Below, in pieces: positions 1 to 64,000 of a DNA stretch of 64,000 bases. The stretch is from contig NC_088938.1 of assembly GCF_033473495.1 (NCBI RefSeq), positions 1,426,001 to 1,490,000 on the forward strand. Direction: 5' to 3'. Numbering within the stretch: the stretch's first letter is position 1; every line of letters begins with the position of its first letter. The notes beneath the pieces are model-generated. The model saw nothing but the letters and a program-made list of their open reading frames with translations. It did not search any database and had not been told where the DNA came from. A program made the translations under genes and the position numbers. The stretch comes from Cercospora beticola. Lineage: Eukaryota > Ascomycota > Dothideomycetes > Mycosphaerellales > Mycosphaerellaceae.

Positions 1-776
1 ACCATGCTGGCAGCAACATGCAGATTGGCAACACCTATGCCAAAGAGTATGCAAGAGGCTTCTACGAGGGCATGGAGGCTGAAGGGCAGAAGAACATCGT
101 GAACTTGCTCCGATGTGCTTGGGCGGGAAGCCAAAAGTATGGTGCACTCGTCTGGAGTGGCGACATCGCTTCCTCTTGGGGCTCCTACCGCAACCAGCTT
201 TCTGCTGGCTTGAACATGGGAATGGCCGGTATACCTTGGTGGACGACCGACATTGGTGGCTTCCACGGCGGTAGTCCCGACGATCCGGAGTTCCGCGAAT
301 TATTTGTTCGCTGGTTCCAATGGGGCGCTTTCTGCCCTGTCATGCGATTGCATGGAGATCGTGAGCCTAAACCTGAGGGTCAGCCCACGGAGCCTGGTGC
401 ACCGAACGAGATCTGGTCTTATGGCGAGGAGGTCGAAGAGATCTGCAAAACGTACATTGCGATTCGTGAGGAGCTCCGAGATTACACGCGAGATCTTATG
501 AAGCAAGCTCACGAGAAGGGCACGCCCATCATACGAGCCTTGTTTTTCGAATTCCCTCAAGATGCCAGGTCCTGGACTGTGGAGACGCAATACATGTATG
601 GTGGCAAGTATCTTGTTGCGCCGGTGTTGAAGGCCAAGCAAACGAAGATTACTGTCTACCTCCCCAGTGGTGCTAGCTGGACTTCCTGGGACGGCAAGAG
701 TTCATATCTTGGCGGAAATGAGGTGGAGGTGGACTGTCCTATCGACACAATGCCTGTCTTTGTTCGCCAGGAGTAG
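1..776 (+). CDS. GH31 family alpha-glycosidase (alpha-xylosidase/alpha-glucosidase type), C-terminal part
   Basis: This is the 3' end of a glycoside hydrolase family 31 gene. The frame is open from base 3 and the start lies outside the window. GH31 enzymes release terminal alpha-linked xylose or glucose by a retaining mechanism. Visible family blocks are LVWSGDIASSW, whose Asp is the usual acid/base residue, GIPWWTTDIGGF, and WGAFCPVMRLHGDRE with the substrate-binding Arg/His. A beta-sandwich-like tail follows (APVLKAKQTKITVYLPSG). The nucleophile segment is upstream and cannot be checked. The WWTTDIGGF block favours alpha-xylosidase-like members, but substrate cannot be settled from this part. 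No intron is seen in the visible portion. Confidence 0.9.
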   Translation, partial: HAGSNMQIGNTYAKEYARGFYEGMEAEGQKNIVNLLRCAWAGSQKYGALVWSGDIASSWGSYRNQLSAGLNMGMAGIPWWTTDIGGFHGGSPDDPEFRELFVRWFQWGAFCPVMRLHGDREPKPEGQPTEPGAPNEIWSYGEEVEEICKTYIAIREELRDYTRDLMKQAHEKGTPIIRALFFEFPQDARSWTVETQYMYGGKYLVAPVLKAKQTKITVYLPSGASWTSWDGKSSYLGGNEVEVDCPIDTMPVFVRQE

Positions 777-1228
777 ATAGTATAGATTATCGGCCATACT
801 GCATGCCGGGAGCGGTGTAGACGACTGAAGATAGATATACAACGAAGTTATACATGTTGATGTGCAGTTATCATCAGAAGGCCGCATGGCTGCTGTTCGA
901 TGTCGTGGAATCCGCACCGCAGATGTCTTGGTTCCAGCAAAGCTGGTCAACACGCCAGTGAAAGTTGTGTTACTTTGGCGAGCACACCGCGGCTCCTCAT
1001 AGTCTGGTCCAGCCTCCGCTGAGTACAGAGTGTGCGACGACTCTGAGAGCGTGCCCCGCATCCGACAGGCCTTTTTGAGTGCCACAATCCGTGGAGACGA
1101 GAAAGCTGCAGCCGTCGGTAAATTTTTTCGGCAGACCCGTGCTGTCTGAGCATTGTTCAAGGCACCTTGAAGTATGAAGTGGCTGACACAAGGCTTCATG
1201 CATGATAAGCAGCAATCCCAACAGGCTA
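777..1228. other. Intergenic, between convergent 3' ends
   Basis: This stretch lies between the stop codons of the GH31 gene and the holo-ACP synthase gene. It presumably holds both 3' UTRs. I see no further gene, RNA or clear repeat. Confidence 0.5.
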
Positions 1229-2127
1229 CTAATCCCAGAGGTCATATAGGAGCCTTGCTGCAGCCTCACCGCCCACATCTCCGGGCAGGTTTTCTTGCGG
1301 TGCCACACAAACCGCAGTCGCGTAGCCTCCGTCGTGGCTGATGGTGAGGATGGCCATCTGACCTTCATTCCCGTCCTCGTCTTCCTTCGCATATACCGGG
1401 AACGAGAAGATATCGTAATTGTCTGAGGTCTCGTCACTATCTGCCTGTTGCGCGTCCAATTCTGAGACGGTGGGCTTGGACGAGGTCTCCTCACTATCTG
1501 CTTGTTGCACTTCCGATTCTGGACCGATGGGCTTGAACGAGGTCCCGTCATTTGCTGCCGGTCGCACTTGCGACTCAGACTCTGCCGGCTTGTCTGGCGA
1601 TTCGTCGAGGTCGACGTCGCTCGGGGCAGCTGCATTGCTCAGGTCCAATCTCCGCATGCCGCCAACCACCCAACTCAGAGGCTTGTGAACGAAGGTTTTA
1701 TCTCGAATCAAAGCAAACAGCTCCTTCGTTTCATTGTTCTGCATAATTTCGACGTCCATGAAGGTTAGTTTTCGCGGCTTTACCGCTTTTATGGCAGCTT
1801 CTTTTGCGGCCCATCTATCACGACGTTAGCACGGCTCGAGCGACGAAGAATATATCCGCACCTTCCCGCGAGATGCAGTACGACTGTGTCCAATTTCACT
1901 GGATCTCTGAAAAGCTTATGTTGTCTGTGATTCAAGCCTGGATTACGCTGCCAGAATCTGACGATCTCCCTCGCGGTGAATGTTCGTCGGAGGAAGGTAT
2001 CGAGCTGCGATACTGGCCTAGCCTTCTTGAACTTAGGCGGTTGCCTGGTGATGAGTTTGCGGATTCGGTCGTGTGCTATGATGTCGGTACCAACGCGAAA
2101 CCCGTACGGAAATGGTCTTGGAGGCAT
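1229..2127 (-). CDS. Holo-[acyl-carrier-protein] synthase (4'-phosphopantetheinyl transferase, AcpS/PPT2 type)
   Basis: The product transfers 4'-phosphopantetheine from CoA to acyl carrier protein; the yeast homologue Ppt2 serves mitochondrial fatty-acid synthesis. Two exons, 1862-2127 and 1229-1814, are joined across a 47-bp intron with a GCTAAC branch site. The 283-residue product has the N-terminal block VGTDI (Asp15, Mg ligand), the block WAAKEAAIKA (residues 90-99, Glu94 and Lys98) restored exactly at the splice junction, and the C-terminal AcpS strand ISHDGGYATA. Between them sits an extra acidic Ser/Glu-rich insert with three 19-residue repeats at residues 164-220. I chose the start at 2127 (MPPRPFP) because homologues begin with a similar string. 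An in-frame ATG at 2307 would add 60 low-complexity residues. Confidence 0.9.
1421..1591 (-). repeat. Coding 57-bp tandem repeat x3 inside the holo-ACP synthase gene
   Basis: Three consecutive 57-bp units encode three 19-residue units. Each starts with Lys-Pro and ends in a Thr-Ser-rich step; units two and three both contain QQADS. The period is exact at 19 residues and the units are diverged, the first most. The insert lies between the catalytic helix and the last conserved strand, probably as a surface loop. Confidence 0.85.
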
Positions 2128-2920
2128 GATTGTGGTCAAAGCAGGTTTTTTGATGGAGGCATTCGTGCTGGAGGATGGAGATGGGAACCCGATATCCGCC
2201 GTGGCTGAAACGCTGGACAGCGCGTGGCTGTTGTGCTTGGCGTGGCTTGCGTTCAAAGCTTTCTCTTTCTCCTTCCACACACCATCCGCCCTCCCTCTGC
2301 CAGACATTCACTGTGTACGCCAACTCAGCTCCGTATACCACTGCCTACTGAGTATCCCCGGTGATGAAAGTGTCCCGAAACATGCCTCCCTGGACGCTCT
2401 GAGTGAGCGAGCCTACAAGATCCTCACAACCGCTTGAACTACAGCCTCCTGGCCAGCACAGCGACACACCGCGATTCATCAAGACACAAGGTCAAAGGAG
2501 GCAGCATGTGCTGTGGCGACACCTGAAATGCCTATGGGCCAGATATGCAGAGCACGAGCGACAACATGACCTACGAGGTAGCTTTCCCAAGTACGACTGG
2601 TTCGAGACTGCACATCGCACAGTGGTGATCAACAATCCCACTCGCCAGATCATCAGGCAGGCATGACTTTTATCGCGATCGTGCGGGGATGTCGACGCGA
2701 TGCTCATCATAAGAAAACTTTGAAGCTTCATGTACCATAGCCCGCCACGCACATATGCCAAATGCGGTATCTCGTATGTGCGACGGTAACCCCACACTGG
2801 CGTTCCTCATCGATCATTGGGTCTCGGCTTGACTCCTGGATCACAGATGGCCTGACCAGTGCTGATCGCAAGCCTGCGTCCCGTCCTGAGGACATGTAAG
2901 CTGATATCGTCTTGATCGGA

Positions 2921-2934
2921 AGATAAGATAAGAT
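2921..2934 (+). promoter_or_regulatory. Tandem GATA motifs upstream of siderophore transporter
   Basis: AGATAAGATAAGAT holds two adjacent GATAA boxes that end about 36 bases before the transporter ATG. In ascomycetes, iron-responsive GATA repressors (SreA/SRE/Sfu1 type) bind (A/T)GATA(A/G)-like sites at siderophore uptake genes. The motif is seen directly; its use by an iron repressor is inference. Confidence 0.5.
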
Positions 2935-2969
2935 CTTTGCATTTTGGAGGCTGCATTTACTCTCACATC

Positions 2970-4896
2970 ATGACTACCACGACTTCTGAAGAAAAAACGC
3001 CATACCACAATGAATATGACGAAAACGATGAGAAACAACGCAGGATCTCGCTGGCGGACTCAGTTGCTGGCACCGATGAAGAGCTCATGGCCGTGAGGAG
3101 CCAAGCCTGGGGCAAGAACGGATTGATCTATATGTGGATTGGGTATGCGAACTGAAGAGTACACCACGCCGCTCGCTTTGCGCACTAACAGACCGCAGCA
3201 TTGGTCTCATGTGGACCATCTTCGAGCTCGACAATGCGACCGTATACAACTACCAGAACTTCGCGACGAGCGAGTTCCAGCAAGTCTCCCTCCTCGGTGC
3301 ACTGTCGACTGCAGGCACTATCGTCTCTGCCGTTCTGAAACCACCCGTCGCTAAAGTGTCCGACATCATCGGTCGCGCAGAGACGTACTGCTTCGCAGTC
3401 GCCTTGTACATTTTGTCGTACATTCTTTGCGCTTCGTCGAACGAATACAACCAATATGCGGCGAGCTATATCATATACTGCATTGGGCAAACCAGCATGC
3501 AGATCCTGAACCAACTTATCGTCGCGGATATTACGACTTCGAGGTGGAGGGGCTTGGCCAATGGGCTTGTCAATCTGCCATTCATGATCATCCCGTGGAT
3601 CGCGGCCTTCATTGCGGACTCTGCGCTTAACACAGTAGGATGGCGATGGTAAGTGCCTGTCGCAAGCAGAGCTAAAACAGTACTAACCGAGAGTAGGGGT
3701 ATCGGCATGTTCGCCATTATCATGCCTGTATGCTCGGTTGTTGTAATTGTGCCATTGCTATACTTCCAGCGAAGAATGAAGCAGTTCGGCCATAGTACAA
3801 AGGTCAGTCGCTTACCTGCTGGCTATGCGGGAAAGAAGCTGACAGTTAACAGGCGCAAGCGACTTTCCTTTCTTTCTTCTCCAAGATCGATGTCGGCGGA
3901 ATGACTCTCCTGGTCGCAGGTTTTGCATTGGTCCTACTCCCGCTCGCTCTGGCTGGCACCACGCCATCTCGCTGGGACACAGCTTGGGTTCCTGCCTTGA
4001 TTGCCGTCGGAGGCGTCTGCCTGATCGCACTGGTCGGCTACGAATGGAAGGTGGCTGCCCATCCTCTTGTTCCACTTCACTTCTTCAAAAACATCTCGCT
4101 GGTCCTGGCATGGACCATGGGACTCATGGACGCCTTCGCATTCTCCGCAACGCATACCTACATGTATACTTTGGCGGTCGTCGTTCACGAGTTCAGTGTG
4201 CGCGACGCCAGTTTCTTGACCTTTACAGCAGGCTGCATGCAAGTCCTCACAGGGCTTGTCGCAGGCGCGCTAATGTACAAGACTCGCCGCTACAAGTGGC
4301 TGCTGGTGATCGGCGTCGCCGTCCGCCTGCTTGGCTATGGAGTCATGCTCCGACTACGAGGCGCGACCAACAGTGTCGCAGAGCTATTCATCGTTCAGCT
4401 CATCCAAGGCTTCGGATCCGGCATCGTTCTTGGCATCTTTCTGGTTGTGGCACAAATTGTAGTCCCCAGGAGCGAGCTTTCCCAATCAACAGCGTTGGAA
4501 CTGCTGTTCATCTACATGGGCAACGCTTTGGGCTCCACAGCTGCTGGAGCGATTTACACCAACTCATTTGCGCCTCGCCTGAGGGACTACTTGCCGAACT
4601 CGACCGACGAGCTTGTCAATACTATCCTTAACACTTTCACCGAAGAGCCATTCGCGAATGGTACTCCTGAAAGGACTGCAATCAATGCAGCTTACAGCGA
4701 TGTCATGCGATATATGACGTACGCTGCTCTGGGAGCGAGCATCTTTGGCATCATTCTGGTCTGGTTCCTTCCTAACTTGCAACTGAGCGACAAGCACAAT
4801 CTGGCAGGCGAAATGGAGCAAATCAAGGCGGAGAGTTCCAAGAGAGCGGATGAGGGTATGCTGCGATGGTGGTGGCGAACGGGTCGACTGTGGTGA
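2970..4896 (+). CDS. MFS siderophore-iron transporter (SIT/ARN family)
   Basis: This is a major facilitator of the siderophore-iron:H+ symporter family, expected in the plasma or vesicle membrane to take up ferric siderophores. Four exons (2970-3142, 3199-3648, 3697-3802, 3853-4896) are separated by introns of 56, 48 and 50 bp and encode 590 residues, a normal length for the family. A charged cytosolic N-terminus of about 45 residues leads into AWGKNGLIYMWIGIGLMW, the typical SIT entry segment. Many hydrophobic helices follow, about 14 expected, with a long loop near the C-terminus (NSTDELVNTILNTF) seen in SIT proteins. No siderophore synthetase lies nearby, so it could import foreign siderophores. 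The substrate cannot be read from sequence. Confidence 0.9.
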
Positions 4897-5295
4897 TAAG
4901 TTTAACCAGCATGGCTTGGGTTCCTTCGATGTGATTCATGTCTGGTGTTGTGGCACGTCCACTCAGTCGATCGCTAATCAAACCAGTGAATGTTATTGAC
5001 TGCTGTCAACAATGGCTGTCCCAAGGAGAGAGGACGGGAGTCATAGGCTAGCGTGCTCCTTTCGTCAGAATCCTGAGCGCATTTCGCGTAGGCAGCTTCA
5101 CCAGAGCTGTGTGCGGGGCTGATAAAGTGCAGCAGAGATCAACTCACTTCAACCTGATATTGAATAAATGAGCCGGCTTTTATGCTAAACCTATCTGCGC
5201 TCTAACTTCATCATTGCTTTCGTCAAGCACTTCACCAGACGCTCGCAGCGTTACAATAGTTTCCGTCCCGGGAAACGACTTACTCCAAAGCCGCC
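4897..5295. other. Intergenic / promoter of the short-chain dehydrogenase
   Basis: This lies between the transporter stop and the dehydrogenase start, which are on the same strand. The dehydrogenase ATG sits in a strong GCCGCCATGA context. No other element is recognised. Confidence 0.5.
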
Positions 5296-6342
5296 ATGAC
5301 AGAATTCATACCAGACGAGAGACTCTTCACTCAACTGAAAGACAAGGTCATCGTAATCACAGGTAAGCTGAAACACTCATGAATCCAGCCAAAGCACACG
5401 CTAACCGCAACAGGCGGTGCAACCGGAATTGGTGCAGCAACAGTAAAACTCCTAGCCCATCATGGAGCTTCAATCGTCATGGGCGACACAAACGTACAAG
5501 CTGCCTCCCAACTTCTCGAAAATCTCCCCGGAAACCTCACATTCGTGAAAACAGACGTGAGCGACTACAACCAACTCTACGCTTTATGCGAGCAAGCTTT
5601 CCAACTGTACGGAAAAATCGATCATGCAATCTCATGCGCTGGAATCTTCGAGCAAGGAAATTGGTTCGATCCGAATCTTACGATCGAAAGTGTCAAAGAG
5701 CAAGGGAATACGAAAGTGTTGGATGTGAATGTTCTTGGGACGTTGAATTTTGCTCGGATTGCGAGTGTTTTTATGAGGGAAGGCGGGAAGGAAGTTGGGA
5801 GGAATAAGAGTTTGACGTTGTTGTCGAGTGTGAATGCTTTTAGGGATAGTCCGGGGTTGTATTTGTATCAGGTAAGATCAATACCGTTCGAAGCGAGGGT
5901 TTCGCTAATGCTGGGACAAAGATGTCCAAGCATGCTATTCAAGGTCTTCTGCGGTCCACACGCAAGACGCTGCCTGAGCGTGACGGCATCCGAGTGAATG
6001 CGGTCTGTCCTGGAGTCACTGATACGGCAATGACTGCTGGAATCATCGATGCTTTCAAGAATAACAACCTCTTTTGGCAGAGCCCGGTGAGTGTTGCGAA
6101 GATCATCCTTGGTCTTGTCACGAATGAGGCTGTGGTGGGCAAGGCCGTATATGTTGAAGGCGGCGATGGCTGGGAGTTTGAGGACAGTCTCTATGCTGCA
6201 CAGAGCCACTGGCTTGGAGAAGAAGCTACGCGGAGGATGCGAGTGAATTCGGAGGCCGTGCAGAAGGTGAGTATTGTCGGACGCCGAAGACCATCCTGTT
6301 GCTGACCTCGCCTTACAGGGAATCTTGACTCCCAGGCAGTAG
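5296..6342 (+). CDS. Short-chain dehydrogenase/reductase (classical SDR)
   Basis: This is a classical Rossmann-fold SDR of 297 residues. Four exons (5296-5362, 5414-5871, 5922-6266, 6319-6342) are separated by introns of 51, 50 and 52 bp. The cofactor motif TGGATGIG spans residues 22-29 and is completed only after removal of intron 1. An Asp at the end of the second strand (IVMGD) suggests NAD(H) preference. The catalytic set is Ser161, Tyr174 and Lys178 (YQMSK), which spans the second splice site. The last exon adds only GILTPRQ; without splicing the protein would end in a different short tail. Substrate is unknown. It lies downstream of the siderophore transporter on the same strand, but nothing else ties them together. 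Confidence 0.9.
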
Positions 6343-6825
6343 CACCAAGCTCTGTTCATCGTAGGAAGCAGGCGAAGCCTGATGGCGCTGCGCATGTATA
6401 TGTATTGCCACCAAATGTGCCGTTGCCTATTCTTCTTAGTGTACGACCTTGACAGTTTTGCTTACCCCCAGCAAATGTTGTCCAGGTCCACTGCCTTCCC
6501 GATTAGGCATGCATTTCCGGATCGTGAGAAGTTTCATTGGCGGAACTTGGCTTCACGCTAAGGGAAGACCTCTTCCGCCCTGGTTCAGACGCCGGCGGCG
6601 CAGGCTCATATGACTTGTGCTGGAGTTTGTTCAAAAGTCTTTTGACCGCCACATAATTCTAAGCAAGTCTTGTCGTTACAACGAGTCCGTCCTGAGTGTC
6701 CCATTCATCCCGGCGTATACTGATGAAAGTGGGGATGGCTCCGGGCCAAGGGACAGAGCTCAGCTCCATGTTCACCCCATTTGGCAGCCTGTATATTGTT
6801 GACAATCATTTCTTGGCACACGTTT
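6343..6825. other. Intergenic
   Basis: This stretch lies between the dehydrogenase and the tRNA-Thr gene. No gene or repeat is recognised. Confidence 0.5.
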
Positions 6826-6919
6826 GCCCGTTTAGCTCAGTGGTTAGAGCGTTCCACTCGTATGCATTGGTTGTATGCTTGTGATGGAAAGGCCAACTGT
6901 TCGACTCAGTTATCGGGCA
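6826..6919 (+). tRNA. tRNA-Thr (anticodon CGT) with 21-bp intron
   Basis: A full cloverleaf can be drawn. The acceptor GCCCGTT pairs with ATCGGGC except for one U6-U67 mismatch. The D arm is GCTC-AGTGGTTA-GAGC. The anticodon stem TTCCA/TGGAA carries CGT at 6859-6861. The T arm AACTG-TTCGACT-CAGTT is perfect, and the discriminator is A6919. A 21-bp intron (6863-6883) sits one base after the anticodon, the standard eukaryotic position. A TTTT run at about 6927 can stop Pol III. The spliced tRNA is 73 nt and reads ACG threonine codons. Confidence 0.85.
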
Positions 6920-7571
6920 GTGATCCTTTTGCCTGAGTGAGGCATGGGCCATTATTTTGGCCCACCGACGCACGAATACGATTGAGAACAACGCCGGCAG
7001 CGAGAATTATGTGCTGCAGAAAGCCAATCTTCCAAGGCATAGTTGCTACTGCTCAGCCCTGGTCGTTCACTTTTTTAGTGAATTGTATCTCAACGATGTC
7101 TGTGGCAGAAGCCCCAATGTACTGCGTCGAGACACTCATTTGTCCTTTTAGGTGAGCAGAAATGATGTACTTTTCTAGGACAAGAAGTTATTGGCATGAT
7201 CGATAATGTCTCCGGTGAATGGTCTAGTCTTCCACTTTTTGTGGCCACGGTCAAGGAACGGAGAGCTGCCTGAACACCATGCGTTACCTGTGACCCAATC
7301 CGGAGAGTAGCCTGGATCCATTACGCAGTTCAACGGGGAATAGACGTGAGCAAAAGTAGCTGTTGAACACCAAGCCAAAAACACAAACATATATTCAGCT
7401 GTTCCCTCCTTACCTGGAGCTCAGACTCAAACACATGCTGGTGCTTTTGAACATTCCACAAGAGGAGCAAAACGACAGCGAACAGCAAAGCAACAAAAAG
7501 ATGAGATGATCACCAGCGATGAAGCTGACCCCTGTTGCTTATTAGCCACTGTTCAGAGTTCGAAGGCACCT
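6920..7571. other. Intergenic
   Basis: This stretch follows tRNA-Thr and holds no recognisable protein gene or repeat. Confidence 0.5.
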
Positions 7572-7653
7572 GCAAGACTCACGGATTGAACGGATGACCT
7601 TCTGGAGGTTCCAATAACTGGAATCAGACGCGCTACCGCTGCGCCACAGCTTC
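7572..7653 (-). pseudogene. Degenerate tRNA-Trp(CCA)-like sequence
   Basis: On the minus strand the 5' half is intact: D arm GCGC-AGCGGTA-GCGC with a perfect A box, then TCTGA-TTCCA carrying a CCA anticodon. A short putative intron contains TTGGAA, complementary to the anticodon region, as in real pre-tRNAs. A B-box-like GTTCAATCC is present. The acceptor stem (GAAGCTG against GTCTTGC) and T stem (ATCCG against CGTGA) hardly pair, and no T-run follows. I read this as a decayed tRNA-Trp gene; a functional gene is unlikely. Confidence 0.4.
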
Positions 7654-8893
7654 ATTGTCGAGATGTAATGCCTCTGTGTGATCCACTGTGGGACCGAATG
7701 CCAAGACATTGGTATTGCAATATGTCCGCTCACCATCGTGTCGTGGGGCGTGCGTGATACTTGGCAGAGGTCGGATGGGCGGACGAGATTGATTTCGGCA
7801 TCTTGTAGACTTGCAAATGTGCGTTACATGGCGTGGGAGGTAGCGCGAGAAGAAAAAGTGCATGCCAAGACCACATTCAGATGGATAGCCAGTCCTGAAG
7901 TTTATTTCGACGGGCGAGCGTGGCATCAGGTACAGTTTGGTATTGGTAGGCCATCAAAGAACGCTTTGCACGCCAGCTTCGTAGGCAGGACATGTAGTGT
8001 GCAAGTGTGACTCCGTGGAGCATGGACAGGTTCGCGACGGACCCCATTCGCACGAACAGCACGAACCAGAAGATCTGGCCAGATTTGCGGAATCGTTCGC
8101 TGCGCAATGTAGAACCCAGCACGGTGTTACAGCAGATGGTACGCAAGATCTGTCATAGCTCTTCGACAGGCTGACTGCAAGATGTTCTCGAGGCAAAAGG
8201 CACTTGAGTTGGCGAGATGTATTGAAGCCAAGGACGGAACTCCGTAATGGCTGGGCCGATGGCGCCAGAGGTGCTTGTGCCTGGCACGACTTCGGCCGTG
8301 GGAGTTGTGGGAATGTCCAGATTCGTGTGGCCAAATCTCTGGCAACTCTGCTCTGCCTCAGATGACTGCCCATTGGGGTATGGCCATCGCGCGCCCTTCT
8401 GCTCCTCGTGCCTTCGAGAGATGTGCCTCAATTTGCGCAGTGTCTCAGGCGCGGCGTTTTCATCGTCGACTTCCTCTTCACCAGCATATCGGCCTTCCAG
8501 TGGAGCTCATTTGCCGATTCCGATGCTCATAGTTCTTCGCAGTGACCGCGCTGGTTGTTGATGATCAAGTTGTGCTGTTGTGGATGTTGTCTCCGCGTCG
8601 CCAAGGACCACCACTTCAGCTGTTGAAGAACTCAGGCCTTCTCATGAACGAGCAGTGTTGGAACCTCGTACGGCCATCTCTACAAAGCTTCGCTATCGTC
8701 CGGATCCTGCATATGGTGTTTGCTTATCTCGGCCAAGCGAAGCCCCGTCATCCACACGCATATCGTAGACAATCGGCCTAGCGCGACAACGGCCCAGCCC
8801 TTGCCGTCATGCATCACCAACGACATTCGCTCGTTCCAACCGTACATTGCTGCCATTGTTTCACGACATAGACCGGGAAGGGTTGCTCACAGG
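7654..8893. other. Intergenic
   Basis: About 1.2 kb without a convincing gene. Open frames here are short, overlap on both strands and show no family motif. The last part is presumably the promoter of the secreted deaminase. Confidence 0.45.
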
Positions 8894-9644
8894 ATGCACT
8901 CACTCATCTCCATCGCGCTCTTAAGCGCATACGCCGCTGGATTCGCACTGGGTCAACAACAGCCGATCGCCGAGTCGCATCTAACCATCAATGGCATTCC
9001 CTTCAGTATTCGAGCGCATTGGATGAGAAGAGCCAACCAGGCATTGGCAGATCTGGTCTCACCATGCCCCTTTGGTGCCTTCGGAACTGCGATTGTCAAT
9101 CATACCGCTGGCGATGGGCTCGGTGAGCTAGTTTGCATCGGAGCAAATTCTATTGGCTCGACAGGCAACCCAACGTTGCATGGTATATCGTGATTCCTGA
9201 CTGATATTAGTAGCCAGCGTATTGACTCTTTCTGTAGGAGAAATCGCCGCGATCAATAACTGCACCACAGTCCTGACCAATCCCGAAGGACCTTACGGCC
9301 TCAGCGCAAGCGAAGCACAACGGGCCTTTGCCAGTCTGTCTCTCTACACGAATGCCGAAAGCTGTCCAATGTGTGCTTCTGCTATTCGCTGGGCCGGCTT
9401 CAAGGAGTACATCTACGGCACCTCGATCGATGCGCTGATCCAGAAAGGCTGGGGCCAGATCCGCATCAGCTCCATGGAGGTCTTCGAGCAGTCGTTCGAT
9501 CTGAGCAGCTCAACTCGTCTCGTAGGCGAGGTTCTCACGAATGAGACCGATCCATACTTCTCATGGCAGTACGATCCGAGTAACGCATGCCCTGCAGGTT
9601 GTACCAGGATCGAAGGCCAATGTGCGCGCACCGATCAGCAATAG
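8894..9644 (+). CDS. Secreted cytidine/guanine deaminase-fold protein (CMP/dCMP deaminase superfamily)
   Basis: A zinc-dependent nucleobase/nucleoside deaminase fold with an N-terminal secretion signal. Exons 8894-9182 and 9238-9644 (intron 55 bp) give 231 residues. Removing the intron joins His96-Gly-Glu98 into the HxE zinc/proton-shuttle motif; the second half, SCPMC (Cys139, Cys142), lies 41 residues later, the normal spacing. Residues 1-22 (hydrophobic ISIALLSAYAAGFALG) look like a signal peptide. Four Cys in the tail (ACPAGCTRIEGQC and a neighbour) may form disulfides outside the cell. Most family members are cytosolic and act on guanine, cytosine or tRNA adenosine. Substrate and extracellular role here are unknown. 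Confidence 0.85.
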
Positions 9645-11182
9645 GCGGAAGTCAATCGTTGGGCTGCTTGAGTTCTACAAGGGCGAGCAGCAATGGATTG
9701 AAAACATTTCAAATCAGCGTGGCTCGAATGGGTTCTCGGCCTTCTCGATTTCGCCCTTCGCTCTGAAGATGCAGCCTGTCTTTCTTGCAAGATGCCGAAT
9801 ACGGAGGATTCGAGCTCCTCCGCGAATGTTTCGGAGAATCCCGCATTTCGTGGCACTTCAAACGCTTCGCGGCACACTGCAGGAAGACTAGTTGGGAGAG
9901 AGTTCCTTGCGAAGTGCAGCATGATCTTTTGGCGGAGGAACATGAATAGCTTGCTCACGCTTCGCCGAACAGCATAGACCTGCCTGCTCGAGAATGGAAG
10001 ATCATCATAAGATGCAGCATATTCAATCTGTCCGTCCTCCCTCCGTAACGTGATCAGCTGGGGGTTGATTAGACGTTTCCTTTTTCTCTCCATTTTGTAG
10101 GCTAGGGACCACGAACCTTGCTCCTACTGACAGCTCTGAGCACATGGTCAAGAATCGTGACGGCTTGGGAGGCCTTTGCCGGGCGCTGAGACGCAGCTTT
10201 CGCGAGAACAGCGCGGTATCGTGCGCGGTAGACCCTGAGTCCAGGAGGCCTGAGCAGCTCTTGTGCAGCGCGGGCGACCAAGAATACATCAGCTTTGAGC
10301 CTTTGACAGACATCCTCGAAGATGATGCATTAGCGAATCAAGTTGCTGCAGAAGGCGGAGTTTGGGAGCCTGCCCAAGTCAGAGCCAGGTCATTATCAGG
10401 CTGCTCCTCAAGTGCAAGACGCGGCGAACTCGTGAGGGCTCCCCGAAATGGCCGCAGCATGAACCTTGCCTAATGCCATGGTGCAGCAGTGCTCCCGACT
10501 GCTTCTGATTGCAGCTGTTAGGGAGGGAAATCGGCACATCGCCGAGAATGGTTGCGGTCAGCATCCTTGAGAGAATTCCAGCTTGTCGGGAGTTACGACT
10601 TCCATGTCAGTATTTTCGTGATGCCCGCTTCTTTCCCAAGTTCGGCGATAGCTGGCGGCGAGACGGCCTGCAGTTACAGGTTGTGTTGGGCACAGCCTCT
10701 GCAGCAGCATACATTGACCGGATGGCATGTGGAGGCGCAAACAGGATGCTGGTATCACTGATTGATGGCTCGAATTCTCTGGATGCGCAACGTACTCCAA
10801 ATTGCAGTAGCTGGTGGCGGAAGGAGGGCGAAGCGGCGGGTCAATGCAAGAGCACGCGGCAGTGGCAGCAGCAAGGGAGCGAGTGGGCTGGGAGGCCGAG
10901 GGCATGACGTGGGAAAAGAGCTCAAGTGCACGAGCTGAGCAAAGCAGGAGAAGCAGGAAAGACAAGACATGATGAGACTGAATTGATGGATTTGAAAGAA
11001 GATTTGGTTTGAATTTGATTGAATTTGAGACTTTTGAAGTCTTTGAAAACCCCTGGCAAGGCAGCGAGAGCACTATGAACACCACACCAAACACCCAAAT
11101 GACCAAAGATTGCTGACTGCTGAAGACCACCACTGTAGACCACCCACCCATCTCTGACTTTGCTTGTGTTGTTGTTGTTGTT
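9645..11182. other. Gene-poor stretch
   Basis: No recognisable gene. A minus-strand frame of 152 codons (9635-10093) starts with ATG but matches no family I know and overlaps the deaminase stop by 10 bases. A longer minus-strand frame (10558-11244) begins inside the hairpin repeat and looks accidental. Confidence 0.4.
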
Positions 11183-11310
11183 TTGTCTTCTCGAGACAGC
11201 TCAGCGCATGGTCGCTGGAGTAATGGCCCACTCTTTCGTGCCATCTCACATCGTAAGCACCCGGAGGTGGCGCGCCGAAGTCGCTAACTGAGCTGAATTT
11301 CGAAGCAGAC
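11183..11310. repeat. Hairpin element copy 1 (83-bp core, unique inverted arms)
   Basis: The core at 11205-11287 is shared with two further copies. It is flanked immediately by CAGCTCAG (11197-11204) and its exact reverse complement CTGAGCTG (11288-11295). Complementarity continues outward imperfectly, with TCGA and AGAC blocks on both sides. The core contains a CACC/GGTG mini-hairpin and an ATGGC/GCCAT hairpin. Confidence 0.8.
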
Positions 11311-11319
11311 GAAGCAGGC

Positions 11320-11445
11320 TGGACTGACGACGACTCGGCGCATGGTCGCTGGAGTAATGGCCCACTCTTTCGTGCCATCTCACATCGTAAGCACCCGAAG
11401 GTGGCGCGCCGAAGTCGCTAACCGAGTCATCGTCGTCTGTGCCAG
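11320..11445. repeat. Hairpin element copy 2 (83-bp core, unique inverted arms)
   Basis: The core at 11339-11421 differs from copy 1 at one base. The left arm ends ACGACGACTCGG and the right arm begins CCGAGTCATCGTCGTC. After a 3-base indel these pair over about 20 bases, out to CTGG/CCAG. The arm sequence is unrelated to those of copies 1 and 3. Confidence 0.8.
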
Positions 11446-11483
11446 ATCGTCGCGTGTCGAAGATGTTGTTGTGTTGAACCAAA

Positions 11484-11595
11484 TGGCAGGTGCGTGGCGC
11501 ATGGTCGCTGGAGTAATGGCCCACTCTCTCGTGCCATCTCACATCATAAGCACCCGAAGGTGGCGCGCCGAAGTCGCTAACCACGCACACTGCCA
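11484..11595. repeat. Hairpin element copy 3 (83-bp core, unique inverted arms)
   Basis: The core at 11498-11580 differs from copy 2 at two bases. The left arm TGGCAGGTGCGTGG (11484-11497) and right arm CCACGCACACTGCCA (11581-11595) are complementary over 14 bases with one bulged base. The arm sequence again differs from the other copies while the core is conserved. Confidence 0.8.
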
Positions 11596-11922
11596 AGAGG
11601 TCGAATTTTGCTGCTGCCGCCCGTTTGCCCATCTGCCTGCTTTCTCGCCCGCCCAAGTCACTGCCCTGCTCTCTGCCTGCTCTGCCTGCTCTCTGCCCGT
11701 CTCTCGCTGCCTGCCGCCGTCTCGTTCGTGGATCTCGTTCGGTCGATTTCGGTGTCGTGATGTCGTGAAGTCGTGATTTGCTCGGTGTGCTGATTTTGAT
11801 GGTGGAAAAGTTGTCGCTGGCGTCGGCGGTCTCGATGGCGGCAGTGTCGATGTCGTGCGAGTGCGCGGTTGGCTGTTTGGCCGCCAAGATTGTTGGTGCG
11901 GCGAAAATGGTTGTGGTGCCAT

Positions 11923-12330
11923 GTGCGCTGTGATGTCAGTGAGGAGGAAAGGAGTGAGGTGAGGGGATCAGTGACTCACCGACTGAAGGTGCTGCTCGCA
12001 AGCTGCCGCCGACTCGTGCCAGTGAGGAGGTGGGAACCTCAGTGAAGTGCGCTGCGATGTCAGTGAGGAAAGGGGCAGTGAGGGGAGTGAGCGGTAAGTT
12101 ACCAGTGATGGCGCTGGTGACAGGCGCCAGGCTGACGGTTGATGTCGCCGCCTGTGCGAGTCAATGATGTGGTGGTTGACAGGCAGTGAGGTGCGCTGTG
12201 ATGTCAGTGAGGAATTGCAAGTGCGGTGAGTGAGGAGTGACTTACCAATTGATGGCGCTGGTGGCAGGCGACTGACTTTGACGGTTGATGTCGCCGCCGA
12301 TGTCAGTCAGTGATGAGTGATGGTTGATGG
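11923..12330. repeat. Degenerate tandem repeat, about 124-144 bp period, three units
   Basis: The phrase GTGCGCTG(T/C)GATGTCAGTGAG starts at 11923, 12047 and 12191. A second phrase, GATGGCGCTGGTG, followed by a GACGGTTGATGTCGCCGCC block, occurs in the last two units about 143 bases apart. Units are diverged. No coding role is seen. Confidence 0.7.
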
Positions 12331-12480
12331 TTGATGTTGAGTGATGGTTGATGGTTGATGGGTGATGTTGAGTGAGGTGATGTTGTTTGATGGATGTGTG
12401 TGGATGAATGAATGATGATTGATGATGATGATTGATGATGTTGATGTTTGATGATGATGTTGTGAGTGAGTGAAGGTTGT
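12310..12480. repeat. TGATGGT-type minisatellite / low-complexity tract
   Basis: Imperfect reiterations of TGATGGTTGATG, TGATGTTGAG and GATGATGATT fill this tract. Open frames read through it on the minus strand only as Ser/His/Ile/Asn low-complexity strings and should not be taken as genes. Confidence 0.8.
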
Positions 12481-12743
12481 TGCTGGTAGTGGAGGAAGCT
12501 GAAGAAGTGGATGGTAGTGGAGAGAAAAAAGATTGAGGAAGAGGGGAAGGTTGCCAGCAATTTATAGGAATGTTCTGACTAGCGCGTCCGTAGTGCGGGC
12601 CGTTCCAACTTTTCTGCGCCACGACGGCGACGGCGAGTGGCTTTCCTGTGGCACGACCAATGAGAGCAGCAGGGAGCAGGCAGATGCCAGAAGCTTCTCG
12701 CGGGGTTTGTCGGCGTTTGCGGCGTTTGAGGCCGGCGAGGGGG

Positions 12744-12786
12744 AGGAGAGGAGGAGGAGGAGGAGGAGGAGGAGGCGGAGGATGGA
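12744..12786. repeat. (GGA)n microsatellite
   Basis: A run of about ten GAG/AGG triplets interrupted near the end, followed by a short GGC-rich stretch. It lies in the GC-rich flank downstream of the TIM-like gene. Confidence 0.8.
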
Positions 12787-12967
12787 GGGCGGCGGCGGCG
12801 GCGCCAGCAGTGGTTGGCGGCGACGGCGAGGTGAGGCGAGCAGAGATCTTGAGTAGTTATTGGAGGCCATGAGGTGTCGGTGATGACTGCGATGGGTGCG
12901 CGGCGACACGAGCGGCAACTAGAATGGTGTTTTGCAAAATCTTCTCGCGACTCGAGTCGCGACGTGC

Positions 12968-13741
12968 TCAGCGCTCGGCCATCTCCTGTATCACCTTCTC
13001 GAGGTTCTTCACATCATGAGCAAAGCGCCCAAGGAAGCAGCCATCCACGCCATCCTTCAGTCTCTGAAATGTACCAGGCCCAGCGGAGCCTCCATACAAG
13101 ATGCGCGTTCGGCCTTTCCTGTCCTGCACCAGCGCCCTCAAGCTTTGCGTGACTGCGACAACATGATCCGCGCCAGCAGGCTCAGCAGCGCCTATCGCCC
13201 ACACCGGTTCATAGGCCAGAATCACTTCTGCGTCATCTGGGACCTGCGAGAGAGCGGCTTGAATCTGGGGCTTGCACTCGCTCACAGCGAGGCCAACGGC
13301 TTGCGACGCGATTTGGCCCTTACTCTTCTCTCCGATGCACACAAGGGGGATCATGCCGTTCCTGACGATGGCAGCGGCCTTTTTGGCGACATCTTCATCT
13401 GTTTCCCCAAAAAGTCTTCTCCTCTCCGCGTGGCCGATCTCTACAATCTTCACACCAGCTTGACTCAAGGTCAATGGGCTGACCTCGCCAGTAAACGCGC
13501 CTTTGTCCTCACTGTACGAATCCTGAGCCCCAAGAAGTACGCTGGACTCGGCTAGCTTCTCTTTCGCCGAGAGCAGGGTGACGAAGTCCGGAATGACGAA
13601 GAGGTCGATTTCTGCCTTCTCAGCAACGCTCGAAAGCGCTGCAACCTTGTCGATGTAGTTGAGAGTGGACGGGAGATCGAAGTACATCTTGAGCGAAGTT
13701 CCCACGATCCGCTTCTCGCGCTTGCCAGGAATGGGCGGCAT
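12968..13741 (-). CDS. Triosephosphate-isomerase-like protein (divergent TIM paralogue)
   Basis: A single-exon 257-residue TIM barrel enzyme. Catalytic Lys18 (GTSLK), His104 (EIGHAERR) and Glu178 (AYEPVWAIG) are present, as is the phosphate loop YGGSAG. The Asn that normally precedes the Lys by two residues (NxK) is replaced by Ser16, and the lid loop after AIG reads AAEPAG instead of TGK-like. These changes mark a paralogue rather than the glycolytic enzyme. Known TIM-like paralogues isomerise related sugar phosphates such as erythrulose phosphate, so a non-triose substrate is plausible but unproven. I start at the ATG at 13741. The gene is divergent from the Zn2Cys6 regulator, with 527 bp between. 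Confidence 0.85.
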   Translation of the reverse strand: MPPIPGKREKRIVGTSLKMYFDLPSTLNYIDKVAALSSVAEKAEIDLFVIPDFVTLLSAKEKLAESSVLLGAQDSYSEDKGAFTGEVSPLTLSQAGVKIVEIGHAERRRLFGETDEDVAKKAAAIVRNGMIPLVCIGEKSKGQIASQAVGLAVSECKPQIQAALSQVPDDAEVILAYEPVWAIGAAEPAGADHVVAVTQSLRALVQDRKGRTRILYGGSAGPGTFQRLKDGVDGCFLGRFAHDVKNLEKVIQEMAER

Positions 13742-14268
13742 GGTTGCTGTGGTCAACGACAGGACTCAGTATGACATTCAAGTATGCCAGCGGGCAATAC
13801 ACGACCAAGAGAGTACTACATGGCGATGGGAAGGAAGAGGTGAAGTCGACGTGTGGGTCGCTCCACGTGTCGTGGATGCCTTCCTCATGTAGTATTCCGA
13901 CGCACCAGCCTTCCTCCTCCAAAACTCTCCCCTACAACTCCAACAACGCCCAACACCACATCTCTCACAAGACATGCTCTGCTGTAAGATTCATTTACGT
14001 CACGATTCCAAAGCACTGCATGACTTTGTACCAGAAGACAAGCGAGCACAGCGTACATACCATGCGGAGCTCAACGTGGCAATGTTCGCCGTCGCAATGC
14101 TAGTCTAGTCTGCTTTAGGGCTTCCCGGTCTGGCTCGACACGAGGCATAAGGATCTGTTGGCGCCATGCGATCTCTCACCACTCGTCTCCAGTATTGCGG
14201 AGAAGTAAGGCGAGAGACCTCAATTCTCGATCTCGCCGCATTGCAATCTTTTCTTTTCAGTTGTACAT
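13742..14268. other. Divergent intergenic region between TIM-like gene and Zn2Cys6 regulator
   Basis: This stretch must carry promoters in both directions. No specific binding site is assigned and no further gene is seen. Confidence 0.5.
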
Positions 14269-16383
14269 ATGGCGGTGACGGAGGCTACGAATGCGAGCAG
14301 CAAGCCTGATGGCTCGCCGCGAGGACCCGGACGTCGACTGGCTGGCCCAGGAAGACAAGTAGGTGAAAGTCGCAAGCGTACTCGAACCGGATGCTTGAAT
14401 TGCCGTCGGAAGCGGAGAAAGTGTACGCTTCGCGCAGAGATCTAGCCACAAGATTCAATGTTAACAAGTTGAAGGCGACGAAGCCAAACCGACATGCGAA
14501 GGCTGCCAAGCAAGACGAGAGGTGTGCGAATGGGGCGTGAAGGTCTCCTTCAGACCAGAAAATGCACAGACTATGGAAGCCGAGCATCCTTCCATGTTGC
14601 AGGCTGCGAACAACGAACGATTGAACTACAAGATTGTCAATGTGACTAACGAAGTTATACGGGACTACTTCGAAGAAAGCACGAATGGCGTGGACGACGC
14701 TCGTGCTGCGGAAGCAGTACCTCTTCCCTCGTCCTCGTCGTCCAAAGAGACTGCGCCAGCCACTCGGAACGGTCGTGACAAGAGTCGTCAGATGGCGCCA
14801 TTCGACATGCTGCGTCAAACAGCAACACATGACAGCTATTCAACAGTTGAAGACGATTTAGTGCCAAGCTTAGAGCTCGAAGGTGCACAACTAGTACCTT
14901 CTCGAGAGCTATTCTTGTCACCCGACTACAGCGACAGCACTTTTGAAGACGGCATTTTCTCGGCCGGCTCCCAGTACCAAGAATTACACGCAGCGCTGCG
15001 CAGCAGAATCATCGATACCGCGAAGTCGACAGCTCCGTCCAGACTAGGATCGCCAGAAATTCATCAAAGGTCAGAGCTGTATCCTGAGGGGAGCAGTGAA
15101 GCTGCCGACGACGAGTGGCAAAGGCTTGCATACCTTTCTGTGGAGCAAGAGTTCATGCTGTGGCAGAATTATATCGAGTAAGCCACTGTACCGGGTCTGT
15201 TGAGATGGAGAGGACTGACTGATTCTCGTACGTACACAGTGAAATTGCCCCTTGGCTGGACAAATTTGATATATACCGTCATTTTGAGCTTGTATTGCCC
15301 ATACTAGCGAAACATCATCCTCACCTCAAGTACTCGATATTGGCCTTATCTGCGCGACAAAAGGAACTCAAGGAGAAGAAGCCCGACAACTCCTGCAGTC
15401 TGGCATTGTACCAACACGCCATTCACCTTCTGTCTCCTCTTCTGCAATTGCGGACCACAGCGGTTTTGGCATCATGCCTAGTACTTTGTGTACTTGAGAT
15501 GATGAGCTGTTCGCCAAAGGCATGGCGCCGACACCTCGATGGCTGTGCTGCTTTGATACAGGCACTCGGTATCTCAGGCGGCTGCGGCGGTCTCGAGCAA
15601 GCCATCTTCTGGTGCTTCGCGCGCATCGACATTTGTGGGGCACTCATCTCGTCAGAACGAACTCTGATACCATTACACAAATGGATGGGAGGAGTTGACA
15701 TCACCGCGGACGTGAACACGCTTCTGAATCTTCATTCTGACTTCAGCATGTACGCCAACCACGTTGTGTACCTCACAGGACAAGTCATCGACCTTCTCTG
15801 CTCCTCTGGCAAATGGGAGCAGCGACACCGCAACCCAGCTCACCCAATGAGCCCCACCGAGTACTTCCACCAATGGACCCAACTCTTCGAACTTCTCGAA
15901 CGCTGGTACCACGACCGCCCGGAAGAAATGAAAACCATCATCAGCATCTCCGCCTCTACGACCAACAAACCCTTCCCAACACTCCTCTTCGGCAATGGTC
16001 CCGGCATTTCCGGTAACCAAATGTATCACACTGCTGCACTCCTGATGCTCAAATACAAACCTCCTCACGTCCAGTTTGCCAAGAAACCTGCTTCGGTCTT
16101 GTGGCACGCTCGACAGATTTGCGGCATCAGTATCAGTAATCACCATCATGGCAGTTGGAGTAACAGTATTCAGCCACTGTGGATTGCAGGACAGCATATG
16201 AGTCATCCGAGCGAACATCGTGCGATTTTGCAAATATATGAGACGATTGAGAAGGAGATGGGTTGGGCAACGAAGTGGAGGGCGGATGATTTGAAGGAAC
16301 ATGTAAGTTGCAAGTTCCAGTCTCGAGAATATGTGCTTGGTTCGCTGACCGCTGAAATCTAGTGGGGTGATGTCGATGTTTGA
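14269..16383 (+). CDS. Zn(II)2Cys6 transcription factor
   Basis: A fungal binuclear zinc-cluster regulator of 646 residues, encoded by four exons (14269-14422, 14475-15177, 15240-16302, 16363-16383) with introns of 52, 62 and 60 bp. The first intron splits the third cysteine codon; splicing yields C-x2-C-x6-C-x6-C-x2-C-x6-C at Cys42, 45, 52, 59, 62 and 69, preceded by a basic RKRTRTG segment. The C-terminal two thirds resemble the fungal-specific regulatory domain (helical, with PILAKHHPHLKYSILALSARQ). The final exon adds only seven codons. The gene sits between the divergent TIM-like gene and the convergent DHA2 transporter, either of which it may control. Confidence 0.9.
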
Positions 16384-16811
16384 AGCGAGACGACAGGCGA
16401 ACGCCTCTACACTGACCGCATTGCTTGTGCCTCACATCAGCAATGCGAAGAACATGGCGCGAGTCATGATCTCCAACATTTTGGTTCTGTGCTACGTCAG
16501 GCTGGCAGCCAAGAAGTACATGCACTAGTGCGCCAGGAATAGGATGCCAGTTCAGCCAGTGGGATCTTGCATGGGTCAGCAACGTTGAATGTAACCGAAG
16601 TAATGAAGCCGAAGATTGCAAGTCTAGGACATTTGCCCCCTATATATGATGGCCATCTTCGCCGAACCACTGTACATTTTGGTAGCAAGTCATTCGTGTG
16701 TATCATACCCATGCGCCTTTTCTGATGCTGATTCTCTAGACCTCATTTGCAGAACGCCCAGTAACATTACAATCAATACAAACATCATCGTACAACATTA
16801 TCTTCGTCGCT
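16384..16811. other. Intergenic, between convergent 3' ends
   Basis: This stretch separates the stops of the Zn2Cys6 regulator and the DHA2 transporter. Nothing else is recognised. Confidence 0.5.
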
Positions 16812-18910
16812 CTAAGAACTGGAGTTTGGGGCTGTATTATCCGCTGTTCGTGATCGTGGCACATCTGGTGCCTCGGCCGCACTGTGCTCTTTGTCGCTGT
16901 CGCCCGCTGCTGCTGTCGTCGCTTCCGAAAGTGGTCGACTCGTCGGTGCTGCTTTCGAATGTCTCTTCGTGGCCTTCGATGCCCGCTTCTCGTCCGCTTC
17001 AGCTTTCCTCGCTGCTGCATTTTCCTTCTCAGCTTCAAGACCTGTCTTGGTCTCTTCGTGTTCTCTTGAAAGTTGCTTCTTCTTGATGAGTAACATGACA
17101 GCGAAACCCAAGGCTGCGAAACAGGTGTACATGATCCACATGGGCTGTAGTGAGTCTGCGAATGCAACGCGGACGACTTCGCGCTGGTCTTCGGGTAGTC
17201 GTTGGATGAATTGTGTGCTGGCGCCTGCGCCACCTCCGGTGATTTGGCCTGCTGCCTCTGGACCCAGCGCGGCTGATATTTGGGCGCTCTTCTTCTCCAT
17301 TTGGTTCTGGTAGACTACTTCGCCGATGACCACGGACACACTCGTCGCAAGCTGGCGCACAAATCCAAGTGTGGCAGTCGCAGTTCCGATATCGCGGGGA
17401 TTGATGTGAGCCTGCAGAGCGATGATGGGAGACTGGAAGATTGGACCAATACCGAGACCAGCAATGAGTTGAAATACGACAAGCTTTGCCCACGAGCTGT
17501 GCGCATCGAAGTTGATGAAGAGACCGAAACCGAGCGTCATGAAGAAGAACCCAAAGTAGATCGGGGGCAAGAAACGACCAGTTTTCGCAATGAACGCTCC
17601 CGTTGCCACAGATGTGATTGCGAGAGCCACAGCTGTGGGCAGAATGAGGACTCCGGACATGATGGGCGACTGGCCTCGGACCGCTTGGAAGTAAAGTGGG
17701 AGGTAGTAGCTACTCGAAATGAAAACAAAGCCATGGAGAAAGACCACACCGAGTGTAGCAGCTCTGGAGCGGGATGCGAATAGAGCCATTGGCATGATCG
17801 GGTACTTCGCGCCTTTCCACTCCCACATGCCGAACAAGAAGAGTGTGAAGACACCGATGATAATCAAGCAGAGCACTCGAGCAGAATCCCAGGGCGCAGA
17901 CACGCCACCGTACTGTAGGCCGAAGAGGAACATCAAAGTTCCTCCTACCACGAGTAAGGATCCAAGCCAGTCAATCGCTTTGAGACCTTGAACGATCGGG
18001 GTCCGAGGCGTTTTGATGTCCAGGAAGAAGAGCAGGATGAAGAAAGCAATTCCGTCCAAAGGCAGGTTGATGTAAAAGCACCATCTCCACGACACGTACT
18101 GGCTGAATGCGCCACCTGAATTTGGAGTCTATGTCAGCAAAAGTTCGATCAGTTATACGAGAGGGGGATCGACGAACCAAGAATGGGCCCAAGACTTGAA
18201 GCAATCGCCCAAACACCTCCAATGACACCATAGAAAGCACCACGAATGCGCATTGGAAACAGATCGCCAATGACGATGTTGACCAGAATGATTAAACCAC
18301 CACCGCCCACACCTTGGACAGCTCTGGCAGCAATGAGCATGCCGATGCTGTTCGCCAGTGCAGCAACCAGAGATCCGATCAAGAAGATGATGTTGGCAAC
18401 CAAGAGCATGGGCTTGCGACCAAAGATGTCACTGACTTTTCCCCAGGAAGGAATAGAAGCTGAATTCGCCAACAAGAAGGCAGAACCGATCCATGTGTAG
18501 CCAGCCGCAGAATTGAACTCTTCACTGATCGTGGGCAGAGCGGTTGTGATGATCGTTACGTCGAGAGCAGCTAGGAAGACAGCCAGACACAATGCCAGCA
18601 TGATGATGACAATCTTTCCCTTCGATCTCCCATTGATCTTGCCATCACTGCTGACTACTGGCTCCAGCTCTTCCGAGTGCTCTTGCTTCTCAACGTCTGC
18701 CGCATCTGAACTCGTTCTGGGTGCATTGCTGTGTTGTGTTGTGTCGCCCTGCCCATTGTTCTCGTGTTCTTCCAATTCCGTCATTGTGTCTCGGTGTGAC
18801 TCTGGCCTCGTCAAGCCTGGCTGCGCTTCTGAGGAGTCCGTGGTCGCATTGGGAGCATATGTCGTCGGATGCAGAGTCGCGTCGATCGCTCTTTCTTCTC
18901 GTGAAGTCAT
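16812..18910 (-). CDS. MFS drug/metabolite exporter, DHA2 (14-TM) family
   Basis: A drug:H+ antiporter-type major facilitator of 678 residues, expected in the plasma membrane. Exons are 18178-18910 and 16812-18115 (intron 62 bp). A hydrophilic N-terminus of about 100 residues precedes the first helix. The signature LDVTIITTALPTI (116-128) is the DHA2 motif, and GKVSDIFGRKPMLL is the cytosolic loop motif A. The C-terminal tail of about 80 residues is charged and Ala/Lys/Ser-rich. The start at 18910 is the first ATG in frame. Members export toxins, fungicides or secondary metabolites; the substrate here is unknown. It converges on a Zn2Cys6 regulator, a common arrangement for inducible exporters. 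Confidence 0.9.
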
Positions 18911-20658
18911 GATTGTCTCGACAGCCAAGCACACTTGGCAGGTCCTAGGTCAAGATGTATGCTCCACCAGCTGGACCAGAGGAATGTGTCTCTTGGAGCA
19001 ACGCCAGAAGTCGATTGGGGAGTGGGTCGGCAGAGCCAGAGGGTTATTGTACAGTCATGGTAGCAGCAACGAGTGCAAGTCTCGCCGCGTGGTGTGCCAC
19101 GGCAGCGAGGAGGAGGAGGCGTTTGGCACGGGAAATCGGCCTTTGGAAAAATCCACACGCGAGAGTCGCATCATCATTGTTTGCAAAATCTAGCCCGATT
19201 GAGCACAGGAGCTGTGACACGCATCGAGACGCCAAACGGCACACTTGCTTTTTCGGCTCCCCAAGCTCGCGCCAGCCCGAGCGGAGGAGGCCGATGATTC
19301 GTAGAAGGCACACCTCTCCTCCTGTTTGACAGCTTGAGTGGCCGCATGCTGCGCGCCCTGCAATCTTCTCGTGCCTGACATGCGTCTTGGTCACTTGCGC
19401 CTTGTTTTCGTTGATGTCGAGAGATTGTTGTATGGAAGCTACAGCTCTGCGAAGTCGCTCGTTCCTCGATCTGCTTCCACTTTTTCCTCAAGATCGCGGC
19501 TGCAGCTTGCGCCATCATACAAGGATCAAGTACGGCTAAGCCTCCGATGCCTGACGGTACAAGTGTCCAGGAGTGCCCTTGTCTTCGACTTCACCCGTCT
19601 GAAGTAGCCTCTTCACTTGCAGGCACCTGGCCGTCGAACTTTTGCAAGCGTCAAGACGAATGCGCGCGACCTTTCTGCTGCGGTCATTGTTCACGTGGCC
19701 ACCTCTCACGGACCCCCAAGATGGCTCGTACGGCACCGAGAATAAGTTTTGTCAGCCATGAGGAGCGCTAAGGCTGAGGACATCATGCTGTGTCTGGCGA
19801 CACTGTCCGCAGCAGCTCGCGCTTCTGGGTCAGCAGGATCTCCGACACGGCAGGAAAGATGTGAGAAGATATGCGAGAAAGAATAGAGAAGGGCGCGCGT
19901 GCATCTACGACAGAATGGGCTAGAACAGCGTAAGTAATGGCAATGAAATTGCTCATAAAAGCACATGGCTAGAGCCCTACATCCAAATGGCTTTGGGACG
20001 CGAAGACCAAATCGGTGCTAGAACTGGTGGGAAGGCAGCTTTGTGCCCACGGCTGGTTCTGATACAAAGCAAGACTGCGTTGAGCAGCGCGTAGCGAATG
20101 CACACATGTCGCGAGAAGCGAAAGTACTCCCGGACTGCATCTCAAGACGGCCGTGGCCAGACGCCGAAGAAGGAGACGCCGAGGACTTGCTAGCAATGCC
20201 CATGAGCGCGAGAACTTCGTGCAAAAGAGTAGAAAGCTGCGGGCCAAATTCACATGCGGCGGCTTCACAGACGCTCTAGAGCGCTGGAGACTGGAGCAGA
20301 TCTGGTTGCAATCGCTTTCAGCATGTGAGTTGTGTCGTGATGCCTGGAGTGTAAACGTTCAGTGAATTGCCTCTAGTTCAGCCAAATTTGAAGAGTCCCT
20401 TCCTCTTCCACATGTCAACGGGTCTTTCGACGACCGCGACATCACCCGACACTCTCGCCTCAACTCTGAAATCGTGTGCGGTGTGCTACATGAAGACTTA
20501 TCGCTCACACACGCTCACCCATCTCAACCCCAGCATCAGGAGACGGGCAGACTCGGTTGCACCGCCTGACCAACATCAACAACGGCGCCCACCTGCCCCG
20601 GCAGCAGTTGATTCCTCCACGCGCGCAACGACCAGCAGCCTGCTGAGCACCTCCCGAC
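18911..20658. other. Long intergenic stretch
   Basis: About 1.7 kb. Many short overlapping open frames on both strands lack family motifs and I accept none as a gene. The start presumably holds the transporter promoter and the end the promoter or 5' UTR of the following gene. Confidence 0.4.
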
Positions 20659-22485
20659 ATGTGCTTCCAGACGTTCATCACCTTCCTCTGCGGCTGCACA
20701 CGAATCGATGAGGGAGAATGCTACCTTGCCGCCCAGCTGGACGTCAATTTCTGGCGCAAGATTGACTGTGCAGACTACAGCATCGAGCATGCAGAGGAGA
20801 AGGTACAATGTGGCGCCGGCATGTTCTATTGCGGCGCTACCAGCGATGGCCAATTCTTTGACAAGATCGAGAAGGGCCATCAACAGGTCAAGGGCAAGCT
20901 CTTCGCTATCGTGGCTGAACTCGAGATGCGAAAGCGCATATTGCTCAGCAAGCGCGATGTCTGGCTTGCTCAGGGCGCCTCTCATGAACACATCCTCGCC
21001 CTGAGCGAAGTGAAGGTGTTGAATTCTTCATTGATAATCGTCGATCAGCAGAAAAAGCAATACGAGCATGAATGTAACACCTGGATGAAGGTCAAGAGTC
21101 TGGCCAAGCGGCATTATGACGATCAACAGGTTCGGAAGCAGCAGGGATATCCACGGGGCCCTTCGTTTGAAGTCTTCCTCGCGAACTTCCACCCACAGGT
21201 GCTGGCTAAGGTCAACGAGTCTAGCGACCCAAGCGAAGTCATTGACGGACAAGGCTTCGAAAGCGTTCGCCAGTTTCCGCTGGAGCTGCAAATTCCCAGT
21301 GGACCGTTGCATCAGGCGTCGTTGTTGGTTCCGTCAGCTCCTCATAAGCAACAAATGCCACGAGCTCCTGTCCAGAACGCCAGCGCAATCCACCGCACCC
21401 ACCCTACGGCACAAGCGATGGTATCTGAGCAGATGCGGGCCCAAGCACAACAACGCGCTGTCCAGAACGCCATCCCAGAAGTGCGAGCTCACCAGCAGAA
21501 GCTTACTAGAGCCAAGAAGCAGAAAGTGGAACCTGCCAGCTCGCCAGGGAAGTCTTCCAGCGTGGTGCGGCGAAGCAGTAGGGTAAAAGACAAGAAGATC
21601 AACTATCGCGATGACAACTCGGACCTCTCAGGATCCTTCTCACCCATCAAGGCTAAATCCGACTCTTCTGGCTTCTCGCCGGGCAAGTCTGACCCAGTCC
21701 ATTCGCCCGACAAGGCACGCACTGTTGGGAGGAAAGGTTCCGGACTGCTGCACGAACATCTTATAAGTGAGCGTAAGGTGTCTTTGGCAGACAAGATTGG
21801 AGACTGGAGACGTCACGACAGTGGCATTTTCTTGCCGAACAGTGCTTCTGGAGATGGTGCACCGCAAGCGATGAGGGGCATGAAGCGCCAGGCGGAAGAT
21901 GAAGGAATGACTAGTCCAGGCGGAACTCGATTCAAACGACAGTCGAGATCAGACCAGAGCATGAACAAGGGCGGCGCGGTCGGAGATGGCATGCCACCTT
22001 TGCAGAGCCAGCAGATGCGCGCAAGCTTCAATCCGATGATGATGCCGGATTTTCATGCAGCGCCCCTGATCAAGCGCGAGTTCTCTGACACAGCTGATCC
22101 AGTCAAGCGATTGAACGTACTCTCCACGCCAACACATTACAGCCAAGGTGGTCCAGTGGCAGGAAGCACCGCCGCGCCAGCACAAAACGCCATGCCGGCT
22201 GCTTCGACGTGGTTCAACCCGCTGGCAGAGAAGATTTCAGATCAAGCGTCCATTCCAGTTGCGTCCTTTGCTCAGGTCTCACCAGCATCAGTGCACGACT
22301 TCGCCCTTCCACACAACTCTGCCATACCACAGGAGGCAGGCTTTGCATACGAGAGAGATGCAGACGAAAAGCAGGTTGTGGATTTCGGGTTGCCATTCGA
22401 CGCTGGTTCCAACATGGCCGACAACATCTACTCTGATATTGACTGGTCTCTTCTTGGTGAAGGCGACTTCTCCCTCCCGGCTTAG
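20659..22485 (+). CDS. Conserved-looking hypothetical protein, probably nuclear
   Basis: A single open frame of 608 residues from a clear ATG; I do not recognise a family. Residues 1-60 are Cys-rich (about seven Cys, including FLCGC and GMFYCGA), which could bind metal. Residues 70-170 look helical or coiled-coil (KIEKGHQQVKGKLFAIVAELEMRKRIL). The middle is disordered, rich in Gln, Ala, Ser and Pro, with basic clusters (RAKKQKVEP, RRSSRVKDKKINYR) fitting nuclear localisation. The last 20 residues are acidic/hydrophobic (DIDWSLLGEGDFSLP), similar in texture to an activation domain. A role in transcription or chromatin is only a guess. Confidence 0.75.
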   Translation: MCFQTFITFLCGCTRIDEGECYLAAQLDVNFWRKIDCADYSIEHAEEKVQCGAGMFYCGATSDGQFFDKIEKGHQQVKGKLFAIVAELEMRKRILLSKRDVWLAQGASHEHILALSEVKVLNSSLIIVDQQKKQYEHECNTWMKVKSLAKRHYDDQQVRKQQGYPRGPSFEVFLANFHPQVLAKVNESSDPSEVIDGQGFESVRQFPLELQIPSGPLHQASLLVPSAPHKQQMPRAPVQNASAIHRTHPTAQAMVSEQMRAQAQQRAVQNAIPEVRAHQQKLTRAKKQKVEPASSPGKSSSVVRRSSRVKDKKINYRDDNSDLSGSFSPIKAKSDSSGFSPGKSDPVHSPDKARTVGRKGSGLLHEHLISERKVSLADKIGDWRRHDSGIFLPNSASGDGAPQAMRGMKRQAEDEGMTSPGGTRFKRQSRSDQSMNKGGAVGDGMPPLQSQQMRASFNPMMMPDFHAAPLIKREFSDTADPVKRLNVLSTPTHYSQGGPVAGSTAAPAQNAMPAASTWFNPLAEKISDQASIPVASFAQVSPASVHDFALPHNSAIPQEAGFAYERDADEKQVVDFGLPFDAGSNMADNIYSDIDWSLLGEGDFSLPA

Positions 22486-23010
22486 GCACCTGCGTCTTAT
22501 CACACCCCAGAACGAGTTCCAGCGATATGCATTATACCGCCAACAGCATAGAGTTGTTGCCAGCAATACGACGACACACTCACTGCGCAGTCGGCCATTC
22601 CGGGCACACGGCCAAATTTGGATGAGCTCAGTGTTTCGAAGACGAAACGTCGTCCACGCTCTTGTGTAATATTTGCATTGTTGTTCTTTTCGCGCCGCAT
22701 GATCGCAAAGCCCGCTCTTTTTACTGGACTTGCGCTCTACTTTGCGCAATTGCGCTCGCTATTAAGGCCACGGGCCATTTTTGAGTGCTTAAGCGAGCGG
22801 CTGCACTCTACAAGCGCCACGAGTTGACTGTTGACGGCGTGAGGGTTTTGGGTGCGTGATTCCACAGGAAAAGGCCCTCAAGAAGGGGGGACTTAAAGGC
22901 AGCAGCAGTATCGATCGACATCCGTATGCAATTGATTCAAGCTGTCAGTAACACGAACCACGCCAGACTCCTCGCTAAGCCAATGCCATGCCACAATGTA
23001 CAATTTCTGT
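22486..23010. other. Intergenic, convergent 3' ends
   Basis: This stretch lies between the hypothetical nuclear protein and KRR1. No gene is seen. Confidence 0.5.
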
Positions 23011-24393
<1,383 letters not shown>

Positions 24394-24436
24394 TTACGCG
24401 ATCGATCTTACATCTTACACATCTCTGTCCATTAAC

Positions 24437-25486
24437 ATGTCCCGAAATTCTCAGCTCCAGACTAGTTATGCAGACCGCCTGGCGACCTTTCGAGGGTACT
24501 GGTTCGACGATGACGCCACTGCAAGACAGCTAGCAGCTCTTGGACATGTATATGACCGCCCGCCTCTCGAAGCTCTCGAGCAAGGTTCAAGATGCAATTC
24601 CTGTGGCGCCTTCGTACGGCGAGAAGACAGCGTGCGTGCCTTTCAAGGCTGCATAGCTGACGCCCCTCGGATATTCGAGGCCATCCGGCTACACTATCCG
24701 GAATGTCTCCATCTTCAAGTGCGAAACCCGCTGGACATGAACAAGCCAGACTCGCTCCCAGGTGGCAAGTCAAGATTCAATGCTCTTCGCCGGCGTTTTG
24801 ACCGACAATCCGGTGACGCTCCGGAGCGTGCGGTGACCTTGTCGAGACGAGCCCAGAAGAGTCCATTCTTCTCTTTGCCGACCGAACTTCGTCTTGAGAT
24901 CTATTCCATGCTCATGCCAAGACTGGACAAGGTTACGGCGATTGTGCCACTGAACGCGGACACGAACCGCGTCATTACAGAGGCTGGTCATAGCAGACGG
25001 AGAGCTCGTGATACCACCAAGATCAACATCATGCTCACTTGTCGTGCCATCTATGAAGAGGCACTGGACATTCTGTTCTCCAACACGACTTTCAAATTTG
25101 GATCCACAAAAGTCATGTACCTCTTTCTTAGACACATTGGCAATTATGGGCGCCAACTGCTGAAAGCAGTCGATATCATATGTGGTGCACGAGAAGATGC
25201 AATAGCTTTCGCCCTCCTTGGTGCCTGCGACAAGCTCCAATGCATCACGATCAGACTGCCTCGCCCAATGCTCGTCTACCCACATGCGCGTCCCTGGGTG
25301 ATAGACGGGGTCTCGTGTATGCTACATCTGAGCGGACTTGAGTGTGTAAATCTGGCCGAGTGTAATCCTACGACAAGGCACCTGGGCGACAATCCACACG
25401 ATACAAAGATTCTCAAACGTGAGTTGACGAGGTCAAAGAATAAGCGCAGCAGCATCAGATGGGTGAGCGGCGCGATGGATCTATGA
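24437..25486 (+). CDS. BIR-like zinc finger plus F-box-like protein
   Basis: An intronless gene for 349 residues. Residues 10-95 resemble a baculovirus-IAP-repeat fold: RLATFRGYW, then LAALGHVYD, then RCNSC (a C-x2-C pair), then RLHYPEC. The His normally seven residues before the last Cys is Ile here, so zinc binding would be altered. Residues 145-175 (PFFSLPTELRLEIYSMLM) look like an F-box/2EXR-type motif, common in fungal substrate adaptors, followed by helical repeats. The pairing suggests a ubiquitin-pathway or unknown adaptor role. Fungal F-box-like proteins of this kind are numerous and poorly characterised. The BIR assignment is by eye. Confidence 0.65.
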   Translation: MSRNSQLQTSYADRLATFRGYWFDDDATARQLAALGHVYDRPPLEALEQGSRCNSCGAFVRREDSVRAFQGCIADAPRIFEAIRLHYPECLHLQVRNPLDMNKPDSLPGGKSRFNALRRRFDRQSGDAPERAVTLSRRAQKSPFFSLPTELRLEIYSMLMPRLDKVTAIVPLNADTNRVITEAGHSRRRARDTTKINIMLTCRAIYEEALDILFSNTTFKFGSTKVMYLFLRHIGNYGRQLLKAVDIICGAREDAIAFALLGACDKLQCITIRLPRPMLVYPHARPWVIDGVSCMLHLSGLECVNLAECNPTTRHLGDNPHDTKILKRELTRSKNKRSSIRWVSGAMDL

Positions 25487-25770
25487 TGAGTACGAAGTGT
25501 ACCATGCATTTCATCCGACATGTGTGCATGTCAGCATCCGGTGTACGCTCAAAGCATATGCTCAATGGCTCAGCAAAAAGTCGATTTACGGCCACACATG
25601 AAAGACGACATCAACGTTCTTTGTCTTTCACTTTTTCCTGTTTGAGTCCTGAATAGGACAGCATGTGTAAGAGGTCCGCACACCTCAAAATCCTATTTGC
25701 GGAAAGACCAGTCGACTTGAACCACTTTGCGACCACACCGAGCTCATTGGCGTGGCCAACTTTGCCCGTC
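25487..25770. other. Short intergenic stretch
   Basis: No element is recognised. Confidence 0.4.
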
Positions 25771-25935
25771 ATGAAGCTAGAAATCCGTTTCGCCCTGGCC
25801 ACCGCATTTCTGTCAGCTTCAGTACTAGCAGCACCGGTACCAGAACCACCAAATCTCCCAACAGATATTACGAACATGGTCGGTGGACCAAAATGGCTCA
25901 AATCAATTGCGCACACACATCCTTTCCGGCAATGA
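25771..25935 (+). CDS. Small secreted protein candidate
   Basis: An open frame of 54 codons starts MKLEIRFALATAFLSASVLAAP, a textbook signal peptide with a likely cleavage after the AA. A short Pro-rich mature part follows. A possible alternative is an intron at 25879-25936 (GTGGAC...GCAG), which would fuse the signal to a further 73 codons ending at 26158 and containing two Cys (about 109 residues in all). That donor is weak. No family is recognised. Small secreted proteins of plant-associated fungi often act as effectors, but nothing here proves expression. Confidence 0.4.
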   Translation: MKLEIRFALATAFLSASVLAAPVPEPPNLPTDITNMVGGPKWLKSIAHTHPFRQ

Positions 25936-26290
25936 CGCAGGGGTGAAGGAGAATCTCGGCCAGAAGCTCATACAACTAGGAGGAGGCAGATTTGAGGACG
26001 AGCCCTGTTCAACCTTCGAGGGTCGAATGCGCGGATGTCCAATTATGTGGAGTGCATGGTGGAATCGATCGAACGATGGCGAGAGACATGGTTCGACTCG
26101 GAAGATTACCGAGCGAGCATGGAGACTTAGAACGGCCGAGGGGGCACAAAAGTCTTGAGGAACAAACGGAAGATCGGTACGAGATGAGAACTGTAAGCCT
26201 GAAAGGCTGGTCTAGCGGTAGAACCAAAATAATGATCATGACTTATACCAAAAGGAATCGCTAACATGTCAAACAAACTCTTCCACCTAT

Positions 26291-26812
26291 CTAAGCAAAA
26301 TGCTTAATCGCCTCCTCAAAATCCTTATCCACAACCTTCAAAGTCTTCTGTCCAGCCGCTTGCTCACTCGCCGGCGCCTTCGCCACAAGCGCCTTCCCTA
26401 AAGTCTCAGTCTGGACTCTCAAATCCTTCATATCCCCTGTCACAGTCCCCTGCAAACTCGAAGCAACAAACAATTCCTTCTTCGTCTTCATCGCATTCAT
26501 ACAAGCTCGAATACTCGGCTCCAAAACATCCGTAATATAAGCAATAATTTCGCGAGCTTCTTGTTCGGACACGATTTCTGAGGCGTTGGCGTCTGCGGTT
26601 GCGTTTTTGATTTGGATTCCTAGCGCGGCTTCTTGGTTGGAGATGGGAGAGGCGGCGAGGAGGCCGCCGGAGTAGGCTGTGACGATTTGGGTGAGTTTTT
26701 GGACGTATTCGTTGATTGTGTTGAGGTTTTCTTGGGTTGAGGCTGCGGAGCGACTGGTCATGGCATTTTTGGCTGAGGCGGCCAGTTGGGCGAATTTGCT
26801 GAGGCGAAGCAT
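26291..26812 (-). CDS. HsbA-like (hydrophobic surface-binding protein A) / cell-wall protein
   Basis: A single-exon protein of 173 residues, almost wholly helical and Ala/Thr/Glu-rich. The pattern (NTINEYVQKLTQIVTAYSGG, later IIAYITDVLEPSIRACMNAM) resembles the HsbA/galactomannoprotein domain, which is adsorbed on hydrophobic surfaces or the cell wall. The N-terminus MLRLSKFAQLAASAKNAM is amphipathic rather than a strong signal peptide, which is odd for a secreted HsbA and leaves an intracellular or mitochondrial role possible. The family call is tentative; the gene itself looks real. Confidence 0.6.
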   Translation of the reverse strand: MLRLSKFAQLAASAKNAMTSRSAASTQENLNTINEYVQKLTQIVTAYSGGLLAASPISNQEAALGIQIKNATADANASEIVSEQEAREIIAYITDVLEPSIRACMNAMKTKKELFVASSLQGTVTGDMKDLRVQTETLGKALVAKAPASEQAAGQKTLKVVDKDFEEAIKHFA

Positions 26813-27719
26813 TGTGTTGGTTGTTGAGGTTTGGTTGGGGGGATGTGGTTGTGGATAGATACAGCAGGTGTTTTGTAGTGATCTTGTGTTTGTGTCTGTT
26901 TGGATTTTGGATCTGTTCGTGCTGCGATAATGATGCGATCTCGACAGGAGTCAATGGCTCTCTTTATCTACAACTCACTTTCAGTGCTGCCTGATCATGA
27001 CACTCATCATGTTCTCGACACAAGCAGCCTACGAGACTTCCGAGGCTGGCGTGGAAATCTGTCACGGTGACTTCGGTCCTTGCCGTGAGTGGCACATCTT
27101 GGGCGAGTTAAGCTCGCAAGCCTCAAGCGGAGGCGGAGAACTTCTAGGCGGCTTGTGTTGGAAAACCACTCTCCGCGAGCCGACCAATTCCAGCCTCAGG
27201 ATATATTATCGGCGTGGCCGTTGTGTAGGCAGCAAGATAACAGGATTGTAGATCGAGGAAGAACTTCATTTCCACCCCACTAAATGCGGTGCCGAGGCAT
27301 GTTGTGCCCCTCATGAAGAGTCCAGCATGTGCAACCGGACAGGCTCATCGGTGCACTCGTGCAGACACCAATAGTCTCTTCTTTCAGATTGAACGTCTTC
27401 TCTCAATGACCAAGGTCGATCCGGAGTCGCGACAGAAGGAGCAAGGGGAGCAGAAAGAATAGATGACGAAAGTAAGAAAGGTAGCGTAGCGCCAAGAAAA
27501 TGCAGATCGTACCTTACAGTCCCTGCCCGAGAGTACAAAAATAAGCAGCAATGCACGCGTCTGCTGATGAGGTAACCTGTCGTAGCACATTTCAATACTG
27601 TCCCTCCATACATGCACGCCAAAAGGGTATCAAACCAATAGAAGTTGCGAAGCCTATGTTCACAATGTCATTCTATGCTTCGGAGTTCAGTACATCCTCA
27701 CGTCCTGTTCATTCCATAT
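26813..27719. other. Intergenic
   Basis: About 0.9 kb between the HsbA-like gene and the 3' end of the LMBR1-type gene. No gene is recognised. Confidence 0.45.
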
Positions 27720-29557
27720 TCAGTCATCACCCACTGGCTCACTGTCTCTCACAGCGCCATAATCGGATCTGTTGACACCTTTAGCGCGTCCTGTGATGTC
27801 TTGCCAGGTCGCTCCAAATCTTCTCCCTGTGCTGGCCAGCAGTCCCTCCTCCTCTGCTTCGCGCAAATCCTCGTCCATCAATTCTTCGTCAAGTTGAGGA
27901 ACTCGGAAGAGTGTTACCAGGAACACGACGATGAATATTCCCAAGAAGGCGAATTGCGCGTAAAAATCTACGGCACCAAGATAAGGGAAGTTGGCAGTGA
28001 TCCTGTTGATGAATGTCGACACAACAGAAGGCGTGCAGACCATCTTTGCGACGGGGTTGTCCGACCTTTCTGAGCAAGGCTTGATGGCATTGTGGTGCTT
28101 GCTGCAGTCCGGCTGCAGGTCTGGGTTGCTAGTCGGCCTATCACAATAAGTCTGCGGACCGAATGTGACGTACTGAGGTGCAACAATCATTGCCAGACTG
28201 TAATTGAGGGCAAAGGTCATCAGCGTCAACATCACTGTCGCCATGAGCATCGCATTGGGTGTAGTTTGGCCTTTGCGGATCCTAAAGAGCATGACCCATA
28301 GGAAGCGGATACCAATGGTGGCGAGCCCCACAACGGATGCCGAGAAGAAGAGGATGGTGAGCAAGAGAAAAATAACGTAGTCGATGGGGAAGACCTTGGA
28401 TGTCTCGCGAAGCAGCGCGTTGACGGGTTGGAAGATCTTCGTCTTGCCAAGGAGGTAGCCGCACGACACACCGCAGGCAGAGTTCTTCAACTTGTCCACC
28501 ATGGTGATGAGCATGCTGGCGAAGATGATCAACGCAATGACGACCAAGAGCAAGCCGAGAATGAGCTTCAGAGGACGGAATATAGCCTCAATCTTGAGCC
28601 ACACCTTAATGATCCAGTTGCGGTCAGTGCCAGCATTCTCTTGGGCGAGGCGCTGGCGGCGAACCAAAGTGCGCTCCTCGCGAACAAGAGCTTCCAGCTC
28701 ACGTCGGTCGCGGCCATCCAGACCACCTTGACGGCCTTCGCTGCGGCCCTCCAATTGGCGTTGACGCTCCCGATTTTGAGCAAGTTGACTCTCGGTGGAC
28801 TCGGCAAGCTGTGGTGCAGAGATGCTTGGTGCGGATTTGATCAACGAGACTGGGAGCAGAGCCAGGCCTGGTGCCGTGTATAAACAATAGAGAAGGGTGC
28901 CAATGAGGATCAGGACACCAATAGCAAATGTGAGAGCGCGTTCGCCATCTGCAGAATTGTTAGCGAGATGCTGTTGATACTGACGGAAGCATGATACGCA
29001 CGATTTTCAGTGAGCAGGTCCTTGAAGTAGTCGAGGTCTTTGTTATCATCTCTTGCCTTCTTCGCAACAGGTATGAAGAAGCCGACGAGGAAGAGGATCA
29101 CGCAGAACAAGAGGAACGCGAATGTCCACTTGAAGGCACCCCACAGCCTGCTGCCGATGGTCTGTTGCCCTTCCTCGGTCGCAACCTCGTCGTACTCTTC
29201 GTAGTAGAAATAGGTGAACGGGACGACAAGCAGACACAGCACAGCGTCCAGACTGTACAGAGTGTAGTATACAATCTTCAGAGTGTACAGCGTATCATCC
29301 ACCTTGTCGGGCGTGGCCCAATCCTTCTTCCTGCCCAATTTCCTGCTTGTTGTGGACGAGACCAGTGCCACATCCACTGGCATCAACAGAACGGTTGCGA
29401 GCAGTGCGAGAACGGTGATCCAGCATATGATGGTTACGGCGACGCTGCGTTCGCCCGGTTTCTGGTAGACGAAGACGAAGATGGCGGAAATGAAGAAGAT
29501 GATGGCGAGGCAAACGGCGTAGGCCACCCAAATGAGGCTGGTCTCGATGAGTGCCAT
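27720..29557 (-). CDS. LMBR1-like membrane protein, probable lysosomal/vacuolar cobalamin transporter (LMBD1 type)
   Basis: A polytopic membrane protein of 594 residues, encoded by exons 29002-29557 and 27720-28948 with a 53-bp intron. It matches the layout of fungal proteins named probable lysosomal cobalamin transporter: an N-terminal helix from the first residues ([15 protein letters not shown]), about nine helices in all, a cytosolic acidic/Arg-rich loop in the middle ([15 protein letters not shown]), and a long loop with [14 protein letters not shown] before the last helices. In animals LMBD1 exports cobalamin from lysosomes; fungi generally lack B12-dependent enzymes, so the fungal substrate is open. 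The start codon lies 299 bp from that of CFT1, on the other strand. Confidence 0.85.
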
Positions 29558-29856
29558 GGTGGGCGATGGAGGTGTCTGCGTCCGCGTCCGGCGCTGGTGT
29601 GGTCGCGTGAGGGGAGCAGAGAAGAGGAGGCACAGCTTCTTGTAGCCGCCTGGTGCCTTCCTTGGTCGGCGAGCTTGTTAGCTTGAGAGCAGCAGGAATG
29701 ACGATGGAGCTGTTTGAGCTTAATCGTGCACGGACGCGATCCCGACGCGCTTCCATCTAGAAATCCAAGCTGGACCCACGCGACATCCATCACCATTGCA
29801 TTGTCTGCGCTAACAACACTGCCAATGCGCGCAGACCTGGCGACGGCGGAGAAGAC
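29558..29856. promoter_or_regulatory. Shared bidirectional promoter, LMBD1-like / CFT1
   Basis: Only 299 bp separate the two divergent start codons, so both promoters and both 5' UTRs must lie here. No specific factor site is assigned. Confidence 0.6.
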
Positions 29857-32800
29857 ATGCAGTGCTACACGGAGCTCGTGCCCCCGACGGCAGTCACCCA
29901 CGCCGTGTCGCTGCCGTTTCTGAGCGCCGAGTCCAACAATCTGGTCATCGCGAAGACGTCTCTGCTGCAGGTATTTCAGGTCCATGCAACGAGCGATGGC
30001 GGGCAGGAACGACTAGTGCTAGTGGGAGAGTACAGTCTGGCGGGCACAGTATCCTCCATAGCGCGTGTGAAGATACTCGAGAGCAAGTCGGGAGGAGAAG
30101 CCGTGCTTCTGGCCTTCAAAGACGCGAAGCTCAGCTTGGTCGAGTGGGATCAAGAGAACTACCGCATCAGTACCATCAGTCTGCACTTCTACGAGGGAGA
30201 CAATGTCGTGACGCCACACTTCGGACCTCCTCTCAGCGACTGCGAATCCATCTTGGCCGTCGACCCGAGTTTGCGATGCGCAGCCCTCAAATTCGGCGCA
30301 AGGCGGCTGGCCATTCTGCCATTCAGACAATTTGGAGACGAACTGGCAGGTGAAGAGGAGGGCGAGTACGAGAACGGCGAGACATCACCGGCCCTGAAGA
30401 GATCGGAGTCGATACCACAAGTCAATGGGGAAGCTGGAGAGACGCCATACAAGGCCTCTTTCACTCTCGCTCTCACTGAGCTGGAGCCGAGTATCAGCCA
30501 TGCTGTTCATCTGGCATTCTTGCATCAATACCGAGACCCGACCTTCGCAATCCTGTCGGCTCCTGTAGAGCCTTCATACAGCCTCATCGAGGAGCGAAAG
30601 GATATCCTCACCTACACAGTGCTCACATTGGATCTCGATAAGACATTGGCAACAAGTTTGATCAGCGTGCCCAAGCTGCCGTCGACGTTATGGAAGGTCA
30701 TGCCTCTGCCATTGCCAGTGGGTGGCGCGCTGCTCATTGGCACGAACGAGCTAGTGCATATCGATCAGAACGGCAAGGCCAATGCCACGGCGGTCAACGA
30801 ATTCGCCAAGTTGGAAAGCGACTTTGGCATGGCAGATCAGTCTCATCTGAATTTAAAATTGGAAGATAGCAGGATCGAGTTATTGGATCGCAGAACTGGA
30901 GAGCTACTCATCATCACCAATGAAGGCTCGCTGGCAATACTGTCGTTTCAAATGCTCGGCGGCACTGTCAGCGCAGTCAATGTGAAGAGAGCGACAGCGG
31001 AAAATGGGAGCACTCTGGTCATGTCCGGATCGTCTTGCACAGCACGACTCGACAGCGACCACGTATTCATCGGCAGTGAAGATGGCGCCTCAACTCTTCT
31101 GGGCTGGTCGCGGCCCACCTTGGCTCTGAGTCGGAAACGCTCGCACGCTCAAATGCTCGAAAAGGATGACGAAGAGGAGGAGGAAGAGGAGGAAGATGAT
31201 GACGACTTATATCAAACCGCTCCAGAACCGAAGAGACGCGCGACATCTGATACGGCAGTCAACTCGGACTCGCCGTACCATTTCTCGATCAAGGACGAGT
31301 TGCCCGCCATTGGACCCATCAACAAAGCATGCCTGGGTCGGCCACGGCAAAGTAAAGAACGCCTCGAGCTCGCTGCGGGCTCTGGACGGAAACGAGCCAG
31401 CAGACTTACTTTCCTCCATCGCGACATTGTTCCTGAAGTGCAACGCACACTCAAGCTCGGGAACTCCAAGGCTGTATGGGCAGTCCGTGCCAGACAACGT
31501 AACGCTGCACCAGCCCAGCACGACAACATGCTTTTCGTGTCTGATGATGATGGCACAAAAGTATACGATATCCAAGACGACAGCGACGATGCATACACGG
31601 AACGGAATGCCCCAGAATTCGAAAGCGAAGGCGAGACGATTGACATGGACGCGGTCGCGGAAGGTACCATCATAGTGCAATGTCGGCGCACGGAGCTTCG
31701 AACGTACAACGCGAACCTGGCTCTGGATCAAATAATTCCGATGACTGATGAAGAAACGGACGAAGATCTCGATGTTGCGCACATCTCATTCGGCGATCCA
31801 TACGTCGTAATTATACGTAACGATAGCAGTGTACAAGTGCAAGCGGTCCGAGGCCGTGAACTTGAACCGCTTGAAGGCGAAGGTTTGATCAGTGAGAAGA
31901 AGTGGTTAAGCGGCTGTGTATTCTCAGGAGACTTCACACAGAACAAAGCTGCGCTCTTTCTGCTGCATGCGGATGGCACTCTGCACGTCTTCAGTTTGCC
32001 CGAGCTGCAGCCGATCTACACAGCCCAAAACCTGTCTTATCTGCCCCCGATTCTGGCAGCTGATGCTGCAGCACGCCGCGTTGGCACCAAAGATACTTTG
32101 ACGGAACTCTTGGTGACAAATCTTGGACAACGAGATGCAACACTGCCTTACTTGGTTGTACGGACAGCTTTGGACGACATTGTGATATACGAACCTTTTA
32201 CCTGGCCGCAGGACTCGACTGATGACGCGTGGTACTCAAGCTTGCGGTTTCGAAAGGTGCCCCTTTGCTACAACCCCAAATTCAATGAGCAATTGGCCGG
32301 AATTCAACAAGCTAGTCGACCAGCCCCGCTGAAGCGTGTGACCTTTGGTGACTATCGCGCTGTTAGCATTCCCGGAGGTCCTGCATGTCTGTTACTGAAA
32401 GACTCTTCGTCGCTTCCTAGAATACTCGAGGTGCGGGGAACAGAGTCATCAAAGCGCGTATCGACTCTATCGCCAGTGCATCGACCTGGTTGTGATCATG
32501 GCTTTATTGCTCTGGCATCAAACGACGAGCTACAAGAAATGCGATTGCCGGAACAAACCTGGTACGGCACCGGCTGGAGTGTACAACAGACGGATCTTGG
32601 CGAGGATGTACGACACATTGCCTACCATGAGTCAAGATGTGTCTACGTCGTGGCGACTTGCAGAGAGGTGGACTTCTACTTCGCTGGAGAAGATGGCAGG
32701 CATCCCGAACAGGATGACGTCGAGCTGCGGCCACAAGTCCCTCTGTATACCATTCACTTGGTGTCTGCGACATCACACAAAATCTTACATTCGATCCAAC

Positions 32801-33903
32801 TACCTTATCTCGAGACTGTCACGGACTTGAAGGTCATGGTGCTGGAGGTGTCAGAAAACTCACACGAGCAGAAGCCACTCGTAGTGGTCTCCACTGCCGC
32901 ACAGCGTGGTGAGGATATGCCAGCTAAAGGAGCCGTGATACTCTACGACATCATCGATGTTGTGCCAGAGCCTGACGTCGCGGAAAGTGGCTTCAAGCTC
33001 CATCAGCTCGCTCGAGAACAGTCACGAGGCGCTATCACAGCTTTGGCCGGTCCATTCCCAGGCGGGTTTGTCGGTACTGCTCAGGGCCTCAAGCTCATGG
33101 TCCGTGGTCTCAAAGAAGACGGAACATGCCTGCCGGTCGCATTCCTGGATGCTCAAAGCTATACGCATACCCTGAAAGTCCTTTCTGGGCGAGGCATGTG
33201 GCTTGCTGGCGATGTATGGAAAGGTCTTTGGTTCGGCGGCTTCACAGAAGAGCCATACAAGCTTACGGTCTTGGGCAAGTCACCGAAAAGCAAAATGGAG
33301 ATCATGGCTGCAGAGTTCCTGCCGTTCGATGGTGGGCTGTACATCCTCATCATGGATGCCGATATGGATCTCCATGTGCTCCAATACGACCCCGAGAACC
33401 CGAAATCGGTGAATGGAATGAGATTGTTGCACCGCAGCACCTTCCACGTTGGGCATTTTGTGACAAACATGCTTCTTCTGCCCTCGGCTTTGAAACCATT
33501 TGAGACGCAAGACCGGGACATCGCGAATGGAATGAATGATGATGCCGATGATGCCACGGGAGCCGCTCCGTCGCTGTATCATGTGCTCACGACATCCACC
33601 TCAGGCTCTATCGGACTAGTGACGCCGCTTGACGAAGCTGCGTACAGAAGGCTGTCGGCGCTGCAGACTCATCTTACAGCGATCTTGGAACACGCTGCCG
33701 GCTTGAACCCGAGAGCTTACAGAGCCGTTGAGGCCGAAAACTTCGGCGGAGCAAGAGGTGTGGTAGATGGTAACTTGATCAAGAGGCTTGGCGAGCTGGG
33801 TGCTCCTCGAAGAGCAGATGTACTTGGTCGAGCGGGTACCGATGCATGGGGCGTTCGCAGCGATCTAGAGATCATAGATGGTGGTGGTCTGGCATACTTA
33901 TAG
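29857..33903 (+). CDS. CFT1: Cleavage and polyadenylation factor subunit CFT1 (CPSF160)
   Basis: The large beta-propeller scaffold of the mRNA 3'-end processing factor, acting in the nucleus. It is one uninterrupted exon of 1348 residues, the usual length for fungal CFT1. The start MQCYTELVPPTAVTHAV matches family N-termini. A tract of alternating acidic residues (EKDDEEEEEEEEDDDD) near residue 430 separates propeller segments. The C-terminal CPSF-A part contains ITALAGPFPGGFVGTAQGLK and ends with helices before GGLAYL. Lack of introns in a 4-kb gene is notable next to the intron-bearing neighbours. Confidence 0.95.
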   Translation: MQCYTELVPPTAVTHAVSLPFLSAESNNLVIAKTSLLQVFQVHATSDGGQERLVLVGEYSLAGTVSSIARVKILESKSGGEAVLLAFKDAKLSLVEWDQENYRISTISLHFYEGDNVVTPHFGPPLSDCESILAVDPSLRCAALKFGARRLAILPFRQFGDELAGEEEGEYENGETSPALKRSESIPQVNGEAGETPYKASFTLALTELEPSISHAVHLAFLHQYRDPTFAILSAPVEPSYSLIEERKDILTYTVLTLDLDKTLATSLISVPKLPSTLWKVMPLPLPVGGALLIGTNELVHIDQNGKANATAVNEFAKLESDFGMADQSHLNLKLEDSRIELLDRRTGELLIITNEGSLAILSFQMLGGTVSAVNVKRATAENGSTLVMSGSSCTARLDSDHVFIGSEDGASTLLGWSRPTLALSRKRSHAQMLEKDDEEEEEEEEDDDDLYQTAPEPKRRATSDTAVNSDSPYHFSIKDELPAIGPINKACLGRPRQSKERLELAAGSGRKRASRLTFLHRDIVPEVQRTLKLGNSKAVWAVRARQRNAAPAQHDNMLFVSDDDGTKVYDIQDDSDDAYTERNAPEFESEGETIDMDAVAEGTIIVQCRRTELRTYNANLALDQIIPMTDEETDEDLDVAHISFGDPYVVIIRNDSSVQVQAVRGRELEPLEGEGLISEKKWLSGCVFSGDFTQNKAALFLLHADGTLHVFSLPELQPIYTAQNLSYLPPILAADAAARRVGTKDTLTELLVTNLGQRDATLPYLVVRTALDDIVIYEPFTWPQDSTDDAWYSSLRFRKVPLCYNPKFNEQLAGIQQASRPAPLKRVTFGDYRAVSIPGGPACLLLKDSSSLPRILEVRGTESSKRVSTLSPVHRPGCDHGFIALASNDELQEMRLPEQTWYGTGWSVQQTDLGEDVRHIAYHESRCVYVVATCREVDFYFAGEDGRHPEQDDVELRPQVPLYTIHLVSATSHKILHSIQLPYLETVTDLKVMVLEVSENSHEQKPLVVVSTAAQRGEDMPAKGAVILYDIIDVVPEPDVAESGFKLHQLAREQSRGAITALAGPFPGGFVGTAQGLKLMVRGLKEDGTCLPVAFLDAQSYTHTLKVLSGRGMWLAGDVWKGLWFGGFTEEPYKLTVLGKSPKSKMEIMAAEFLPFDGGLYILIMDADMDLHVLQYDPENPKSVNGMRLLHRSTFHVGHFVTNMLLLPSALKPFETQDRDIANGMNDDADDATGAAPSLYHVLTTSTSGSIGLVTPLDEAAYRRLSALQTHLTAILEHAAGLNPRAYRAVEAENFGGARGVVDGNLIKRLGELGAPRRADVLGRAGTDAWGVRSDLEIIDGGGLAYL

Positions 33904-34004
33904 CCGCGTGCCTCCTAAACTGTACTACTAGCATTTCACTAACGCTGCAATGATGGAACGAGCCCTGTTCTCACGCTTGTCGGAGCGCAAATTCAATTAC
34001 ATTT

Positions 34005-35465
34005 CTACAATTTGCCCTCATAGGCACTGCATAATTTTCCCTCTGTCCACACTCCACGCAGGTCTAACGTGTGTGTAATGTCTTCCAGGGGATTGCCCTC
34101 CACGAGTAGCAGGTCTGCTCGCAAACCAGGCTTGATCATCCCACGATCTGAGAATTTGAACCTTTTCGCAGGAGCAGAGGTCGCCGAGATCAGAGCCTCT
34201 TCCGGCGTGATACCACACTGCTTCACAAACAAGTCTAATTCCTGATGCATCGACAATCCCCATGCGGTACCCACTGCAGGTCCCGCAGCATCAGAGCCAC
34301 TATCCCACGAGCATTAGCCACAACATCAAGAGCCCTCGAACGTAACAGCAGCCAAGTAATTTGGCAACGTAAAAGAAATGAGACTTACCACAAAATCAAC
34401 ACCCCAGCCTCCTTCAACCTCCTCACCGACTCAAAAGCATTCTCGCACGTCGCGCCTGCTTTCCTCGCAAACTCCATACATTTACACATTTGTTCCCTTT
34501 CTGTCTTATCCAGAAGGTGTTGTACTCTCTCATCATGCGCGAAGCGTTCTTGCGTTTCCTTTCCCTCCTTGGTACCTGAGCCCATTGCCGACAGAGTAGG
34601 ATTACAATGCGCGTTGTTCTTCTTATATGCTGCTATGAGCTCTTCTGTCGGAGGAGCATCGATGAAAGTATGCGTCAAACCATCTGCACCAGCGGACAGG
34701 ATCTCGAGAGTGTCAGAGAGACAGGTTGCGTGGGCCACGACGAGGAGATCGTGGGAGTGAGCAGTTTCGATGATGGATTTTTGGAGGTCGAGAGAAGGTT
34801 TGGGGAAGTTTGCGCCCATCACGAGGCCGGATTCGTGCATGAGTTTGATGTAGTCTACGTCCTCGCTGATGCGGTCAAGGACGTATTGTTGGCCGTCTTC
34901 TGGAGTTTGGAGCTTCGGCCAGGTGGCGATCTCGGCGCGAGTCTGTCGACAAGTCGTGAGTCGCTTTATTTGCATTGGAAGATTGGAACTTTGCCTACTT
35001 CTGGATTGTCGTTGAGCATCAAAACGATGGCCTCGGGCCAGCCACCTTTAATCGTGGCAGCGAAGCTTGTGCTTTTGATATCTGCACAGTCACCGCCTTT
35101 GATTTGTTCGCGGAGCTTTTGGATATTTGGGAACCCATTGTGCATGTCACAAACCGTAGTACACTGCAAGCCGTGAGTCCAAGATCAACACCTCATCTTA
35201 AAGTGGTGTTAATTAGGGAAAGCCTACTTACTCCAAATCTAAGTGCTTGCGGTGGAGCTATGGGATTGGCATTATCGCAATGCACATGAACATCGATAAG
35301 TCCAGGGAGAAGTGTATGACCGGACTTCGAGATGATCTTGCCGTCATACTCTATTGGTTCCTTGGAGACTTTCGAGATCTTGCCGTTCTCCACCACCACG
35401 GAGCCGCTCTCGATCGTGGTCTCGCCGTCGAAGATCCGCACATCTTTGATGAGGAAAGATGCCAT
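34005..35465 (-). CDS. Amidohydrolase (imidazolonepropionase/prolidase-like, metal-dependent)
   Basis: A TIM-barrel amidohydrolase of 415 residues, assembled from four exons (35232-35465, 34999-35163, 34389-34942, 34005-34299) with introns of 68, 56, 56 and 89 bp respectively between successive pieces where applicable (three introns: 68, 56 and 89 bp). Metal ligands HVH (His60, His62) follow LLPGLIDV. AHATCL and later His residues fit the second metal site, and the catalytic Asp is Asp321 in CGSDA, formed exactly across the third intron. The last part (ALISATSAPAKRF...GLRADLLLVEGNPLEDI) is the conserved small beta-sandwich domain. No signal peptide is seen. It may hydrolyse cyclic amides, imides or dipeptides; the substrate cannot be read. 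Confidence 0.9.
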
Positions 35466-36365
35466 ATTCGAAAAGTGGTGTCTCAATCACTACTCTGAGG
35501 TAAGCGCTGTTCAATAGAAAGCTGACGCGCCGCAATATTATAAGTTCGCGTTTGTGTAACAACTATGCTGCAGCGAGACGTGCTGTGGATCCGCCTGACA
35601 TAATGTTGATGAAGTAGGCGCTGAAGGAATCAACGCTCACTGCAGCTGACCACTTGGAGGAAATGGCCCGTCACTGGGCAAGCTCCAGCGTCGCACTATA
35701 ATATATGCAAAGTCAATGACTGCTTGCTGCGATTAACAGTTGAGCTCTTGCGTTGGGTTCTCAATGGCGACTGCTCTCGGGCAATCCACGTTCGTTTTGA
35801 AGTGTCTGATGTGACGAACTCTCGTTACGGTCTTGCTGGAGTCTTGGAGCTGAGCCAATACCCAGGAATATTCTCCGGACCTGTGATCGTTCTTTTAAGT
35901 CCGCTGGCTGACGGGTGAAGTCCGTTGCTGTGTGCATGAGCACGGATCGCCGTGGGGAGCCAGCACTGGAGCTTGAAAACCAGCTGTCCAGCTTCTTTGG
36001 ATTCTGATACAATGCATGTTCCGCGTAGCCATACGCTGCGGACTTGAAATTCTGATGCCACGCGTTGTATCTTTGAGGAGAACATCTGATGCCAGCAGTA
36101 GGTTTGATGATAGAAAGACAATGCTGACGATGATGATGAAGAGAAAACAACTGCCGGAAATGTTGACCGCTGCTGGTTTGAGCTTGCCCTTCATCCTGTT
36201 CTTCCGTTTCCCGTAGCATGTGTACCACAGTCTGCATCCCGGTTCGACAGCCATCGCGGGCACCGGAAGTCTGCTAATCTGTATTCAAGTCCACCGCTTC
36301 TTGCTTTCTCTTTGCGCCTCTCGTCTGTCTTTGCAGCTCTCCAGCACACTAATCAAACTAGAAAC
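35466..36365. other. Divergent intergenic region
   Basis: About 0.9 kb between divergent starts of the two amidohydrolase-superfamily genes, with room for shared regulation. No coding feature is recognised. Confidence 0.5.
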
Positions 36366-37397
36366 ATGGCATCCGGAATGCCTCACAAGATCGACGTGCA
36401 TTCGCACTTCTTGCCTCCAGTATACCAAGAAGCCCTCAAGAAACACGGCCACGCCAATCCCGATGGCATGCCATACGTTCCCGGCTGGTCTGCAGAAGAG
36501 CACCTCGCCCTCATGGACAAGCTGAACATCTCCAAATCCATCCTCTCCATCTCAAGTCCCGGCTGCCATATCCTCCCCGGGGACGATGACTTAGCGCGAT
36601 CTCTGACCCGAGACTGCAACAAATACGCTTCAGACCTGAAGAAACAGTACCCCACTCGATTCGGCTACTTCGCGGCCCTTCCTCTTCCAGACGTAGAAGG
36701 CAGCCTCGAAGAAATCCCCAAAGCCATCTCCGAAGGCTGCGACGGCTTCGTCTTCATGACCAACACCCATGGAATCTACCTCGGAGATTCAGAACTAGAC
36801 CCCATCTTCGACGAGCTCAACAGACGCAAAGCCCTCCTGTTCATCCACCCCACAACTCCTCAATGTCCTTGCTCTCCGGAAGCAATCGCAGCAGGCGAGA
36901 AACCCGTGAAAGCCACACCTTTCGCAGAAAAATTCCCAACTCCGATGCTAGATTTTTTCTTCGATACTGCACGCGTAGTTTCGAATCTCTTCATGAGCGG
37001 TACGATCAAACGCTGTCCCTACCTGCGAATCATCTTGCCGCATCTTGGAGGTGCTTCTCCGCCTTTACTCTCGAGATGGACGGGTTTTGGGAGACTGGTT
37101 CCAGGACCTTGGCAAGCAATGGAAGAAAGCGATGTTGTTGAAGCGTATAAGACTCAAATCTGGTTCGACATGGCGGGTTTCGCGTTTCCGAGTCAGATAA
37201 GAAGTCTCTTATATGGTGTCGGAGTGCCGCATTCAAGGTTGATGTATGGATCGGACTTTCCGTTCACACGCGCAGATGGTGTGGAGCTCCTGCTGGGTCA
37301 GATGGATAGTGGTGTGAAAGAGCTGTTCAATGAGGAAGAAGTCAAGGATTTGTATCATCGGAATGCGGAGAAGTTGTTGGCTTTGAATGAGAGATGA
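36366..37397 (+). CDS. Amidohydrolase-2 family decarboxylase (ACMSD / 6-methylsalicylate or resorcylate decarboxylase-like)
   Basis: A single-exon enzyme of 343 residues of the metal-dependent, non-oxidative decarboxylase group. It has the N-terminal HSH motif (His12, His14 in KIDVHSHFLPP), a middle His in LLFIHPTT, a metal His in RIILPHLGG, and the conserved Asp in LMYGSDFPF. Family members decarboxylate aromatic or picolinic acids such as 6-methylsalicylate, gamma-resorcylate or ACMS. It has no signal peptide and should be cytosolic. It sits between an amidohydrolase and an iron-type alcohol dehydrogenase, which fits a small catabolic group, though no ring-hydroxylase or dioxygenase is in view. 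Confidence 0.88.
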   Translation: MASGMPHKIDVHSHFLPPVYQEALKKHGHANPDGMPYVPGWSAEEHLALMDKLNISKSILSISSPGCHILPGDDDLARSLTRDCNKYASDLKKQYPTRFGYFAALPLPDVEGSLEEIPKAISEGCDGFVFMTNTHGIYLGDSELDPIFDELNRRKALLFIHPTTPQCPCSPEAIAAGEKPVKATPFAEKFPTPMLDFFFDTARVVSNLFMSGTIKRCPYLRIILPHLGGASPPLLSRWTGFGRLVPGPWQAMEESDVVEAYKTQIWFDMAGFAFPSQIRSLLYGVGVPHSRLMYGSDFPFTRADGVELLLGQMDSGVKELFNEEEVKDLYHRNAEKLLALNER

Positions 37398-37870
37398 TTG
37401 CGAGGCTTGAGGGATATTTACTCGTACCTCTGATCTCAAGCTGAATGCATCGTTGGATGCCATCGCACCACAGAATCTACTGCAGTACATTCCCACGAGA
37501 GTTGAAGGACGTCCGGAGTGCGCGAGGTGAAGTCGCCGAGTCCGGCATGTTGTCGGAGGACATGCTAGATGACCTTGATTTCTCCGCTGGAAAGTGGGAC
37601 CGCGGATCTCGTGTTGCGATGAGGATTTCAAAGCGGAAAGAACACTTCGCTGGACGTGGAGTGTACAGAAAGGATTGAGTATATACTACATGTTGCACAC
37701 AATGTGGTCGTCAATATGAAAGCTGCCGGCGCGTGGCGATTCAAGCTGTGCCTCTAGAGCTTTGCTGAGAGTTCCATGCCCTCACGATGACCATCTGCGT
37801 TGTATCGCCTGATCTGCCCGTTCTCGTGCCGCACGCTATCGAATAGACGATGTCGTTCAGCTTCAGGCGA
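37398..37870. other. Intergenic, convergent 3' ends
   Basis: Nothing recognised between the decarboxylase-like gene and the iron-ADH gene. Confidence 0.45.
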
Positions 37871-39256
37871 CTAATACAACCCCTCTACCAGCCCTTTCAC
37901 CTTATCATAAACTGGCCCACTCTCCTGTCTCGTTGCGATCTTCACGATCCAGTCCACCTGATCCCTTCCAACTCCCTTCTCCGTCAGAGTTGTCTTCAAT
38001 CCGATATCCTCCACCAACTTCGAGATTGCCTCTCCCACAGCCACACCGTCTTTCTTATCATCGCCACTCTTCGTCACACCCACGAAGGGCGCCATTCTCG
38101 CCAGTTGTTTCGCATCGTCCGCCGAGCTTTCCGCTTTTAGCTTGACCACATGGCCCAATGTAAGACACGATGTGATACCATGCGGAATACCGAACGGGCT
38201 GCCGAGCGCGTAACCCAAAGTATGGCTCAAACCCAAAGCACCTTTGACATTCAAAGCCAAGAATCCCAATGACTGGAACGCGGCGAGCTGTAACTTGGTG
38301 ATAACTTGTTCATCCTTGGGATTCTGATGATACTCCCTCAAGCCCTCGAACAACCCTTGAGCAGCAAGCAAACAATTCTGTCTCGCGGGCATTTCGGTCG
38401 CCGTAGGATGGTACATCAGCTCCATTGCATGATCCAGTGCTCGCAGACCCGTGCTCTTGAAAAGCCACTCTGGAGTTTCGAGAGCGAATTTACTGTCGTA
38501 AATCACGACATGCGGCGCCAATTCAGCATGAGCCACGCCGGTCTTGATCCCATCTTCGCCAGTGTAGCCCGCACCGAGGGTACATTCTGCTGCACTGAGA
38601 GTTGTAGGAATTGTGATGTGGTAAAGCCATTTGCCTTTTTGCTTTTCATTCAAGCGGTAAGAAATGGCTTTTGCGCTGTCAATGGGTGAGCCGCCACCGA
38701 TGGAGATGATCGTGTCGATTGAAGGGTCCTTGAGCACGAGCGCAGTGGCTTCGTCGAGCTCCTTGACTGGAGCATGTTGACCAATCTTGCTAAAAGTCGC
38801 GGCGTGCTTGTTACCCAGTTGTTCTTCCACTTGCTTGATCAGAGGAGTCTTGGTGGCGAGAGAATTGCCTGTGAGGATGAAAGCTTTGGATGTCTCGCTC
38901 GGAAGGCTTTCAAGAAGGTGGTCTTTGACGCTGTTCGGGCCATAGTATAGACGTTGCAGGTGCGTTGGTTTCCATAGGCCCTTCAATGGCGACTGGGAGG
39001 ACTCTGTCGAGGATGATTTGTAACGCTTCTGCGAGGTAGGGATCAGGTTCACTGACCTACAGAGGGATCGTAATAGTTGGCCATTGACATTGTTGCGGGT
39101 TTCGGCTGTCCTTGATCTTGTTGACAGTGAAATGTGGCGGGTCCGATGCAGCAAAGTATAGGCGTGGAGTGTTGGTGTTGATGTTTGCGCGAAAGTGCCC
39201 CGCGACAGCTGACGCAATGGCATCGCAGTGCGGAAGGACGAGACTCGGCTCATCAT
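37871..39256 (-). CDS. Iron-type alcohol dehydrogenase (maleylacetate reductase-like), mitochondrial presequence
   Basis: A group III (Fe-containing) alcohol dehydrogenase of about 461 residues, one exon. Residues 1-90 are Arg/Ser/Thr-rich with few acids (RVSSFRTAMPLRQLSRGTF, HISLSTRSRT), a typical mitochondrial targeting sequence. NAD(P)-binding GGGSPIDSAKAI is clear. Metal-site histidines lie in RALDHAMEL, LSHTLGYALG and FGIPHGITS. The IPTTLSAAE and LGAGYT blocks recall maleylacetate reductases, but other Fe-ADHs share them. I start at the first ATG (39256; a second Met follows directly). Next to an aromatic-acid decarboxylase-like gene, a role in ring-degradation products is possible. Confidence 0.88.
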   Translation of the reverse strand: MMSRVSSFRTAMPLRQLSRGTFAQTSTPTLHAYTLLHRTRHISLSTRSRTAETRNNVNGQLLRSLCRSVNLIPTSQKRYKSSSTESSQSPLKGLWKPTHLQRLYYGPNSVKDHLLESLPSETSKAFILTGNSLATKTPLIKQVEEQLGNKHAATFSKIGQHAPVKELDEATALVLKDPSIDTIISIGGGSPIDSAKAISYRLNEKQKGKWLYHITIPTTLSAAECTLGAGYTGEDGIKTGVAHAELAPHVVIYDSKFALETPEWLFKSTGLRALDHAMELMYHPTATEMPARQNCLLAAQGLFEGLREYHQNPKDEQVITKLQLAAFQSLGFLALNVKGALGLSHTLGYALGSPFGIPHGITSCLTLGHVVKLKAESSADDAKQLARMAPFVGVTKSGDDKKDGVAVGEAISKLVEDIGLKTTLTEKGVGRDQVDWIVKIATRQESGPVYDKVKGLVEGLY

Positions 39257-39593
39257 TTGTAATCTAGGGCAGCACGACACGCAGCTCCACAGTCATCGTC
39301 CAAGTACTGAAAGGCGTACTCAGTTCCACGGAATATCCGTTGTGTTAAGTTGGTATGCTGACAAACTACAGCATCGTCAGGATGAAGTCAAGCTCGCCGA
39401 GGCGGAGTCTGATTGGACTTGGCGATAGAAGGAAACGCATGAGCACTTGGTGGAAGTTGAGAGCAGGTCGTCACCAAGAAAAATGCACAGGATTGTCCCG
39501 TATATACAGTATACCCATCCAATGCTGCCAGCAATGCTATGCGCCGGCCAATGCACATACCAAAAAATGCCTTAGAAGAAGCTCGAAAACATC
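39257..39593. other. Intergenic
   Basis: Upstream of the Fe-ADH and downstream of the kexin gene; no feature is recognised. Confidence 0.4.
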
Positions 39594-42191
39594 TCATGTG
39601 TCGAGCCCGACCTTTTCAGGGTCCTCGTCTCTATACCTTTCATTTCTGGCCGGATGCGCTCTGTCCGTGCTGCCTCTGCTGTTGCCACTCGAGCTTCCTT
39701 CGCCAAAGTTCTCGTGGTCATCTTCATCATCAGTTCCGATATCAAAGGCCTCGGCCTCATCTGTGTCGCTGCCCTCAGCGAATGCATTGTAGAGGTCTTT
39801 GCCCTTATTACGTGGCTTGCCGCTGGCGCGGCCTTTGCCTGCGAGCGGTGCCGACTCGTCTGGATCGTCCTGTTCGACCATCTCGAACTCGCCCAAGTCT
39901 CCCAGTCTGCGTCGCTTACGTCGGACACAGAGCATCCAGACAGCGAGAGCCATCAGGAACGTCAGAATGAGGAATGCTGCACCATAAATCCAATAAATCG
40001 TCTTGCGTGATACCCCAAATGTCGGCCATTTGGACGGAAGGAAGGAGTTTGTGTCCTCATCTGCAACGGATGTTGGCTCGTCGCCCTCCACTGCGCCCGG
40101 AGTGTCTTGCGCTGCTGGCGCGGTGGCGATAGGCTTCGGCTTCGTAGGACGGTTTGGATGATCAGTGGGGTTGCCAATCGGTGCGCCGTGGGCATCGGTG
40201 GGGTGAGCGACGGATGTCGTGTGAGCAGTCGCCGTTTGGGTCGGGACAACGTAGACATCGTGATTGTCATCATCGTGGTCTGTTGGCATGGGCAGGAGAG
40301 CCTGTTTCTCGCCGTCGATCGACTCACCCCAGAGCTTGAAGTGCCAATCAATGAAAGTGCCCTGGTGGGAGTTCTTGCGAGTGTCCTTGACGATGACAGT
40401 CCATTTTCCAACACCCGACTCACCCCAGTGTGCCACAGTCATGAAGGTCCAGTCGACGTAGCCGCTTCGTGCGTTATCGTTTCGACGATGGGTAGCAATT
40501 TCGGATTTGATCCCAGATGGACTGATCAAGTCAACAGACAGATCACCGCGGCGCGTGTGTTTGACGTTCATAGTCACAGTTACGTGCTCGACACGCTCGA
40601 GGTTGGCCTCCTTCAAGTGCTCCTCGGTCACCTCGAAAGTCGATGCCAATCCATCCTGGCCTTCGGGAATGGCTTGCTTGACATGCAGCCATGGACTGAA
40701 GTACCATGCCTGTGGTTTCACGTTGGTCCAATTCTTCGCCGCCTCAACGAAAGCCCACGCATCTGCCTTGCCGTAACCGTATTGATGGCTGAACTCGCGA
40801 CCGATGGCCTTGTTCATTTGCCAGTCATCGCCTTGGTCAAGCTTGACAGCGTTGAGGACAGTGATCCACTGGAAGTCTCTCCAGGTAAGCTTTGGATTTA
40901 CCTCGAGCATAAGAGCGTAGATTCCTGCGACGAGAGGACCAGCAGCAGACGTGCCACCGTGATTCACGTAGCACTTGTCCGCACCGACATCAGTAGTGTG
41001 GATGGCATCGCCAGAGCCTGAGGAGTAGGTCACGACCAGTTGTGCTGAGCACTTTTCGCTGTAGTACGGGTGCAGACCTTTGCGATCGATGCCTCCGACA
41101 CTGACAGAATAGATGGAATTCGTGTAGCCGTCAAAGTTGCAGTTATCATCGTTGGCGGCTCCATTGCCAATGGCGAAGACGTAAATGCTGCCCAGGCCAC
41201 CACGACCTTTTTGCACACCCTGAACCAGGGCTCTCCGGATCAGAATGCCAGGCGCCTCCATCGCGGTTCCATCATCCGGCGGGCCCCATGAACACGAGTA
41301 GATGTGGTTTTGCTGGTACGCGTAAATCATCGCCTCGGCTTCGTCGGCGTCGGAGATGACTTTACTAAGGATACGAACGCCAGCAACGCGTCCGCCGTAT
41401 GCCACGCCGACACCACACACGTCGTTCTTCACGGCAGAGATCTCGCCAGCACATCTTGTCCCGTGTCGATCGTCAGAGAGTCTGGGGAGGGGATCTGGCC
41501 CAGGATCGTTGTAATCCCAGCTACCGGCGGCGAAGTAGCTGTCTTTCAAGTCGTTGCTGTGGAAATCGAGACCATCGTCTACGATACAGACTGTGCTGCC
41601 ATTTCCAGTGACGCCATCCATCCACACGCCGGTGACGTTGATGTCGTGTCCCACTTCAATATTGTTGAACAGATGCCATTGCTCTCTGAATATGGGATCG
41701 GTGATGCTCAAGTTCAAGGCCACCTCATTCTGCTGCGCAACAGCGGCTTCGTCAAACTGCGCTCCCCCACCGAAGTTGCCCTGTCGGAGTATCTTGTTGA
41801 GGTAGTCTAGCGAAGGGGCATTTCGCTTCTCGAGGGGAAATCGTTTGTGCAGCTCTTGCTTCTTCGATAGCCGCACAGAGTCGAGGACATGTGGGGCGTC
41901 GGCGCCAGCTTCTCGTTTCCGCCGCCGCCTTTTGAGGTCGGCCTTGAGTGTGGTGATGTGATCGTAATCGTGTTTCCGGTCTGCGGTGCGGAAGATGTAG
42001 TGGTCGTCCAGCTCGCCCAGGGGCCCGTCGTACTCGAGGCCGATTTCTCTGGCGGCTGTCTCGGGGTCCTGCCCAGGCCGAATGTGTACTGCATAGTAAT
42101 CGAATGTCTCGTAATCGCGTATCCGTCGTGGAGCGTCTGCTGCGCAAGCTGTGGCAGCCAGCAATGTGGGAAGGAGACTCGACCACTTCAT
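39594..42191 (-). CDS. KEX2: Kexin, pro-hormone-convertase-type serine protease
   Basis: A Golgi-resident Ca-dependent protease that cuts after Lys-Arg in secretory precursors. One exon, 865 residues. Signal peptide 1-18 (LLPTLLAATACAADA) precedes a prodomain with a RRRRKR cluster (88-93) and a maturation site EKR (about 121-123). The subtilisin domain has Asp205 (IVDDG), His243 (DDRHGTRC), oxyanion Asn343 (AIGNGA) and Ser415 (GGTSAAGP). A P/Homo-B domain follows, then a Thr/Pro-rich stalk, one membrane helix (YWIYGAAFLILTFLMALAVWML), a basic stop (RRKRRR) and a long acidic cytosolic tail for Golgi retention. The start at 42191 is the first ATG and begins the signal peptide. Confidence 0.97.
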   Translation of the reverse strand: MKWSSLLPTLLAATACAADAPRRIRDYETFDYYAVHIRPGQDPETAAREIGLEYDGPLGELDDHYIFRTADRKHDYDHITTLKADLKRRRRKREAGADAPHVLDSVRLSKKQELHKRFPLEKRNAPSLDYLNKILRQGNFGGGAQFDEAAVAQQNEVALNLSITDPIFREQWHLFNNIEVGHDINVTGVWMDGVTGNGSTVCIVDDGLDFHSNDLKDSYFAAGSWDYNDPGPDPLPRLSDDRHGTRCAGEISAVKNDVCGVGVAYGGRVAGVRILSKVISDADEAEAMIYAYQQNHIYSCSWGPPDDGTAMEAPGILIRRALVQGVQKGRGGLGSIYVFAIGNGAANDDNCNFDGYTNSIYSVSVGGIDRKGLHPYYSEKCSAQLVVTYSSGSGDAIHTTDVGADKCYVNHGGTSAAGPLVAGIYALMLEVNPKLTWRDFQWITVLNAVKLDQGDDWQMNKAIGREFSHQYGYGKADAWAFVEAAKNWTNVKPQAWYFSPWLHVKQAIPEGQDGLASTFEVTEEHLKEANLERVEHVTVTMNVKHTRRGDLSVDLISPSGIKSEIATHRRNDNARSGYVDWTFMTVAHWGESGVGKWTVIVKDTRKNSHQGTFIDWHFKLWGESIDGEKQALLPMPTDHDDDNHDVYVVPTQTATAHTTSVAHPTDAHGAPIGNPTDHPNRPTKPKPIATAPAAQDTPGAVEGDEPTSVADEDTNSFLPSKWPTFGVSRKTIYWIYGAAFLILTFLMALAVWMLCVRRKRRRLGDLGEFEMVEQDDPDESAPLAGKGRASGKPRNKGKDLYNAFAEGSDTDEAEAFDIGTDDEDDHENFGEGSSSGNSRGSTDRAHPARNERYRDEDPEKVGLDT

Positions 42192-42965
42192 GGTGATGGA
42201 TGAAGCAGCAGGCGGGGAATGGGGTGGAGGAGGCAAGTCTCACGTCGCCATCCGACACGCGACACGAACGGCGGAGGCAGTGCAGACGGGGAGGAGTGCG
42301 AATGAGGTGAGATGCTTGAGCAAGATGGAGAGGTGTCCGGTTGGCAGTGCTGCACTGGAAAGCCAATAGAGTTTATGTGTCCGGACTGAGCGTGGGCGCT
42401 CTTTGTGTCGTTCGGCGCCCGCGCACCACTCCGCAGCTCCCAGGGATCGGTGAAACACGCGTGTGGAGCAGGAGTCCGGCGAAATTGCCATCGACCAAAC
42501 CACTCACCTCGCGCGCTGCTGACTGCGCAATACTCCGGCCGCGGTGCAGCGGTACATAATGCATCAGCGCGCAAAGGCAGGCAGCATGGATGGGCATGCG
42601 CGACATGTGCGGCTGGCGCAGACACGTGCGCGCGCGAGGATCGCCTCCGTCATGGCTTCAGATGCAGATGCAGCAGCTGCAGCAGAAGTTGGCCGTCCAG
42701 CCACCGAATAAGGTGCAGTACATGGGCGACGACATCAGCGCCCGACCTCCCCATTCTCCTCTGCTCCCCTTTGGCCCTCTCTCCTTGGATCGCATATCGT
42801 GCGCGTACATCGCAATGCCTTGTGCCACCCGTTGACCGGCAGCGTTGCGTCTGCAGGAAGCGGCTGACTGCCGCTCGAAGGATGCCCTCGACTTAACAAT
42901 AGAAGCACAGCTCCGCATGGAACGCGCGACTCATGTAGAGCTCGAGAAGATCCAATACCACCGCC
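42192..42965. other. Divergent intergenic region between kexin and PhoD-like genes
   Basis: About 0.77 kb of promoter and 5' UTR for both genes. Short frames on both strands appear accidental. Confidence 0.5.
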
Positions 42966-45900
42966 ATGTCTCACGAACGCCGACAGAGCGGTCTCTGGTC
43001 GCGCAATCCCGAGACCGATGTTTTCGAGCAGCTCCCCAGCAACGCTCCCTACCAGTATTACGTGCCTCCCGGCAATCCCAAACGCTCCTTCTCAGACCGT
43101 ACCGCACCGCCGCAAAATGCTCCCACCGGCACCGCGAGGGCCAATTCGCGACGGAAGGAGCGCAGCAACACGCTCGACGCACCACCCACCAATCCACTGA
43201 GAGTCGTCAACCCAGACGATGAGTTCAGAACCACCTTCCCAGACCCCGATGCCGAGCCGAAGCCTGCCTTGAAGGTGGATCCCAACTATGTGCCTACGAA
43301 TGTGCGCTCGAAGCCCTGGAGTCCCGATCTCATGTCTCCCAGGACCGTCGATGTGACTCAGTCGTCCAAGCAGCGACAAGCCAGCAACGCCAGCAACGTC
43401 TCGGAGCATGTGAGACGAGGCTCCGTACCCGATCGCAGTCCGTTGCAGAACCTCGAGACATGGAGCAAGGAGGAGAAGCGAGCAAGAGTTGCGCATGCAG
43501 AGGAGCGTGCGCGGCAGAAGAGCATTGCGAGCGGCAGAGGGGAGGCAGGACTTGACAGAAATGGCAGAATACGCAACGACAAAGCAAGAGTGGTCAGCGA
43601 CAGTACGGGGAGACGACCCAGCCAGAGCGAGAGACCGCGCAATGCCTCGGAAAGTCAAGCAGAAGCGGGCGTGCGACGTTTTCAAGATGCGAGGGACTCT
43701 TTGCTCAGAGAGAATATAACCCCTACAACCCCGAGAGAGAATCCCGTGGCGCAGGTCGCCAACCAGTCCAGGACCTACGAACGCGCTCCAGACCAGCCGC
43801 CGCAGCCAGCATCGACGACCGCACCTCGAGGCTCGACCGATATTGGCCGATCAGAAAGTCGCAAGTATCGTGCCAAGAACGCCGGCTTCGCAGGTGCTGA
43901 TGCGGCTGCATGGAGTGGTCCCTCGATTTCGAGCGCAGGCTACTCGCCAGGCGCCGCTGAGCGTGGAAAGGTCGCGTACGAGAAACGCAAGAGTCAGATT
44001 CAGAGTGAAGCCGCGCAGTCTCCAGCCAGTCCTCTTTCACCGAGCAGTGGCAAGGACGGATGCAGTGTTGCCAGAAGCAACAGCAAGAAGCTACAGAAAC
44101 GATCACCAGATGGTCGCAAAACTGACAACAGTACGCGAGATGCTCTGTATACCGGTCGCATGGGCGGTCTTTCTGGCACTAAGAAGGAGTGTCAAGCTGC
44201 GGAAGCAAATCTGCCATCGGACCCGGTGCCTCGAGCAGCGGTAGTGAATCCGCATCCCGAGGATGGTGTGCGGTATGCCCAACCACCTCAAACTGCGAAC
44301 GCGCAGCAGGCGAGACAGCAAGTCGGGTTTTCAACAGACGCAGCGGCAACCCACGAAAAGCAGCATCATGCCATCCGAGGATTCTTCCACCACGATCACG
44401 ACCAGCGTCGTAGCTATCAACCAACAGCCAAGCCTTTGGAGGATTGGCGGAACGCGAAACCAGCCGTACTGACAGCAGACGACATCGAGTTCGAAAAGGC
44501 AGTTGCGAACGTGGGTCAAGAGGACAGCAATGCTCCGTGGTGGGAGAAGAGCCACAAAAGATCAAGCTCTGGCGGCTCTAAGCCGATCCCTGACATGGCA
44601 CAGCTTGATGGACCGTATGAAGAGAAAGCGAACGGCTTTCAGCCTCGACTGTTCCTGAAATGTGGCCCGCTTCTGCGCTACACTGGCATACGGCAGCAGA
44701 CTGTCCGCAATCAGCGCACCAACGTGGTCTCGCAACGAGAAGTGTGGAAGGGCACCGTCATGATTGTCACTGAAGACGATCAGTCCGACCTGGCCCGGAC
44801 TCCTGTCCTGCGCCTGTTCGCTCAGCCGATGGACTTACACACGCCTCCGCCGCAGCACCTCCTTGAAAGTGGCCATGAGCTCCCACCCGAGTATGAGGAT
44901 CCGGTCGCCGGACAAGTCAAGCTCTCTCGTACAGGCCGAGCACTCTACGTACGGCCAGTACATGACATCGAAGGCGACGTCGATCTGTCTCGCGAGGAGA
45001 ATAATTCAGGACTCTTCTCAGCGCAACGTACCCCCGTGCTTGGGCCACAGGCCACGATGGGATCAGACGGTCGACCGACCCAGCATATCACGTTTCAGGA
45101 TAAATCGCGAATTAAGAAACGCGACGGCGAGCGGGCGAGCAAGTATCGCGAGACGAAGGCTGTACGTTTGCACAGCGAGCGCGGCTTCACGTTCTGGCGC
45201 TTCAGCATCGAAATCGAGCTCGCAAGTCAGCAAACCCGCGTAGCGTATCGAATCAACAAAGGACCTGCCATCGGGTTTTGGGTGCCTGCACGGGGTGAAT
45301 CGATGAACATCATGTTCCACTCTTGCAACGGCTTCTCCATGTCTGTCGATAGCAACACCTTCTCCGGCCCAGATCCGCTCTGGCGAGATGTCTTGAATCG
45401 TCACCAGGCTCGACCATTCCATGTCATGATTGGAGGAGGCGATCAGATTTACAACGATGCTGCAATGCGGGATACGGAGCTGTTTAGGGAATGGCTCCAG
45501 ACCAAGAATCCGCAGTACAAGCATGAGGCTGATTTCAGCATTGAGATGCAGGAAGAGCTCGAGGAGTTCTACCTGCATCGTTACTCCATGTGGTTTAGTC
45601 AAGGTTTGTTCAGCATGGCGAATTCTCAAATACCGATGGTCAACATGTGGGACGATCACGACATCATTGATGGGTATGGCAGTTATCCACATCACTTCAT
45701 GAGCACGCGGATCTTCACAGGCCTGGGTGCGGTGGCCTACAAGTATTACATGCTATTTCAACATCAGAGTGTTGCTGCTGAGACAGAGAAGGAGGAGCCC
45801 AGTTGGCTACTTGGACGCTCACCAGGACCGTATATCAATGAGAGGTCACGGAGCTTGTTTATGAGTCTTGGCCGCCACGTCGCTTTCTTGGGACTCGACT

Positions 45901-47981
45901 GCCGCACAGAACGCATGCGTGACGAGATCCTGAGCCAGGAAACGTACGATGCTATCTTCGACCGGTGCCGCGCGGAGCTTGTGAAAGGCGAAACGAAACA
46001 CTTGATCGTACTGCTTGGTGTACCCATTGCATATCCTCGACTCAATTTTCTGGAAAACATCTTGACGAGCAAGGTCATGGACCCAATCAAGGCCATTGGT
46101 CGAACAGGTATGCTTGGGGGCTTCGTTAACAAGTTCGATGGGGGCGTCGAGATTCTGGACGACTTGGACGATCATTGGACCGCGAAACACCACAAGGCCG
46201 AGCGCAACTGGTTCATACAAGAACTACAAGAGCTGGCTGCAGAGAAGAGTGTTCGTATCACCATCCTTGGTGGGGATGTTCATTTGGGCGCTATTGGACG
46301 ATTCTTCAGCAACGGCAAGCTTGGTCTTCCCAAGGACAAGGACCACCGATATATTCCCAACGTCATATCATCGGCCATTGTCAACACGCCACCCCCGGTC
46401 ATGATGGCAGATGTGCTCAATAAGAGGAACAAGATCCACCATCTGGATGCCGATACCGATGAAGACATGATTCCCGTATTCAGTCATGATGTCGACGGAA
46501 GCAGGAGGAACAATAATCATCTACTTCCCAGAAGGAATTTCTGCGTGATCAGAGAATACGTGCCAGGCTCAACGCCGCCCTCGTCACCAAAGCTCCGTGC
46601 TAGTCCGTCGGCAAACCTGCAGCAGTTTGACGGCACTAGCGGAGAGTACAAGCGAACCCGTGGCAATGATAGAAGATTTCCACCAGGGAGTATGAAGCGC
46701 ACAATGAGTCTCACTCGCGGGCCTGCTGCCTTGGTTAGGAGACTAAGCAGCTCATCGAAGAAAGGACCACCGCCGGTCTCGCTGCCGCTGGAGCATACAA
46801 GGCCGTACAACGACGATGATCGCAAGGCATCAAGCATACAGAGGTCTTCGAGTATGTCGGCAGCCGACAGAGGCGGCAGCCAATATTCGGGCAATGTGAG
46901 GCATGATCCGAACATCCCGCCTGAGAGGCCCTCGTTTCAACGTCGTCCAACAAATTTGTCAGAAAAAACTCCGCGGCGATTTTCCTTCGTGGGCAAGAAC
47001 AATCAGAGTGGGCTTGATAGTACCGCCGACGGTGCTGACGCCGCCGAGCACGTGAATCTTGAAGGCGGGCTGGACATCTCGCTATGCATGGAAGTCGACC
47101 AGCACAATCCGGCGGGCACGACTGTCCCGTACAGGCTCTTAGTCCCGGCGCTTTGGTACGAAGGCTCTGGTGATCCAAATGTCGCCAAGTTCCAGCCTCA
47201 CAGGAGGAGCTTAATGGAACGTCTGCGACTTAACAGGAAGCGCGAGGCTCTTGATGGACCTGAAGATGCTGTCGCTGGAGCTACTGCCGAGCATGAAGAT
47301 AATACGGAGTACAGCGAGTATCGGGGAACCACTGATGGCAGCCGAACTCCAAGTCCAGACTTCCGAACTCAGAAGAACACTGCTCTCAACTCGAACCCGA
47401 ACACGGGCGTCAGTCATGCGGCTGTCGGCATGGGTCTGACCAGTACTGGACGCGGTGCATATCAAACTCGCCAACTTAGTGACGGATACGGCAGTGCTGG
47501 TCAACTCATGAATCACACGCCAAGACTTCCGTCTGCAAGTCCGCAACGTGGTGTCGATCCATATCAGAACGGTTACAACCTCTCAGGACCACCCATTGGT
47601 TCGCAGAACCAACAATATACCGACAGCACTGCCTACCCACAATCCGGTTACCGGCGGACAGCTGCGCCTGGATCAGCTCCTATCACCGCTGCACAGGGTA
47701 ATCGAGGACCCTACGGCCGTTCGCCGCCTGGGCAAAAGAGTCAGGGCAGATATGATGGTACCCATCACGGCTACGATAGTACTGGTAGCTTGACTGGCAG
47801 TGAGGATTTTGAAGAAGAGCACATGGGACGAGACCGACTCCCGCAACGTTCAGGAAGCAAGGCGGAACGATTCTTTGGCGTTGGAGCTGGAAGACAGAGC
47901 TTGGATCAGGGTCGGCCAAACGAAGTCGACTTTGGAAGAAGTGATAGTAAGAGGAAAGCCGGATGGAAGATTTGGAAATGA
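42966..47981 (+). CDS. PhoD-like phosphatase domain protein, large fungal type
   Basis: A 1671-residue protein in one exon. The metallophosphatase core lies at about residues 620-1190. GGGDQIYND (around 825), NMWDDHDIIDGYG (around 895) and ILGGDVHLG (around 1100) supply the metal ligands of a PhoD/calcineurin-like site. The N-terminal 500 residues are disordered, rich in Arg, Ser and Pro with an RRQSGLW start, and the C-terminal 480 residues are again disordered (Ser, Tyr, Gly), ending in basic FGRSDSKRKAGWKIWK. There is no signal peptide, so this is intracellular rather than a secreted alkaline phosphatase. Substrate and site are unknown; long disordered tails suggest regulation or membrane/cell-end association. 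Confidence 0.9.
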   Translation: MSHERRQSGLWSRNPETDVFEQLPSNAPYQYYVPPGNPKRSFSDRTAPPQNAPTGTARANSRRKERSNTLDAPPTNPLRVVNPDDEFRTTFPDPDAEPKPALKVDPNYVPTNVRSKPWSPDLMSPRTVDVTQSSKQRQASNASNVSEHVRRGSVPDRSPLQNLETWSKEEKRARVAHAEERARQKSIASGRGEAGLDRNGRIRNDKARVVSDSTGRRPSQSERPRNASESQAEAGVRRFQDARDSLLRENITPTTPRENPVAQVANQSRTYERAPDQPPQPASTTAPRGSTDIGRSESRKYRAKNAGFAGADAAAWSGPSISSAGYSPGAAERGKVAYEKRKSQIQSEAAQSPASPLSPSSGKDGCSVARSNSKKLQKRSPDGRKTDNSTRDALYTGRMGGLSGTKKECQAAEANLPSDPVPRAAVVNPHPEDGVRYAQPPQTANAQQARQQVGFSTDAAATHEKQHHAIRGFFHHDHDQRRSYQPTAKPLEDWRNAKPAVLTADDIEFEKAVANVGQEDSNAPWWEKSHKRSSSGGSKPIPDMAQLDGPYEEKANGFQPRLFLKCGPLLRYTGIRQQTVRNQRTNVVSQREVWKGTVMIVTEDDQSDLARTPVLRLFAQPMDLHTPPPQHLLESGHELPPEYEDPVAGQVKLSRTGRALYVRPVHDIEGDVDLSREENNSGLFSAQRTPVLGPQATMGSDGRPTQHITFQDKSRIKKRDGERASKYRETKAVRLHSERGFTFWRFSIEIELASQQTRVAYRINKGPAIGFWVPARGESMNIMFHSCNGFSMSVDSNTFSGPDPLWRDVLNRHQARPFHVMIGGGDQIYNDAAMRDTELFREWLQTKNPQYKHEADFSIEMQEELEEFYLHRYSMWFSQGLFSMANSQIPMVNMWDDHDIIDGYGSYPHHFMSTRIFTGLGAVAYKYYMLFQHQSVAAETEKEEPSWLLGRSPGPYINERSRSLFMSLGRHVAFLGLDCRTERMRDEILSQETYDAIFDRCRAELVKGETKHLIVLLGVPIAYPRLNFLENILTSKVMDPIKAIGRTGMLGGFVNKFDGGVEILDDLDDHWTAKHHKAERNWFIQELQELAAEKSVRITILGGDVHLGAIGRFFSNGKLGLPKDKDHRYIPNVISSAIVNTPPPVMMADVLNKRNKIHHLDADTDEDMIPVFSHDVDGSRRNNNHLLPRRNFCVIREYVPGSTPPSSPKLRASPSANLQQFDGTSGEYKRTRGNDRRFPPGSMKRTMSLTRGPAALVRRLSSSSKKGPPPVSLPLEHTRPYNDDDRKASSIQRSSSMSAADRGGSQYSGNVRHDPNIPPERPSFQRRPTNLSEKTPRRFSFVGKNNQSGLDSTADGADAAEHVNLEGGLDISLCMEVDQHNPAGTTVPYRLLVPALWYEGSGDPNVAKFQPHRRSLMERLRLNRKREALDGPEDAVAGATAEHEDNTEYSEYRGTTDGSRTPSPDFRTQKNTALNSNPNTGVSHAAVGMGLTSTGRGAYQTRQLSDGYGSAGQLMNHTPRLPSASPQRGVDPYQNGYNLSGPPIGSQNQQYTDSTAYPQSGYRRTAAPGSAPITAAQGNRGPYGRSPPGQKSQGRYDGTHHGYDSTGSLTGSEDFEEEHMGRDRLPQRSGSKAERFFGVGAGRQSLDQGRPNEVDFGRSDSKRKAGWKIWK

Positions 47982-49072
47982 TGAGGTGTGGTTGGATAGT
48001 GGTGAGGTGTAGGCGTCCTCTTTTTGTTTTACTGGTTTTGTAATTACGGACGTTGACTGACGTCTGAGTATTTTATGACTTGTATTACTCTATCATCTCC
48101 AAGCCGCCCTCTCACTCTTCACCGACTTTGCAGGTTTCGTGGCATGGCAAGTGAGATGCGAGTCGGATTGCAAGCCGCTGTTGTGGCTGTGCCTTCTGCG
48201 CCTTCTGGAAATCTGCTGCGCGCGGCTGTGCTATGCTGTGTTACCCCTTGCCTATGTTCCCCGAGGAGTACAGCAGCTGGGGAACCTTCGGGGCGATCGG
48301 AACGACCGCGTCTGGCGCTTATCACTGTGTTCTTGCCGTGCACCTGGACTCGAAATATAGCTGCTTGAGCGGCCTACTGCAGGCTGCCCTTCGGCTGGAA
48401 CGCTCGCCTTCCTACCGGATACCTGGAAACCATACGCGTGAGCGGACTGCTGCAGACGATGAACTGCCTCCGTCTCGCCTGGAAGCTCGCGTGAACCTGG
48501 TCACTACCTTCTCTTTCCGAGCACTTGGAATTCCTGCGCATGAGCGGGCTACTGCAGACGGGTTCCTCCTCCTTCTCGGCTGGAACACTCGCCTGGAGCG
48601 GCAGACGACATCCCCGAAGAGCTTGAAAGATCTCCAATGACGGCACTGGTGGCACTTGTGGGAAGCAGTGTGGCACAACGTGGAGCGGATCGTGGCCCGG
48701 GTGGAAACCGTGGCTCACTGGCGCTGGCAAACATGTGCCGAATGTGTTGTGCTTCACGGACCGCCTGGGCCTTTTCTTCCTATTCGTTCCAACGTCAGAG
48801 AAGGATGTGCCATGTGCCGATGCGCGTGGGAGATCTGGCATTTCGGAGTTCTGGAGAGCTGCAGGGTGCATGTCGCGAGGATGTTGCGAGATCCACGTCG
48901 GTCATACTATCGTCGAGATTTTCTGGCGTCGGTGTCTCTTTTGTGACGAGGGTTGCCTTGAGGCCGGTGGACGAGATGAGGTGTGACCGGACGCTGGGAG
49001 AGTATAAGAAGATGGAACGTTTCTCGAGAGGCCCTCACGTTCAAGTACAGAGCGATCGACAAGAAAAGCAAC
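47982..49072. other. Intergenic with degenerate tandem repeat
   Basis: No gene is accepted. The part around 48.34-48.61 kb is repetitive. Open frames here on both strands read through the repeat and carry no family motif. Confidence 0.45.
48345..48610. repeat. Three-unit degenerate tandem repeat
   Basis: GAGCGG followed by CTACTGCAG or CTGCTGCAG starts at 48367, 48440 and 48543. In each unit it is preceded by a TGGA...TGAGCGG stretch and followed by a CTGGAA(C/G)(G/C)CTCGC-like or GGCTGGAACACTCGCC block. Spacing is about 73 and 103 bases. Similar flanks show the units arose by duplication. Confidence 0.6.
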
Positions 49073-49924
49073 ATGACTTTCGTCGAGAACGACAGCAAAT
49101 TTTGGGAGCCTGACCTCATGCTCGATTGGTCTCAATGCTTTGATCATACATTCTCATTCCGCGATGAGGACTTCGCAACAACACTCGTCGATCAGGTCAT
49201 GCCGCCTTGCAACATGAAGGGACCAATTACTCCATGCCTAGAGTCTTGTGATTGTCTCCTGGACTGGCCGGCGAGCGCGTGTTGTGGAGCGGGCTGGGTT
49301 GCCGCTGCTACTGACGATTTCCATGCAACACTTCAAACCAGTCATCCATCTCTAGCGTTCGATGCTTTGGCGGGCAATTGGCCTGGGGATGTGTTGCTCG
49401 CCAACCCAATCAGTCAACAGGAGCTCAAGGCAACGACACCAAACTCAATATCTTCGACCAGTCCCAGCAGTATCGACGTCCCGGTTGTCAAGTAAGTTGT
49501 CCACACTGCAGCTCTCAAGCCGTACTAAGTCCTTGTTAGACATCGTCGACGATTACGGCCGTACTCATGCTGTTCATGCAGTAAAACATTTGCATTTCCC
49601 AAAGACCTGCGTCGACACAGATTGACTCATTCGAACTCAAAATCACATAAATGCCCCGTCCGCACGTGCAGATATCATGAGCAAGGTTTCTCGCGAATGG
49701 ACAATTGCTCACGGCATGTCCAAAGAGCACATCCGGAGATAAGCCCAACGTTGAGACAAACAGACCTATCGATGGCAGAATTCCCGCCTCATGGAGACGT
49801 ACCTTGGGAGACGAATGCAACATACGCGTCCCCAGGAGCGGTCGAAACAGCAAGAAAGATGCGGCCGCACGCGGACTTTCGTGCGGCATACATCAATGAT
49901 TGCCAAGCATACACCTTGGCATGA
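49073..49924 (+). CDS. C2H2 zinc-finger protein
   Basis: Exons 49073-49491 and 49540-49924 (48-bp intron with a TACTAAG branch site) give 267 residues. The zinc fingers appear only after splicing. Finger 1 is Cys150-x2-Cys153-x12-His166-x3-His170; finger 2 is Cys178-x4-Cys183-x15-His199-x4-His204. The N-terminal 139 residues are acidic and Cys/Asp-rich (DLMLDWSQCFDHTF, SCDCLLDWPASACCGAGW), possibly an activation or interaction region. The C-terminal 60 residues are unstructured. Two-finger proteins of this type are usually DNA-binding regulators in filamentous fungi; targets are unknown. The start at 49073 is the first ATG in the frame. Confidence 0.8.
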
Positions 49925-50302
49925 CGGAGCTTTCACGTATGCTATGCTGCTTGAACGATCTCACTTGTCTGGATTTGTTATGCCTGTGGACCTGTGCGAC
50001 TGCTTTCTCGTGCCGGGGGTTCTCTCTATCCGAGGTGATTCGCTACATCTGCCTTGGCATCAAGCTCGACGGCTATATGGATTGTAACTCATTACGCCTC
50101 CACGACAACTGGGTCCAGCAAGGGAGTGTTATCTCCAAACTCCGCTAGAGCTCGATGACGACGCGTCGCAGAGATGATACCGCAGGCAGTGCGATGATCC
50201 ACAGGAGAAGATGTATAAGAGCATGAAGAGAACGCCCCAAGACATGTTGTCCATCAACCACTGCTTCCTTGACCAACATTTCATCGAACGACACTTCACA
50301 CT
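49925..50302. other. Intergenic / promoter of zinc ADH
   Basis: No coding feature is recognised between the zinc-finger gene and the ADH gene on the same strand. Confidence 0.45.
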
Positions 50303-51539
50303 ATGGCGTTATCCAACTTCACCTCCGCGCTCAATGCGACCATGCGAGCAGTCGTGTGGCAAGGCAATGCTTACAATGTGAGCGTTCTGGATGTCCCTCG
50401 TCCAACGATCGTCAACCAGACCGACGCCATCGTCCGACTCAGGCGGGCTGGAATTTGCGGCTCAGACTTGCACATCTATCGCGGCACCCAGCCTGGACCT
50501 GAAGCAGCTTACGTCCTTGGACACGAAGGTGTCGGCTACATCTCGGAAGTGGGAGATGCTGTGGGCTCGTTGAGCGTGGGCGACCCGGTAGTCATTCCGT
50601 TTGAGCTTGCTGAAGGACATTTGCGTACCGAGTTGACGACGCCCTTCTATGGCTCTTATGGCAATGGTCCAGAGCTTGGAGGCACTCAAGGTATGGTTTT
50701 ACTTGTTGAGAAGTCGTCGAGGTGATCAGAGCACTGACTGTTAATCAGCTGAATATATCCGCATTCCCAATGCGGACGCGGGTCTCATCCCAGTCCCATC
50801 ATTCGAACGTACCGATTCACGAACGAATGAGACGGTCTCCCTCTTGAATGACTACACCATGCTTTCCGACATCTTCCCCACAGGTTGGGCAGCTCTCGAC
50901 TACGCCGGCTTTCAAACAGGCGACACCGTAGCCATCTTCGGCGCCGGACCCGTTGGGCTCCAGGCTGCATACTCCGCCGTCCTTCGCGGTGCCTCGCAAA
51001 TTTACATCGTTGACTACATCGAAGAACGCCTCCAAATTGCCGAATCCATTGGTGCAATCCCGATCAACTTTCTCGACTCGGACCCTGTCGAACAGATTCT
51101 CGCCCGTGAACCCAATGGCGTGACGCGGAGCATCGACGCCGTCGGCTTCGAACAAGTCAATCGCAACCTCACTGTCCAAGCAGATATCATCGCGCAGAAT
51201 CAGTTGCGCGTTACATCCATCGGCGGAGGCCTTGGAACTGTTGGAGTCTACAACAGCGCCGCCAATAGCTCTGAATACGCGCCAAGAGCGGAGAGCATTC
51301 AAGAAAATGTGCAGTTGTCGTTGGCGGACTTCTTTACCAATGAGCTGAAATGGCAAGCGGGTCCTTCGGATCCGATTGCGTTGGCGCCAGCTTTGAGACA
51401 GTTGATTTTGAGCGGCAGGGCGAGCCCTGGCTTGATTGTGAGCGATGTTATTTCGATTGAGGAGGCTCCTGAGGTATATCGGAGGTTTGAGAGGCATGAG
51501 TTGGTGAAGGCTGTGATCGATTTTCCAGACGCAGAGTAG
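50303..51539 (+). CDS. Zinc-type alcohol dehydrogenase / medium-chain dehydrogenase
   Basis: A medium-chain dehydrogenase of 392 residues, from exons 50303-50690 and 50749-51539 with a 58-bp intron. Catalytic-zinc residues Cys52 (GICGSD) and His74-Glu75 (LGHEGVG) are present, and the Rossmann motif GAGPVG follows in exon 2. The lobe that normally carries four structural-zinc cysteines is FELAEGHLRTELTTPFYGSY and has no Cys at all. The C-terminal half (SIGGGLGTVGVY, SIEEAPEVYRRFERHE) is typical. The formaldehyde-dehydrogenase-like or sugar-alcohol branch is possible; the substrate is not readable. It is convergent with the DUF2235 gene, stops 181 bp apart. Confidence 0.88.
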
Positions 51540-51720
51540 CTGGAACGTCCCGGGTGGCTTTGAAATCAAGAAAGCGGGCAAGAAGGTCAATAGATGCTTT
51601 GTACAAAATATCAGACACATATGAAATCATCATCAGTCTGGGGTATTACTAGCTTACACATCTCCTGGTCGATTTCCTCTCCCTTGCTTGCCTCACAGCT
51701 CCCACCGAAAGGTGCAGTCC

Positions 51721-53455
51721 TTAAACCACTACCCTCCACTCAGCATTCCTGTCCATTCTCGTCCTCACGCGGTATTCCATTTGATCTGTCCTGTGCTTGA
51801 CAGTCCAGTGAAGATTTGGAGCCTTATCCTGCACTGCACGATATGTTCCCAGATTCAATCCAACCTTTTTCACCCAGTTGTCTGAGTCCTTTGCTTGATG
51901 GCGGATTTTGATAGGCCAGAGTTCGAGAATCCACCAGCCTTTGGCATCGACAAGTTGATCGTTGACTTTTTGTAGAGCATCAAAGTAATCTTCGACTTGC
52001 TCGGGTGTCCAATGTTCGTGTAAGTCTGCCGAGGGCTTTTCTGAGTCGGTTTCTTTGTAGATCTTGAGATGATGCATTCCGTATTCGTCGTTGTGGTCGA
52101 CGGGTTCGAGGAGGGAGGATCGGCGATGGATGGGGCCAAGGAGACCTTTGTGGTAGCGATCGAGCATGTCTGGGGGCGGCGGACCAGCTGGGATGGAGAG
52201 GGGCTCGTATCTCGGCCACAGGGTATGAATGTCGAGACCCTCGTTTGCTAGCATCGGCGTCTTGAAGATGATGCCGGTGTCGCATTCGAAGCATTGCCGA
52301 ATCATCCAGCGGAGTGGGATCTGTGCCAGCTTATGTCTCACTTCGTTCTTGACTGCCCCACCGCCAACGTCTGCATGGCATCCTGTGAACCACACCTCGC
52401 GGGCGTCGGTGTCCACGATATCCTCCTCGGCAGATACTGTGTATTTCTCGCCCATGCTGTCTTTCACCTTGTAGCGACATGCCTTGAACTTGGCTCGATG
52501 CTCGTCAAGCGCCATTGCATGACGGAAGTATTGTGCTCGGTGCGTGGGTGTGCTGCTGAGTGGCAGTTTGCGTGGGAAGAAGCCAACGGATGCTACGCTG
52601 TCGAACACTCCGACGAAGTAGACATTTACGGGAATGCAGAACGTTTTCCGAAATTCCTGGCTCATCGCCCAACCTTCGTCTGTGTCATCCTTGTAGTATT
52701 TGTATGCGAACGGCTTGGAGTTGTTAGCAGGGTGGTCATTTGGTTCGAGAATCTGGTCGCACCACTTGAGATACATTGCCGGCCGGAAGCAGACCAACTT
52801 TGTGGATCATACCAGCCAAGCATCGAGCGGTATATGCACCACGGGAGAAACCGAGCAGGCAGATCTTGTCACCCTGTTTGTAATGTGCTTGGATGAACAT
52901 GTAGGCATCTCGAATGTGCACACCCAGGCCAGAGCCAACAGCCATGTCGAGACCTGCGTTGATGCCATTGGTGACACCACCGCCATCATACGTGCCGATA
53001 CCAGATTGATAGTATGTGACCTGCTCCGGGACTGCCTTTTTCAGACAGCTCACAAAGTGGACGATGTTGCTGTTATCGGCGTCGAACTAATGCCATGTCA
53101 GTGGTGGAGCGAGACGACGTGCGCCTTCCTCGATTACCTGATCACCTGTGCCATCAAGGCATATGACAATATTCTTTCCTGTCGGTTCGTACGACTCCGC
53201 ATCCTTCACAGCTCTTATTTCTCGTGGTATCTTGATGTGCTCGACAGGCTTCGAATCTCCATTCGCGGGCTTCTCTAGTCCATTGGTGGGCTTCGGGAAT
53301 CCATTTGGGGGCAAAGCAGGCATAGCAGGTATATCACCCAGATCAGGCATATCTTCGGTCAGTGGAGTTGCATAGGCTGAATTCGCATAGGCAGACCGGG
53401 CATCAGACGGCCGAGCATCATAGCCATAAGGCCCGTCCATCTGTTCGAGTCCCAT
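51721..53455 (-). CDS. DUF2235 alpha/beta-hydrolase (Tle1-like phospholipase fold)
   Basis: Exons 53138-53455, 52775-53086 and 51721-52713 (introns 51 and 61 bp) encode 540 residues. The fold's start block CLDGTGDQ (about 99-106), joined to FDADNSNIVHF across intron 1, is typical of DUF2235. The nucleophile elbow is GFSRG with Ser187. The acid is Asp248 in GVFDSVAS and the catalytic His323 lies in GCHADVGGG. Bacterial relatives are type VI secretion phospholipase A effectors (Tle1); fungal members are common and uncharacterised. The first 90 residues are Pro/Ala-rich and disordered. No signal peptide or membrane helix is seen. It probably acts as an intracellular lipase or esterase. Confidence 0.85.
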
Positions 53456-56400
53456 TGTACCACCAAAATGTCAGAAACAAGACTGTTGCCCAGGCTAACG
53501 ATAAGTGGGACGGCCAGTAGGAGAAATTGGAAAAGTGCAAGCACCTGTCACTCCACTGTGGGCCTTGATTTACAGTTGTGAAGGGCGAAGGGCAAGGAAA
53601 ATAGTGTCTCACAGCAGCACGAGCTTCGTGAGGGACACGCGCAGGATCAATTACCATGGCGTTGCCAACGGATCGCAACGATGCGAGCGGGTGCTCGACT
53701 TCCGCGTACCACTTACGGAGCTCAACACACTCTGTTTTGTACGACAGCCAATTGAGGACGTCTCCCACCTCGAAGATCGACATCTCGCAGGAGTAGAGGT
53801 GGCCAATGCATAAGATCAGCGCAAGCTGCGATCGTTTCGGGCAAACGCAGCAAAGATCACGTGCGTGGTCGACATCTCAATGGGTGATGCACTGCTGCTG
53901 ATGAATTCTCGGAGAGCCGTTCTGCTTGGGAAACAGGACCCAGTGCTCAAGGCCGGGTAGCTGCAGCATTTCGTGCTTGACCAAGTGGGGGCATGTTGTA
54001 CAAGACTCTGCAGCGAGTGAGTAGACCGAGGACATGAACGCAAACAGCGATGACTGCTGTGGCGTACCCAAATTCGGAGGCCTTTGCTATGATCGTGCAG
54101 AGGCCCAGGCGGTTTTTGTTGCTGCCACTTGCTGGTGACCAGGAAGCCACATCATTTTCCTTCTTCTGCCGCTCATGTAGCTGCATGTTGACGATGGTTG
54201 CTGAGGATGTTCACAAATCAGAGTATGCTCGCACATCCGTGGCTATGGATGTCTGTAAAGTAGCTAGTCAGCCAGCCGTCGACGAACAGAAGACAGGGCC
54301 TGCCAAGATTGATTGAAATCCGCCGGCGATACTTGGATCCGTCGCTTTCGGTGCTCTGAATTGACGTTGGACTTCTGAGTTGTCTTTTGACATTGTGTAA
54401 TTTGCAGCTCACGGGGCACATGTGATGCTGGTGATGTCGAACAGCGCAGTGGCGGTTGCCGCCGTGAGCGAAGTGCACGTAGCGAGTTCCAGCGAGGCTT
54501 GGCAAAGGGCGTCACGGCACGGGCACTGACTGTGACTGCTTCCATACAACGACGAGTCCTGTCCTGCGTGCTCACCGACCACGACGAGCAAGCGCCTCAC
54601 CTCATCAATCGCCCACTTCGACTCCCTCCACTCCGATGACAGCGATTTAGCCGACAATTCTACGATGGGACGCGTGCTGCGCCGTTGCAGTGCAGCCACT
54701 CACCCTCACGGTCGCATCTCCATTTCCGTGTACCCCAGTCATGACTGATCTCCGATGTTTGAATGGCTACGTTGCGATCAACCTACCCGACGCACCGCAG
54801 AATTGCAAAAACTGGACATGATTCCATGCAGGAAGCAGCAGAGGCAGATATGCTGGGCACGAAAGAGCCGCATGGGATGAAAAGAGAAAGTGAGGTGCAC
54901 ACGTGCAACCAGGCTATCTGACTAGATGATATGGAGCCTCACCTCTGCTGCCATTAGCAAAAGCCTTTGATCTAATGCCGCATCAACGTGCATGGCGATG
55001 CTCAGCAAGTTGGCTCGCACAAACTACAGTGGTGACGGCCAGGTCAAAGGGCGCCTCCGTGCCACAGCCACCGCACATCATACCCTGGATCCGAGCTGTC
55101 TAGTGCTATCGAACTCCAGAAGCGATCTCGAAAGATGCGCAGCGTGTTTCCCAGACCCGGACATGGGCCATGTCCTGTTACTGAGCACACAATGCTGGCG
55201 ACACCTCTGACAGCAACAACAGCTTGCACTAGCCCGCGTCTTAGGATCCCAATTGTCGATTGAGCGACTCGCATCGTAAGTAGCATGCCATAACTTCAAC
55301 GTGGTAGGAGCTCTTGCACTTTCTCTTAAATTCGACTTACGTTCGTCGTGCCCAGAAAGATGCCAAAGGGCCACTACTTTCTCTAGAACTTACTGGCGAC
55401 AGGCATCTCGCAACAAGCAGCTTTTGCAAGATTGTCCTAGTCACATATGCGAACAAGCGCACGAAAACGGATGAAGCTACTCGAGCGATCAGTAGGCTCG
55501 CATGGCGTGGCAAGCACTTCTCGACGCACGAAAACGTACGTGCAATCACTTGCCCACAATCGCAATTGCTAAACTATCGCGCAGACTATATAAGCACTGT
55601 GTTCAAGCCCAAGCTGAGCCGATTGATGCTATGCAAGATCAGGCGCAGTCGTGTCATATCGGCACGTTCTCACCAAGACCACACCCAATATTATGCCCGC
55701 TCTTCAATGCGATGCGATGCGATCGACCAAGGCGTTGGCATTCTCGTCAAGGCATTGTCGGAATCTGCCTCTGGACCTCAAGCGGGGTGTCGACACAGAG
55801 CTCGGCAGAAGATTTGCTTGCGTCAGCTGGACCTTGGATGCAGTGACGCCACCTGGAGTCTCGGTGGCCACCACGATCACGACGGTGCCTGAGCGTGTGG
55901 ACGAACTATTCACTCGCGAAGAGAGCGAACGCAGGCGCGCTTCCGCGCTGCGACACATCGAGCAAGACAGCAATCAGGCCCCTGGACTGCAGACAAAGAA
56001 GCAATCACCGGTTGAGGCGGCATTGTGCTAGCTGATTCGCCGGCAGCTGGGGAAGGTACGCGCCAAGCCAGACTCTCGCAGTCCTGGACCACGACGACAA
56101 CAAGGCAAAACAGCGCAGGTCGCGCTCGCATATAGACGACGAGTATCGAAGAAAGCATTGCACGCAGCGAGTGCGAATTTGCGCGTTTTCCGCGCGCGCG
56201 TTGTCGCCGATTTCACATTTCTGCGCCAGATTTGTGACGTTTCTTCCACGCACGGACGCCCGCGAACGAACGCTCAAAGTCGCTCGTTCCTCTTCCTCTC
56301 AGATTTCGTCCCGACACCACCAACAACATCATCACCACCACCCCAACGCGTCTCTGCCGTATCGCCTCAGCATCTGCCGCCGTATCCCACTCGCATTCTC

Positions 56401-56523
56401 ACCCGCCCGGCACCGTTTGCAACGCGACCCGCCCTTCACACGCGTTCCGATAGCCCGACCATCGCGTCGCAAAGCCTGCTAGTGCCAGGACCCACGCACT
56501 GTTGCGAGAAAACTTTTGTCGAG
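53456..56523. other. Long gene-poor stretch
   Basis: About 3 kb with no convincing gene on either strand. A minus-strand ATG frame of 121 codons (53418-53783) overlaps the start of the DUF2235 gene and could be a small upstream gene or chance. The last few hundred bases are pyrimidine-rich and probably form the promoter and 5' UTR of the PWWP gene. Confidence 0.4.
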
Positions 56524-58441
56524 ATGGCAGACGAGGGGCCTGCCACGTCGCCCGTGAGTGCGCAAGCAGTAAGTCGTGTCGCCGCTGGCCCAAGAAACGT
56601 CTCACCGTTGCTGAGACCTCCCCAGCCTGCCACTATTACTGCCGACTCGTCTGAGCCCGCGCCCACGACGACGCAGACCAATGGCGATACAGCAGCATCA
56701 GAGGCGAAGAAGGAGGAATCGGGGGCACCTGTCGAAGATGTCAAATCACACGAGCCCACCGCCGACGGCGAGAAGGCGGCAGAGGCCAGCTCGGCGTCAG
56801 CAGAGCCTGCGAGCGACGGAACGCCAAAGGACAAGAAGAAGAAGCCAGTCGGAGGCGTGCCTGAGCACAAGAACAAGAAGCTCGGCAAGAAGAAGTCCAT
56901 GCCCACGCTTCGACTCGAATGCAAGCCAGGCGAGTACTACTGGGCGCGTCTCAAGGGTTATCCTCCATGGCCAGCGATTGTCTGTGACGAGGAGATGCTT
57001 CCCGAGTCGCTTCTGGCCACTCGCCCTGTGAGCACAGCACGTCCCGACGGCTCTCTGCGCGACGATTTCAAGGAGGGCGGAAAGAACGCCAAGGAGCGCA
57101 CCTTCCCAATCATGTTTTTGCACACGAATGAGTTGTAAGTCCAAAGTGCGGGCGATCTCGCAAGAAGAGGCTTTGCTGACGTGTACCTGATAGCCAATGG
57201 ATGGTCAACACCTCGCTGACGCCGCTGGATCCTGACGAGTGCAACACCCTTCCCAAAGCGAAGATGACCAAGGCTCTGGCAGAAGCTTACAAGGTCGCAG
57301 CTGAGGGGCACGACATTGACTATTTCAAGGACCTACTGAGACAGCACCAGCAAGACATGGAGAGAATCTTACAGCAACAAGCCGAAGACGAGGAGCGCCG
57401 TGCGGCAGAGGCTGCAGCGAGAGCTGAAGCGGCAGAGAACGACGAGGCAGCGCCCAAAGAGAAGAAGAAGAAGGGACCACGCAAGAGCAAGGCTGCGGAT
57501 GAGGACATCGAGATGGAAGATGCTGATGCGCCCAAGTCTACCAAGAAGAGAAAGAAGGCCGACGATAGCGATGCCGATGCCAAGGTAAGCCTTCTCTTCG
57601 CCCGCACGCGTGAGATGTACCCCGACTGACCATTGTGTAGCCCAAGAAGACTCCAAAGGTGACGAAGCTTAATGGACCTAAGACACCGAATGGCGACGCG
57701 TCTACAGCGAAGAAGAGCAAGCCGAAAAAGAAAGTTGTCAGCGCACCGAAGAGTGACGAAGAGGAAAAGCCGCAGATGACAGACGAGGAGCGACTTGCGC
57801 AACGCGAGAAGGCCGTGCTGTACTTGCGCCATCGCTTGCAAAAGGGGTTCCTGTCGCGTGACCAGGCACCAAAGGAGGACGAGATGGCTAGCATGGCCGA
57901 ATTCTTCACCCAGCTCGAGGGCTACGAGAATCTGGAGCCGTCGATCATTCGCGTCACCAAGATTCACAAGGTGCTCAAGGCCATTGTCAAGCTTGCTTCG
58001 GTGCCCAAGGACGATGAGTTCAGCTTCAAGACGCGTAGCTCAGCTATGCTGGAGATCTGGAACAAGCGTCTCGAGGCTGATGGAGATGCTCCAACTGGAT
58101 CAGGCGACAAGGAGAAATCCGCCGCACCAGCAGAGACTTCCGCGACTAATAGCGAGGCCGCAGCTCCTCCGCCCACCGAGGCGGCCGAGACACCTGCTGA
58201 CGAGCCTAAGGCCGCTGAAGACGCAACTAAGGAGATCGCCGCTGCTGGCACGACCAAGGCTGAGGCCGAGGAAGGAGCTGCGAAGCCCGCCGAAGGTCAA
58301 GAAATTGAGATGCAAGATGCTGAAGCGTCAGAGAAGGCTCCAACGACGGAGACAGAAAAGGCAGCGGACTCAAATGCTGGACAGATTGAGGAGAAGGTCG
58401 AGGCTGTCAAGCTCGACGAGACAGCAGCAGCCTCATCTTGA
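56524..58441 (+). CDS. PWWP-domain chromatin protein with IBD/TFIIS-N-like C-terminal domain
   Basis: Exons 56524-57134, 57194-57584 and 57641-58441 (introns 59 and 56 bp) encode 600 residues. After a disordered Ala/Glu/Lys-rich N-terminus, a PWWP domain begins near residue 135 (GEYYWARLKGYPPWPAIV) and ends in FQWMVNTSLTPLD. PWWP domains bind methylated histone H3 tails on DNA. A Lys-rich linker follows. Residues about 375-470 (AVLYLRHRLQKGFL ... RVTKIHKVLKAIVKLASVP ... MLEIWNKRLE) look like the helical TFIIS-N/LEDGF-IBD bundle. The layout recalls human LEDGF/HRP2 and fungal Pdp3/Ioc4-like proteins. The tail is acidic. The call on the second domain is by eye. Confidence 0.85.
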
Positions 58442-58924
58442 GGTGCTTGGACTACACATTGTGCGATAAGTGAATGGAGTGCGGCGGCGTCAGGCAGGCG
58501 TGGAGCTTTGGGAGTATAGAGCTCTGGATGAGTTGCTCAGCTGTTGGCCCAATGGCGCAAGTGAAGAGCGTCAATGAATTGTAGTATTGCTCTGAGTTTG
58601 ATAGGATCGGCGTCTTGGAGCGCTGCAGCGCCCAAACGAAAGAGTTAGCGAGATATGATATCTGTATTGCTCAACGCTGCCTCACGTTTTTCCACATTGT
58701 TGGGGTTCATCGTAGTGATTCGAGGGTGTGCTTGAAGATGGCCGGAAATAAGCACTTCGTCTCAGCGGTCCTCGGCTATAGCCTGACGACATACTTCGAA
58801 CTACGAACCTCAATGCACAATCTGGACGCCAGCCTGCAAGAGCTCTTTCCAACGACCATCAGCGACATCAAGAATTGTACGTAGCTTACAGAGGCGTTCC
58901 GGATTGCAACTACACTGTTTCAAA
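58442..58924. other. Intergenic / promoter of CitE-like gene
   Basis: No gene is accepted here; short frames carry no motif. Confidence 0.45.
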
Positions 58925-59983
58925 ATGGCGGCCGCGAGTACAGCCAAGCAGGTCATCCGACGAGCACAGCTCTATGGTATGTCATGTACCTGCCATTGCT
59001 TGAGCCATGAAGCTCCAAACATCCATTCTTATCAAGCAGAATTCAGCTAACAAGCCAACTTAGTACCTGGCTCGTCAATGCGCTTCCTCGAAAAGTCTCG
59101 CGGTATCGCAGCAGTAGACAGCATCGCATACGATCTCGAAGACAGCGTAACACCCAACAAGAAACCCGAAGGCCGGCAAAATGTCCTCGAAATCCTCAAT
59201 CGCGACCGAGCACCTGGGATCCGTGAACAAGCTGTGCGCATCAATGCTGTTGACTCAGGCTACGCGTTGGATGATCTGACCACAATCCTCAAAGGCAAAC
59301 ATCTCGATTGTCTTGTCGTGCCGAAAGTCGATGCTCCCAAGGATTTACATTTCGTCACGGATGTTTTGCGACAAATGCTCCCCGAACGCCATGATCCGAA
59401 ATCCGATTCGTATGATCCTATCAAGATTGTTGCGCTCGTGGAAAGTGCTCGATCAGTCATGGATTTGAACAATATCTGTAAAGCTTCACCATATCTTTCT
59501 GGCCTCACCTTCGCAGCAGAAGATTTCGCCATGGATCTCAGTATCACGCGAACACCAAGTTTACACGAATTCTTGTACGCCCGCTCCGCGATCGTGACAG
59601 CGGCGCGAGCGCATAATTTGCCTTCGGCGCTGGATTTGGTTTCTACGACTTTCAGAGGGGAAGAGGGGAAGAAGCAGATTCGGGAGGAGAGCGAGAATGG
59701 AAAGAGGTTCGGGTTTAATGGGAAACAGTGTATTCATCCGGATCAGGTTGCGACTGTGCAGGAGGTTTATAGTCCGGGGGAGAAGGAGACGGAATGGGCT
59801 GTGAGGGTTGTGATTTGTGATAAGAAGGCTGATGAGCAAGGGAGAGGGGCTTGGACTTTGGATGGGAAGATGATTGATGCGCCGGTGAGTGGGAAGGCGA
59901 GGGCGATTGTGGCGAAGGCGGAGCTTTGTGGGTTTGATGTTAAGGGTTTGATGGATAAGTTTAAGGATGAGGAGCCGCAGTAG
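58925..59983 (+). CDS. HpcH/HpaI aldolase / citrate lyase beta-like (CitE-type) protein
   Basis: Exon 58925-58976 supplies MAAASTAKQVIRRAQLY and, after an 87-bp intron, exon 59064-59983 continues VPGSSMRFLEKS. The resulting LYVPGSS block is the CitE family start; without the first exon it would be broken. The product is 323 residues. Conserved features are AYDLEDSV (Asp/Glu metal region), VRINAVDSG, VPKVDAPKDL, ALVESARSV and the C-terminal GKQCIHPDQVATV. CitE-like enzymes cleave or hydrolyse acyl-CoA thioesters such as malyl- or citramalyl-CoA. Some eukaryotic homologues (CLYBL) are mitochondrial; the short basic N-terminus would allow this. It ends about 100 bp from a convergent dehydrogenase gene. 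Confidence 0.88.
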
Positions 59984-60086
59984 ATACGTACAGGCATAGT
60001 GGTCACAGTACAGCAAGAAAGTGCTTCTTTTGGCATCAGATCCACATACGAGGTATTTGATCGTGATTTCTTTGATTCTAGAACTT

Positions 60087-61181
60087 CTAATAACCTCTAC
60101 TTCTCCTCACGACATTGATCAACGGCTCGCCATGTTCGCGGTGCTCAAGATTCTGCTCGAGGACCTTGAACGTCCTCTCGGTATATGCAACACCATTTCC
60201 GCTGACATGTGGTGTGACAATCACGTTCTTCAGCCCCCAGAGCTCACTATCTTCGGGCAAAGGTTCTGGATCTGTCACATCAAGTGCTGCACCTGATAAT
60301 GTTCCGTCCTTCAGCGCTTCGATGAGCGCCGGCTGGTCTATAATCGGCCCACGAGCAATATTGGTGACAAAGGCCGGCCTCTTGCCATTCTGACTGAGCA
60401 CTTTGAACTCTTCCTTACTCAGGAAATGTCGCGTCTGCTCAGTCAATGGTACCGAGATGACAAGCCAGTCGAGATCCTGCTTGAGAAAGTTGTGCAGGTT
60501 CTCCTTCTCGAGACCAGAGAACCACTCGACTGGCACCTCACCTTCTGGATCTCCTGTGCCAGGGACGATGAAGCCATGGTCCTTCTTCTTCTCAGGAGTG
60601 TCCTTGGGCGTAGCAGTAAAAGCCACGACTTCCATACCCATTGCTTTCGCTACTTTGCCCACTTGTCTGCCAATCGAGCCATATCCGAGGACCCCTATCC
60701 GTTGACCGACCCAATCTCGGACATTGTTGTATTCAGCTCCTTTGCTGCCCCATACCCGCTTCTTTTGCAGCTCGTATAGCTGGTTGTAGCTATGGCTGTG
60801 TACCAACGCAGTCAACCACACCCATTCTGCGATCTGCGGCCCGTGGATGCCGCTGCTCGTGGTGATTGTGATTTTTGTGTCTTTGTAGATATCCGTGTTC
60901 TGCACCTGATTACTTCCAGCAGAGACCAGATGAATCAGTTCGAGGTTTGGCACTTCGTCTGGCTCCGGGATGACATTGAACGTGATGAGGATGGTGGCAG
61001 AGTGCCAAAGCTCCTTTGGAACGCGTTTTTTGAGTTCTTGGGTATCGTTGCTGAAGGTCACCTCGATCCAATTGATATCGAGACCTGGGAACTTTTGGGT
61101 CAAGTGCTGTGTGATGTCCTTGGGCTCGGGAAAGGGAAGCACTGCGAGGAGCGTGTCCTTGGCTGGTCCTCCGCCCATCAT
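60087..61181 (-). CDS. D-isomer-specific 2-hydroxyacid dehydrogenase
   Basis: A single-exon NAD(P)-dependent 2-hydroxyacid dehydrogenase of 364 residues. The Rossmann motif GYGSIG lies at about residues 166-171. The catalytic set is Arg277 (NIARGPIID), Glu306 (DPEPLPE) and His325 (TPHVSGNG). The family reduces glyoxylate, hydroxypyruvate or other 2-oxoacids. The residue after the second strand and the following TATPKDTP loop suggest NADP use, but this is uncertain. It is convergent with the CitE-like gene, whose possible product glyoxylate would be a natural substrate; that link is inference. Confidence 0.9.
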   Translation of the reverse strand: MMGGGPAKDTLLAVLPFPEPKDITQHLTQKFPGLDINWIEVTFSNDTQELKKRVPKELWHSATILITFNVIPEPDEVPNLELIHLVSAGSNQVQNTDIYKDTKITITTSSGIHGPQIAEWVWLTALVHSHSYNQLYELQKKRVWGSKGAEYNNVRDWVGQRIGVLGYGSIGRQVGKVAKAMGMEVVAFTATPKDTPEKKKDHGFIVPGTGDPEGEVPVEWFSGLEKENLHNFLKQDLDWLVISVPLTEQTRHFLSKEEFKVLSQNGKRPAFVTNIARGPIIDQPALIEALKDGTLSGAALDVTDPEPLPEDSELWGLKNVIVTPHVSGNGVAYTERTFKVLEQNLEHREHGEPLINVVRRSRGY

Positions 61182-61656
61182 GGAGAATTTGTCAATGTCT
61201 GTGTACGGGAGTCAATGGCTTACCGGAACTTGGTGACTACAGATGATGCTTTGTCATGGTTGCTGGATTGAGTGCGAGAGCTCATGCATGACGCGATGCA
61301 CTCGCGAGCCGTGATAGGCAAAGTCGTCGCGCTGCCGACCCGCCGAGGCAGGCGAGGACGCGTAAGAACATCGGTCTTTCGCACAACGACCCATCTCGAG
61401 CCACGGCACATCAACGCATATCGACAAGAGAGCGGCACAGCGAGAGTTCAACAAGCCAAGATGGTCTCCAGCGTCAGAAATTCAGCGCCAGGAACGGCCG
61501 GCCGTTAAGCACGATGAGGCTATGCTGCCCGGCAATCAGGCGTCCAGCGGTGGAAGTGGCATGGATGCCCGTTATGTGTCAAGGACCATGAGAACAAATA
61601 CTCTTGCGGGGCTCGATTAGTATGACGGCGACCACAATACAAGCAACTGACAGGCA
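61182..61656. other. Divergent intergenic region
   Basis: This lies between the hydroxyacid dehydrogenase and F-box-like genes. No feature is recognised. Confidence 0.45.
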
Positions 61657-62577
61657 ATGGCCACTGCTGCTGGAATTGGCTTCTTCGACCTTCCGCGAGA
61701 ACTACGAGATTTCGTCTACCACCATATTCTAGCTCGATACCGCCACAACAACCCCGATGGCGACCTTGGAAAGCTATGGCATGTACCATATTGTCTCGCC
61801 GGCACAGGCCTAGACGACCATCCATTGCGCATGCGACAGCGCATCCCTGGTCCGTCCTTTGAACGACTTCTTCGCGTATCAGAGCAATTCTCTGCAGAGC
61901 TGTGCGAAGAACTGCGAGCAACGCAGAGCACTGTTGCATTAGAAATCGATGTGCTGTTCGCCACGGCCACCCTCAAACTCCGACATTCTGCCCGGTACGG
62001 TGTCCGAGTCTGGAAAGGTACCCATCCCAAGCCTTTCTCGCTCGATGCCACGATCGCTCCCCCTCTTGCCCTGGCTGCCACAAGTAAAAGGCTCCGAGTG
62101 TGGTCTTTTGATCGTATCGATGCACGGTTCCTGCGCTGTGTCACTGTTGTTCGTCTACGAACGCCGCTTATGGAAGAGGTCAATTGCCAATGGTGGGCGA
62201 CGAATGCGCGTTTTCCTGACTTCGTACCTCTCCTCAAAGCTTTCTTGGGCACCGTTGGGCCAGAACTGTTTGCTTCGTATCCCAGTCTTCGCACCGTAGA
62301 GGTATCGATGGCTGGCCTTTGGTATCCTATCACACACACTATGTTCGGACATAGTGTGCCAAATCCCATGATCCGCTGCTTCGACCTGCTGTGGTGCGAG
62401 GGTAGACGCCATCGTGGCGGTCAGCTGAGGCCCACATTCTTCATTGGAAGGGGGAGGTTGAAAGACTGGCTTGCAAGTGTTTCGGTAGGTCTTTGTGAGC
62501 TTGTCGCTGACATCACGATCGATCTGTTGACCGATTGCGTTCGCAGACAGAAGCGACGGACATGGCTTGGGTTATAA
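61657..62577 (+). CDS. F-box/2EXR-like hypothetical protein
   Basis: An intronless gene for 306 residues. It starts MATAAGIGFFDLPRELRDFVYHHIL, an F-box-like or 2EXR-type helix pair common in Dothideomycetes. The rest (RLLRVSEQFSAELCEEL, FLRCVTVVRLRTP) has the usual layout of these fungal proteins, with a body of leucine-rich helices and strands. No enzyme motif is seen. It is probably a substrate-recruiting or orphan protein of an expanded family. A possible extra exon at the 3' end is not supported. Confidence 0.75.
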   Translation: MATAAGIGFFDLPRELRDFVYHHILARYRHNNPDGDLGKLWHVPYCLAGTGLDDHPLRMRQRIPGPSFERLLRVSEQFSAELCEELRATQSTVALEIDVLFATATLKLRHSARYGVRVWKGTHPKPFSLDATIAPPLALAATSKRLRVWSFDRIDARFLRCVTVVRLRTPLMEEVNCQWWATNARFPDFVPLLKAFLGTVGPELFASYPSLRTVEVSMAGLWYPITHTMFGHSVPNPMIRCFDLLWCEGRRHRGGQLRPTFFIGRGRLKDWLASVSVGLCELVADITIDLLTDCVRRQKRRTWLGL

Positions 62578-63304
62578 GCTGCCTAAACTACGGCGCCAGT
62601 GACTTTGTACACCTAAATCCAGGAACCACAGATCAATTACCTGCCAAGAAGAACAAGACCACAGATGTTCTTCCGTTACGTCCGTACAAAACGTATCCGA
62701 AAAGAGTCTTCGTGGGGCCATCATGAAAAAGGAGTGTACAGCTTTGTCAAATTCTGCGAAGAAAGGTTCAGACCTTGCACTTTATCGACACATCTCGGGA
62801 ACGCGAGGTTGTAGACTTCTTCCCCTACCTGAGCGGCCTCGGAAGCGCGATGGCGAGAGCCTTATAGTTAGGTCAACGCCCAACAATGCACGGATGGCCG
62901 GTATCGTGTGCACGAAATCTCCAGACGTAACCAGACGGTCGGTGTTCCGAATGTGCGAAATCTGGGGAGTGCTCACCAGGCTCGTCAAGAACGTTCAGCA
63001 TCTACAAGGAAGATCGCGGTCACAGGCCTGTCAAACAACTGCGAATGGATTGCGGGCGCAGCTCCATCCTGTACTTCACCCACAGCCCCTTGCGATAAGG
63101 ACATTACTCTTCAGGATCACGGGTCTGCGCGCATTGAGTGGTCCTGGATGCGGTAGGAGACGTGGGTGTAGGTCACAGCTCTTGTGAGCAATAATGGTGC
63201 AAATGCCCAAAGCGATGCTGACATCTGGTTTTGCGACTCCCATTTCCTTCTTCATTCACTTCATGCGCCTGTCATCAGTACGAGATAGCTGAGACACCGC
63301 CATC
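62578..63304. other. Intergenic
   Basis: No gene is recognised between the F-box-like gene and the rhodopsin-like gene. Confidence 0.45.
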
Positions 63305-64000
63305 ATGGGCTACAGCGGACACACTTCCGGCGAAAATGTTGTGATTGTGGTCACGTTGTTCACGGTCATTGCGGTTTTATGCTGTATCCTTCGGCTCTGG
63401 ACACGCCTACGCATTTCAAGGCAAGCTGGTATTGACGATGCCCTCGCCGCAGTGGCTGCTTGCCTAAACATCTTGGTCAACGCGTGCATGTGCATGCAAG
63501 GTCAGTGAGATCTTTATCGAGCGCTGCACGTAAAGCCATGACTGAGTATGTGCAGTAAGATACGGCATGGGAAGACACATGGACTCTCTGACACCAAACG
63601 AGCTTGTGCATTCTTTGATCTGGTTTTACGTCTCGATACCGGCATATATGGGGTCGCTCGGCATCATCAAGTTATCGATCGTGTACCAGTGCTTGCGCGT
63701 CTTTGGTCACATAGATTGGTTCCGAAAAGCGAGTATCTTCATGATTGTACTCCTGGCGATCTTCACGACTTGTAGTATCTTTATCAGCCTGTTTCTGTGT
63801 CGGCCAGTCAATCATTTCTGGTATCCAAAACGACCTGGCAAGTGTCTGAACAAGCTAGCAATCTGGTAAGGCTCGCTGGACATTCAAGCGAGTTACAAAA
63901 GCAGCTGAGCTGATGGTAACACTGTACCAGGTTCTTCATCGCGATCTTCAGCATCATCACCGACATCGTGACGGCCATCCTTCCCGTGACCGTGGTCAGA
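63305..64000 (+). CDS. Rhodopsin-domain integral membrane protein (PTH11/SAT4-like), 5' part
   Basis: The start of a seven-helix fungal membrane protein that runs off the window. Exons 63305-63500, 63556-63865 and 63931 onward (introns 55 and 65 bp) give 192 codons in frame to the edge. The first helix (VVIVVTLFTVIAVLCCILRLW), WTRLRISRQAGIDDALA and RYGMGRHMD are hallmarks of the fungal rhodopsin/SAT4 domain. Cys-containing segments such as FLCRPVNHFWYPKRPGKCLN form the extracellular loop found in PTH11-like receptors. These proteins are often assigned to surface sensing, but most are uncharacterised. Confidence 0.88.

Follow-up and report, generated by a model that had tools for sequence, protein, structure and literature searches.

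RNAs of the bacterial CsrB/RsmZ type carry repeated protein-binding hairpins whose very short motifs lie in the hairpin loops, and tandem riboswitch aptamers, such as those for glycine, are tandem modules closed by variable stems. The locus described here resembles the former in repeating one recognition unit within one putative RNA, and it is without an Rfam match. It differs from tandem riboswitches in giving no Rfam match at E values up to 5, in a conservation of its core far above the usual, and in a core that alone does not fold stably. In Drosophila, the long non-coding RNAs roX1 and roX2 carry roXbox stem-loops repeated along a fast-evolving transcript, as described in the available part of the source (PMC4719309). 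On that partial account, the likeness lies in a short conserved motif placed in repeated stem-loops of one fast-evolving transcript, with function tied in roX to the number of repeats. The roXbox, however, is an 8-nt motif within the stem-loop, whereas the present array combines a fixed 83-nt segment with free stem letters; the two have no sequence relation, come from different kingdoms, and the array is known from sequence alone. Finally, the introner-like elements of Dothideomycetes are spliceosomal introns present in hundreds of near-identical copies in unrelated genes (PMC4457414, in the excerpt available). The array shares with them, as that excerpt presents them, the fungal group and the near-identical units, but it consists of three copies at one locus and has no splice ends.

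We analyzed a stretch of 64,000 nucleotides of Cercospora beticola contig NC_088938.1 (positions 1426001-1490000; hereafter "the window", from whose start array coordinates are counted). The window contains three hairpins with private stems at one locus (Table 1). A preliminary description of this DNA, made from the letters, had reported three 83-bp cores with three differing positions, and we confirmed both the coordinates and the count: exactly three sites vary among the cores (minus-core positions 24, 35, and 53), and the other 80 positions are identical. The inverted arms that it had placed directly beside each core were also recovered, as 8, 7, and 8 perfect pairs in copies 1, 2, and 3, respectively. 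By direct reading, only a loose match continues beyond the 8 perfect pairs of copy 1, and the copy 3 arms form 14 pairs around one 1-nt bulge. The copy 2 stem reaches 13 pairs on the minus strand, including one G.U, at which the plus strand has a C.A mismatch. Searching positions 10900-11900 against Rfam (Rfam 15) at E values up to 5 yielded no match, and at gathering scores the whole window yielded a tRNA alone. Within the one paper library that was searched, no relevant description of such an array was found.

Table 1. Coordinates of the array and of neighboring predicted features, counted from the start of the window.
Feature	Coordinates	Strand	Remarks
Left arm, copy 1	11197..11204	.	8 pairs with 11288-11295
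Core, copy 1	11205..11287	-	83 bp; 99% identity with copy 2
Right arm, copy 1	11288..11295	.	
Left arm, copy 2	11326..11338	.	7 perfect core-adjacent pairs computed; extension to 13 by direct reading
Core, copy 2	11339..11421	-	83 bp
Right arm, copy 2	11422..11434	.	
Left arm, copy 3	11484..11497	.	8 perfect core-adjacent pairs computed; extension by direct reading
Core, copy 3	11498..11580	-	83 bp; 98% identity with copy 2
Right arm, copy 3	11581..11595	.	
Open frame	11246..11887	-	reads through cores 3 and 2; core translation common to P0001; used as probe
Predicted intron 3	11928..11979	-	52 nt
Predicted intron 2	12052..12102	-	51 nt
Predicted intron 1	12196..12245	-	50 nt, GTAAGT...CTGAC...CAG
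TATAAA, possible promoter element	12561..12566	-	proposed from the sequence

The arms had been said to differ completely between copies. This stood for copy 3, which looks unrelated to the others, and did not stand for copies 1 and 2. Read on the minus strand, these two copies match at 5/8 positions in the 3' arms and at 4/8 in the 5' arms (a direct reading, without a statistical test). Every difference between these arms, again by direct reading, is a transition, as would be expected of one old stem changed pair by pair. When the 25 nt outside the arms were compared for homology between copies, five of the six comparisons gave P values of 0.26 to 0.99. The sixth, between copies 1 and 3 on the left, gave P = 0.009, to which we attach no weight because six tests were made.

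The complementarity of the flanks held up against controls. In each copy, the gapped anchored arm score was 12; when an 83-bp "core" was placed at random in the window 6000 times, the score never exceeded 10. Perfect runs of at least 8 at 83-bp spacing occurred at 2 of 63,700 window positions, both belonging to array copies. In the minus-strand alignment of the 8-pair stem, all 24 cells (24/24) are standard pairs, and 6 of the 8 aligned pairs have changed on both sides between copies, so that the compensatory changes that keep a stem in a structured RNA are found here among three paralogous copies. The observed covariation was reached by 1 of 500 shuffles for four of five measures and by 11 of 500 for the fifth, and sliding the stem partners by one to three columns left 20.8 to 37.5% of the cells paired. 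Similarly, 24-nt arms bind their own partners with -22.3 to -31.5 kcal/mol (-22.3 to -23.3 kcal/mol in copy 1), compared with -3.6 to -12.4 kcal/mol for the partners of other copies. When the whole array was folded, 7 or 8 core-adjacent pairs of each copy had a probability of at least 0.82 on either strand. Selection on the stems of the array, one of the origins that the preliminary description had offered, is supported by these comparisons between copies, in which 6/8 pairs are compensated, and by the visible arms kept copy by copy in a second species, Cercospora zeae-maydis.

The second species was reached through the open frame that crosses cores 3 and 2 (Table 1). Used as a protein probe, it matched one protein at E values up to 10 among 901 candidates, the 125-aa hypothetical protein CERZMDRAFT_89608 of C. 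zeae-maydis (hereafter P0001). A query assembled from core translations in several frames had 18 candidates, with P0001 again the sole match; with the plus-strand ORF 11342-11776 as the protein query, none of 38 candidates scored. The comparison with C. zeae-maydis is thus made at the protein level, from the translation of P0001 alone. P0001 has the core translation twice (SVSDHGAPPSGAYDVRWHERVGHYSSTMR) and runs through the tail of copy 3 and the whole of copies 2 and 1, an order identical to the window's. Its first full copy matches copy 2, with the flanks DSVS and MRRV in both species alike, and its second matches copy 1, with FSSVS and MR-stop in both. The protein starts with MRHAHC, which agrees with a copy-3 core end that continues into the complement of the other copy-3 arm of the window, at a site where the window's own reading is MRHAPA, one base shorter; of copy 3, a single arm is visible in P0001. 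The window has a spacer of 51 nt between copies 2 and 1, where C. zeae-maydis has one of 56 nt by residue count; the spacer lengths between copies 3 and 2 are 76 nt and, assuming an intronless gene model in C. zeae-maydis, 149 nt, respectively.

These flanks also bear on pairing. Around copy 2, the residues of P0001 permit 9 contiguous pairs, a number that random flanks reached in 2.6% of 50,000 draws when wobble was allowed and in 0.7% when it was not. At pair 9, the window has A-T, whereas the codons TTY and GAY require T-A in C. zeae-maydis, a double change; pair 10 cannot form there. The copy-1 flanks permit 4 pairs, a number equalled by 27% of random flanks, and carry no weight. Both full C. 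zeae-maydis cores have lost one base ahead of ACCATGCG and have replaced F by H, which takes at least 2 base changes; each of these changes is found in 0/3 window cores.

Taken together, the same copy order, the matching arms, and the changes common to both full C. zeae-maydis cores suggest that the stems were kept copy by copy in an array that appears to predate the split from C. zeae-maydis. Because the arms indicate that the copies were already separate before that split, the cores seem to change together within a species, that is, to be homogenised by concerted evolution. The simplest cause, we infer, would be gene conversion that stops at the arms, where homology stops, and this would answer the puzzle of alike cores with unlike arms. 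The earlier argument, by which ordinary duplication should have brought a single arm sequence with it, does not hold for an old duplication in which the cores alone were homogenised. The P0001 model itself begins inside the copy-3 core and finishes in the copy-1 arm. With its ends in core and arm, it may represent a gene predicted across a hairpin array instead of a true protein.

We thus read the locus as a tandem array of old origin, made up of three structured RNA modules that would bind one partner repeatedly; we give this reading a probability of about 0.6, on a sample limited to three copies from a single species plus partial data, at the protein level, from a second. In each module, 83 nt of fixed sequence would be closed by a stem free to take any letters that pair. 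Gene conversion, together with selection, would maintain the likeness of the cores within a species. The arms, sitting where homology between copies ends, would escape conversion and change pair by pair with compensation, differing enough to pair with themselves and not with their neighbors. Transcription would run along the minus strand, with a TATA box and three small introns upstream of the array, and the RNA would probably be spliced; its most likely function would be to bind one partner repeatedly, be it a protein or another ligand. A more specific proposal, which we put forward tentatively and rate as possible but short of probable, is that of a riboregulator of Cercospora-related fungi, so far undescribed, in which three identical 83-nt receptor segments would evolve in concert, each insulated by an orthogonal stem from the segments beside it, and the stems would be selected both to differ and to pair.

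In the majority of RNA families, some stem positions and loops vary together, whereas here an 83-nt segment is near-fixed and the stem letters are almost free yet paired. Because three copies stand side by side in, seemingly, at least two species, the locus may serve as a natural test of how one RNA is divided between gene conversion and compensatory change. It would also test whether tandem RNA modules are selected against mutual pairing.

Folding of the core was assessed on both strands. By itself, the core was not more stable than dinucleotide shuffles (z of +0.49 to +1.63 over both strands). The z values were -0.51 to -2.82 for arms plus core and -0.85 to -2.49 for the core with 16-nt arms. 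Stable helices explain the conservation of the core less well than do sequence recognition, tertiary structure, or coding. The cues to the strand conflict. In copy 2, stem pair 8 qualifies as standard (by wobble) solely in minus-strand RNA, the predicted introns are on the minus strand, and the consensus fold has a slight minus advantage (-38.6 versus -36.6 kcal/mol). The recurring fold, on the other hand, points to the plus strand, on which the minimum-energy fold has the same branched shape in all three copies, whereas the minus-strand folds with 8-nt arms differ between copies. The plus-strand fold of copy 2 changed once its arms were cut at 10 nt. For a C. zeae-maydis core deduced from residues, the plus strand gave the same branched fold under both codon choices, and the minus-strand folds differed with codon choice. 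From these last two comparisons we drew no structure. Overall, we favor, short of proof, the minus strand for the putative array RNA.

The predicted minus-strand transcript would begin upstream of the array. All three of its predicted small introns have the usual ends and CTGAC branch sites and lie downstream of TATAAA. The first ATG of the predicted mRNA is at 11922, with none between there and the assumed start at 12535. In this ATG-free leader of 613 nt, 6.1 ATGs would be expected, and none of 2000 shuffles (0/2000) was ATG-free; for the spliced leader of 460 nt, 4.96 are expected (P = 0.001). Leaving out a simple-repeat tract makes the result less striking (2.87 expected, P = 0.033). The copy-3 core starts about 340 nt after ATG 11922, and the frame of that ATG ends inside copy 3. 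Between 11205 and 11580 on the minus strand, each core has the motif ATGTGA, an ATG followed by TGA, which could be a start-stop element if ribosomes scan the leader. The three similar introns of 50-52 nt on the minus strand come from an exon-intron unit that is tandemly duplicated at 12040-12327, with 80% identity over 147 bp. Neither the leader (11900-12340) nor the segment 10300-11190 had further copies in the genome.

It is unlikely, in our judgment, that the cores are repeats of a small minus-strand protein (VSDFGAPPSGAYDVRWHERVGHYSS per copy), with arms that are secondary or regulate its mRNA. In C. zeae-maydis, the core translation is kept except for F to H and the last residues, and, in the frame of P0001, 2 of the 3 differences among the window cores are silent. 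In C. zeae-maydis, the visible portions of the three copies are all in one frame, as are window copies 3 and 2; window copy 1, however, is in another frame, and the one-base loss within the C. zeae-maydis core shifts the frame at the core's end. The codon use of the pre-core part of frame 11246-11887 scores 0.031, which falls between the two reference sets (wrong frames at -0.040 for the 95th percentile and 0.0375 for the 99th; true coding at -0.044 for the 5th percentile and 0.109 for the median), but a frame other than this one begins at the first ATG (11922) of the predicted mRNA, and no Pfam family was found. The chief objection is that a purely coding account leaves no room for arms that pair and whose changes are compensated.

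A role in DNA, by which the arms would let each unit extrude or fold as a hairpin (a cruciform or a single strand) for binding, replication, or recombination, we regard as quite unlikely. Pairing is equally possible in DNA, the cues to an RNA strand are weak and conflicting, and the core by itself is not a stable RNA fold; still, the position downstream of predicted introns and the G.U pair of copy 2 fit RNA better. Moreover, stems of this length with an 83-nt tip make poor cruciforms.

The distribution of the core bears on mobile elements. We searched the 36-Mb genome (10 contigs), in which copy counts are lower bounds. Two DNA searches returned the three copies of the array and no others. 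Three patterns (22, 25, and 23 bases, up to 3 mismatches) matched the same three places alone, and their reversed controls matched none. The genome-wide search for the core that the preliminary description had proposed thus gives at least three copies, all at one locus, and copies at unlinked places, which would mark a dispersed transposable element, were not found. Because only three copies were found in 36 Mb, a dispersed element or an introner is unlikely. Near-identical cores between different flanks do resemble insertions, but we consider it very improbable that an 83-bp mobile unit was inserted three times, at palindrome centres or with inverted target duplication. A unit that makes inverted flanks should be dispersed, whereas these three copies share one place with no others found; in C. 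zeae-maydis each copy has retained its visible arms, and between copies 1 and 2 the arms are separated by transitions alone. Both of the insertion routes suggested earlier, inverted target duplication and insertion at palindrome centres, fit poorly with the finding of no other copy in 36 Mb and with an array that appears older than the C. zeae-maydis split. That the core is an introner-like element or another spliceosomal intron unit, an idea raised at the outset and favored by the occurrence of such elements in Dothideomycetes (PMC4457414, in the excerpt available), is scarcely credible, given that the array occupies a single locus as against hundreds of dispersed copies, and that the element ends carry no splice sites: when both strands were read, the boundaries of cores and arms showed no GT...AG ends common to the three copies.

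Wider sequence sets were also searched. A 17-base core pattern had no match in viral_contigs; in genome_contigs, it matched six bacterial contigs, which we took as chance. When P0001 was compared with viral_contigs, 4 stretches matched a pattern and none was confirmed.

Several other features of the window and of the assembly were recorded. Searching the 36-Mb assembly for 5.8S rRNA gave no match; rDNA may be absent from the 10 contigs, or the search may be limited. A short tandem repeat with 92-bp copies of 81% identity lies at 1425-1573, and a tRNA-Ile with anticodon TAT at 6825-6920. One reading frame in the window has a fungal transcription factor domain (Pfam Fungal_trans_2). A triosephosphate isomerase frame (Pfam TIM, E 4.8e-58) on the minus strand at 12968-13756 provides a landmark for the same locus in relatives.
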